Counted from the first letter of the stretch, positions 1 through 42,316 are shown. The stretch is 42,316 nucleotides of DNA from an uncultured Hyphomonadaceae bacterium (GCA_913056435.1 CAJXMY010000002.1:1-42316), one strand, 5' to 3'. Numbers and translations: made by a program. Notes: generated from the letters alone by a model not told the origin.

Positions 1-1784
1 CCCTCCGCCACGGTTCCATCTTCCGCAGCAAGTTCATCGAGATCGAACATCAGCTCGTCCTCATTCAGATCGAGGTCGTCGGACGCAACCGCTTCCCCTG
101 CTCTGTCTGACGTCTTTCCAAGCTCACCGAGTGCGAGGAGCGCACGCTCTTCCTCGGTAAGATCCATTTCCTCACCCAGCGCATCTGCTGCCATTTCGGC
201 CTCCATCTGCTCCAGCGCCTCGGGTTCAACCCAACCGACCTGAACACGGGCGCGCATGATGAAGAGCTGAGCGTCATCCTTGCGCATTTCGCCTTTCTTC
301 AGAATACCATCCTGCCAAACCGGCTTTCCGTCCGGCCCATTTTCGCGCCATCCGGTCAGATCGTCCGGCACAAGACCGGCAACATCCTCGACGGATTTCA
401 CGTCATTCTCGCCAAGCTTGACGGCGAAGGCCGGGCTCATGCCGTCAAGGTCCATGACATCGTCCTCAACGCCAAGCTCAAGGCGCTGTGCGTTCAGCTG
501 CTCGGCAAGCCGTTCGAGATATTCGCGGGCCCGTTCCTGGATCTCCGCGGCCACTTCCTCATCGAACCCTTCGATCTGCATAAAGTCTTCGGCCGCCACA
601 TAGGCGATCTCCTCGACCGTCTCAAACCCTTCAGAGGCCAGAAGCTGGGCCAGGGTCTCATCCGCATCAAGCGCCGTCATGAAGAGTTCTGTGCGCGCCT
701 GGAACTCGCGCTGATAGCGCTCGGAATCGTCGCTTTCCGTCACGAGGTCGATCTGCCAGCCCGTCAGCTGGGACGCCAGACGAACATTCTGCCCGCGCCG
801 GCCAATGGCCAGAGGGAACTGGTCGTCGGCCACGACAACTTCCACGCGATGCTCATCCTCGTCGAGGACAACTTTCGAGACCTCAGCGGGCTGCAGGGCG
901 TTCACGATAAAGGTGGCATCGTCAAAGTTCCACGGGATAATATCGATTTTTTCCCCCGACAATTCACCCACAACAGCCTGTACACGGGCCCCCCGCATGC
1001 CCACACAGGCGCCAACAGGGTCGATTGAACTGTCATTGGAGAACACCCCGATCTTGGCTCTTGAGCCCGGATCACGGGAGCAGGACTTGATCTCGATCAC
1101 ACCCTCATAAACTTCCGGAACCTCTGCGGCGAAGAGCTTGATCATGAAGTCGGGATGTGCCCGCGACAGGAAAATCTGCGGTCCTTTGACCTCCCGGCTG
1201 ACCTTGTACAGATAGGCGCGGACCCGGTCATTGGGCTGGAAATTCTCCCGCGGAATACCGTCATTGCGGCGGATGATGCCTTCCGCGCGCCCAAGATCGA
1301 CAATCACATGGCCGTATTCAACACGCTTCACGATGCCATTGATGATTTCGCCTTCGCGGTCCTTGTATTCATTGAACTGGCGTTCGCGTTCCGCATCGCG
1401 GACCTTCTGCATGATGACCTGCTTTGCGGTCTGGGCCGCGACACGTCCAAAATCAAAGGGCGGAAGCTCTTCCTTGATCTCGTCGCCGACCTCCAGCGAG
1501 GCATCGATCTTCTTGGCGTCGCTCAGTGCGATCTGAACCGCCGGCTCGTCCAGTTCCTCATCGGCAATGACCGTCTGGACACGCCAGAGGCTCTGTTCCC
1601 CGGTCTCATGATCAATCACAGCGCGAATGTCATGTTCCTGACCATAACGGGACTTGGCCGCACGCTGTATGGCCTCCTCCATCGCTTCGATAACGATCGC
1701 GCGGTCAATGGCCTTTTCCTCCGCAACCGCTTTCGCGATCTGCATGATTTCAAGCCGGTTTGCTGAAACGCCAACAGTGCTCAT
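1..1784 (-). CDS. nusA: Transcription termination/antitermination factor NusA (3' end runs off the window)
   Basis: Minus-strand reading from ATG at 1784 gives MSTVGVSANRLEIMQIAKAVAEEKAIDREIVIEAMEEAIQRAAKSRYGQEHDIRA, a typical NusA N-terminus; acidic C-terminal extension near position 1; sits directly after rimP. Confidence 0.95.
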   Translation of the reverse strand, partial: MSTVGVSANRLEIMQIAKAVAEEKAIDRAIVIEAMEEAIQRAAKSRYGQEHDIRAVIDHETGEQSLWRVQTVIADEELDEPAVQIALSDAKKIDASLEVGDEIKEELPPFDFGRVAAQTAKQVIMQKVRDAERERQFNEYKDREGEIINGIVKRVEYGHVIVDLGRAEGIIRRNDGIPRENFQPNDRVRAYLYKVSREVKGPQIFLSRAHPDFMIKLFAAEVPEVYEGVIEIKSCSRDPGSRAKIGVFSNDSSIDPVGACVGMRGARVQAVVGELSGEKIDIIPWNFDDATFIVNALQPAEVSKVVLDEDEHRVEVVVADDQFPLAIGRRGQNVRLASQLTGWQIDLVTESDDSERYQREFQARTELFMTALDADETLAQLLASEGFETVEEIAYVAAEDFMQIEGFDEEVAAEIQERAREYLERLAEQLNAQRLELGVEDDVMDLDGMSPAFAVKLGENDVKSVEDVAGLVPDDLTGWRENGPDGKPVWQDGILKKGEMRKDDAQLFIMRARVQVGWVEPEALEQMEAEMAADALGEEMDLTEEERALLALGELGKTSDRAGEAVASDDLDLNEDELMFDLDELAAEDGTVAE

Positions 1785-1788
1785 GGCC

Positions 1789-2385
1789 TCAGGCTCCACT
1801 TTCTGGGTTCGGGTTAAAGGGGTCAGTTTCGTCATCTTCTGACTCGAAACCGTCAAAATCAGGGTCGCCCGGCTGAGGCGGGAGTCCCCCGACCTTCTGG
1901 GCTGCCTCAATCAGGTCGTCGGTCAGGATCAGGCTGGCCTTTGTCATTTCGTGCAGACTGGCAACCAGGGCGCTATCATCACCCAGAAGGAGCGTTATAC
2001 CGTCCTCATCTTCTTTTTCGATCACGCCCTGGAAGCGCCGGCGCCCGTCGACGGGCATGGCCAGCTCGACTTTGGCGAGGTGCCCGACCCAGCGGGCGAA
2101 ATCTCCCGGGCGGGTCAGCGGTCGGTCGATCCCCGGCGTGGACACTTCGAGGCGATACGGATCGCTGATGGGGTCTTCGGCATCCATGATGGCCGAGAAC
2201 TGTCTCGAGAAGACGGCACAGTCTTCCACATCGCTGGGCGCCCCGCCTTCCCGATCAATCATGATCTGCAAGACCGGCCGCTTCCCGCCCATGATCCGCA
2301 CACGCACGATCTCGAGGCCGAGCTCGCTGGCAAGCGGCTCGGACAATTTGAGAATGCTTTGCTCCTGAATGGATGCGGCAATCAA
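1789..2385 (-). CDS. rimP: Ribosome maturation factor RimP (probable TTG start at 2385; ORF track start 2472 is probably too long)
   Basis: Protein ...IAASIQEQSILKLSEPLASELGLEIVRVRIMGGKRPVLQIMIDREGG...VSTPGIDRPLTRPGDFARWVG is RimP; the upstream extension overlaps a rho-independent terminator. Confidence 0.9.
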   Translation of the reverse strand: MIAASIQEQSILKLSEPLASELGLEIVRVRIMGGKRPVLQIMIDREGGAPSDVEDCAVFSRQFSAIMDAEDPISDPYRLEVSTPGIDRPLTRPGDFARWVGHLAKVELAMPVDGRRRFQGVIEKEDEDGITLLLGDDSALVASLHEMTKASLILTDDLIEAAQKVGGLPPQPGDPDFDGFESEDDETDPFNPNPESGA

Positions 2386-2401
2386 GGGACAGACCTTCGG
2401 A

Positions 2402-2437
2402 CAAAGAAAAGCGGCGGCTCCTTCCGGAACCGCCGCC
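2402..2437 (-). terminator. Rho-independent terminator downstream of cspA
   Basis: Minus strand GCGGCGGttccggaaggagCCGCCGC followed by TTTTCTTTG; 7-bp GC stem plus 3 bp beyond one mismatch. Confidence 0.8.
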
Positions 2438-2485
2438 GATAAACTTTCGACTTGGCCGCTTCTTACGCCCAAAACGGTGAAGAGT

Positions 2486-2695
2486 CTAGAGCAGCTTCAG
2501 ATCCACTGCAGATGTCTTGTTACGGCGTTCGTCGTGATAAAGCTCATATTCGATCGGCTGGTCGTCGGCGAGACCCTTGAGACCCGAACGCTCAACGGCA
2601 GAAATGTGCACGAACACATCTTTTCCGCCCTCGTCGGGAACGATGAAACCAAATCCTTTTGTGGCATTGAACCACTTTACTTTTCCGGTCGCCAT
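2486..2695 (-). CDS. cspA: Cold-shock protein (CspA family)
   Basis: MATGKVKWFNATKGFGFIVPDEGGKDVFVHISAVERSGLKGL: canonical CSD with RNP1/RNP2 motifs. Confidence 0.95.
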   Translation of the reverse strand: MATGKVKWFNATKGFGFIVPDEGGKDVFVHISAVERSGLKGLADDQPIEYELYHDERRNKTSAVDLKLL

Positions 2696-2838
2696 TGGCG
2701 AAACCCTTTCAATTCTTTATGCCCCCGCGCTGTGTCTGCCCAATGCAGAGCTACGGGCTCTCGATTACGGGGGGGTTCGTCACTCTAGGACACCAAAGGC
2801 GGGGTTCTGTCGGGGCAGACCTGCCGTATTCGAGACCT

Positions 2839-2868
2839 GTTACAGCCACATGAAGACGCTTACGTCAA
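2839..2868 (-). promoter_or_regulatory. Putative sigma70 promoter of cspA
   Basis: Minus strand TTGACG - 18 bp - TGTAAC (-35 at 2868-2863, -10 at 2844-2839), about 140 nt upstream of the cspA ATG. Confidence 0.5.
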
Positions 2869-2884
2869 GCAATTCAGGCAGGGC

Positions 2885-3571
2885 TCAGCAGCGCTCAAAG
2901 TCATACCAGACAGGCGCGATATCCCCAATATTCTTACGCTCATAACGGGTTGCAATGTGATCCATCGGGCGCTCGCGCCAGTTGTGAGCCTTTTGCGCCG
3001 TCCATTTGAAGCCGGTATGATTGACGAAGTGAACGAGCGCCTCATCGGCATAGTCGCGGACATCTGTGGCAAAGCGGACCTGACCGCCGGGGCGGACAAT
3101 CCGGGCCAGCAGATCAAGGAAGTCAGGCTGAACAAGGCGCCGCTTGCGATGGCGCGCCTTGGGCCAGGGGTCGGGAAATAGGATAAAGACCCGGTCAAGG
3201 CTGGCTGGGCAGAGCCGCTCGGCCAGCCCCCGTGCATCCTCGTCCCAGACAAATAGATTCGACACGCCGTGATCGTCGATGAGGCCAAGGCATTTGGCGA
3301 GGCCTTCCTGAAAAACCTCGCTTGCGAGCAGGGTCACGTCGGGCCTTCTCAGCGCCTGCCCGACAGGGTGCTCACCTCCTCCAAACCCTATCTCGAACCA
3401 GACTTCACCTCCGCCCGGTCTCAGGTCACGCGGATCCAGAAGCCCGGTGTCCGGCACGGGGACACGCCGCTGCGGCAGCAGCGTCTCCATTAGATGGATC
3501 TGGCGTGCCGACAAGGGCCGGCCACCGCGCCGTCCAAATGATTTCAGGGCAGGATGTTGAAGGTCTGACAC
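2885..3571 (-). CDS. trmB: tRNA (guanine-N7-)-methyltransferase TrmB (GTG start)
   Basis: WFEIGFGGGEHPVGQALRRPDV...VFILFPDPWPKARHRKRRLVQPDFL...: SAM-binding motif and FPDPWPKxRHxKRR signature; RBS AAGGAAGAAG upstream. Confidence 0.95.
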   Translation of the reverse strand: MSDLQHPALKSFGRRGGRPLSARQIHLMETLLPQRRVPVPDTGLLDPRDLRPGGGEVWFEIGFGGGEHPVGQALRRPDVTLLASEVFQEGLAKCLGLIDDHGVSNLFVWDEDARGLAERLCPASLDRVFILFPDPWPKARHRKRRLVQPDFLDLLARIVRPGGQVRFATDVRDYADEALVHFVNHTGFKWTAQKAHNWRERPMDHIATRYERKNIGDIAPVWYDFERC

Positions 3572-3586
3572 AGCTTCTTCCTTTGC

Positions 3587-3710
3587 CGGGTCCCGGCCCG
3601 GCCTGTTGGTGAAGGCGGTCTAACCAAGCCGGACCCCTCTGCAAAGACCCCCATTCCACAGGAGGGGACCGGGACGCGGACCCGACGGCAAGCCAGAACC
3701 GCTCTTGCCG
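3587..3710. other. GC-rich intergenic block with nested inverted repeats; possible structured RNA or leader
   Basis: CGGGTCC(3587-3593)/GGACCCG(3678-3684), CCCGG(3597-3601)/CCGGG(3669-3673), TTGGT/ACCAA, CCCCTC/GAGGGG and GGCAAG/CTTGCC arms. Confidence 0.35.
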
Positions 3711-3761
3711 AAACGGAGCCGCAGGTCCATGTGTGGCGCCCGTTCATGCTGGAAGAGATCC

Positions 3762-4985
3762 ATGACACACAGCTCTAAAGGCCAGGACACGCTGCCGATG
3801 CCGATCTGGGAGTTCGTGCCCATGATCGCCAGCCTGATGGCCCTCAATGCGCTGGCAATCGATATCATGCTGCCCGCGCTGAGTGAGATCTCCAGCCATT
3901 ATTCGCTGCAGGAAGCCAATGATCAGCAATGGGTGATCTTCGCCTACATCTTTGGCTTCGGCATCCCGCAGCTCTTCTTTGGCCCAATTTCGGATCGATA
4001 TGGCCGCAAGGGTCTGCTCCAGCTGTGTATTCTTGGCTATATACTGGCCGGACTTTTCTGCATGATGACATCCGCCTTTAGTGTCCTGCTGGCCATGCGT
4101 TTCCTGCAGGGGGTCTTTGCCGCCGGCGTGCGCGTGATTGCCGCTGCCATCGTCCGCGATCTCATGGCCGGCCGCGCCATGGCGCGGGTCATGTCGCTGG
4201 TCATGACGGTGTTCATGGCCGTTCCCATCTTCGCCCCGACCATCGGCGCCGCCATCCTGCTGGTGGCCCCCTGGCAATGGACTTTCGGCGTCTTGTGTGT
4301 GGGCGGATTGATGCTGCTGGTCTGGGTCCAGATCCGGCTGCCAGAAACCCAGCCAGAAGAGGCCAGACAGCCCTTGTCAGTGCGCCAGACCAGCCTGGCT
4401 TACAGGCAGGTCCTGACAACCCGGGAGACACTTGGCTACATGTCAGCCAGCGGAGTCATTTTCGGGTCTCTGTTTGCCTTTATCGCTGCCTCGGAACAGA
4501 TTTTCAGGGGAGTCTTCGATAAGGGCGAAAGCTTCGCCCTGTGGTTCGCGGGCATTGCCGCCAGTCTCGCCGTCGCAAACTTCATCAATGCGCGAATCGT
4601 GGAACGTTTCGGCATGCGTCGGATCAGCCACATCGTTCTGATCGGTTTCACGCTTCTGGCGCTGACCAACAGTCTCGCTATGCAGATGGGCGGGGAGCAG
4701 CTGATGCTGTTTTACCCGCTCTTTTGCCTGACCTTTGCCTGTTTCGGCATGATGGGGTCCAACTTTTCCGCCATCGCCCTGGAACCGCTGGGGCGCATCG
4801 CAGGAACCGCAAGCGCGGCCTATGGGTTTGCCACGAGCACGGTCTCCAGCCTGTTCGGCTATCTGGTCGCCAGCCGCTTCGACGGAAGCGTCATACCCGT
4901 CTTGAACGGTTTTGTCGTTCTGGGCGCCATCTCGCTGACCCTCGTGCTGATCACCGAACGCGGGCGGCTCTTTACCTGCTCCTAG
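3762..4985 (+). CDS. Bcr/CflA-type multidrug MFS transporter
   Basis: MTHSSKGQDTLPMPIWEFVPMIASLMALNALAIDIMLPALSEIS...FGPISDRYGRKGLL: MFS DHA1 signature; RBS GGAAGAG before ATG 3762. Confidence 0.85.
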   Translation: MTHSSKGQDTLPMPIWEFVPMIASLMALNALAIDIMLPALSEISSHYSLQEANDQQWVIFAYIFGFGIPQLFFGPISDRYGRKGLLQLCILGYILAGLFCMMTSAFSVLLAMRFLQGVFAAGVRVIAAAIVRDLMAGRAMARVMSLVMTVFMAVPIFAPTIGAAILLVAPWQWTFGVLCVGGLMLLVWVQIRLPETQPEEARQPLSVRQTSLAYRQVLTTRETLGYMSASGVIFGSLFAFIAASEQIFRGVFDKGESFALWFAGIAASLAVANFINARIVERFGMRRISHIVLIGFTLLALTNSLAMQMGGEQLMLFYPLFCLTFACFGMMGSNFSAIALEPLGRIAGTASAAYGFATSTVSSLFGYLVASRFDGSVIPVLNGFVVLGAISLTLVLITERGRLFTCS

Positions 4986-4986
4986 A

Positions 4987-6978
4987 TCACTCCGCGGCCG
5001 TCGGTGCCAGCCAGGCGGCTTCCACCACATCCACGACATCATCCATGATATCGGTGATCTTGAAGTCTTTCGGCGTATAAACCCGGCCGATCCCCATCTG
5101 TCGCAGGGCTTGCTCATCCTCATACGGAATGATGCCGCCGACAACCACCGGGACATGTTCCAATCCCACCTTGCGCATCTCCGCCAAGGTCTCGCGGACC
5201 AGATCAAGATGGCTCCCTGACAGGATGGACAGGCCGACCACATGGGCATCGGCTGCCTTTGCCTGAGCGGCGATTTCGGACGGGGTGAACCGGATCCCGT
5301 CATACACGACCTCCATACCACAGGCCCGCGCCCGCGCGGCAATCTGCTCGGCGCCGTTTGAGTGTCCATCAAGCCCGGGCTTGCCCAGGACATATTTCAA
5401 CCGCCGCCCCAGTCGTTCCGACAGCGCGTCCACCCGACCCCGCGTGGCCTCAATATCGGGGTCTCCGCCAGTCTCGATGACAGCGGCCACGCCGGTTGGG
5501 CCACGATACTCCCCGAACACCTCACGCAGGGCCGTGCCCCATTCTCCGGTCGTTACGCCGGCCTTGGCTGCCGCGATCGACGGCTCCATGATGTTCCCCG
5601 TTCCACTTGCGGCTTCTTTCAGCGCCTGCAAGGCGGCCCCGACGGCCCCGGCATCCCGGCGTCCTCGCCAGGCCTTGAGGGCATCAATCTGCTGACGTTC
5701 CACCATCGGGTCGACCGTCTGTATCGCGTCATTTCCTGCACCCAGGGGGCTCTCCTCGGTGGTGGTGTGCGTGTTCACACCAACCACTTTCAGGGATCCA
5801 CTTTCAATCCCGCGGATCCGGTCGATATGCGCCCCGACGAGGCTTTCCTTCATGTATCCGACCGCATCGACAGCTCCACCCATATCGTCAATACGCGCCA
5901 GCTCAGCACGCGCCTGATCCTTCAAGGCCTCCGTTTTGGCGTCCACCACATGAGATCCGTCAAACAGGTCCTCATATTCGAGCAGGTCGGTTTCAAAGGC
6001 GAGGATCTGCTGCATGCGCAGGGACCATTGCTGATCCCATGGCCGCGGCAAACCCAGGGCCTCATTCCAGGCCGGAAGCTGCAAGGCGCGACAGCGGGCG
6101 CGCTTGGACAGGGTCACCGCAAGCGCCTCGATCAGGATCCGGTACACATTGTTCTCTGGCTGCTGTTCCGTCAGGCCGAGCGAGTTGACCTGAACGCCAT
6201 ATCGAAAGCGCAGCGACTTGGGGTCGGTCACCCCATAGCGGTTGCGTCCGATCTCTTCCCACAGGTCGACAAAGGCCCGCATCTTGCAAAGCTCTGTGAC
6301 AAACCGGACCCCCGCATTCACGAAAAAGGAGATCCGGCCGAAGACGAGGGAAAAATCCTCATCCGGGACCTGACCGCCCGACTTTACGGCGTCGAGCACC
6401 GCACAGGCTGTGGCCAGTGCATAGGCCAGTTCCTGCTCCGGCGTCGCCCCCGCCTCCTGCAGGTGATAAGAACACACATTCAAAGGGTTCCATTTCGGAA
6501 CTTCTGTGTAGCACCAACTGACCATATCGGCGATCAGGCGCATGGAGGGCTGCGGCGGAAACACATAGGTGCCCCGCGAAAGATATTCTTTGATGATGTC
6601 ATTTTGCGTGGTGCCCCGCAGCTTGGCCCGATCATTGCCCCGTTCATCCGCAAGGGCGACATACAAAGCCAGCATCCAGGCCGCAGGTGCATTAATGGTC
6701 ATGGAGGTGTTCATGTCCTCCAGAGGCAGCGCGTCGAAAAGGGTCCGCATATCGCCGAGGTGAGAGACCGGGACACCGACCTTGCCCACTTCCCCCCGGG
6801 CCAGGATATGATCTGAATCATAGGCGGTCTGGGTCGGCAGGTCGAAAGCGATCGACAGGCCGGTCTGCCCCTTCGCCAGATTCGTCCGGTACAACGCATT
6901 CGACTTTTCAGCGGTCGAGTGGCCGGCATATGTCCGAAAGATCCAGGGACGATCTGGGCTATGCTGGAATTCGGTCAT
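4987..6978 (-). CDS. ecm: Ethylmalonyl-CoA mutase / MeaA-like B12-dependent acyl-CoA mutase
   Basis: MTEFQHSPDRPWIFRTYAGHSTAEKSNALYRTNLAKGQTGLSIAFDLPTQTAYDSDH... with C-terminal B12 domain KPGLDGHSNGAEQIAARARACGMEVVYDGIR; GGAGGAG RBS before ATG 6978; ccr nearby. Confidence 0.9.
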   Translation of the reverse strand: MTEFQHSPDRPWIFRTYAGHSTAEKSNALYRTNLAKGQTGLSIAFDLPTQTAYDSDHILARGEVGKVGVPVSHLGDMRTLFDALPLEDMNTSMTINAPAAWMLALYVALADERGNDRAKLRGTTQNDIIKEYLSRGTYVFPPQPSMRLIADMVSWCYTEVPKWNPLNVCSYHLQEAGATPEQELAYALATACAVLDAVKSGGQVPDEDFSLVFGRISFFVNAGVRFVTELCKMRAFVDLWEEIGRNRYGVTDPKSLRFRYGVQVNSLGLTEQQPENNVYRILIEALAVTLSKRARCRALQLPAWNEALGLPRPWDQQWSLRMQQILAFETDLLEYEDLFDGSHVVDAKTEALKDQARAELARIDDMGGAVDAVGYMKESLVGAHIDRIRGIESGSLKVVGVNTHTTTEESPLGAGNDAIQTVDPMVERQQIDALKAWRGRRDAGAVGAALQALKEAASGTGNIMEPSIAAAKAGVTTGEWGTALREVFGEYRGPTGVAAVIETGGDPDIEATRGRVDALSERLGRRLKYVLGKPGLDGHSNGAEQIAARARACGMEVVYDGIRFTPSEIAAQAKAADAHVVGLSILSGSHLDLVRETLAEMRKVGLEHVPVVVGGIIPYEDEQALRQMGIGRVYTPKDFKITDIMDDVVDVVEAAWLAPTAAE

Positions 6979-7124
6979 CGTGGCTCCTCCGGATTCTGTC
7001 TGTTGCGTCGCAACATGGTGGCACTCACCGAATGCGGCAAGGCCAGTTTGTTTTGCATCAACCTCTTGTCCTTGATGGAAAGCCTGACCATGTGACCCTA
7101 GGGGATCCTCTGAACCGGACAAAA

Positions 7125-7634
7125 ATGCTGACCACTTTTGCCTTGCCGCTCCGCCTGCGCCTCGCCTCAAGCGCCATCTTCCTGTGCGCGCTTCTGGTCG
7201 CGGCCGGTGCGCAGCGCAGCTTTCTTCTGGTGCCACTTCTGGCAGCCGCCTCGACCGGGGCCCACTGGCTCGCCAGCCGTCTGGCGCAGGGCGACCAGGC
7301 GGTTCTTTTGGGCATGCTCGATCCACAGACGCGTCGGCTAGCACAGCAGAATATAGCCCGCGCTGGCTTCTTTTTCGGACTGTTCGGCTATGGTCTGCTT
7401 TTCATGATCACCGTGTTTCTATCCGCGCTGGTGACGCCAACGGAACTGGCGCGGCAGCTCACAGGCTTCGATCTTAGCCTGATCCTTGTCCCGACAGGTC
7501 TAACGTTGGCTCTGGGCCTGGCCCGTCGGCGAGTTTCCACCACCATGGCAGCGGGCCCTCAGGGCGACTCCAGGCCTGGTACCGAGACGGACGCCTTCAT
7601 ACTCGAGGGCGAGGTCATTCCACCTGACGATTAG
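7125..7634 (+). CDS. Small predicted membrane protein of unknown function
   Basis: MLTTFALPLRLRLASSAIFLCALLVAAGAQRSFLLVPLLAAA...: several hydrophobic segments; divergent from ecm. Confidence 0.6.
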   Translation: MLTTFALPLRLRLASSAIFLCALLVAAGAQRSFLLVPLLAAASTGAHWLASRLAQGDQAVLLGMLDPQTRRLAQQNIARAGFFFGLFGYGLLFMITVFLSALVTPTELARQLTGFDLSLILVPTGLTLALGLARRRVSTTMAAGPQGDSRPGTETDAFILEGEVIPPDD

Positions 7635-7637
7635 GCC

Positions 7638-8513
7638 TTATAGCCAGCTGAGCGGACCCAGATCCGCACCCATCCTGTCGTAGTACAATCGCTGAATGTT
7701 TCGGGTCACTGGACCGGGACGACCCGACCCGATGGGGGCCCCGTCCAGCGAGACCACCGGCGCGATGAGGGCGCCGGCCGAACTCGTGAACACCTCACTG
7801 GCGCTGCGTAATGCCTCGACGCTAAACCGCGCCTCGACCAGAGGTACATCAGCGCCCGCCAGAAGATCTGTCACAGCGGCTCTGGTGATCCCGGGTAAGA
7901 TTTCCGTGCCGAGATTACGGGTTATCAGCTGACCCTCTGGCGTCACAATCCAGACATTGGCAGAGGCGGCTTCCGTCACATAGCCTTGCTCATACATGAT
8001 TGCTGTAACAGCCCCCCGCTCCCGCGCTTGCCGGTAAGCGAGCGCCTGAGACAACAGTTGCGTGGTTTTGAGATCCCGGCGCAACCAGCGCGTGTCAGGT
8101 AACGTGACCGCAGAGATGCCGTGCTCAGCCATCGGGCCGATCAAGGGCCGCGCGTCAGCAAACAGGAAAATGGTTGGCGTCAGCCGTTCCGGCCCCGCAA
8201 AGTCACGGTATCCCTCATTTCCCGCAGAAACTTGCACGTAGACAAGCCCCTCTTCGAAATCGTTGCGACATATCAATTCCTGATGAAGTTCAAGCCAGGC
8301 CTCGTCAGAAAACGGGTTCGGAATATCTATCTGGTCAAGCGTTCGTCTCAAACGGGTCACATGCGGCTGAAAGTCAATCAATCTCTGATTGAGAACCGCC
8401 GTCACTTCGTAGGCGGCATGCGCGAACAAGAAACCGCGATCAAATGGAGAAAGGACTGCCTGATCTGCCGTCACAAAACGCCCATTGAGATACATGATGG
8501 GGGCAAGCGTCAT
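7638..8513 (-). CDS. Class IV aminotransferase, D-amino-acid transaminase-like
   Basis: YLNGRFVTADQAVLSPFDRGFLFAHAAYEVTAVLNQRLIDFQPHVTRL...YVTEAASANVWIVTPEGQLITRNLGTEILPGITR: DAAT/BCAT fold-type IV signature. Confidence 0.88.
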   Translation of the reverse strand: MTLAPIMYLNGRFVTADQAVLSPFDRGFLFAHAAYEVTAVLNQRLIDFQPHVTRLRRTLDQIDIPNPFSDEAWLELHQELICRNDFEEGLVYVQVSAGNEGYRDFAGPERLTPTIFLFADARPLIGPMAEHGISAVTLPDTRWLRRDLKTTQLLSQALAYRQARERGAVTAIMYEQGYVTEAASANVWIVTPEGQLITRNLGTEILPGITRAAVTDLLAGADVPLVEARFSVEALRSASEVFTSSAGALIAPVVSLDGAPIGSGRPGPVTRNIQRLYYDRMGADLGPLSWL

Positions 8514-8660
8514 AACACCAAGCTCCAGTTCCGATTAACCCGAATTGCTGCAATGCACAATTTTTCTTGCCTTGCCGAGGTTTTGAAACAATTCTGATCT
8601 GGTTCGCAATAAGTGTGAAGTCGCCCGCAAGTGGCGCGGTTAGTATGTTAGGAGGAAGAC

Positions 8661-9938
8661 ATGGCTGATACTCAGCACCTGAGCCGCGAAAAAAAGGATC
8701 TCTATGATGTGGGTGAAATCCCACCGGAGTTCCATGTCCCGAAATTCATGCACGCCTGGACCATCCGGCGCGAGCGTCATGGACGGCCATCGACGGCCAT
8801 GCAGATTGAACAAGTCCCGGTTCCCGAAATCGACAGTGATGAAGTTCTGGTTCTCGTTATGGCCGCCGGCGTCAATTATAACGGAATCTGGGCTGGCCTC
8901 GGAGAGCCGATCTCGCCTTTCGATGTTCACAAAGCCGACTTCCACATCGCCGGATCCGATGCCTCAGGGATCGTTTGGGCCGTGGGCCGAAAAGTGACCC
9001 GGGTCAAACCTGGCGACGAGGTGGTGATCCATTGTAACCAGGACGATGGCGACGATGAGGAATGCAATGGCGGCGATCCCATGTATTCCCCGAGCCAGAG
9101 GATCTGGGGCTACGAGACACCAGACGGGAGCTTCGCCCAGTTCTGTCGGGTCCAAGCACGCCAGTGCATGCCGCGGCCCAAGCACCTGACCTGGGAAGAG
9201 AGCGCCTGTTACACGCTGACCCTTGCCACCGCTTACCGCATGCTGTTCGGACATCGTCCCCACATCGTAAAACCGGGGAACAATGTTCTGGTCTGGGGCG
9301 CATCAGGTGGTCTGGGAAGCTTCGGCGTGCAGCTGTGTGCTGTCACCGGCGCCCATGCCATCGGCGTGGTCTCGAATGATGATAAATTTGATTTTGTCCG
9401 CTCCATGGGCGCCAAGGGCGTATTGAACCGGAAGGATTTCAACTGCTGGGGCCAGCTCCCTACGGTGAACGGCCCCGAGTTCGGCGACTACATGCGTGAA
9501 AACCGCAAATTCGGGAAAGCCATCTGGGAGATCACTGGACGGAAGGATGTCGACATCGTCTTCGAACACCCTGGCGAAAGCACCTTTCCGGTCTCGGTCT
9601 TTGTCGTCAAACGCGGGGGCATGGTTGTCATCTGCGCCGGAACCACGGGCTTCAACCTGACCATGGATGCTCGCTTCCTCTGGATGCGGCAGAAGCGCGT
9701 TCAGGGCTCCCACTTTGCCAACCTGAAGCAGGCGTCGGCGGCCAATCAACTGGTGATCGACCGGCGAATTGATCCGTGCATGTCGGAGGTCTTCTCTTGG
9801 TCTGACATTCCAGCTGCACATGAAAAAATGCTGGATAATCAGCACCTTCCAGGCAATATGGCTGTTCTGGTGACGAGCCCCAAACCTGGCCTGCGGACCG
9901 TGGAAGACGTTCTGGCCGTCGGCCCGACACCAGCCTAA
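8661..9938 (+). CDS. ccr: Crotonyl-CoA carboxylase/reductase
   Basis: VPEIDSDEVLVLVMAAGVNYNGIWAGLGEPISPFDVHKADFHIAGSDASGIVWAVG...HCNQDDGDDEECNGGDPMYSPSQRIWGYETPDGSFAQF: diagnostic Ccr sequence; AGGAGG RBS. Confidence 0.96.
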   Translation: MADTQHLSREKKDLYDVGEIPPEFHVPKFMHAWTIRRERHGRPSTAMQIEQVPVPEIDSDEVLVLVMAAGVNYNGIWAGLGEPISPFDVHKADFHIAGSDASGIVWAVGRKVTRVKPGDEVVIHCNQDDGDDEECNGGDPMYSPSQRIWGYETPDGSFAQFCRVQARQCMPRPKHLTWEESACYTLTLATAYRMLFGHRPHIVKPGNNVLVWGASGGLGSFGVQLCAVTGAHAIGVVSNDDKFDFVRSMGAKGVLNRKDFNCWGQLPTVNGPEFGDYMRENRKFGKAIWEITGRKDVDIVFEHPGESTFPVSVFVVKRGGMVVICAGTTGFNLTMDARFLWMRQKRVQGSHFANLKQASAANQLVIDRRIDPCMSEVFSWSDIPAAHEKMLDNQHLPGNMAVLVTSPKPGLRTVEDVLAVGPTPA

Positions 9939-11131
9939 GCCAGCTGTCCAGACAGATCCATCAGGGCCGCCTCGTGATCGAGGCGGTCCGAAAGGACTTC
10001 ACGCCAGCCCGAGCCCGGCGGAGCGGACTGACGCAGAAGAGGCGCCACCGGCACCCGTTCCGGCGCCGTGGCATCCGCCTCGTAACGCCCGTCCCACAGC
10101 CCGTGCACCAGCCGGGCGCGCGCCGCCCCGGGGTCCCGCCCGATCAGGAGGCCGCCACGGGATTTCTGCAACCAGGCACCGCCAATCGTCATCCGGTCGC
10201 CGGGCCGGGCGATACGACCCAGAACCTCCGACACCGCCGCCGGTCGCGGCAGGCGGTCTCCCCCACTCGCCACACGGATGAGGACACCGAGGGCCAGGGC
10301 GGCCCGGCTGTGATCCAGACCGGTTCCGTCAAATCGGATCAGGCCGTCCGGATCAACCCGAACATGCTGACGGTCCCGGAGAACCGCCGCCAATGACGCC
10401 CCAGCCGCATGCCGTCGTCGCAAAGCGAGCAAGGCTAGGCGACCAAGCGGCTCACGCCAGTCTGGATGCCGTGAAAGCTGCTGGCGCAAGCGGGCCCGCT
10501 CATAAGCAGGGTTGGCATTTGAGGGGTCATCAATCCAGTGTCGACCGCCCTGCTCAAGCCAGTGCCTGAGCGCCAGTCTGCGTGACAGGAGCAACGGCCG
10601 AACCATCGCCAGCCCGCGACCGTGTGGCCAGACCGGAGAGGCTGATGCCAGGACCGGCCCCGCCTGAGACGCTGATTTCACGCCACGCCGGCGCCGCATC
10701 AAAAGGGTTTCCACAACATCGTCCAGCGTATGGCCAAGACACAAGACCTTAGCACCCGCTTGCCGCGCCGCCTTGGCCAGCAGACGGTGCCGGCCCTGTC
10801 TGGCCGCAGCCTGCCCGGACTGGTGCCCGTCCCATGACAGCAGAACACAGTCATGACCCGCCCGCGCACTCTGAGAGGCCACGAACCGGCATTCCTCCGT
10901 CGATTCGGCCCGCAATCCGTGATCCACACTGAGGACATGTAGCGGCCGGCGCGCACGCTCGGCCCAGCCTGAAAGATGCCAAAACAGCGCCATGGAATCG
11001 CTGCCCCCCGAAACCGCAACCGCAATTGGACGCTCAGGGTCGGGACTGCAGGTCTCGACCAGTGGGCCCATCAGAGCCTCCACGCCGGCTAATGGGCGCT
11101 GGCGCTCAGCTGTCGCAGGCAGACTGCTCAC
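9935..11131 (-). CDS. tilS: tRNA(Ile)-lysidine synthase
   Basis: PIAVAVSGGSDSMALFWHLSGW PP-loop; VLCLGHTLDDVVETLLMRRRRG. Confidence 0.92.
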   Translation of the reverse strand: MSSLPATAERQRPLAGVEALMGPLVETCSPDPERPIAVAVSGGSDSMALFWHLSGWAERARRPLHVLSVDHGLRAESTEECRFVASQSARAGHDCVLLSWDGHQSGQAAARQGRHRLLAKAARQAGAKVLCLGHTLDDVVETLLMRRRRGVKSASQAGPVLASASPVWPHGRGLAMVRPLLLSRRLALRHWLEQGGRHWIDDPSNANPAYERARLRQQLSRHPDWREPLGRLALLALRRRHAAGASLAAVLRDRQHVRVDPDGLIRFDGTGLDHSRAALALGVLIRVASGGDRLPRPAAVSEVLGRIARPGDRMTIGGAWLQKSRGGLLIGRDPGAARARLVHGLWDGRYEADATAPERVPVAPLLRQSAPPGSGWREVLSDRLDHEAALMDLSGQLA

Positions 11132-12086
11132 GCTCGCCTGCCGCGATGATCCGCGTCACGCCAGAAGCCCCTGGATAACGTTGTGGCAGGACGTCCAGCG
11201 CGCTGCACGCCCTCTGAGTATCACCGACCAGGCGCATGGATCGCGCCAGTTTGACAAGCGCTTCGGGCGCTCGGGGATCATCGGGATAATCCCGGATCAT
11301 ACGGGTAAAGGCCTGACCGGACTCGGCATAAGCTTCCTGCTGGTAGAGCGCCTCTCCCAGCCAGTATTGCGCCTCACCAGCCTGCGCGTCTTCGCCAAAG
11401 GCCTCGAGGAATGTCCGAAACCTCAGCTCGGCCCCCGCATAATCAAATTGCAAAAGACGAGATTTCGCCTCGGCGAATAAGGGCCCCGCCTCTCCGGGCA
11501 GGGCGCTCGCCGGCAGGGTTCCCAGAAGGCCCGGTTGCGAGGACTGCCCTTCCGGCCCCGGAGTATCCGCCGACGAAGCGCCAACCGCGGCGAGTCCGTC
11601 AGATCCAGATTTCGGTTCCGATGCGCCCACCAGAACTTCAGCCTGCCGATCTGCTGAGCCCAAGGCGTCCACCCCGAAAGCGGGGCCTGTCTCCAGAGCA
11701 TTCATCTCATCAAGCCTAAGCGTCACGGATGCGACCACGCGCTCGAGGTCCGCCACTTTGCCAGTTTGAAGGGTGAGGTTGGCCTGCAGCTGACCAATCA
11801 GGCGGTCAATCTCCGCATCATCTACCTGCATATCATTAATCTGCTCACGCGACTGAGTCAGAAGAAACTGGAGCGTCTCGACCTTCCCATTCAACATGGC
11901 ATTCTGGGATTCAAGGCCTGTCACCTGAGCCCGTAACTCCGCATTGGCCTGCTGGAGCTCGCCCAGCATGAGCGCGACATCGCTACTGGACACACCCTGA
12001 CGAATATCCGCCTGAGCCGTCGAGCTTGAAAAAGACAGGGCCGAGAAGCCAATCGCCACAGCGAAAATCATTCGTGACAAATGCAT
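11106..12086 (-). CDS. cpoB: Tol-Pal system protein CpoB/YbgF
   Basis: Signal peptide, coiled coil, then TPR-like AGELRF/AEAQYWLGEALYQQEAYAESGQAFTRMIRDYPDDPRAPEALVKLA; downstream of pal. Confidence 0.9.
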   Translation of the reverse strand: MHLSRMIFAVAIGFSALSFSSSTAQADIRQGVSSSDVALMLGELQQANAELRAQVTGLESQNAMLNGKVETLQFLLTQSREQINDMQVDDAEIDRLIGQLQANLTLQTGKVADLERVVASVTLRLDEMNALETGPAFGVDALGSADRQAEVLVGASEPKSGSDGLAAVGASSADTPGPEGQSSQPGLLGTLPASALPGEAGPLFAEAKSRLLQFDYAGAELRFRTFLEAFGEDAQAGEAQYWLGEALYQQEAYAESGQAFTRMIRDYPDDPRAPEALVKLARSMRLVGDTQRACSALDVLPQRYPGASGVTRIIAAGEREQSACDS

Positions 12087-12120
12087 TCTTGAGCTCCCTC
12101 AAGCTTCAACCGACCTGACC

Positions 12121-12158
12121 ATATAAAACGGCCGGGGCCAAATTATGGCGCCCGGCCG
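12121..12158 (-). terminator. Rho-independent terminator after pal
   Basis: Minus strand CGGCCGGGcgccataatttggcCCCGGCCG followed by TTTTATAT. Confidence 0.75.
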
Positions 12159-12181
12159 AATTTCTCAATCTGACGTGTCGC

Positions 12182-12742
12182 CTAGCTTGCAGCGCCAGAA
12201 ACAATCTGGGTGAACCCGTTCCGGTTCAGAGCCCAGGCGGATTCGTCAGAACCCGCTGCGATCGGACGCTCTTTGCCGTAAGACACCGTCTCGATCCGCG
12301 CCGGGTCGACGCCCAGATCAACGAGATAATCTTTCACAACATTCGCACGCCGCTCGCCCAGAGCAAGGTTGTACTCCCGTGTGCCACGCTCATCGCAGTT
12401 TCCAGCGACCAGAATTTTCACATCGGCATAGGACCCCAGCCAAGCTGCCTGACGCTGCAGGACTGAACGGGCATCCTCTGTGAGGACATACTGGTCGAGA
12501 TCAAAAAACACGCGCTCACCAACATTGACCTGGAAATCTTCCAGAGAGCCCGCAAGTGGCCCGGCTGGAACAACGGGTTCCGGCTCTTCAATGACCTCAA
12601 TAACGGGTTCGGGTTCGGGCTCGGGTTCCACGATTACGGGCTCCGGCTCCTCAACCACGGGTGCTGGTGGCGGGGTCGTCGAACATGCTACAACCCCAAA
12701 CAACAGCGCCAGGGACCCGGAAGTCATCATTAGGCGACGCAT
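12182..12742 (-). CDS. pal: Peptidoglycan-associated lipoprotein Pal
   Basis: MRRLMMTSGSLALLFGVVAC lipobox; OmpA-like VFFDLDQYVLTEDARSVLQRQAAWL...VAGNCDERGTREYNLALGERRANVVKDYL; AAGGAG RBS before ATG 12742. Confidence 0.95.
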   Translation of the reverse strand: MRRLMMTSGSLALLFGVVACSTTPPPAPVVEEPEPVIVEPEPEPEPVIEVIEEPEPVVPAGPLAGSLEDFQVNVGERVFFDLDQYVLTEDARSVLQRQAAWLGSYADVKILVAGNCDERGTREYNLALGERRANVVKDYLVDLGVDPARIETVSYGKERPIAAGSDESAWALNRNGFTQIVSGAAS

Positions 12743-12869
12743 GCTTGTACTCCTTGTTAATAAACCAATCACTGCCATAGACATTTTTTTTGACAAATTG
12801 ATGTCACTTATTTCTCTGGTACAGTGAAATTGCCAAAGATCCAATGGCTTAGTTTAAATTTCTTGGAAT

Positions 12870-14249
12870 TTATGGCAGCAGGGGCGACCAGGCCGGGTCG
12901 GATGCATCGGTTGGGGTCACCAACCGGCGAAGACTACGACCCGTTAAGTCAACAGACCAGAGTTCTGGTGCAGCACCGGGGCGCCCTTCCCGGAAGAAGG
13001 TAATCACGCGCCCATTTGGCGACCAGTCCGGTCCCTCATCCAGATACGACTCCGTTAGCAAGCGTTCTCCTGATCCATCGGTTCCGATCACGCCAATGTA
13101 AAACCGGCCCCCAGACTGCTTGGTAAAGGCGATCAGGTCCCCGCGGGGGCTCCAGACCGGCGTGGAATACCGACCCGTCCCAAAGGTGATGCGGCAGGCA
13201 ATATCGCGCCCGCCTGACGGGCAGGCGCGCGGAGACCCGTCAGCATTCATGATATACAATTGTGGGCTTCCACCCCGATCTGAATTGAAGACAACTTCGC
13301 GACCATCCGGGGACATTGACGGGGAGGTATCGATCGCGGGGTGGGTTGTAAGACGCCGGCTCTGGCGGGTGCGCAGATCCATGATGTGGATATCGGAATT
13401 CCCGGATTCCGCTTCGGTGAGGAGAACCCGGCTGCCATCGGCCGAAAAACGGGGCGCAAAGGTCATGGACCGAAAATCCCCCAGAACCTCCTGTCGGCCC
13501 CGCTGCAGATCATAGAGATAAACCCGCGGAATCCCCCCCTCATATGACATATACGTGATCTGCTGTGCCGTTGGAGAAAAACGTGGCGTCAGGACCGTAT
13601 AGCGGCCACTGGTCAGATACTGCACATTTGCCCCATCGGAATCCATGATGGCGAGGCGTTTGACACGTGCCAATTTCGGGCCCGACTCAGCAATGTAGAC
13701 AATTCGGGTGTCGAAATAGCCATCCTCGCCGGTCAGGCGGGAATAGATGGCATCAGAAATTTTATGTGCAATTCGACGAAGGTCCTCAGGCTTGGTCAGG
13801 AAACGTCGTCCCGAGACCAGGGCACCAGACTCATCCTCAAACCGCATCAGCTCCTCGCCATAAACATCCCACATGCGCAGGGAGCCCCGCAACAACTCTG
13901 TTCCATCCCGGAGAACGCTCTCAACCGAACCAATCACCAGGGCGTCCGATTTGATAATCTTCCAGTCGGCAAATCGAGGAGCCACCTCGATATTCACATC
14001 GGTTTGAATAAAGGCACTTGGCGGCGTCAGGACAAACAGCCCGGTCGACTCCAGATCACTGCGGACGATCTCGGAAATCTGTGATGCAATCTCCGGATCC
14101 ACGCCCTTTGCTTCAAAATCCGGAATCGCAATCGGCGTAGGCTCAAAAACCCCCGTCGAAATGTTTACTTCCAACTGTGCCGACGCCAAAGGCATGGCGC
14201 CGGTCAGCCAAAAGGCAAGGGCACCCAAAACAGTTTTAATCCTGGACAT
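12870..14249 (-). CDS. tolB: Tol-Pal system beta-propeller protein TolB
   Basis: MSRIKTVLGALAFWLTGAMPLASAQLEVNISTGVFEPTPIAIPDF...; repeated WSPxG / SPDGRxxxF propeller motifs. Confidence 0.95.
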   Translation of the reverse strand: MSRIKTVLGALAFWLTGAMPLASAQLEVNISTGVFEPTPIAIPDFEAKGVDPEIASQISEIVRSDLESTGLFVLTPPSAFIQTDVNIEVAPRFADWKIIKSDALVIGSVESVLRDGTELLRGSLRMWDVYGEELMRFEDESGALVSGRRFLTKPEDLRRIAHKISDAIYSRLTGEDGYFDTRIVYIAESGPKLARVKRLAIMDSDGANVQYLTSGRYTVLTPRFSPTAQQITYMSYEGGIPRVYLYDLQRGRQEVLGDFRSMTFAPRFSADGSRVLLTEAESGNSDIHIMDLRTRQSRRLTTHPAIDTSPSMSPDGREVVFNSDRGGSPQLYIMNADGSPRACPSGGRDIACRITFGTGRYSTPVWSPRGDLIAFTKQSGGRFYIGVIGTDGSGERLLTESYLDEGPDWSPNGRVITFFREGRPGAAPELWSVDLTGRSLRRLVTPTDASDPAWSPLLP

Positions 14250-14275
14250 AGTCTCTCCTCGACTCATTGAACGGC

Positions 14276-15157
14276 CTACTCGAAAGCGGGTCCGAGATTG
14301 ACACGAATTGTCTGCCATTCAGCATATTCTTGCTTCGGCAACGTAAACGGCTGGCATTTTTGCACCGCACGCCTCGCCCGCTCCATGGCGGTCCGCATAG
14401 GCGTTCGCCCGAGTGGCATGCGGTTGGGATCGATCCATCGAACCTCTCCCATAAGCCCCCCATTCTGATCCAGATCGACCTGCAGTCGCACATTGAGGGT
14501 CTCCGGTTTGGGCAGATCAAGCACACCATCCCAGCATCCCCGGATTTGAGAATAAAGCAGGCTTTCCAGGCGGGCGGTATTGGATGTCCGGTCTCCGGCG
14601 CCCGCCCGCGCGCGCTGCGGCGCCTCAATATCCTCAAGAACAGGCTCCGGCTGCGGCGGGGGAGTCGCCCGGCGGGTGCGTCTTTCGCTGGCAAATGTGC
14701 TCTCAGCATCATTGAGCAGGGCATCAAGCGGATCAATGATCTCTCTCTGGGGCGACGGATTATCTCTTGGCGTTTCGGGGACCTCCGCTCGGTCCGGCGC
14801 ATCAGGCTTAAAATCCGGGACAATGTCTTCTTCGGCCAGAGGCTCTGGCTCCGGCGTGGGATCAGCGGTCGCAATCTCATCCTCGGGCAGGGTTTCATCG
14901 ACCGGGTCTGGTTCAGCCTGGTCCTCCGGATCCGGGAGATCCTCCTCTGGCGCGGGGGCCAGGTCCGGTTCCGGCTCGGGGGCTGGCTTAGGAACTGCGG
15001 AGATATTGGTCAAAGCTCCGAGGTCCACAAGTTCCACGGGCACCACCACGAGATCCTCCGGTGCCCCGCTCGATCCGGAGACATAAGGCCACGAGACATA
15101 GCCCAGACCAATCACGGCGGCATGCAGGAGGATGGAAACGGGCAGGCCACGCAGCAT
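14276..15157 (-). CDS. tolA: TolA / TonB-C-like energy transduction protein
   Basis: N-terminal TM, P/E/D-rich linker, C-terminal SQIRGCWDGVLDLPKPETLNVRLQVDLDQNGGLMGEVRWID; lies between tolR and tolB. Confidence 0.85.
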   Translation of the reverse strand: MLRGLPVSILLHAAVIGLGYVSWPYVSGSSGAPEDLVVVPVELVDLGALTNISAVPKPAPEPEPDLAPAPEEDLPDPEDQAEPDPVDETLPEDEIATADPTPEPEPLAEEDIVPDFKPDAPDRAEVPETPRDNPSPQREIIDPLDALLNDAESTFASERRTRRATPPPQPEPVLEDIEAPQRARAGAGDRTSNTARLESLLYSQIRGCWDGVLDLPKPETLNVRLQVDLDQNGGLMGEVRWIDPNRMPLGRTPMRTAMERARRAVQKCQPFTLPKQEYAEWQTIRVNLGPAFE

Positions 15158-15160
15158 ATG

Positions 15161-15607
15161 TCACTGGGTCCCCTGCAGGTTTGCCTTGGGGTCCGTGACC
15201 AGAGATACGTTGCGAAACCCAGCCTGTTGCAGACGCGTCAGCACCTGCATGACCCGCCCATAATCGACGGCTTCATCCGCCCGCAGGAAGATGCGCTCTC
15301 CATACCCTTCATTGGTGATCGCATAGAGCTTCGAGCTCAGCTCCTCGAGCGCGGTTTCGGTGTCCTGAATATACACCTTGCCATCGGCATCCAATGTTAC
15401 CGAAAGCGGCAGCTCGCTCGGTGCGGGCAGTTTCTGGGCAACCGATTTCGGCAAAGTCACATCAACACCCGTGGTCAGCAGCGGCGCGGTGATCATAAAA
15501 ACGATCAGGAGCACCAACATGACATCGACCAGCGGCGTCACATTTATCTCGGAATTCATGGCCCGGCGGCCCCTGTGGACCTTGGCAGAAGAGGAACTTC
15601 CCGCCAT
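15161..15607 (-). CDS. tolR: Tol-Pal system protein TolR (ExbD family)
   Basis: INVTPLVDVMLVLLIVFMITAPLLTTGVDVTLPKS: ExbD/TolR TM with conserved Asp. Confidence 0.95.
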   Translation of the reverse strand: MAGSSSSAKVHRGRRAMNSEINVTPLVDVMLVLLIVFMITAPLLTTGVDVTLPKSVAQKLPAPSELPLSVTLDADGKVYIQDTETALEELSSKLYAITNEGYGERIFLRADEAVDYGRVMQVLTRLQQAGFRNVSLVTDPKANLQGTQ

Positions 15608-15611
15608 CAGA

Positions 15612-16322
15612 TCAGCCCCCGCTCGCGCGGCGAGACAAACGGACCAGAATATCCTGACTGAAGGAGTCCAGCGCATCGGCGTAATGGTTCAGATCGCCTG
15701 AAAACTTGTTGTAATAAACGACAGCCGGAATGGCGGCGACAAGCCCCATGCCGGTCGCGAAGAGAGCCTCGGCAATCGGACCGGCGACAACTGCGAGACT
15801 CGGGTCCTGCTTGGCTTCGATGTTCAGAAAGGCATTCATGATGCCCCAAACGGTACCAAACAGCCCAATAAATGCCGAAACGGACCCGACGGTGGCCAGA
15901 ACGCCAAGGCCCGACCCGACATTCGCGATCTCACGATCAACGCTCGATCGCATGGAGCGCTCTGCCCGGGCGACCAGAGCCAGATGATCCGCAGGCGCCA
16001 CAGACTTGGCATCGCGCCACTCTCGGGAAATCGCTGTAAACAGCCGCGCCCCCGCATTATCGGGACTTTGACCAGGCCGAAGATCAAGCTCATCGGTTCG
16101 CCCTCCCCAGAAGGCCTCCTCAAACGCCCGGGCTTTCTTTCGGGCACCCCCGATTGACAGATACTTTTCAACAATTACCGCCCAAGACCACAGACTGGAG
16201 ATCAGAAGCACCAGCAGCACCAGTTTCACGACAAGGTCTGCGTCCATCAGCAGGCCAAGGAGGGTAAAGGAGGGCTCTGTGGTTAGCGTGCCCAGGCTTT
16301 GCTCTTCCATATTTTTATCCAT
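15612..16322 (-). CDS. tolQ: Tol-Pal system protein TolQ (MotA/TolQ/ExbB channel)
   Basis: LATVGSVSAFIGLFGTVWGIMNAFLNIEAKQDPSLAVVAGPIAEALFATGMGLVAAIPAVVYYN. Confidence 0.96.
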   Translation of the reverse strand: MDKNMEEQSLGTLTTEPSFTLLGLLMDADLVVKLVLLVLLISSLWSWAVIVEKYLSIGGARKKARAFEEAFWGGRTDELDLRPGQSPDNAGARLFTAISREWRDAKSVAPADHLALVARAERSMRSSVDREIANVGSGLGVLATVGSVSAFIGLFGTVWGIMNAFLNIEAKQDPSLAVVAGPIAEALFATGMGLVAAIPAVVYYNKFSGDLNHYADALDSFSQDILVRLSRRASGG

Positions 16323-16536
16323 TCATGAAAATAACCTCCCGGATCGCACCGGGGGGACCGCGATCACTTATTGTTGGAGAATCAGGCGGAAACGTGACGC
16401 TAACCAGACTGATCTCCTGGAAACTGCGGTCGGGCGATTCGGATTAAGACTTTGTGTCCATCAGGGAGCCCCGGTGTCGGGTCTTTGTTATTTAAGCCTC
16501 AAGGCGCAATCTTCCCCACAAGCGAAATACCCGGGG

Positions 16537-16558
16537 ATAAAAACCCTCTAGTTGAGGG
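16537..16558 (-). terminator. Short terminator-like hairpin overlapping the stop of the Fe-ADH
   Basis: Minus strand CCCTC-AACTA-GAGGG followed by TTTTTAT; stem only 5 bp. Confidence 0.4.
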
Positions 16559-17684
16559 CTTGCTCAAAAAGGATTTCATAGTCGCGCCGTTCGAACGGCC
16601 GAGCATTTCCTGCGTGCGCAAGGTCTGCAAGAGCGTAGTCCACGATTCCCGGGCCATCCGCCGCCGTTACGCCGATATCGGCCAGACAGCGGGGAATCCC
16701 AAGACTCAGGTTCAGCTCTGTGATCGCATCTCCCATATCAGCGCCGGCCTTCAGACCCATCGCAAATCTTAGCCGCTCGAATTTCTCCGAGGCGGCACCA
16801 TCAATATGGCGAAGCAAATGGGGAAGAAAGATCGCATTCAGCGTTCCATGATGCAGCTTCTTTTCTTTCAGTCGACCGGCCGCATGAGACAGGGCGTGAA
16901 CGCCCCCGAGCCCTTTTGTGAAAGCAAGGGCGCCCTCATAGCTTGCCATCATCATATCCCATCGGGCCTGTGCATCATTCCCGTCTTCAACAGCACGGCG
17001 CAGAGCACCCTGCCCAACCGCCCGGCTCAGACCATCGAGCCCGATCCCTTCCGCGGGTGGATTGACCATCGGCGTCAGGACAGCCTCGATGCAGTGGGTG
17101 ACGGCATCCATTCCCGTTGCGGCAGTGAGTCCGGCCGGAAGGCCAAGCGTCAGATCCGGATCACAAATGGCCGTATCAGGTATCAGAAAGGGAGAAGAAT
17201 AGGTCTCCTTACGGCCATTGTTCAGTGTGTTGATAAAACCGACAGAGACTTCCGACCCCGTCCCCGCCGTTGTTGGTATCGCAATCAGTGGGGGCAATTT
17301 CGATATTTTTCGACTCCCGCCGGAAATGGCGGCATAGTCTTCAAGACAGCCGCCATGACTGGCCAAGAGAAGCATGGCCTTGGCCAGATCCATGCTGGAC
17401 CCTCCACCCAGGGCCACGACCCCATCAGCTTCGGCCTGCTTGTAAAGGGCCGCTGTCGTGATCGCCTGGTCCTCTGTCGGGTTCGCCCCGGTTCCAGAGA
17501 AAATATAGGCCGGGGTGACAGGCCCCATGGCGTCGACGATCCGATCAAGAAGTCCTGCCGCCTTGATGCCCGGATCGGTCACGATAAAGGGGCGGGCGAC
17601 GCCATAAGCCTTGAGTGTTTTCTCCAGACGGGACACGGCGCCGTGATCAAAAATGCACGTGTTCAGAAAACGCAGGACGGGCAT
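16548..17684 (-). CDS. Iron-containing alcohol dehydrogenase
   Basis: GGGSSMDLAKAMLLLASHGG, PTTAGTGSEVS, GMDAVTHCIEA, KGLGGVHALSHAAG; GGAG RBS upstream of ATG 17684. Confidence 0.92.
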   Translation of the reverse strand: MPVLRFLNTCIFDHGAVSRLEKTLKAYGVARPFIVTDPGIKAAGLLDRIVDAMGPVTPAYIFSGTGANPTEDQAITTAALYKQAEADGVVALGGGSSMDLAKAMLLLASHGGCLEDYAAISGGSRKISKLPPLIAIPTTAGTGSEVSVGFINTLNNGRKETYSSPFLIPDTAICDPDLTLGLPAGLTAATGMDAVTHCIEAVLTPMVNPPAEGIGLDGLSRAVGQGALRRAVEDGNDAQARWDMMMASYEGALAFTKGLGGVHALSHAAGRLKEKKLHHGTLNAIFLPHLLRHIDGAASEKFERLRFAMGLKAGADMGDAITELNLSLGIPRCLADIGVTAADGPGIVDYALADLAHAGNARPFERRDYEILFEQALN

Positions 17685-17851
17685 GATAGCGGATCTCCGG
17701 GTCTCGAGCTTTGACGGCGCCACAATGCCCAAGACGCTCGAGGGAGCAACCGGTCCCGCTGCGGCAAGCGTGATACAGTACTGTCCGCACCTGTTGACAA
17801 AACTGGGTCAGGTCAGCCCTTTAACCCCTGTTCAGCAGGAGACGTGTTCAC

Positions 17852-19693
17852 GTGCCAGATCCCATTCTTTCCGTCAGAAACCTCAAAGTAGATTTCGAAA
17901 CCCCGGATGGTGTGATCCATGCCGTAAAGGGCACCAATTTTGACCTCTTTGCCGGTGAATGTTTGGGCATTGTCGGGGAATCCGGGTCTGGAAAGTCCCA
18001 AACCGTCCTCGCAGCCATGGGTCTCTTGGCGGACAATGGGATCGCCTCCGGCAGCATCAAGTTTGGCGATACCGACATGCTGACAGCCGATCCCCGCACC
18101 CTGCGGCGCATTCGGGGAGACCAAATGTCCATGATCTTCCAGAACCCTCTGACCAGCCTAACGCCGCATATGACCGTTGGCGCCCAGATGCGAGAGGTGC
18201 TGGCTTTACACAGAGGCCTTAAGGGCGAAGCCGCCAACAGGATCTGCGTAGACTGGCTCGAGCACGTCCGAATTCCGGAAGCGCGGCGACGTCTTGACCA
18301 GTATCCACATGAACTGTCCGGTGGGATGCGCCAGCGCGTTATGGTCGCAATTGCCATGCTCTGCGGGCCGAAACTCCTGCTCGCTGATGAGCCAACCACC
18401 GCTTTGGATGTCACGGTTCAGGCTCAGGTTCTCGACCTCATGGCCGACCTGAAAACTGAGACCCAAACAGGCATTGCCCTGATCACCCATGATATGGGTG
18501 TCGTGGCCCGCATGTGTGACCGTGTGGTCGTCATGAGAGGTGGCGAAATTGTCGAAACAGGCGGGATTGAGGATATCTTCTATAACCCCCAGCATGCATA
18601 TACTAAAATGTTGCTCGACGCGGTCCCCCGCATCGACCAACCCAATCGCGACGGGCGCCCGCAGCTCGGCTCGCCCCCGGCAGCTGATACACCCGTCTTG
18701 CTCGAGACCTCAGATCTCAAGGTCCACTTCCCCATAAATTTGGAAGGCAGCTTGTTCAGCAAGACAAAGCCCCTCAAGGCCGTTGATGGAGTCAGCTTTG
18801 ATCTGCGTCCGGGTGAAACACTGGGCGTCGTGGGGGAGTCTGGCTGTGGCAAATCCACCCTCGCTCGTGCTGTCTTAAAGCTGGTGCCGCAAACAGCCGG
18901 GTCTGTTGCCTGGATGGGCCGGGACATCTCAGGCGCCGATGCCAAAATGATGAATAGCCTACGGGATGACATGCAAATCGTATTTCAGGATCCGATGGCC
19001 AGCCTTGACCCCCGCATGACCATAGGGACATCCATTGCGGAGCCGCTGACTGTTCACGCTCCTCATCTCGACCGCCGGCAACGCGAAGAACGTGTTCGGG
19101 AGATTATGCCCCGGGTTGGCCTGGCGGCTGATCTGATCAATCGCTATCCGCATGAATTGTCGGGCGGCCAGAACCAGCGTGTTGGTATCGCGCGCGCCAT
19201 GATCCTTGGCCCGAAGCTGGTCGTCTGTGATGAGGCGGTCTCAGCTTTGGATGTTTCTGTTCAGGCCCAGGTGGTTGATCTGCTCATCGATCTCCAGAAG
19301 GAGTTTGGACTCGCCATGATATTTATTTCTCACGACCTGTCTGTTGTGCGCGAAATCAGTCATCGGGTCATGGTGCTATATCTGGGTAAGGTTGTCGAAC
19401 TGGCGGGGCGGGATGCCATTTACGAGGCGGCCAGCCATCCTTATACTAGGGCTCTGATTTCGGCAGTTCCCGCCGCCGACCCCAGATCGGAGAAGGCCCG
19501 GAAACGAACCAAGCTGGAAGGCGATCTCCCCAGCCCGCTCGACTCCCGCGCCCCCTTGCGTTTCCTGAAATCGGAAGTGGTCGATGATCCCGATGCCGAG
19601 CAATATGCGCCTCAGTTGATTGAGATCGCGCCCGGCCACTTCGTGGCAGAGCACGATCCCTTCGACGACCAGCCTGGGCTCCGGGCGCGCTAG
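17852..19693 (+). CDS. Fused dipeptide/oligopeptide ABC transporter, two ATP-binding domains (YejF/GsiA-like)
   Basis: Two Walker A motifs (GESGSGKSQ, GESGCGKST), two LSGG signatures (HELSGGMRQR, HELSGGQNQR), DppD/DppF-like sequence; GTG start. Confidence 0.93.
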   Translation: MPDPILSVRNLKVDFETPDGVIHAVKGTNFDLFAGECLGIVGESGSGKSQTVLAAMGLLADNGIASGSIKFGDTDMLTADPRTLRRIRGDQMSMIFQNPLTSLTPHMTVGAQMREVLALHRGLKGEAANRICVDWLEHVRIPEARRRLDQYPHELSGGMRQRVMVAIAMLCGPKLLLADEPTTALDVTVQAQVLDLMADLKTETQTGIALITHDMGVVARMCDRVVVMRGGEIVETGGIEDIFYNPQHAYTKMLLDAVPRIDQPNRDGRPQLGSPPAADTPVLLETSDLKVHFPINLEGSLFSKTKPLKAVDGVSFDLRPGETLGVVGESGCGKSTLARAVLKLVPQTAGSVAWMGRDISGADAKMMNSLRDDMQIVFQDPMASLDPRMTIGTSIAEPLTVHAPHLDRRQREERVREIMPRVGLAADLINRYPHELSGGQNQRVGIARAMILGPKLVVCDEAVSALDVSVQAQVVDLLIDLQKEFGLAMIFISHDLSVVREISHRVMVLYLGKVVELAGRDAIYEAASHPYTRALISAVPAADPRSEKARKRTKLEGDLPSPLDSRAPLRFLKSEVVDDPDAEQYAPQLIEIAPGHFVAEHDPFDDQPGLRAR

Positions 19694-20269
19694 CTACCGC
19701 GAACACAGCAGGTCATTGAGATAACGCCGGGATGTGTCCGCATATAGCACCCGACCAAGACCCCGCCGCCGGCAAAAGGCCCTCGCCTCCTGCTGGCTGG
19801 CTCCGATGCGTTGGCCACGCCGCGTTTCAGGTCGGGGGAAGAAGACCGAGCGGCGCCCTTCGATTCCCTGTGTTCTCGACCGGCGATCCCGGTCCTCATA
19901 TCCATCATACGATCGACCTGCGTGGCCAATGCGGATCGGGCGCATAGAAGAGATATTGTCGTTCATCCGGATGCCCGAAAGCCGGCCAATTGAGCCATCC
20001 ACGACCCGGCAGCGGCCACGGAAATCAGGGTCGGTGCACACTTCCCAAGTTCCACGAACCCGCAACGAGGAAATCGTGTCATTAAAGTGCAGATGCCGGA
20101 AATTTCGGACAGGACCGGAAATCCTCCGCTGAGGCCCCGAAAAGTCCGGATGCACAAAAACCACGGCACTCCTGTCTGCTAAGGCTGGCCGCCCATGGTC
20201 AGCAAATGCGGCGGGAGCCATCATCGGCACCGCTAGAGCCAGGCCGGACGCAAGGATAAATTTAAGCAT
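19694..20269 (-). CDS. Secreted beta/gamma-crystallin-like protein
   Basis: Signal peptide MLKFILASGLALAVPMMAPAAFA; two Greek-key-like repeats ending HFNDTISSLRV and RMNDNISSMRP, each with an N/D-N/D-X-X-S/T-S motif. Confidence 0.7.
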   Translation of the reverse strand: MLKFILASGLALAVPMMAPAAFADHGRPALADRSAVVFVHPDFSGPQRRISGPVRNFRHLHFNDTISSLRVRGTWEVCTDPDFRGRCRVVDGSIGRLSGIRMNDNISSMRPIRIGHAGRSYDGYEDRDRRSRTQGIEGRRSVFFPRPETRRGQRIGASQQEARAFCRRRGLGRVLYADTSRRYLNDLLCSR

Positions 20270-20482
20270 AATAGCCTCCTTTCATATTAGAGCCTCTCAC
20301 TCTGCTTTTCGGTGACTGAATGGGATAAGAGCCGAGCCTTCAGCCTCGGTTCAGCCATTTTCAAGCCCAGAAGACTGTGCTTTCCTGTCCATCGTGCCGG
20401 GCTTTGAAAGCTGAAAACAAATGGGCAAAAGTCACACGTTCAGGTTTCGGGTCCTGCGCCTCTTTCACACCTCGTTGAAGTC

Positions 20483-21382
20483 ATGACGCCTCAACCGCGC
20501 ACACCCCTCTCTCTGGGCCTTCTGGTTTTTGGCCTGCTGAGCGCGATCGCCATCAGCGTTGCCATATGGAAGCCTCTTCCGACCAGCGAAGCTTCACAGA
20601 GTTCCGATGCCCAGAAAGGCCTCCCGCAAAATCATGAAGTATATGAACGTCCTGCTCTGAGAGCTTATGCAAAAGCGCTTGCAGACCAGGGAGATGCAGA
20701 GGAAAGGGCTCTTCGGCAAGCCCTCGGTGATCTGCAGACACGCGGGGCAACGCCACAGCAAAAACGTAGACTGATCTTGCGCTCGGCCCTCGCCAGCCTT
20801 CGCGCGGAGGCTCCGCACATGCGATCCCTCCCGGTCAGAGGATATGATGCTATCATGAATGGGGTCGCTGATGGCCTGACACAGCTTCAAGACACAGGAT
20901 CGCACTGGTGCCGCGCAACCACCCTCGCGACGCTGACCCGAAAGAATGAGGGCGTGCTCCTCAGCACCATTATCGACGATATGGCCCAGAGCGATGCCGC
21001 GTATGACTGGGCGCTCAGCTGGGTCACCGACATACTGGAACTGGGCAGTCAGGCCCGCGCCCGTCCGGTCCGACATGGCCCCCGAACCGTTGCCGACGAA
21101 GCCGTTGTTCAGGACTTCGGCCGCCAGATCGGCCTCGAGCGCTGGGAGGTGGCCCTGTCAATCGCAGCCTTTGCTCAGGCAGAAGGCCGAAGCTACAGGG
21201 CCATGAAACAGGCCCTGGCGGCTATTGACGTCTGTGAGCTTGGGCAAACACTGGAAGCGCTATCCGACAGGGTCCCCGAAGCTGTGCGAGGGCGTGTCAT
21301 GGCAGAACTCGGTCCTGAAATCTTCTACGGAAACACACCTTATGTGCTCTACCTGCTCCAGGGTTATTTCTTCATCGGCTGA
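20483..21382 (+). CDS. Hypothetical protein, N-terminal membrane anchor or signal
   Basis: MTPQPRTPLSLGLLVFGLLSAIAISVAIWK anchor then a helical soluble domain; no recognised family. Confidence 0.6.
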   Translation: MTPQPRTPLSLGLLVFGLLSAIAISVAIWKPLPTSEASQSSDAQKGLPQNHEVYERPALRAYAKALADQGDAEERALRQALGDLQTRGATPQQKRRLILRSALASLRAEAPHMRSLPVRGYDAIMNGVADGLTQLQDTGSHWCRATTLATLTRKNEGVLLSTIIDDMAQSDAAYDWALSWVTDILELGSQARARPVRHGPRTVADEAVVQDFGRQIGLERWEVALSIAAFAQAEGRSYRAMKQALAAIDVCELGQTLEALSDRVPEAVRGRVMAELGPEIFYGNTPYVLYLLQGYFFIG

Positions 21383-21454
21383 TCCCAGAGGGCCAGACGC
21401 AAAAGATGTCGAATTGGCCTTCAATTCGCCATGTAACCTAGGCAGAATAACGAA

Positions 21455-22420
21455 ATGGGTGAAAACGACTTCTTCAAGGACTGGGCAGACTGGATTAAAC
21501 TCCCCGACCTGAACCCGCTCGACCTAAGAGGGTCCGCGGACAGCCTGAGGCGGAGTTTCTTCAGGGCAAGCCGATCCATCGAGACCGATTTGCCTGACCT
21601 CGCTGAAATTTCAAACCTGATCATGGACGGCGCAGACGGCCCCTTAAAGGCTCGCCTTTATATCCCGAAAGGCGCTGGTATTGCGCCTGCCCCGGGTCTG
21701 GTGTTTTTTCACGGGGGGGGATTTGTCCTCGGGGACCTCGACAGCCATGATGTGGTGTGCCGGCGCCTTGCCGACGGGGCGAAGTGTCGGATCCTGTCGG
21801 TTGATTACAGGCTTGCGCCCGAACACAAGTTTCCAACGGCCCACGCCGATGCTCTCGCCGCCTGGTGTTGGGCGGTCGAGCGGAGCGACCTGCTTGGATT
21901 TGATCCTGACAGGATCGCGGTGGCCGGCGACAGCGCCGGTGGAAACCTTGCCGCCTATATTTGCCAGGAAGCCAACCGAGCCGGCCTTCTTATGCCCGCC
22001 TTTCAACTTCTGCTTTATCCGCTGGTGCAGTTCGCGGACCTCAGGACTAAGAAGCTGAGCTTTCAGGAGGGCGGGTTCTTTATTTCACCCACGCTGTTCG
22101 ATTACTTCCGCGATTCATATTTGTCATCGGACAGCGAGCGAATGGATCCTCGGGTATCACCACTCTTTGCAGATGCCGAAGACTTCCAGGGACTGCCGCC
22201 GGCACATCTTGTTCTGTGCGGCTGGGACCCGCTCAAACATGAGGGACAGGCCTATGCCGACAAACTCGCCGCCCACGGGGTCCCCGTCACCCTCCGCGAG
22301 CATCCGGGAATGGTTCACGGTTTCATGAACCTTACCGGGCTGTCTGTGCCGGCAAGGGAGGCAATCTTCGCGGCAGGCCGTGTCGTTGGGGAGGCCCTTG
22401 GCTCAAGGCGCGCTGGCTAG
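21455..22420 (+). CDS. Alpha/beta hydrolase, HSL/esterase family
   Basis: VFFHGGGFVLGDLDSHD oxyanion motif, VAGDSAGGNLAAYI nucleophile elbow, GMVHGFMNL His region. Confidence 0.92.
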   Translation: MGENDFFKDWADWIKLPDLNPLDLRGSADSLRRSFFRASRSIETDLPDLAEISNLIMDGADGPLKARLYIPKGAGIAPAPGLVFFHGGGFVLGDLDSHDVVCRRLADGAKCRILSVDYRLAPEHKFPTAHADALAAWCWAVERSDLLGFDPDRIAVAGDSAGGNLAAYICQEANRAGLLMPAFQLLLYPLVQFADLRTKKLSFQEGGFFISPTLFDYFRDSYLSSDSERMDPRVSPLFADAEDFQGLPPAHLVLCGWDPLKHEGQAYADKLAAHGVPVTLREHPGMVHGFMNLTGLSVPAREAIFAAGRVVGEALGSRRAG

Positions 22421-22492
22421 CCAATGTGAAAGGTCTGACATAAGATTTGTATCCACCTTGGGGGGGGCACCAAATTTAAGGAGCTGACAAAT

Positions 22493-24688
22493 ATGACGGA
22501 CTGGGTTGGGATCGGTCGTACCATTATTGCCGGGAGCCTGTTTTTTCTCACCAGCTGCGATCGGATTGATGAGCGTCTGGACAGGGCGCAGGACGTCACC
22601 AGCGCGGCCCTGCAGCAGCTTATGGGAAACCCGCCATCGTCGGACGGGATTGACTTTGAAAGATATCCTATAGAAGCGCGAGCGCTCTCGGCCACGTTCA
22701 GGGCCGCGGACACATCCTCTCGAATTGCGCCCACCAGATCGCGTTATGTCATCGGGTCGATCGTGGCGAAACCCAGAGATCTTCCTGAAGCCATCGCTGT
22801 CGCCGAGGCACAGAGGCGCCCAGAACTTGCGCGCGAAATCAGCATCGATAAGGACGCGGAAGCCAGAATTGTCGTTCTTGACGAGGCCACCCGTGTTCGT
22901 GCCCTGTCTGATACCTCCGTGATAGAACGGATTCAGCGGGCACCGGTCAAATCCCGAAACATCACGGTTTTGGACCCTGAGGTGATCCGTAGGGCGGAAC
23001 TGGCCCGTCCAGATACACGCATTGTTCCGGGATCACAGATTCGCCAACCTCTTGGCACCAGACCGATCTCTAAACCGGACCCCGAGCTGAGCAATGAAGC
23101 CCGGCTGCAAACCTTGCCCCGTTTTTCCAACACCAAACTCGCGCGGCGAGCACTCGTCCAACAGGACCGCATGGTTCGCCGGCAGATGGTGGCGGAGGAC
23201 AGAATGCTCCAGACCGCAGCGCGATACGGCATTGCCGCAAGCATCCAGAGATCTCGAACCGGGCAGATGGTCATCGAGATCGGAGACGATGCCCTGAGCC
23301 CGACCCAATTTCAGGGTCAGCGGCTCGAGCAGAAAACAGTTGCCTTTGAAAACGGAATCCAATGCGAGCTTGCCAACGGGGAACAGGCACCGCGGGACGC
23401 TCAGATGGCCATGGCATGTGTTTTGAAGGATCTGGAGGCCTCCGGAGAATTCGAATATGTCGAAAAGGATTACATCTTTGATCATCAAATGATCCTGCCA
23501 GGGCGTTCACGGTCTTCTGAAATCAATAAATTCCGTCCCAATGACCCGCTGTTTGATTTGCAATGGCATTATCATGATCGGGGCGCAGAGCCGGGCCAGT
23601 CGGCCGGGGGCTCCGGTTTTGTGGATTTTTGGACCCGGGCCGGTGTCCAGGGGTCACAGAACATCGTCGTGGCTGTTGTCGACACAGGGCTTCAGCTGAG
23701 CCACCCCGACATCGCGGACTCACCCAACATTGCCCAAGGCTGGGACATGGTAACAGACCCTGCTGCAGGGAATGACGGCGACAGCAGAGACTCCAACCCG
23801 ACCGATCCGGGCGACGCCTGTCCTGAAGCCGGAATTCTGGAAGACAGCTTTCATGGCACCCACGTGGCCGGGACCATTGGCGCAGCCTCGACGAACAACA
23901 AGACAGGCGTGTCCGGGGGAGCCTGGTCTGTCAAAATTGTCCCTGTCAGGGCTCTCGGGAAATGTGGTGGCCGGCTTTCAGATATAAATGATGCCATTCG
24001 CTGGGCCGCCGGAACCATTCCAGAGTTTGATACGGATGGTGAAGAAGTCTGGAATGAGAATCCGGCAGATATCATAAATCTGTCGATCGGCCTGTTCAGA
24101 TCCTGCCCCGCGTCGATGCAGGATGCCATTGACGACGTTACAGCAGCCGGTGTGATTGTTGTGGCGGCGGCCGGCAATGACAGGGTCTCGACCGAATTCT
24201 ACGCCCCGGCCGGCTGCAACAATGTTGTCACGGTCGGCAGCGGTGACGCTCGCGGGCACATGGCTCCCTATTCTAATTTTGGTGACGCCATTGACCTGCT
24301 GGCGCCCGGTGGCGATCTGAGCCGGGATGATAATGGCGACGGCAATCCGGATGGTATCTTGTCCAGCAAGGTGGCCAGCAATTGCTTCGACCCCGCCAGT
24401 GGCAAAGCCGTGGAGCAATGCTTCTATGCCTTTGAGGAGGGTACCAGCATGGCCGCGCCGCACGTCTCCGCCGCCCTGGCCCTCATAAAGGCGGCACGGC
24501 CTGACTTGTCCCCGGAAGAGCTGGTCTCAACCCTGTTGGCCGGGGTCAGCACCCATGCGCCAGACAGCTGTACCGGCCCCTGTCGCCAGTTTCCGGGAAC
24601 CACGCCGATCGAGCCCGACTCAGAGATCTGCTATCGTCCCTGCGGCGAAGGGGCTCTCGACCTCTCAACGATCAGTCTGTCGCCCTAG
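22493..24688 (+). CDS. S8 (subtilisin-like) serine peptidase, predicted lipoprotein with long N-terminal pro-region
   Basis: Lipobox LTSC; triad regions AVVDTGLQLSHPD, HGTHVAGTIGA, GTSMAAPHVSAA; AAGGAG RBS. Confidence 0.93.
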   Translation: MTDWVGIGRTIIAGSLFFLTSCDRIDERLDRAQDVTSAALQQLMGNPPSSDGIDFERYPIEARALSATFRAADTSSRIAPTRSRYVIGSIVAKPRDLPEAIAVAEAQRRPELAREISIDKDAEARIVVLDEATRVRALSDTSVIERIQRAPVKSRNITVLDPEVIRRAELARPDTRIVPGSQIRQPLGTRPISKPDPELSNEARLQTLPRFSNTKLARRALVQQDRMVRRQMVAEDRMLQTAARYGIAASIQRSRTGQMVIEIGDDALSPTQFQGQRLEQKTVAFENGIQCELANGEQAPRDAQMAMACVLKDLEASGEFEYVEKDYIFDHQMILPGRSRSSEINKFRPNDPLFDLQWHYHDRGAEPGQSAGGSGFVDFWTRAGVQGSQNIVVAVVDTGLQLSHPDIADSPNIAQGWDMVTDPAAGNDGDSRDSNPTDPGDACPEAGILEDSFHGTHVAGTIGAASTNNKTGVSGGAWSVKIVPVRALGKCGGRLSDINDAIRWAAGTIPEFDTDGEEVWNENPADIINLSIGLFRSCPASMQDAIDDVTAAGVIVVAAAGNDRVSTEFYAPAGCNNVVTVGSGDARGHMAPYSNFGDAIDLLAPGGDLSRDDNGDGNPDGILSSKVASNCFDPASGKAVEQCFYAFEEGTSMAAPHVSAALALIKAARPDLSPEELVSTLLAGVSTHAPDSCTGPCRQFPGTTPIEPDSEICYRPCGEGALDLSTISLSP

Positions 24689-24708
24689 GGTCCGGAGGAG
24701 CAAGGTCC

Positions 24709-25230
24709 ATGTCGTTTCACGAAACAGTGCAGCATGTAGCATTATCCCGCGCCGCCATAGGCCTCTTCCTTGCCGCGGGCCTGATCTCTTGCAGCTCCTG
24801 CTCCAGCCTCGACACGCGACCACCTCCGGACTCCAGGCCGATAACCCCCTTCCAGCCAAGCAGCAACTTTTCGTCACAATCCGTGATCCGGCCCTTGCCG
24901 ATTCAAGCAGACGACAGTGTGGTCCGTCAGGCCCGCTTTATCGTCAAGTTTCGCCAGCAAGCGGCATTGGTGGGTCTCGGCCGGACCTTCCGACAGGACC
25001 CTGCGGCGGGCAGACGCCATTATCGGGCCTGGGCAGAAGACTATGAGGCGCTACGTGGTTTGATCCTGGTGGGCGCCAGTTATTCTGGGGAACTCATCCT
25101 GGCCTTGCCGCCCGATGACCCCTTCGGCCGACGCCCAGACGATGTACTCTCCGAGGTCGGCCGGATCCCATCTCTGATTTATATTGAACGTGACTCCGAC
25201 AGCTTCGGACATTCAGGAGGACCCAAATGA
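24709..25230 (+). CDS. Small lipoprotein; possible free-standing I9-like propeptide/inhibitor domain
   Basis: Signal peptide with lipobox-like GLISCSSC; domain RFIVKFRQQAALVGLGRTF...SLIYIERDSDSF resembles the subtilisin prodomain pattern (xFIVKFK ... xVxYIExD). Confidence 0.5.
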   Translation: MSFHETVQHVALSRAAIGLFLAAGLISCSSCSSLDTRPPPDSRPITPFQPSSNFSSQSVIRPLPIQADDSVVRQARFIVKFRQQAALVGLGRTFRQDPAAGRRHYRAWAEDYEALRGLILVGASYSGELILALPPDDPFGRRPDDVLSEVGRIPSLIYIERDSDSFGHSGGPK

Positions 25231-25853
25231 AACGTGTCTGGCAGATGGTGCAGATCGGTGGTGCCGTGCTGGGCTTGATGGCCTGTCAGCCATCAGATCA
25301 GCGTGTAAGCTCACCGGCGTCTTCGGGAAACAGCCCCGGCACGGAGCAGGCGGGAATCGTGACACCCGACGGACCGGCAAGGAAGCAGGCCACGATTGAT
25401 TGGCAGGCCGCGCGCGCCGATTATGCCAGCCGCCCGGAGCCCCCCGGCTCAGATCAGTTTGCGATTGCATCCGGCGGCCAAGCGCCAGTGGTTCCTGTTT
25501 TGCTGCCGCCCAGATCCTTTGCAATTGCCAGTGTGGATGGGATCCCTGAGCTTCGTGTGGTCCCAATGGCCGATGGGTATTACGCCATCGCCCGCGGTGA
25601 AACCTATGACACTATCATCAATGGTTCTGATCGTCTGATCAGCGCGCCCGAGGGTCTGGAAAGCCTTGAGTCCGGGTCCCTGCGTTTCTCGGAAACCATG
25701 ACGGGTGCCGACGTCGCGTTCCGACGCTATGGAGCGTCGTACCTGGTGGAGTTTCACTGCAAAGGACGGCCGCCTCTGGGTGGTGACCCCTGCATTGACG
25801 AGATTGAAGCGCTTCAAATTGTCGAAAACCTCTTGCTGACGGGAACACAATGA
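25227..25853 (+). CDS. Predicted lipoprotein of unknown function
   Basis: MKRVWQMVQIGGAVLGLMAC lipobox; ATGA overlaps with both neighbours. Confidence 0.65.
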   Translation: MKRVWQMVQIGGAVLGLMACQPSDQRVSSPASSGNSPGTEQAGIVTPDGPARKQATIDWQAARADYASRPEPPGSDQFAIASGGQAPVVPVLLPPRSFAIASVDGIPELRVVPMADGYYAIARGETYDTIINGSDRLISAPEGLESLESGSLRFSETMTGADVAFRRYGASYLVEFHCKGRPPLGGDPCIDEIEALQIVENLLLTGTQ

Positions 25854-27094
25854 TGCGAGTCTCTGGTCTCTTCTCAATGGCGGTCTTCGCACTCACCCTA
25901 TCTGGTTGCGATGCAGTTCGGTTCCCCGGTGATGGGCGGCCCTTACCGGAAGACCGCAAAGCGAATGCGCCCCTGACAAGTCCCCTTCTGGGGCCCGAAA
26001 CCGCTGAGGCCTCCCCCGAAGAGGGCGATCCGTCCCCGGCTGATGATCAACCCGAGAGTCCCGCGCCTGAAGCAGACCAAGAGAGCGACCCGGACCCCTC
26101 CCCGAACATGGACGCCGAAGAAGACACATCACCCCCCTCCACCGAAATGCCCGGTGCAGATTCAGATCCGCCCCTGACGTCTCCCGACACCTCACCAGAA
26201 CCCGCTTCCGATGACACCTCGGAGCCCGCTCAGCCAGAGTCGGACACGGAACCAACGCCCTCTGACCCGGCCCTGGAGACATCTTCAGAAACCGAAGACA
26301 CAGCAACAATCGATAGCGATGAGGTTCCGGCTCCAGCCCCTGATCCGGCACCGCTCCCCATAAAGTTTCAGTATTACCCCCCCGGCACGCTGGCTCCTGG
26401 CTCCGGCGCAGGTCTTTCAGACACCACCATTTATGTGCCTGAAATGGTCTTTCCCATCAAACAGGACCCCGCCTTTCCGGGATCACAGGTCTGGGGTTAT
26501 GGCGGGGGCATGAGCACGGGTGGCCAGTGCGATGCGCGGAATTATACTGATGTCGTATGGCAGGATAATTTCTGTGAATATCGGAGCCGGGCACGGAATA
26601 CGCCGTTATGTCCCTCTAATAATGCCCATCAGGGCCAGGATATCCGGGTTGGCTCGCGTCAGGGATGTCTCGAAATGGTGGACGGCCGTCCGGACAAGCC
26701 AACACTTTATGAAGTTGTCGCAACAGAAGGGGGCATCATCCAGTATATTGGCAGCTATTCTCTGACGCTGAAAGGCACCGACACCGGCAATCTATATAAT
26801 TACCTCCACCTCAACATGGGTGCCCTTCAGGTCGCAGAAAACGATATTGTGTCGCCCGGACAACTTCTTGGCTACATTTCCGATGACTTCGGAGGCACTC
26901 CAACGACTTATCATCTCCATTTCGAGATCAAAGGGCCTGTTGAGGGTATAGGGTTTTCCCACTTACCACCCTATACATCTCTCATTGCGGCATATGAACG
27001 CCGTGAAAATGGACGCGGTGAACGAGTCGAGCCCGACACAGTTGCCGTCGCCAGCACACCGACGGTTCCAGAAGGCCTATTTATCGGGGAATAG
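25850..27094 (+). CDS. M23 family metallopeptidase, predicted lipoprotein with long acidic/Pro-rich linker
   Basis: Lipobox LTLSGC; about 130-aa D/E/P/S/T-rich linker; HQGQD, NYLHLNMG and YHLHFEI motifs give the LytM/M23 zinc ligands. Confidence 0.88.
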   Translation: MMRVSGLFSMAVFALTLSGCDAVRFPGDGRPLPEDRKANAPLTSPLLGPETAEASPEEGDPSPADDQPESPAPEADQESDPDPSPNMDAEEDTSPPSTEMPGADSDPPLTSPDTSPEPASDDTSEPAQPESDTEPTPSDPALETSSETEDTATIDSDEVPAPAPDPAPLPIKFQYYPPGTLAPGSGAGLSDTTIYVPEMVFPIKQDPAFPGSQVWGYGGGMSTGGQCDARNYTDVVWQDNFCEYRSRARNTPLCPSNNAHQGQDIRVGSRQGCLEMVDGRPDKPTLYEVVATEGGIIQYIGSYSLTLKGTDTGNLYNYLHLNMGALQVAENDIVSPGQLLGYISDDFGGTPTTYHLHFEIKGPVEGIGFSHLPPYTSLIAAYERRENGRGERVEPDTVAVASTPTVPEGLFIGE

Positions 27095-27134
27095 GCCGGC
27101 AGAGCTGAAAAGCTGCCCAAATCCGAGCCTCTGT

Positions 27135-27212
27135 CTTTGTATTGACAAAGTTTAAAGGTGTTATGCCTTGCAAACGGCATGAGAATTGCGCGTGGATTTT
27201 TGGAATCCACGC
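27135..27212 (+). promoter_or_regulatory. Three consecutive perfect inverted repeats upstream of the DUF2333-like gene
   Basis: CTTTGT-ATTG-ACAAAG (27135-27150); ATGCC-TTGCAAAC-GGCAT (27163-27180); GCGTGGATT-TTTGG-AATCCACGC (27190-27212). Confidence 0.6.
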
Positions 27213-27234
27213 CTAAATCGGAACCCCGAACCAG

Positions 27235-28278
27235 ATGACCGCAGTCAAAAATCTTCCGGTGTCATCAACCAAAGGCCTCTCGGAGGCAGAGGCTCCAGTT
27301 GTCACTCTGCTTGGGACCGATTTGCCGGAGGCGTATCTGGACGATGCCGAGCCCAGCCCGCTCATGGAGAAAGCCAATCAGCTCTGGAGACGCTTTAAAC
27401 GTCTTATGCTTCTGGCCATCATTGTCGGCGCCGCCACCTTCTATCCCATGTCCATTCTCTCAGGTCATCACATCGATGATCGGGAAATTTTCCCGTCGGA
27501 TACACTGGGCTGGGAATCGACCGAAATTGGCACCATGCTCACCCTGCTTGGCCGGGAACTCACAGGAGCTGGCTGGACAGGCGATCGTCCCGACTGGCAC
27601 CCACAGGCCCGCCTCACGGCCCTGCCCGCGTGGCAGTCCGGCCTTGCCGGAGCCCTCTCTGATTACAGTGCAGTGCTGGCCAGCCGCGCGCCTGACTCCT
27701 CAGGTCGTCCGGACGCAGATCTTTCTGCTGCCTCTCGCTTACTTTCCCTTGCGGAGGGGACGTCAGACAGTCTGCCGTCACTCTCTGCTGCAGCAGAAGC
27801 TTTGCAACGCTATGATGGTCGGCTTGCAAGAAACCTCGCACCCGAAATCAACTCTGTCGGCGACCTAGATGCGCGCCTGATCGAACTGACCGACTGGGCA
27901 AATAACAGCCTGACAGCGCTCCGCCAAAGCGCCAATACCGCACAGGGCTGGCCAGCCAGCACAAGCGATATCGAAGCGATTTATCATGCCAGAGCCAGAG
28001 CCCATGTTGCCGGCGAACTTTTGAAGGCAGCCCCTCAGATTTCGGCCGGCCAGCTGTCTGCTCTGGCCATGTCAAACTATGACGATGCCTTATTCGCATG
28101 GCGCCGCGCCGCCTTATTCAGTCCCCTTATCATTATGAGTCAGGCGAGAACGGATCTGATCCTGTCCGATCACCCAGGGACTATGGCCTTCTACATGAGT
28201 GAGGCCGCTACGGCGACCGAAGCGCTGCGGATGTCCCTCCGCAACCAGGAAATGCGCTCAGCGGATCTGTCGAAGTGA
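27235..28278 (+). CDS. DUF2333-like inner-membrane-anchored protein
   Basis: TM segment LMLLAIIVGAATFYPMSILSGHHIDDREIF, then GAGWTGDRPDWHPQARLTALPAWQSGLAGALSDYSAVL, resembling the DUF2333 family. Confidence 0.6.
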   Translation: MTAVKNLPVSSTKGLSEAEAPVVTLLGTDLPEAYLDDAEPSPLMEKANQLWRRFKRLMLLAIIVGAATFYPMSILSGHHIDDREIFPSDTLGWESTEIGTMLTLLGRELTGAGWTGDRPDWHPQARLTALPAWQSGLAGALSDYSAVLASRAPDSSGRPDADLSAASRLLSLAEGTSDSLPSLSAAAEALQRYDGRLARNLAPEINSVGDLDARLIELTDWANNSLTALRQSANTAQGWPASTSDIEAIYHARARAHVAGELLKAAPQISAGQLSALAMSNYDDALFAWRRAALFSPLIIMSQARTDLILSDHPGTMAFYMSEAATATEALRMSLRNQEMRSADLSK

Positions 28279-28348
28279 TCACACGACTTGCAAGGGGCGA
28301 CCCGAAACGCCACTTTAGGAATGTGCACAATCGCTGAGGGGAGCCGCT

Positions 28349-28933
28349 ATGTTTATCCAAACTGAGCCCACACCAAACCCCGAAACTCTGAAATTCCTTC
28401 CGGGACAGGTCGTCACAGGACAAACAGGGCCTTATGACTTCGCTTCCGCCGATGAAGCCGGAAGCAGTCCCCTTGCCCTTGCCTTATTCGAAGTTGACGG
28501 CGTCGTGCGGGTGTTCCTGGGACAGGATTTCATCTCGCTCACCAAAAGCGAAACATATGAGTGGATCCATGTCAGGCCCATGGCTCTTGCCGCGATTATG
28601 GACCACTTTGTCGCGGGGCTTCCTGTTATATCAACACATAGTGATGGCCTGTCCCCACCGACCGGTGGATCCATTGACGATTATGACGGCGAAGCCGCGG
28701 AAATTGTTGGTGAAATCATCGAACTCATCGAGACACGCGTTCGTCCAGCGGTGGCGCAGGACGGTGGCGATATCATCTTTCACCGATTTGAACCCGAAAG
28801 TGGTATTGTTCATTTGTCGATGCGTGGGGCGTGTGCCGGATGCCCCTCGTCGACCTTCACCCTGAAGCAGGGCATCGAGAATATGCTGAAAGCCTATGTT
28901 CCTGAGGTAACAGCGGTGGAAGCCGCGCTCTGA
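28349..28933 (+). CDS. nfuA: NifU-domain Fe-S scaffold protein (Nfu)
   Basis: MFIQTEPTPNPETLKFLPGQVV N-domain; VRPAVAQDGGDIIF...MRGACAGCPSSTFTLKQGIENML with CxxC. Confidence 0.94.
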   Translation: MFIQTEPTPNPETLKFLPGQVVTGQTGPYDFASADEAGSSPLALALFEVDGVVRVFLGQDFISLTKSETYEWIHVRPMALAAIMDHFVAGLPVISTHSDGLSPPTGGSIDDYDGEAAEIVGEIIELIETRVRPAVAQDGGDIIFHRFEPESGIVHLSMRGACAGCPSSTFTLKQGIENMLKAYVPEVTAVEAAL

Positions 28934-30834
28934 GGCTCCGCTGCGACAGCGGCCTCATAGGCCTCGCTGGCTTCCAGCCAATCGATCTCTGCCTCTGCAA
29001 TAATGGCTTCCTGTGCGGACCGCCGCTTCATGAGCGCCTGAATATCCTGTGATCCCAGTCCCGGTCTGGAAAGCTGCTCATCGATATCGGAAATGGCATG
29101 AGATGCCGCCTCCAGTCGTTTTTCAGCCTCCGCGGCACGGCGTTTTAGAGGCGCCGCCAGCCGTCTCGCCTCAGAGGCCCTGCGACGCCGCTCTGATCTG
29201 TCCATGGATGGCGCACGCTTTTCCGAGGGTAAAGTCGCCGGGCTGTCCCGAGCCCGGCGCTCTGCCTGCAGGACCAGCTGACGATAATCATTCAGATCAC
29301 CATCATAAAGACGAACACGGCCATCTTTGACGAGCCAAAGCTGGTCAGCTGTGGCCTCGGCCAGAAAAACATCGTGCGTGATCAGAAGGACAGCACCCTT
29401 GAAGGCGTTTAACGCATGGATCAACGCTTCGCGGCTATCGATATCGAGGTGGGATGTGGGCTCGTCCAGCACCAGAATATGTGGCTCTGCCATGCCCATG
29501 AGACCGAGCAACAAGCGCACCTTCTCGCCGCCTGACAAATTCTCAACCGCCGTTTCAACTTTATCGTGTGAGAACCCGAAGCCAGCGGCAACCGCCCGCA
29601 GCTTCGCCACTCCAGCAGAGGCCGGTAAGGCACGGCGAACATGGTCTAAAACGGACTCTCCAAGCGCCAGCTCGTCCATCTGGTCCTGAGAGAAATACCC
29701 AATTCGCAGGATGCCCGGCATTCGCCGCTGGCCCGCCATCAGGGGCAAACGGTCAGCAATTGATTTCACCAAGGTCGTCTTGCCTTGGCCATTTGTTCCG
29801 ACAATGGCGATCCGATCCTCAGGATCGATGCGCAAGCTCACGGCGCTTAAAATCTTGGCCGCGGCGCCATATCCTAGATCAGCGCCCTCCAGCATCAGCA
29901 TAGGTGGTGCCAACCTCTCCTCTCCACTTGGAAAATGAAATGGAAGTGTTCTTTCAGACAATGGTATCGACACCTGCTGCATCTTCTGCAGCCGTTTTAG
30001 CCGAGACTGCGCCTGACGAGCCTTTGAGTCCTTATATCGAAACCGATCCACGAAGTCCTGTAAATGGGCGCGCTCGGCATCCTGCTTGACCTTTTGGGCC
30101 TGAAGGTGCGCCTGCCTTTCTGCCCTCAATGCCAGCCAGGCATCATAACCACCCGGACTGAGATGCAAGGTCCGGTTTTCCAAAGCCAGCGTATGCGTGA
30201 CACATCGGTTCAGCAGCTCCCGATCATGCGATACCAGAACAACCGTGTGAGGGTAGGTCTTTAGGTAGGCTTCCAGCCAGGATGACCCTTCAAGGTCGAG
30301 ATAGTTGGTTGGCTCATCCAAGAGAAGCAAGTCTGGCTGCGCGAACAAGACGCCGGCCAAGGCTGCGCGCATCCGCCAGCCACCCGAAAATTCGCGTGTC
30401 GGACGGGTTAGATCCTGATCTTCAAAACCAAGCCCGGCCAGGATTGCTGCCGCTCGCGCCTCCCCCGACCAGGCATCTATATCCGTGAGGCGCGCATGAG
30501 CCTCAGCAATTTGATCTGGATCGCCCGACGTTTCAGCGACCTCCAGCAAGCGTGCCCGTTCATGATCAGCCTCGAGAACAACATTCAGAAGCGTATCGTT
30601 CCCCGGGGCTATTTCCTGTGCGACCCACCCCAGTGTGGCCTGAGGCGACAGCCGGATCGCGTCCTGCTCGGCAGGCGCCAGAAATGCCTCCCGGATCAGG
30701 CGCAAAAGGGTGGATTTTCCTGTCCCGTTTCGTCCAACCAGTCCCACTTTCCAGCCTGCCGATATCTGGGCACTGGCGCCCTCAAAAAGCTGTCGGGCGT
30801 CAATCCGGTAATCAAGATCTCTTATGGTCAGCAT
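28894..30834 (-). CDS. ABC-F family ATPase (YheS/Uup-like)
   Basis: Two ABC domains (GRNGTGKST, GTNGQGKTT; FSGGWRMR, LSGGEKVR), linker typical of ABC-F; start MLTIRDLDYRI. Confidence 0.93.
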   Translation of the reverse strand: MLTIRDLDYRIDARQLFEGASAQISAGWKVGLVGRNGTGKSTLLRLIREAFLAPAEQDAIRLSPQATLGWVAQEIAPGNDTLLNVVLEADHERARLLEVAETSGDPDQIAEAHARLTDIDAWSGEARAAAILAGLGFEDQDLTRPTREFSGGWRMRAALAGVLFAQPDLLLLDEPTNYLDLEGSSWLEAYLKTYPHTVVLVSHDRELLNRCVTHTLALENRTLHLSPGGYDAWLALRAERQAHLQAQKVKQDAERAHLQDFVDRFRYKDSKARQAQSRLKRLQKMQQVSIPLSERTLPFHFPSGEERLAPPMLMLEGADLGYGAAAKILSAVSLRIDPEDRIAIVGTNGQGKTTLVKSIADRLPLMAGQRRMPGILRIGYFSQDQMDELALGESVLDHVRRALPASAGVAKLRAVAAGFGFSHDKVETAVENLSGGEKVRLLLGLMGMAEPHILVLDEPTSHLDIDSREALIHALNAFKGAVLLITHDVFLAEATADQLWLVKDGRVRLYDGDLNDYRQLVLQAERRARDSPATLPSEKRAPSMDRSERRRRASEARRLAAPLKRRAAEAEKRLEAASHAISDIDEQLSRPGLGSQDIQALMKRRSAQEAIIAEAEIDWLEASEAYEAAVAAEPQSAASTAVTSGT

Positions 30835-30912
30835 GACATTGGTGTCGTTTCTTCGGGAACACTCAAAAGCACATTCTCTTGACATTGACGAGAATTCCCG
30901 AACAGCAGCTGA

Positions 30913-31767
30913 ATGTCTCCAAGCCTTCTTCCGGTCGCGCTTTGCCTCATTTCCGCCGTCACGGTGGCGGCCACAAACCTGTTTGTGAAGCGCGGTGGGG
31001 ACGTCCTCTCCACCAGAATGCTGGTCTCCCTGGTGATGGCCGCCAGTGTCCTTCCACTCCTGCCGTTTACCCCCTGGCCCAGTGCCGTCCTTTGGCAGGC
31101 CCTCGGACTATCGGTGATGGTTCACTGGTGCTATCAGTTCGCCATGGTCCGGGCCCTGCACCGGGGCGACCTCTCTCTTGTTTTTCCGGTCATGCGGGGG
31201 CTTGCGCCGCTCCTGACAGCTGTTTTGGCGACCATCTTTCTACAAGAGACGCCCAGTCTTACAGGCTGGGTTGGTCTCATCACCGCAACAGCCGCGCTGA
31301 TCGTTTTTGCTTTGCCTGAACACTCCTCAGAAAAGGCGGGACGCTTACGTCAGGCCGCGTTGTTTTGGGCGTGTCTGACCGCGTTAGGAATCGGGGCCTA
31401 TTCTGTTGCCGACGCAAATGGAATGCGAACAGCAGACACGCTTATCACCTATATTGTCTGGCTCTTTATTCTGGACTCGATCGGGATCAGTGCAGCCGTC
31501 TTTTGGATACGCCGCGGTCGGGTCTGGGGAAGCCTGGGCGACCAACTGAGAAATGGCATCACCGGTGGCCTGCTTGGCGCCGTTTCTTACGCAGCCGCGC
31601 TCTGGGCCTTCACCCTGACCGAAGCGGCAACGGTCACCGCCTTGAGGGAAACGTCTGTTGTTTTCGGCGCGATTTTCGGGGCTCTGGTGCTCGGCGAGCC
31701 CTTCGGTCGACGGCGGATTCTCGCTGCTGCAACCCTCGCAATCAGCCTGATCCTGATTCAGATCTAG
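30913..31767 (+). CDS. EamA/DMT family transporter
   Basis: About ten hydrophobic segments; VFPVMRGLAPLLTAVLATIFLQETPS and ETSVVFGAIFGALVLGEPFGRRR repeats. Confidence 0.85.
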   Translation: MSPSLLPVALCLISAVTVAATNLFVKRGGDVLSTRMLVSLVMAASVLPLLPFTPWPSAVLWQALGLSVMVHWCYQFAMVRALHRGDLSLVFPVMRGLAPLLTAVLATIFLQETPSLTGWVGLITATAALIVFALPEHSSEKAGRLRQAALFWACLTALGIGAYSVADANGMRTADTLITYIVWLFILDSIGISAAVFWIRRGRVWGSLGDQLRNGITGGLLGAVSYAAALWAFTLTEAATVTALRETSVVFGAIFGALVLGEPFGRRRILAAATLAISLILIQI

Positions 31768-31788
31768 ACAGTATACAACCCATATTAG

Positions 31789-31846
31789 AAAGTATTGATA
31801 TACGACTACAGGTTATTTTGACGTTTTGATACAATACTTTTATAGC
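31789..31846 (+). promoter_or_regulatory. Promoter of the araC-family gene flanked/overlapped by a 9-bp inverted repeat
   Basis: TTGACG (31818-31823) - 17 bp - TATAGC (31841-31846); AAAGTATTG (31789-31797) and CAATACTTT (31832-31840) are perfect inverted arms, the second within the spacer. Confidence 0.55.
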
Positions 31847-31896
31847 TTATTCTACTGCAATATCAGCCTGACCGAGTAATCGCTCCAGAAACGTCC

Positions 31897-32928
31897 ATGG
31901 TCCAAAATCGGAATCCTGTAAAGAGATCAAGCTTCACCACAAGATCTTTTGCGCCGCACCACCGCGTCGACGCATTTCGGTCGTTCCAGGGACCCGTTTT
32001 TGATATCACAATACCCCATCAGGGCGCCCCGGACTTCGATCACACCAATCACTTCTGGCGGTTCGAAGAGAATGTTTTCATGCAGTTGGAGACAGGCAAG
32101 TTTACCCAATCCCGCGCCGCTCAGTCAGACGATCTTGTTGAGTCCCGGGTACACGTCATACTGGTCAACAGTGGCAAGGGCCTGATGGCCATAGACGGAC
32201 ACGCTTCACCGATCAGCCCCGGCCTGGTCCTGATCTATCATATGCTGAGCAGCCGCTATGTTCACAATGAAACCAAACGGTCCGGTTTGGCCTTTAACTT
32301 CCCCAGCCGCCTCATCGGCTATAACCCGAAACTTCACCCAAGCGTGATGTTCTTCGGAGCCGGGCAGCCACAGGCCGAGGCCCTCGCCCTGCAAATGCGC
32401 ACGATCCACAAATTACTGATCGAGGATGACGGCGAAACCGCCGCCTGGCTGTTCGGCGGCCTGCGAGAAGTGGTCCGCAGCACGATATCCGGCGATTCGA
32501 TTGACCGGAGCCGAACAGATTTCAGATCATTGCGTTTTCGGAGCATGCTCAATCATATCGACGCCAATCTTTTAAACGACAATCTGACACCGGATTATCT
32601 GGGTTCCAAATTCGGCATGTCACGTGCCGCCCTGTACCGCGCCTTCGACCCGCTGGGCGGCATATCTCATTATGTAACGCAGCGCCGTCTGGATCGGGCG
32701 CACCGCCTGCTGGGGGAAGAAAAAACGATCGCCCCAATCGGGACGATCGCCCGCTGGTTACATTTTCACGACGCCGCACACTTCTCAAACGCCTTTAAAA
32801 AGCGCTTCGGAGCCAGGCCCACAGACGTCCGCAAGACCCTCCATCAAAGTAGAGGTGCGACCACAAAGCCCCCTATCAGTGAGGCCCGGACAGATCTGTC
32901 CATCACCTTGTCAAAAGCCTTTTTCTGA
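31897..32928 (+). CDS. AraC family transcriptional regulator
   Basis: C-terminal HTH: DNLTPDYLGSKFGMSRAALYRAFDPLGGISHYVTQRRLDRAHRLL...WLHFHDAAHFSNAFKKRFGARPTDVRK. Confidence 0.9.
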   Translation: MVQNRNPVKRSSFTTRSFAPHHRVDAFRSFQGPVFDITIPHQGAPDFDHTNHFWRFEENVFMQLETGKFTQSRAAQSDDLVESRVHVILVNSGKGLMAIDGHASPISPGLVLIYHMLSSRYVHNETKRSGLAFNFPSRLIGYNPKLHPSVMFFGAGQPQAEALALQMRTIHKLLIEDDGETAAWLFGGLREVVRSTISGDSIDRSRTDFRSLRFRSMLNHIDANLLNDNLTPDYLGSKFGMSRAALYRAFDPLGGISHYVTQRRLDRAHRLLGEEKTIAPIGTIARWLHFHDAAHFSNAFKKRFGARPTDVRKTLHQSRGATTKPPISEARTDLSITLSKAFF

Positions 32929-33027
32929 CAGGCCGACCTCAGCTCGCCACCTTGGCGCCGGGACCATTATCTGTCAGTAGGCCCTGTAATCAGGCCTGAA
33001 TCCTTTCGGGCCGAAACGGGAAGTGAG

Positions 33028-33663
33028 ATGACCCAGACGCGGAAGAACATCGGAACGGCGGCGGACAAAGCCGACAAGATCTGGGGCGACCTGGTCCCGG
33101 TGATCGGGTTTGTGCTCGTTTACAATGTGCTGCGCCGTGCCAAGCTCGAGATCAGCTGGGCCGGTCCGGACACGGCCCTGTACTGGGCGACGGGCGTCCT
33201 GATCGCGGCCACGCTCTGGACGGTTTCCGGCTACCTGCGCCGGAAGCAGAAGGTTCCGCTCTTCCTGGTCTTCACGGCCGGCATTGTCGGCGGCTTTGGC
33301 CTGCTTGGGATCGTGCTGCAGGACAAGCAGTTTCTGTTCATCAAACCCACCATTCAGAACCTGTTTCTGGCCGGCCTGATCTTTGGTAGCCTGCTGCTGG
33401 GAAAGAACATCTGGAAGGTGATGTTCGCCAGCGTTTTTGACTTGCCGGATCAGGCCTGGAAGACGCTGGCCATACGCTGGGGCCTGTTCTTCGTCGCCAT
33501 GGCCCTGTGGAATGAGTTTCTCTGGCGCAACTTCTCGGAAGACACCTGGGCGAACTGGAAACTGGGCAATATGGTCATCACCTTCGTGTTCGCAGCGCTC
33601 AACGTGCCCTATACGCTCAAGCACCTGCGCGACGCTGACGGGTCGCAAGATCAGCCCAGCTAA
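33028..33663 (+). CDS. yciB: Septation protein A / YciB-like inner membrane protein
   Basis: KQKVPLFLVFTAGIVGGFGLLGIVLQDKQFLFIKPTIQNLFLAGLIFGSLLLGKN...WKTLAIRWGLFFVAMALWNEFLWR: YciB signature. Confidence 0.9.
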   Translation: MTQTRKNIGTAADKADKIWGDLVPVIGFVLVYNVLRRAKLEISWAGPDTALYWATGVLIAATLWTVSGYLRRKQKVPLFLVFTAGIVGGFGLLGIVLQDKQFLFIKPTIQNLFLAGLIFGSLLLGKNIWKVMFASVFDLPDQAWKTLAIRWGLFFVAMALWNEFLWRNFSEDTWANWKLGNMVITFVFAALNVPYTLKHLRDADGSQDQPS

Positions 33664-33669
33664 GCCCGC

Positions 33670-34206
33670 TTACCGGGTCAGGTGGTCAGTCCCCTCCGGG
33701 TTCCCAAAAGGCGCGAAAACGGGCTGGTCACGGGTCTCCGCATGATGGGTCAGGGCCCAGACAACGGTCGGAAAGGCCAGCTCCGACCAGGGAATATCTT
33801 TCCAGTCGAACAGACGAACCTCTTCGCTTTCTGGCCCCACGCCAAAATCACCCCGCAACCGGGCCCGGAACATCACCTGGACCTGACCGATCCGCGGGAC
33901 CGAATAAACGGCCAGAAGCTGGTCAATTTCAATGTCGGCCTCGGCCTCTTCCCGGGCTTCGCGGCGTGCAGCCTCTTCCACGCTCTCCCCCAGCTCCATG
34001 AAACCGGCCGGCAGGGTCCAGAAACCCTTGCGCGGCTCGATGGCGCGCTTGCACAGCAGAAACTTGTCATTTTTCAGAACGACGGCGCCCGCGACAATTT
34101 TCGGGTTCTGGTAGTCGATGAACGTGCAATGCCGGCAGACCCGCCGTTCACGGTCTTCACCCGCCGGAACTTCCAGCGCAAAATCAGGTTCCAGTATCTC
34201 TGTCAT
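33670..34206 (-). CDS. NUDIX hydrolase with N-terminal zinc-ribbon-like segment
   Basis: CRHCTFIDYQNPKIVAG; Nudix box GFMELGESVEEAARREAREEAEADI. Confidence 0.93.
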   Translation of the reverse strand: MTEILEPDFALEVPAGEDRERRVCRHCTFIDYQNPKIVAGAVVLKNDKFLLCKRAIEPRKGFWTLPAGFMELGESVEEAARREAREEAEADIEIDQLLAVYSVPRIGQVQVMFRARLRGDFGVGPESEEVRLFDWKDIPWSELAFPTVVWALTHHAETRDQPVFAPFGNPEGTDHLTR

Positions 34207-34304
34207 TGAACTGTCAGGCTCTCACGTTATTAAAACAACAAGCTCCCGTCCGCGGGGAGTCTTTCACATCATAGTCGACTGCACACAGAGATTAGGCGAA
34301 GGAT

Positions 34305-34808
34305 ATGGCGAAGCAAGAGAACGACCCCGTCTTCCACCTCGCTTCTTCAGCGACGCACCTGTTGCACCGGGCCCAGCAGGTGGCGGTAAATCTCTCGGCG
34401 GCCGGTTTGGCGGAAAAGGGGCTGACCATTCGGCAGTTTGCGGTCCTCGCCGCCCTGCACGAAGAAGACGGCCAGAGCCAGTCCAATCTGGTGGACGCGA
34501 CCGGCATTGACCGCTCAACCCTCGCAGACATGGTGTCCCGCATGGAAAAAGGCGGCCTCGTTCAACGGGTTAAATCGCAGGATGACGCGCGGGCGAAAGC
34601 CGTTTCCCTGACAGGCGAGGGCGAAAAGGCCTATACCGAAGCCGCCCCCATCGTGGCCGATGCCGACATAGAACTGCTGGAGGATTTGCGGAAATCCCGA
34701 CGCACCAGCCTCATCGGGGCGCTGGCCATCGTGGCCGGCGACGAGACCGAAGACATTGACGAGCGCCCGAAAAAGAAAAAGAAAAAGAAGAAGAAAAAGA
34801 AGAAATAG
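34305..34808 (+). CDS. MarR family transcriptional regulator with poly-lysine C-terminus
   Basis: wHTH TIRQFAVLAALHEEDGQSQSNLVDATGIDRSTLADMVSRMEKGGLVQRVKSQDDARAKAVSLT; ends ERPK12. Confidence 0.9.
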   Translation: MAKQENDPVFHLASSATHLLHRAQQVAVNLSAAGLAEKGLTIRQFAVLAALHEEDGQSQSNLVDATGIDRSTLADMVSRMEKGGLVQRVKSQDDARAKAVSLTGEGEKAYTEAAPIVADADIELLEDLRKSRRTSLIGALAIVAGDETEDIDERPKKKKKKKKKKKK

Positions 34809-34809
34809 C

Positions 34810-35328
34810 CTAAGGGCCAAGGGCTTCGGCGATCGCCGGAACCATGTCCGGGCTGAGGGGCCCGCGCACATGCAGGACGATCCGTCCTGACCCGTCAATC
34901 ACGAAAGTTTCAGGGACGCCGGTCAGGCCGAAATCAAGCCCCCCAGACCCGTTCGGGTCGATGGCGATGTCTCTGAAGGGGTCGCCCAGATCCGCCAGAA
35001 ACCGGCGAGTGTCTTCCGGTCGGTCCTTGTAGGCAATGCCAAATAAGCGGTCCGGATAGGCCCCGGCAAGAGTCATGAGGACAGGGTGCTCCGCCCGGCA
35101 CGGCCCACACCAGGACGCGAACAGATTGACAATCACCGGCGCCTGACCGGGCGGGGGCGCAAATTGCAGAGTGCCCTCGCCCTCCAGACGCTCAAAGGCC
35201 CGCTCAGGCGCAGGCCGGTCAACGGCGTCGACAAAACCAGGTTTCTCAGGATCGGCCAGCTGCAGCGCGGTGATCACCCCGACCAGGGCAAGGCCGATCA
35301 GGGGCACCCCGTAAAGCCACCGCCTCAC
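34810..35328 (-). CDS. ccmG: Cytochrome c biogenesis thiol:disulfide protein CcmG/DsbE (GTG start)
   Basis: VNLFASWCGPCRAEHPVL thioredoxin motif; GVPETFVIDGSGRIVLHVRGPL; GTGA overlap with ccmD. Confidence 0.92.
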   Translation of the reverse strand: MRRWLYGVPLIGLALVGVITALQLADPEKPGFVDAVDRPAPERAFERLEGEGTLQFAPPPGQAPVIVNLFASWCGPCRAEHPVLMTLAGAYPDRLFGIAYKDRPEDTRRFLADLGDPFRDIAIDPNGSGGLDFGLTGVPETFVIDGSGRIVLHVRGPLSPDMVPAIAEALGP

Positions 35329-35477
35329 GACTCCGCCTCGGAATCCCGTAAGCGGTCGAGCCGGCGCTGCGCCAGGAGCAGCCGCACATGACTGTAAATG
35401 GCCAGCACCAGAGGTACGCTAAGGCCGAGAAGGATGATCGCCCAGACAAAGGCCCCGTTCTTGTCAAAAACCGGCAT
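35325..35477 (-). CDS. ccmD: Heme exporter protein CcmD (missing from ORF track)
   Basis: Minus-strand translation MPVFDKNGAFVWAIILLGLSVPLVLAIYSHVRLLLAQRRLDRLRDSEAES*; 50 aa, one TM, between ccmC and ccmG. Confidence 0.88.
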   Translation of the reverse strand: MPVFDKNGAFVWAIILLGLSVPLVLAIYSHVRLLLAQRRLDRLRDSEAES

Positions 35478-35479
35478 GA

Positions 35480-36220
35480 TCAGCTCTCCCCCAAACGCCG
35501 GGCCATCAGCCGGTCACCCTGCTGGGTAAAAATCTCCGCCCGCATCAGGGTCAGAACCATCGCCGACACCAGGAGCGCCTGCCCCCCGAAACCAATCAGC
35601 AGTGGATGGAGATACACGTCCGCCATGGCCGGGCCTTCGGCGCGAAGGACGCTTGGCCCCTGATGCAGGCTGGACCAGATATCGACCGAGAATTTGATCA
35701 GGGGAACATTCACCGCGCCCACCATGGCGAGAATCGCCCCCGCGCGGGCCGCCCGCTGCCGGGTCTCCAGCGCAGAGCGCAGGGCCATATAGCCCAGAAA
35801 CAGGAAAAACAGCACCAGAACCGACATGATGCGCGGATCATCCCAAAGCCACCAGGTCCCCCAGGTCGGTTTGCCCCAGATGGCGCCGGTGACGAGGCAG
35901 AGCGCGGTGTAGGTCGCGCCAATGGGCGCAATCGCCCGCGCGGCGACATCGGCCAGCTCGTGGCGCCAGATAAACCAGACGAAACTGGCTATGGCGAGGC
36001 CAAGATAGAGCCCCATGCACAGCCAGGCACTCGGCACATGAATAAACATGCCCCGAATGATGTCCCCGCCCTGAAGCGCGTCGGGTGGAACCCGCCAGAG
36101 CGCCTGATAAAGGCTCCAGGCAAACAGGCAGAGGCCCACGCCATAACTGACGGGTACCGCATATCTGGCGAAGACCAGGAACCGGTGGGGATTTGCAAGG
36201 AAAGACCACATGCCGCTCAT
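35480..36220 (-). CDS. ccmC: Heme ABC transporter permease CcmC
   Basis: GAIWGKPTWGTWWLWDDPRIMSVLVLFFLFLGYMAL: WGTWW heme-handling motif. Confidence 0.95.
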   Translation of the reverse strand: MSGMWSFLANPHRFLVFARYAVPVSYGVGLCLFAWSLYQALWRVPPDALQGGDIIRGMFIHVPSAWLCMGLYLGLAIASFVWFIWRHELADVAARAIAPIGATYTALCLVTGAIWGKPTWGTWWLWDDPRIMSVLVLFFLFLGYMALRSALETRQRAARAGAILAMVGAVNVPLIKFSVDIWSSLHQGPSVLRAEGPAMADVYLHPLLIGFGGQALLVSAMVLTLMRAEIFTQQGDRLMARRLGES

Positions 36221-36231
36221 TTAGGGCCCCT

Positions 36232-36891
36232 TCAGTCTGCCGCCAAGCGCAGCGCCGCACCCATGGCCGGCGGCGCGACACCAAGGGCGAACAGGGTCGA
36301 GGCCAGAAGGAAGAGGAAAGACGGATCCTCAAGGCCGGCCTGGACCGTCATGCCGCCGAAAATCATGGTTGGGAGATAAAAGGGCAGCGCCAGAAGCGCA
36401 ATCAGCAGTCCGCCCCTTGCAACACTGGCCGCCAGAGCCGCGGCAACGCCGCCCCAGAGAAAAAAGGTCAGTCCGCCAAGGCCGAAAGCCATCATGGCCG
36501 GGACGGTGGTGTCGATCGGTATCTGAAACATCAGGCCATAAAGCGGCGTCAGCAAGACGAGCGGCAATCCGGACACGATCCAGTGCGCCATGACCTTGGT
36601 CAGGGCCACGAGAGAGATGGCCGCAGGCTCCTGCACCCAAAGATCGAGAGCTCCATCCTGCAAATCCGCCTGAAACATCCGCTCCAGCGTCACGAGCGAG
36701 GCCAGGGCGAGCGCCAGCCACAGCATACCCGGCCCAATCGAGGCCAGCCGGTCCGGCGCACTCCCCAGAACAAAAGGCACCAGCATGGCTGTGCCGGAAA
36801 AGAACCCAAAAGGCAGGACAGACCCCGCCCCGCCAGACCACGCCTCGACAAGCGCCTGGCCAAAACTGCGGCGGATGGGGGCCGGCCTCAC
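36232..36891 (-). CDS. ccmB: Heme exporter permease CcmB (GTG start overlapping ccmA stop)
   Basis: LASLVTLERMFQADLQDGALDLWVQEPAAISLVALTKVMAHWIVSGLPLVLLTPL; GTGA overlap with ccmA at 36888-36891. Confidence 0.9.
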   Translation of the reverse strand: MRPAPIRRSFGQALVEAWSGGAGSVLPFGFFSGTAMLVPFVLGSAPDRLASIGPGMLWLALALASLVTLERMFQADLQDGALDLWVQEPAAISLVALTKVMAHWIVSGLPLVLLTPLYGLMFQIPIDTTVPAMMAFGLGGLTFFLWGGVAAALAASVARGGLLIALLALPFYLPTMIFGGMTVQAGLEDPSFLFLLASTLFALGVAPPAMGAALRLAAD

Positions 36892-37463
36892 AGACGGAAC
36901 TCCCGCCCTGTCGTGATCGGCGCCGCGCCATGAAGGGCGGTCACAATGGCACCGCCCTGAGCGCAATGCTCCTGCATGAGGCCCGCCAGCCAGACCTGCC
37001 CGGCCGAGTCGAGAGCATTGAAGGGTTCGTCCAACAGCCACACGGAGCGGTCCTCCAGAAGAAGCCGGCCCAGCGCCGTCCGACGCGTCTGCCCGGCCGA
37101 CAGGAGCCGGCAGGGGACATCGCCCGGTCGCCGCAGACCCAGTTTGTCGAGCACGTCGCCAATCGCAACCGCACTGCCCCAGACCCCCGCCCAGTGGATC
37201 AGATGACGCCGCGGCGTCTCATGCGCCTTCAGCCCGTTGCTGTGTCCCAGCCAGTGATGGGGGGCGCGACGCTCAACCCGTCCGGCCTGAGGCACGGACA
37301 AGCCCGCAAGCTGCCGCAAAAGTGTTGTTTTGCCAGACCCGTTCGCCCCTCTCAGGACAACGAGCTCTCCCGGCTCAAGGGTGAAATTCAGCCCGCTGAA
37401 CAGGATCCGCTCTCCGCGGACAGCCCCGAGGCCTGTCCCTTTCAAAAGCGCGCTGTCACTCAA
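36888..37463 (-). CDS. ccmA: Heme ABC exporter ATP-binding protein CcmA (probable TTG start at 37463)
   Basis: LRGANGSGKTTLLRQLAGL Walker A, LLSAGQTRRTALGRLL signature; GGAGGG RBS 6 nt before the TTG. Confidence 0.9.
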   Translation of the reverse strand: MSDSALLKGTGLGAVRGERILFSGLNFTLEPGELVVLRGANGSGKTTLLRQLAGLSVPQAGRVERRAPHHWLGHSNGLKAHETPRRHLIHWAGVWGSAVAIGDVLDKLGLRRPGDVPCRLLSAGQTRRTALGRLLLEDRSVWLLDEPFNALDSAGQVWLAGLMQEHCAQGGAIVTALHGAAPITTGREFRL

Positions 37464-37574
37464 TTTCTGCCCTCCAGTACACGCCAGTTCCACAGAGACG
37501 ATTGCACGACCCGGCCCACCGGTATAGGACACCGGCAACAGTCACCCATCATGCCCAGTGAGGTACTCCAGTCC

Positions 37575-40277
37575 ATGCCTTCTCTCGACAGTTTCAACGC
37601 CCGCAAGACCCTGACCGTAAATGGTAAGTCTTACACTTACTACTCCCTCGATGCTGCGGCCGAGAATGGACTCGGCGACGTTTCCAGATTGCCAGCCTCG
37701 CTGAAGGTCCTGCTCGAGAACCTGCTGCGGCACGAAGACGGCAGCACCGTGCGCAAAGAAGACATCCATGCCTTCAAGAGCTGGCTGGATCAGGGCGGTC
37801 GTCTGACCCATGAGATCGCCTATCGTCCCGCGCGGGTCCTGATGCAGGATTTCACCGGCGTGCCCGCCGTTGTCGACCTCGCCGCCATGCGGGATGCCGC
37901 CACCAAGCTCGGTGCGGAAGCCGAGTCCATCAATCCCCAGGTCCCTGTCGACCTCGTCATTGACCACTCTGTCATGGTGGATCATTTCGCGACGCCCGAC
38001 AGCTTCATCAAGAATGTCGAGGTTGAATATACCCGGAATCAGGAACGGTACGAATTCCTGCGCTGGGGCAGCAAGGCGTTTGAGAATTTCCGCGTTGTGC
38101 CGCCGGGAACCGGCATCTGCCACCAGGTCAATCTGGAGTATCTGGGCCAGACCGTCTGGACACGTGAGGAAGATGGCGAGACCGTCGCCTATCCCGATAC
38201 CTGCGTGGGGACCGACAGTCACACCACAATGATCAATGGCCTGGCCGTTCTGGGCTGGGGCGTTGGCGGGATTGAGGCTGAAGCCGCCATGCTGGGCCAG
38301 CCCGTCTCCATGCTGATCCCCGAAGTGGTTGGCTTCAAACTCACCGGCAGGATGGCCGAGGGCGCGACGGCGACCGATCTGGTCCTGACCGTCGTCGAGA
38401 TGCTGAGAGAAAAGGGCGTTGTCGGAAAGTTCGTTGAATTCTTCGGGCCGGGACTGAGCAATCTGACCCTCGAAGACGAGGCCACCATCTCCAATATGGC
38501 CCCTGAATACGGGGCCACCTGTGGCTTCTTCCCGGTTGATGAGGACACGGTGAAATATCTCGCTGACACCGGGCGCGACCCGGATCGGGTGGCTCTGGTG
38601 GAGGCCTATGCGAAGGCTCAGGGCTACTGGCGCCCCGACATGAGCGAACCCACTTACACCGATACGCTGGAGCTCGACCTCGGCTCGGTCGTGCCGTCTC
38701 TGGCCGGCCCCAAGCGCCCGCAGGACCGGGTTCTGCTGACCGAGGCCGCCCCAGCCTTCGCCAAAGCCCTCGCCGAAATCAAGGGTGGCGACAATGTCGT
38801 GACAGATCCGGCCGAGCTGGCGCAGTACGACGTCGAGGGGGCCGATTACAAGGTCCAGGACGGCTCGGTGGTCATTGCGGCCATCACATCCTGCACCAAC
38901 ACCTCGAACCCCTCCGTCATGCTGGCCGCGGGTCTTGTGGCGCGCAATGCCCGCGCCAGGGGGCTCATGGTGAAGCCCTGGGTCAAGACCTCTCTCGCGC
39001 CGGGATCGCAGGTCGTCACAGACTATCTTGAGCGCGCCGGCCTGCAGGATGACCTGGATGCGATGGGATTCAACCTGGTGGGCTATGGGTGCACAACCTG
39101 CATCGGGAATTCCGGGCCCCTTCCGCCAGCCATCTCGAAATCCGTCAATGAAAATGATCTGGTCGTGGCCTCGGTCCTGTCTGGAAACCGGAACTTCGAA
39201 GGCCGGGTGAGCCAGGATGTGCGGGCCAATTATCTGGCCTCCCCACCCCTCGTGGTCGCCTACGCCATTGCCGGGACCATGCATGTCAATGTCGCGGAAG
39301 ATGCCCTTGGCACCGATCAGAATGGCCAGCCGGTCTACCTCAAGGATATCTGGCCGAGCAGTCATGAGATCCAGGAGGTCATGCGCCAGGCGGTCACGCC
39401 GGACATGTTTGAAGCACGCTATGGCAATGTGTTTGAAGGGGACCAGCACTGGCAAGGCATCTCGGTCTCAGGCGGCGACACCTATAGCTGGCCGCCCGCC
39501 TCAACCTATGTCCAGAATCCCCCTTATTTCAAGGGCATGGGACGCTCTGTCGAGGCCCCCCGGGATATCGAGAATGCGCGCATCCTCGGCCTTTTTGCGG
39601 ACTCGATTACCACCGATCACATCTCGCCGGCGGGCGCGATCAAGGCCAGCAGCCCGGCCGGCCGGTACCTGCAGGACCATGCCGTGGATGTGCTGGACTT
39701 CAATTCCTATGGCTCGCGTCGGGGCAACCATGAAATCATGATGCGTGGTACCTTTGCGAATATCCGGATCAAGAACCAGATGGTGCCCGGCGTTGAGGGC
39801 GGTGTGACCCTTCACCATCCCTCTGGCGAACAGATGGATATCTATGATGCCGCCATGCGGTATGCCGAGGAGCAGGTTCCTCTGGTCGTCTTTGCCGGAG
39901 AGCAGTACGGAACCGGATCGTCGCGGGACTGGGCCGCAAAAGGCACCATCCTGCTGGGCGTTCGCGCCGTGATCGCCGGCAGTTTTGAGCGGATCCACCG
40001 GTCCAATCTGATCGGTATGGGGGTCCTTCCGCTTCAGTTCGCGGCAGGGTCCAGCTGGCTGGATCTCGGGCTCAAGGGCGATGAGCAGATCACGATTAAG
40101 GGGATTGACCGGCTCCAGCCGCGCGCGGAAATGCCTGTTGAGATCCTGACTTCAGACGGCTCAACGATCACCGCGAGGACCATTGTCAGGATCGATACCG
40201 ATAATGAGCTCGATTACTTCCGGAATGGCGGGATCTTGCACTACGTTCTGCGCAATCTGGCCAACGAAGCGGCATAA
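37575..40277 (+). CDS. acnA: Aconitate hydratase AcnA
   Basis: MPSLDSFNARKTLTVNGKSYTYYSLDAA...; VGTDSHTTMINGLAVLGWGVGGIEAEAAMLGQP; AITSCTNTSNPSVML; GYGCTTCIGNSGPL; about 900 aa. Confidence 0.95.
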   Translation: MPSLDSFNARKTLTVNGKSYTYYSLDAAAENGLGDVSRLPASLKVLLENLLRHEDGSTVRKEDIHAFKSWLDQGGRLTHEIAYRPARVLMQDFTGVPAVVDLAAMRDAATKLGAEAESINPQVPVDLVIDHSVMVDHFATPDSFIKNVEVEYTRNQERYEFLRWGSKAFENFRVVPPGTGICHQVNLEYLGQTVWTREEDGETVAYPDTCVGTDSHTTMINGLAVLGWGVGGIEAEAAMLGQPVSMLIPEVVGFKLTGRMAEGATATDLVLTVVEMLREKGVVGKFVEFFGPGLSNLTLEDEATISNMAPEYGATCGFFPVDEDTVKYLADTGRDPDRVALVEAYAKAQGYWRPDMSEPTYTDTLELDLGSVVPSLAGPKRPQDRVLLTEAAPAFAKALAEIKGGDNVVTDPAELAQYDVEGADYKVQDGSVVIAAITSCTNTSNPSVMLAAGLVARNARARGLMVKPWVKTSLAPGSQVVTDYLERAGLQDDLDAMGFNLVGYGCTTCIGNSGPLPPAISKSVNENDLVVASVLSGNRNFEGRVSQDVRANYLASPPLVVAYAIAGTMHVNVAEDALGTDQNGQPVYLKDIWPSSHEIQEVMRQAVTPDMFEARYGNVFEGDQHWQGISVSGGDTYSWPPASTYVQNPPYFKGMGRSVEAPRDIENARILGLFADSITTDHISPAGAIKASSPAGRYLQDHAVDVLDFNSYGSRRGNHEIMMRGTFANIRIKNQMVPGVEGGVTLHHPSGEQMDIYDAAMRYAEEQVPLVVFAGEQYGTGSSRDWAAKGTILLGVRAVIAGSFERIHRSNLIGMGVLPLQFAAGSSWLDLGLKGDEQITIKGIDRLQPRAEMPVEILTSDGSTITARTIVRIDTDNELDYFRNGGILHYVLRNLANEAA

Positions 40278-40297
40278 CCGATCCGGGCTGACCCGGT

Positions 40298-40320
40298 GGC
40301 CCCGCACGGGCCGCGGGGTC
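40298..40320. terminator. Strong GC hairpin between convergent acnA and phaR
   Basis: GGCCCCGC-acgggcc-GCGGGGTC, 8-bp stem (one G-T pair), no T-tract. Confidence 0.4.
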
Positions 40321-40348
40321 TGAATGTCCCGGAGGGCGCCTGTCGTTC

Positions 40349-40936
40349 CTATTTCCGGCCGAGCGCGTCGATCTGAGCCTGCATGGCTGCGAGCTGCTGC
40401 TGGAGCAGGCTGAGCGGGTCGCCGGCACTGCCGCCGGCTGCCCCGGTCTTTTTGCTGCTGCCATTGTCCGGGCGGGACGCGGCCGCGGCGCCCGGCTTGA
40501 ACATCTGCATGGCGCTTTCGAACATCTGCATATTGGCCTGGGCCTGTTTTTCAAACAGCCCAAACGGGCTCGCGCCCCCGGAGAGGGTTTTGCTCCAGCG
40601 CTCCTGGCTTTCCGCGAAACTGTTCATGCTCATCTCCAGCCAGGCTGGCAGGAGGGTCTGCGGACCACCACCATAGAATCCGATCAGCTTGCGGAGAAAA
40701 TCGAGCGGAAGCGCGCCCTCTCCCTTGGTTTCCTTCTCGAAAATGATCTGTGTCAGCACCTGGCGGGTCAGGTCCTCGCCCGTCTTGGCGTCACGGACCT
40801 CAAAATCCACCCCCCGCCGGACAAGATCCGAGAGGTGCTCCAGCGTCACATAAGATGAGGTGGAGGTGTCGTAGAGGCGGCGATTGGCGTACTTCTTGAT
40901 AATCACCGTGTCGGACGGATCTGTTGTCTTGGCCAT
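40349..40936 (-). CDS. phaR: Polyhydroxyalkanoate synthesis repressor PhaR
   Basis: VIIKKYANRRLYDTSTSSYVTLEHLSDLVRRGVDFEVRDAKTGEDLTRQVLTQIIFEKE: PHB/PHA accumulation regulator DNA-binding domain. Confidence 0.95.
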   Translation of the reverse strand: MAKTTDPSDTVIIKKYANRRLYDTSTSSYVTLEHLSDLVRRGVDFEVRDAKTGEDLTRQVLTQIIFEKETKGEGALPLDFLRKLIGFYGGGPQTLLPAWLEMSMNSFAESQERWSKTLSGGASPFGLFEKQAQANMQMFESAMQMFKPGAAAASRPDNGSSKKTGAAGGSAGDPLSLLQQQLAAMQAQIDALGRK

Positions 40937-41078
40937 GTGTTCTTCCTTTAAGATCGGTGTTCCGGGTGAATCCTGAGAATTCAACTGGAAGACAGGCGCG
41001 CCAGACCTATTCTCTAGCGCAATCGCGATCTGGATAGATGTTAGTCCCTTAATCCGGGTTGTCACCATGCGTTTAATT

Positions 41079-41093
41079 TGCTGCTAAGCAGCA
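41079..41093. promoter_or_regulatory. Putative PhaR operator
   Basis: TGCTGCT-A-AGCAGCA perfect palindrome containing CTGC-N3-GCAG (41081-41091), between phaR and phaB. Confidence 0.65.
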
Positions 41094-41110
41094 TAACCGG
41101 AGGAATCTAC

Positions 41111-41836
41111 ATGTCCAGAACAGCACTCGTCACCGGCGGCACCCGCGGGATTGGCAAAGCCATCAGCGTTCACCTGAAGCAGGCCGGCTACCAGGTCGCC
41201 GCCAATTACGGGGGCAATGACGAGGCCGCCAAAGCGTTCACGGACGAGACCGGCATTATGGCTGTGAAGTTTGACGTGGCCGATTATGCCGCCGTCGGCG
41301 AAGGCCTCGCCACCATTACCGCCGAGCTGGGCCCGGTCGATATCGTGGTCAACAATGCCGGCGTGACCCGGGACGCTCCGTTCCACAGAATGACGCTCGA
41401 ACAATGGCAGCAGGTCATCGATATTGACCTGACCTCGGCCTTCAACGTGACGCGTCAGGTCTGGGACGGCATGCGGGAGCGAGGCTTTGGCCGCATCGTC
41501 AACATTTCCTCGATCAACGGACAGAAGGGCCAGTTCGGACAGGCCAATTACTCGGCCGCCAAAGCCGGCCTGATTGGCTTTACAAAAGCACTGGCGCAGG
41601 AAGGGGCCAAGAAAGGCATCACCGTCAATGTCGTGGCCCCCGGTTACATCGACACCGAGATGGTGCGTGCCGTGCCGGAAAATGTTCTTGAGGGCATTAT
41701 CGCCACCATCCCAGTGGGCCGGCTCGGAAAGGCGGAAGAAATCGCGTCCATGTGTGCCTATCTCGCCAGCGAGGATGCCGGCTTCATTACCGGCGCCACA
41801 ATGACGGTCAACGGTGCGCAATATATCGCCGGCTAG
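41111..41836 (+). CDS. phaB: Acetoacetyl-CoA reductase PhaB
   Basis: SRTALVTGGTRGIGKAIS, NNAGVTRDAPFHRMTLEQWQQVIDIDLTSAFNVTRQVWDGM, YSAAKAGLIGFTKALA; GGAGGAA RBS. Confidence 0.92.
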   Translation: MSRTALVTGGTRGIGKAISVHLKQAGYQVAANYGGNDEAAKAFTDETGIMAVKFDVADYAAVGEGLATITAELGPVDIVVNNAGVTRDAPFHRMTLEQWQQVIDIDLTSAFNVTRQVWDGMRERGFGRIVNISSINGQKGQFGQANYSAAKAGLIGFTKALAQEGAKKGITVNVVAPGYIDTEMVRAVPENVLEGIIATIPVGRLGKAEEIASMCAYLASEDAGFITGATMTVNGAQYIAG

Positions 41837-42316
41837 GGCTCCCGCAGCGGGACAGCATGCCGGGGATGGGTGAGCAGGAGCTCACCGCCACGGACTCGGC
41901 CGCGGACTTCATAAACCGCGTCCGCCGGGGCCTCGCACACGGCCGCGGCGGCGCGCGAGACACGGACCACCATATCTGTCCCGGACACCGCCCGCACACA
42001 GGCGTCGCGGTCGTCTGACCCAGCCGCATCCGGAAGGACGGGACCAAAGGACATGTGAACAAGACCAAAGCGGGCGCCCGCCGGATCGAGCGCGGCGACA
42101 GGCTTTGGCTGATAGACGCTCAGCGCCCAGAGGCCACGCCGCGCGAGACGGGCTTCGGTTTCTGCCGCGAACAGAGCGTCAGCCCCGGCATCGGTATCCG
42201 GATAGAGCCGCACACGCGCCGCCCCCTGACGCAACAGCACCTGATTGAGCCAGACAGGGGGGTCACGCCCGTCCCGGGTCAGGACATGTGCGATCGCCCG
42301 GTCATACCGGTCCCGC
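41833..42316 (-). CDS. Staphylococcal-nuclease-like (thermonuclease) domain protein, 5' end off window
   Basis: Readthrough to the window edge gives RDRYDRAIAHVLTRDGRDPPVWLNQVLLRQGAARVRLYPDTDAGADALFAAETEARLARRGLWAL, a typical SNase C-terminal pattern. Confidence 0.7.
   Translation of the reverse strand, partial: RDRYDRAIAHVLTRDGRDPPVWLNQVLLRQGAARVRLYPDTDAGADALFAAETEARLARRGLWALSVYQPKPVAALDPAGARFGLVHMSFGPVLPDAAGSDDRDACVRAVSGTDMVVRVSRAAAAVCEAPADAVYEVRGRVRGGELLLTHPRHAVPLREP

Follow-up and report, generated by a model that had tools for sequence, protein, structure and literature searches.

In the dentilisin system of Treponema denticola (PrcB-PrcA-PrtP) a single operon codes for an acylated S8 protease and two accessory lipoproteins, and the protease cleaves its operon partner PrcA (PMC8167434). 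For M23 enzymes there is the LmdC-BacA pair of Hyphomonas neptunium, in which an active, bactofilin-linked M23 enzyme has a dedicated genomic partner (PMC10945521), and there are the Ldp enzymes, which have been described as redundant (PMC10336132).

The locus that we discuss has an S8 gene and an M23 gene in one block of four. It lies in a window (the whole stretch of DNA analysed, 42,316 nucleotides) from an uncultured Hyphomonadaceae bacterium, the genome being a draft of 2.37 Mb in 336 contigs that is 90.6% complete. An earlier note on this DNA had described four same-strand genes, each with a signal peptide and a lipobox-like Cys (LTSC, LISC, LMAC and LSGC), and ATGA stop/start overlaps at the last two junctions. 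The four genes, with hydrophobic N-termini ending in these motifs, and both overlaps are present in the sequence, and the features are as follows, with ORF starts called mechanically.

22493-24688, + strand: g1, 731 aa, S8 subtilase and predicted lipoprotein (LTSC-D, Asp at +2)
22556-22636, + strand: CDRIDERLDRAQDVTSAALQQLMG, the stretch of g1 that follows the lipid cysteine and is conserved among the aligned g1 proteins
g1 N-terminal region, ~345 aa: includes a pro-domain-like stretch of its own
23261-23470, + strand: putative end of the g1 cis pro-domain, GQMVIEIG ... FEYVEKDY, a conserved motif that immediately precedes the catalytic domain
g1 about residues 348-690: catalytic domain, the closest solved structures aligning from residue 348
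24709-25230, + strand: g2, 173 aa, membrane-anchored pro-domain-like protein, N-terminus with LISC
24934-25206, + strand: g2 core domain, residues 76-166, the AlphaFold2 core
25227-25230, + strand: ATGA stop/start overlap of g2 and g3, read directly in the sequence
25227-25853, + strand: g3, 208 aa, predicted lipoprotein (LMAC), invariant C178 and C189
25850-25853, + strand: ATGA stop/start overlap of g3 and g4, read directly in the sequence
25850-27094, + strand: g4, 414 aa, M23/LytM-type endopeptidase and predicted lipoprotein (LSGC-D, Asp at +2)
g4 about residues 30-170: linker, long, acidic, Pro-rich and very variable
g4 about residues 173-385: catalytic domain

The g1-g2 junction is a 20-base gap, and scans for consensus promoters and terminators at the locus gave at most a modest excess over shuffles. 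The block is chromosomal, in synteny with nfuA and other core genes, and no immunity, export or mobile genes were seen adjoining it.

The four-gene order is far from chance: it is found throughout the genus, and several further genera of the family have it between other flanking genes. We used a 200-genome sample of the order, in which the window's family of marine alphaproteobacteria (f1) has 41 genomes. All four genes are adjacent and in the same order in 34 of these, and S8, g3 and M23 are all absent from 7, the genomes counted not being phylogenetically independent. Among 60 relatives examined, S8 orthologs are present in 17 of the 29 same-genus genomes (the window's own included, 52-60% identity) and also in other genera, and the order S8-g2-g3-M23 is found in every S8-bearing relative with enough contig. 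Within the genus the block has an esterase gene on one side and d347-nfuA on the other. These flanks are missing in other genera, where the four genes are still together (L062-L068, L109, L119-L123). The co-conservation for which the earlier note proposed to search is borne out by co-occurrence and order, and the two middle genes, g2 and g3, prove to be conserved families and not lineage-specific remnants.

Judged by its distribution, the block is two older pairs, S8 with g2 and g3 with M23, that have been joined. The first pair is seen in sister family f3, where S8 is present in 25 genomes, 23 of them without g3 and M23, and at least 24 of the 25 have g2 immediately downstream of it, a count that includes genes found by a profile incorporating f3 members. 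No g2-S8 fusion was seen among the relatives examined. The second pair is seen in families f2, f4 and f5, where g3 and M23 are present without S8. Over the order sample g3 is in 84 of 200 genomes and M23 also in 84 of 200, these being the same genomes except for G103 and G189, both contig-edge cases (in G103 M23 seems to be missing because the contig ends within the gene). Where a genome of this sample has g3 in duplicate, M23 is mostly duplicated too, with g3 and M23 side by side. A g3-M23 pair of the block type is found in family f2 (L148, L149, L154, L162, L163), and g3 is fused to M23, N-terminal to the M23 domain, at L038, L042, L044, L138, L139 and L153, with a single g3-M23 ORF in G097, G142, G186 and G303. 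In the Parvularculaceae g3-M23 sits behind a MotA/ExbB-like gene and an OmpA/MotB-like gene. Because the same genomes carry both, duplicates and fusions included, g3 is by this genomic measure an obligate partner of the M23 protein, with almost no exceptions. In the M23 tree the block M23s form one group (0.988) and in the S8 tree there is moderate support for a separation of the block S8s from those of the f3 S8-g2 pairs; the two trees are consistent with a single assembly of the four-gene block.

The first gene had been called a full-triad S8 peptidase, and it does match Pfam PF00082 (E 1e-54), with the triad D397 (23681-23683), H454 (23852-23854) and S652 (24446-24448) and the oxyanion N562 invariant in 21 homologs. 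The GQMVIEIG ... FEYVEKDY stretch has no Pfam match, and its assignment as a putative cis pro-domain end is by motif. The known NCBIfam equivalogs (mycosin, PrtP, QhpE, PatA) were rejected for g1 with scores all far below cut-off, that for dentilisin PrtP being 57.2 bits against the NF033595 cut-off of 300. The block was likewise rejected as a known anti-phage system, as the PADLOC matches of g1 were limited to a generic subtilase model (E 1e-23) and, weakly, IetS, and g2, g3 and g4 had no match.

For g2 AlphaFold2 gives a small alpha/beta core with pLDDT above 90, in the beta-alpha-beta-beta-alpha-beta order of subtilase propeptides. The best Foldseek match in the PDB is a subtilase propeptide (8c4z_A, prob 0.99, E 0.056), the fold being a common one with ferredoxin-like matches ranking next. 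A profile search of 177,635 PDB sequences ranks two subtilisin prosegments highest (E 0.15 and 0.65), and the Fervidolysin prodomain PF22148 is matched by 4 of 21 g2 members (best E 0.0039). Every g2 protein stops 11-15 residues past the last conserved strand, as a cleaved pro-domain would. Comparison by hhalign with the pro-domain region of g1 itself gave no significant similarity (E 0.36). The fold, PDB profile and Pfam evidence, each weak alone, agree, and g2 is thus most likely a stand-alone membrane-anchored subtilase pro-domain. This domain is the best conserved part of g2 and is retained wherever full S8 is retained, and in full-length g2 a HYGGQIGL motif often precedes the membrane segment. 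Outside the order nothing convincing for g2 was found in 318 genomes of the class.

For g3 a six-stranded sheet is predicted and the alignment has two invariant cysteines, C178 and C189. There is no Pfam or NCBIfam family match, and on the sequence searches g3 is a new family without Pfam match. RseB-like and DotD-like assignments were considered and rejected, the fold match to RseB (E 0.05) and the match to DotD both being too weak.

The M23 protein, g4, matches PF01551 with E 7.5e-6, its 26.5 bits narrowly missing the gathering cut-off of 28.7, and weakly matches LytM structures. The zinc ligands that had been reported for the last gene are there, as HxxxD, HxH and the catalytic His are all present and invariant: H260 (26627-26629), D264 (26639-26641), H320, H355 and H357 are conserved in all of 32 homologs, as are C227, C242, C254 and C273. 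We place g4 in M23/LytM despite the score below cut-off because of the catalytic residues and the LytM matches.

The earlier note called all four proteins predicted lipoproteins. In a pattern search, which is not a dedicated predictor, the lipobox is present in 28 of 30 homologs of g1, 27 of 29 of g3 and 26 of 29 of g4, and these three are predicted lipoproteins by this pattern. For g2 the claim needs correction, as its lipobox is not conserved: the pattern fits 20 of 29 homologs, and in several (e.g. L065, L068, L119-L121) there is a plain transmembrane anchor. In E. coli an Asp after the lipid cysteine (+2) keeps lipoproteins in the inner membrane. There is Asp at +2 in 24 of 28 S8 and 25 of 26 M23 lipoboxes, which suggests that these predicted lipoproteins sit in the inner membrane, the rule being that of E. 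coli and one that may not hold here.

Loss of the block takes several forms. In G007, G027 and G009 it is cleanly gone, leaving an esterase-d347 junction. In G012 and in G030, which is of a different genus, the S8 catalytic domain and g3-M23 are lost and the intervening g2 is kept. G012 belongs to a Henriciella clade of 8 genomes (with G005, G002, G014, G017, G018, G004 and G021) in which the S8 catalytic domain has been lost together with g3 and M23, and the first ~40 mature S8 residues are kept as a free-standing small lipoprotein. In this clade G012 retains full g2 and six others have just the g2 membrane anchor as an ORF of ~40 residues, seen in G014 in raw translation only; the mini-anchor was not recovered in G005. 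The mini-lipoprotein with full g2 in G030 has arisen independently. Over pooled genome pairs pN/pS is 0.167/0.570 (about 0.29) for the mini-lipoprotein and 0.157/0.629 (about 0.25) for the g2 mini-anchor, by a simple pairwise count on short ORFs, and because these values are low both mini-ORFs are probably translated and under purifying selection.

The parallel loss supports a functional link between the S8 and M23 genes, and the retention of g2 when genes on both its sides were lost argues for a mutual dependence of S8 activity and the M23 pair in family f1. Large deletions that took several neighbours at once may in part explain the joint loss.

The reading that we put forward, tentatively and with a little short of an even chance, is of a periplasmic two-peptidase module in which each peptidase has its own separately encoded regulatory partner and S8 acts on M23. 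We infer that g2 inhibits or chaperones S8, that g3 regulates M23 and that the proteins are in the inner membrane. As a pro-domain in trans, g2 would keep the S8 lipoprotein folded and/or inhibited, tethered beside it in the same membrane via the conserved N-terminal segments. The M23 lipoprotein would be an endopeptidase able to cut peptidoglycan, with g3 as a periplasmic domain that gates it. Once released by g2, S8 might cut g3 or the disordered M23 linker, and that cut would switch or free cell-wall cutting by M23; the direction from S8 to M23 and the cleavage site are our guess. Several observations go against this mechanism. The S8-g2 and g3-M23 pairs each occur without the other in other families, so that neither generally needs the other, and g2 outlasts S8 in G012 and G030, as a pure S8 inhibitor need not. 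The hhalign result for g2 and g1, the Foldseek E-value and common fold of g2 and the weak RseB match of g3 count against it too, as do the reservations on joint loss and on the +2 rule.

The separate occurrence of the two pairs is also what favours the best of the alternatives, a real but lesser possibility: two independent pairs on a shared promoter, S8-g2 for quality control or processing of exported proteins and g3-M23 for peptidoglycan remodelling, linked by a common envelope condition. That the Parvularculaceae pair follows MotA/ExbB-like and OmpA/MotB-like genes instead fits such independence. However no sampled f1 genome retains one pair alone, and independent pairs do not readily account for G012 and G030 having lost S8 catalysis and g3-M23 either side of a kept g2.

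The relics lead to two further proposals. The bolder one, which as a whole we consider doubtful, is that a membrane-tethered subtilase, held by a separate pro-domain, triggers peptidoglycan cleavage through a cut in the partner or tether of a LytM endopeptidase, and that in a clade without the two enzymes the membrane anchors persist as a selected pair of ~40-residue proteins with its own function. The other makes g2 a docking or anchoring partner, its essential membrane segment pairing with the S8 lipoprotein N-terminus, and not a pro-domain-type inhibitor. Reduced genomes do keep just these two segments, under the selection given above, and the HYGGQIGL motif before the membrane segment is the same in many full-length g2 proteins. 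We nevertheless think it unlikely, given that it is the pro-domain-like domain that is best conserved in g2 and is kept wherever full S8 is kept.

Lineage-specific accretion, with neighbours of no common function inherited vertically and lost by chance deletions, is disfavoured and very improbable. Within the genus the block is indeed inherited vertically between conserved flanks, and the losses in G007, G027 and G009 could be single deletions, but genera that differ in their flanking genes have the same order, each ancestral pair is obligate in more than one family, g3-M23 fusions exist, and the loss around g2 is non-contiguous. A bacteriocin or attack module, with M23 as a lysostaphin-like killer activated by S8 and g3 as immunity protein, was suggested in part by the earlier note and could draw on the active residues of M23 and its dedicated neighbour gene, but it is hardly credible for a chromosomal locus in core-gene synteny with nfuA, with lipid anchors, +2 Asp, a neighbourhood in which immunity, export and mobile genes were not seen, and g3-enzyme fusions that would be unexpected for an immunity protein.

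The earlier note did not recognise the arrangement as a named system, and our literature search agrees with this in that we found no paper on the four-gene arrangement, and none on subtilases of Henriciella or on lipoproteins of bacteria that act as pro-domains in trans; the block seems to be new to the literature. How peptidoglycan endopeptidases are controlled is an open question, and regulation by a dedicated subtilase with a trans pro-domain would, if true, be a new route. A widespread M23 subfamily, also beyond the window's family, has in g3 an almost obligate partner that is uncharacterised, and the relic mini-operon would be a rare example of selection keeping peptides that derive from the anchors of enzymes since lost.

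With regard to known systems, g2 shares its predicted fold and C-terminal motif with the subtilisin prosegment, the fervidolysin N-terminal prodomain and the stand-alone propeptide-like inhibitors of family I9, but it is membrane-anchored and has a gene of its own, which immediately follows that of a full S8 protease, and its similarity to them in sequence is weak (best E 0.004). Csd3/MepM-type LytM enzymes carry regulatory N-terminal domains, and the N-terminal fusion of g3 to M23 in some genomes is as would be expected of such a domain; however g3 is usually a separate protein, with no detectable similarity to any Pfam domain. The Ldp enzymes are of the same enzyme class as g4 and from the same order, and none was mapped to its M23 subfamily, nor did we find a description of g3. 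LmdC, from the same bacterial family as the block, resembles g4 in being an M23 enzyme of the active type that has a genomic partner of its own. Whereas g4 is a predicted lipoprotein with a disordered acidic linker, LmdC is bitopic, has a coiled coil and is recruited by a bactofilin in the cytoplasm; there is no bactofilin gene among the scanned neighbours of the block. Dentilisin has no M23 enzyme and is on the cell surface, and its PrcB is reportedly without homologs outside oral treponemes. The block has an S8 predicted lipoprotein in an operon with other predicted lipoproteins, and by analogy dentilisin shows that an S8 lipoprotein processing its operon partner is existing logic.

The gene for a protein of 347 aa occupies a syntenic position 3' of the block across the whole genus, and is retained where the block has been lost. 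It is given here with the orphan proteins resembling g2, the membrane-anchored pro-domain-like protein of the block (L numbers denote loci).

window 27235-28278, 347-aa protein, no Pfam match
L104:7013-7507, orphan g2-like protein, membrane anchor
L105:6199-6693, orphan g2-like protein, membrane anchor
L107:5898-6422, orphan g2-like protein, membrane anchor
L108:6304-6822, orphan g2-like protein, membrane anchor

In L104 and L108 the orphan gene is preceded by one for a Rieske iron-sulphur protein, and no S8 match lies close to it.

The interval between the esterase gene and the 347-aa protein gene in L155, L156, L160, L178-L181 and L106 holds a relic mini-operon, and the enzymes are gone from the clade that carries it. 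The first part is a lipoprotein of about 40 residues derived from the S8 N-terminus and the second a membrane peptide, also of about 40 residues, derived from g2, with pN/pS of about 0.29 and 0.25 respectively.

In genome G178 (family f2, of the same order) M23 is intact, and the g3 gene that precedes it (L162:5658-6349) is broken across two frames by a frameshift that may be either real or a sequencing error.

In Parvularculaceae loci L135, L136, L140, L141, L143, L144 and L145 a MotA/ExbB-like gene and an OmpA/MotB-like coiled-coil gene stand ahead of the g3-M23 pair, an arrangement which suggests a proton-driven envelope motor coupled to an M23 enzyme; in PADLOC the two genes match the ZorA/ZorB models.
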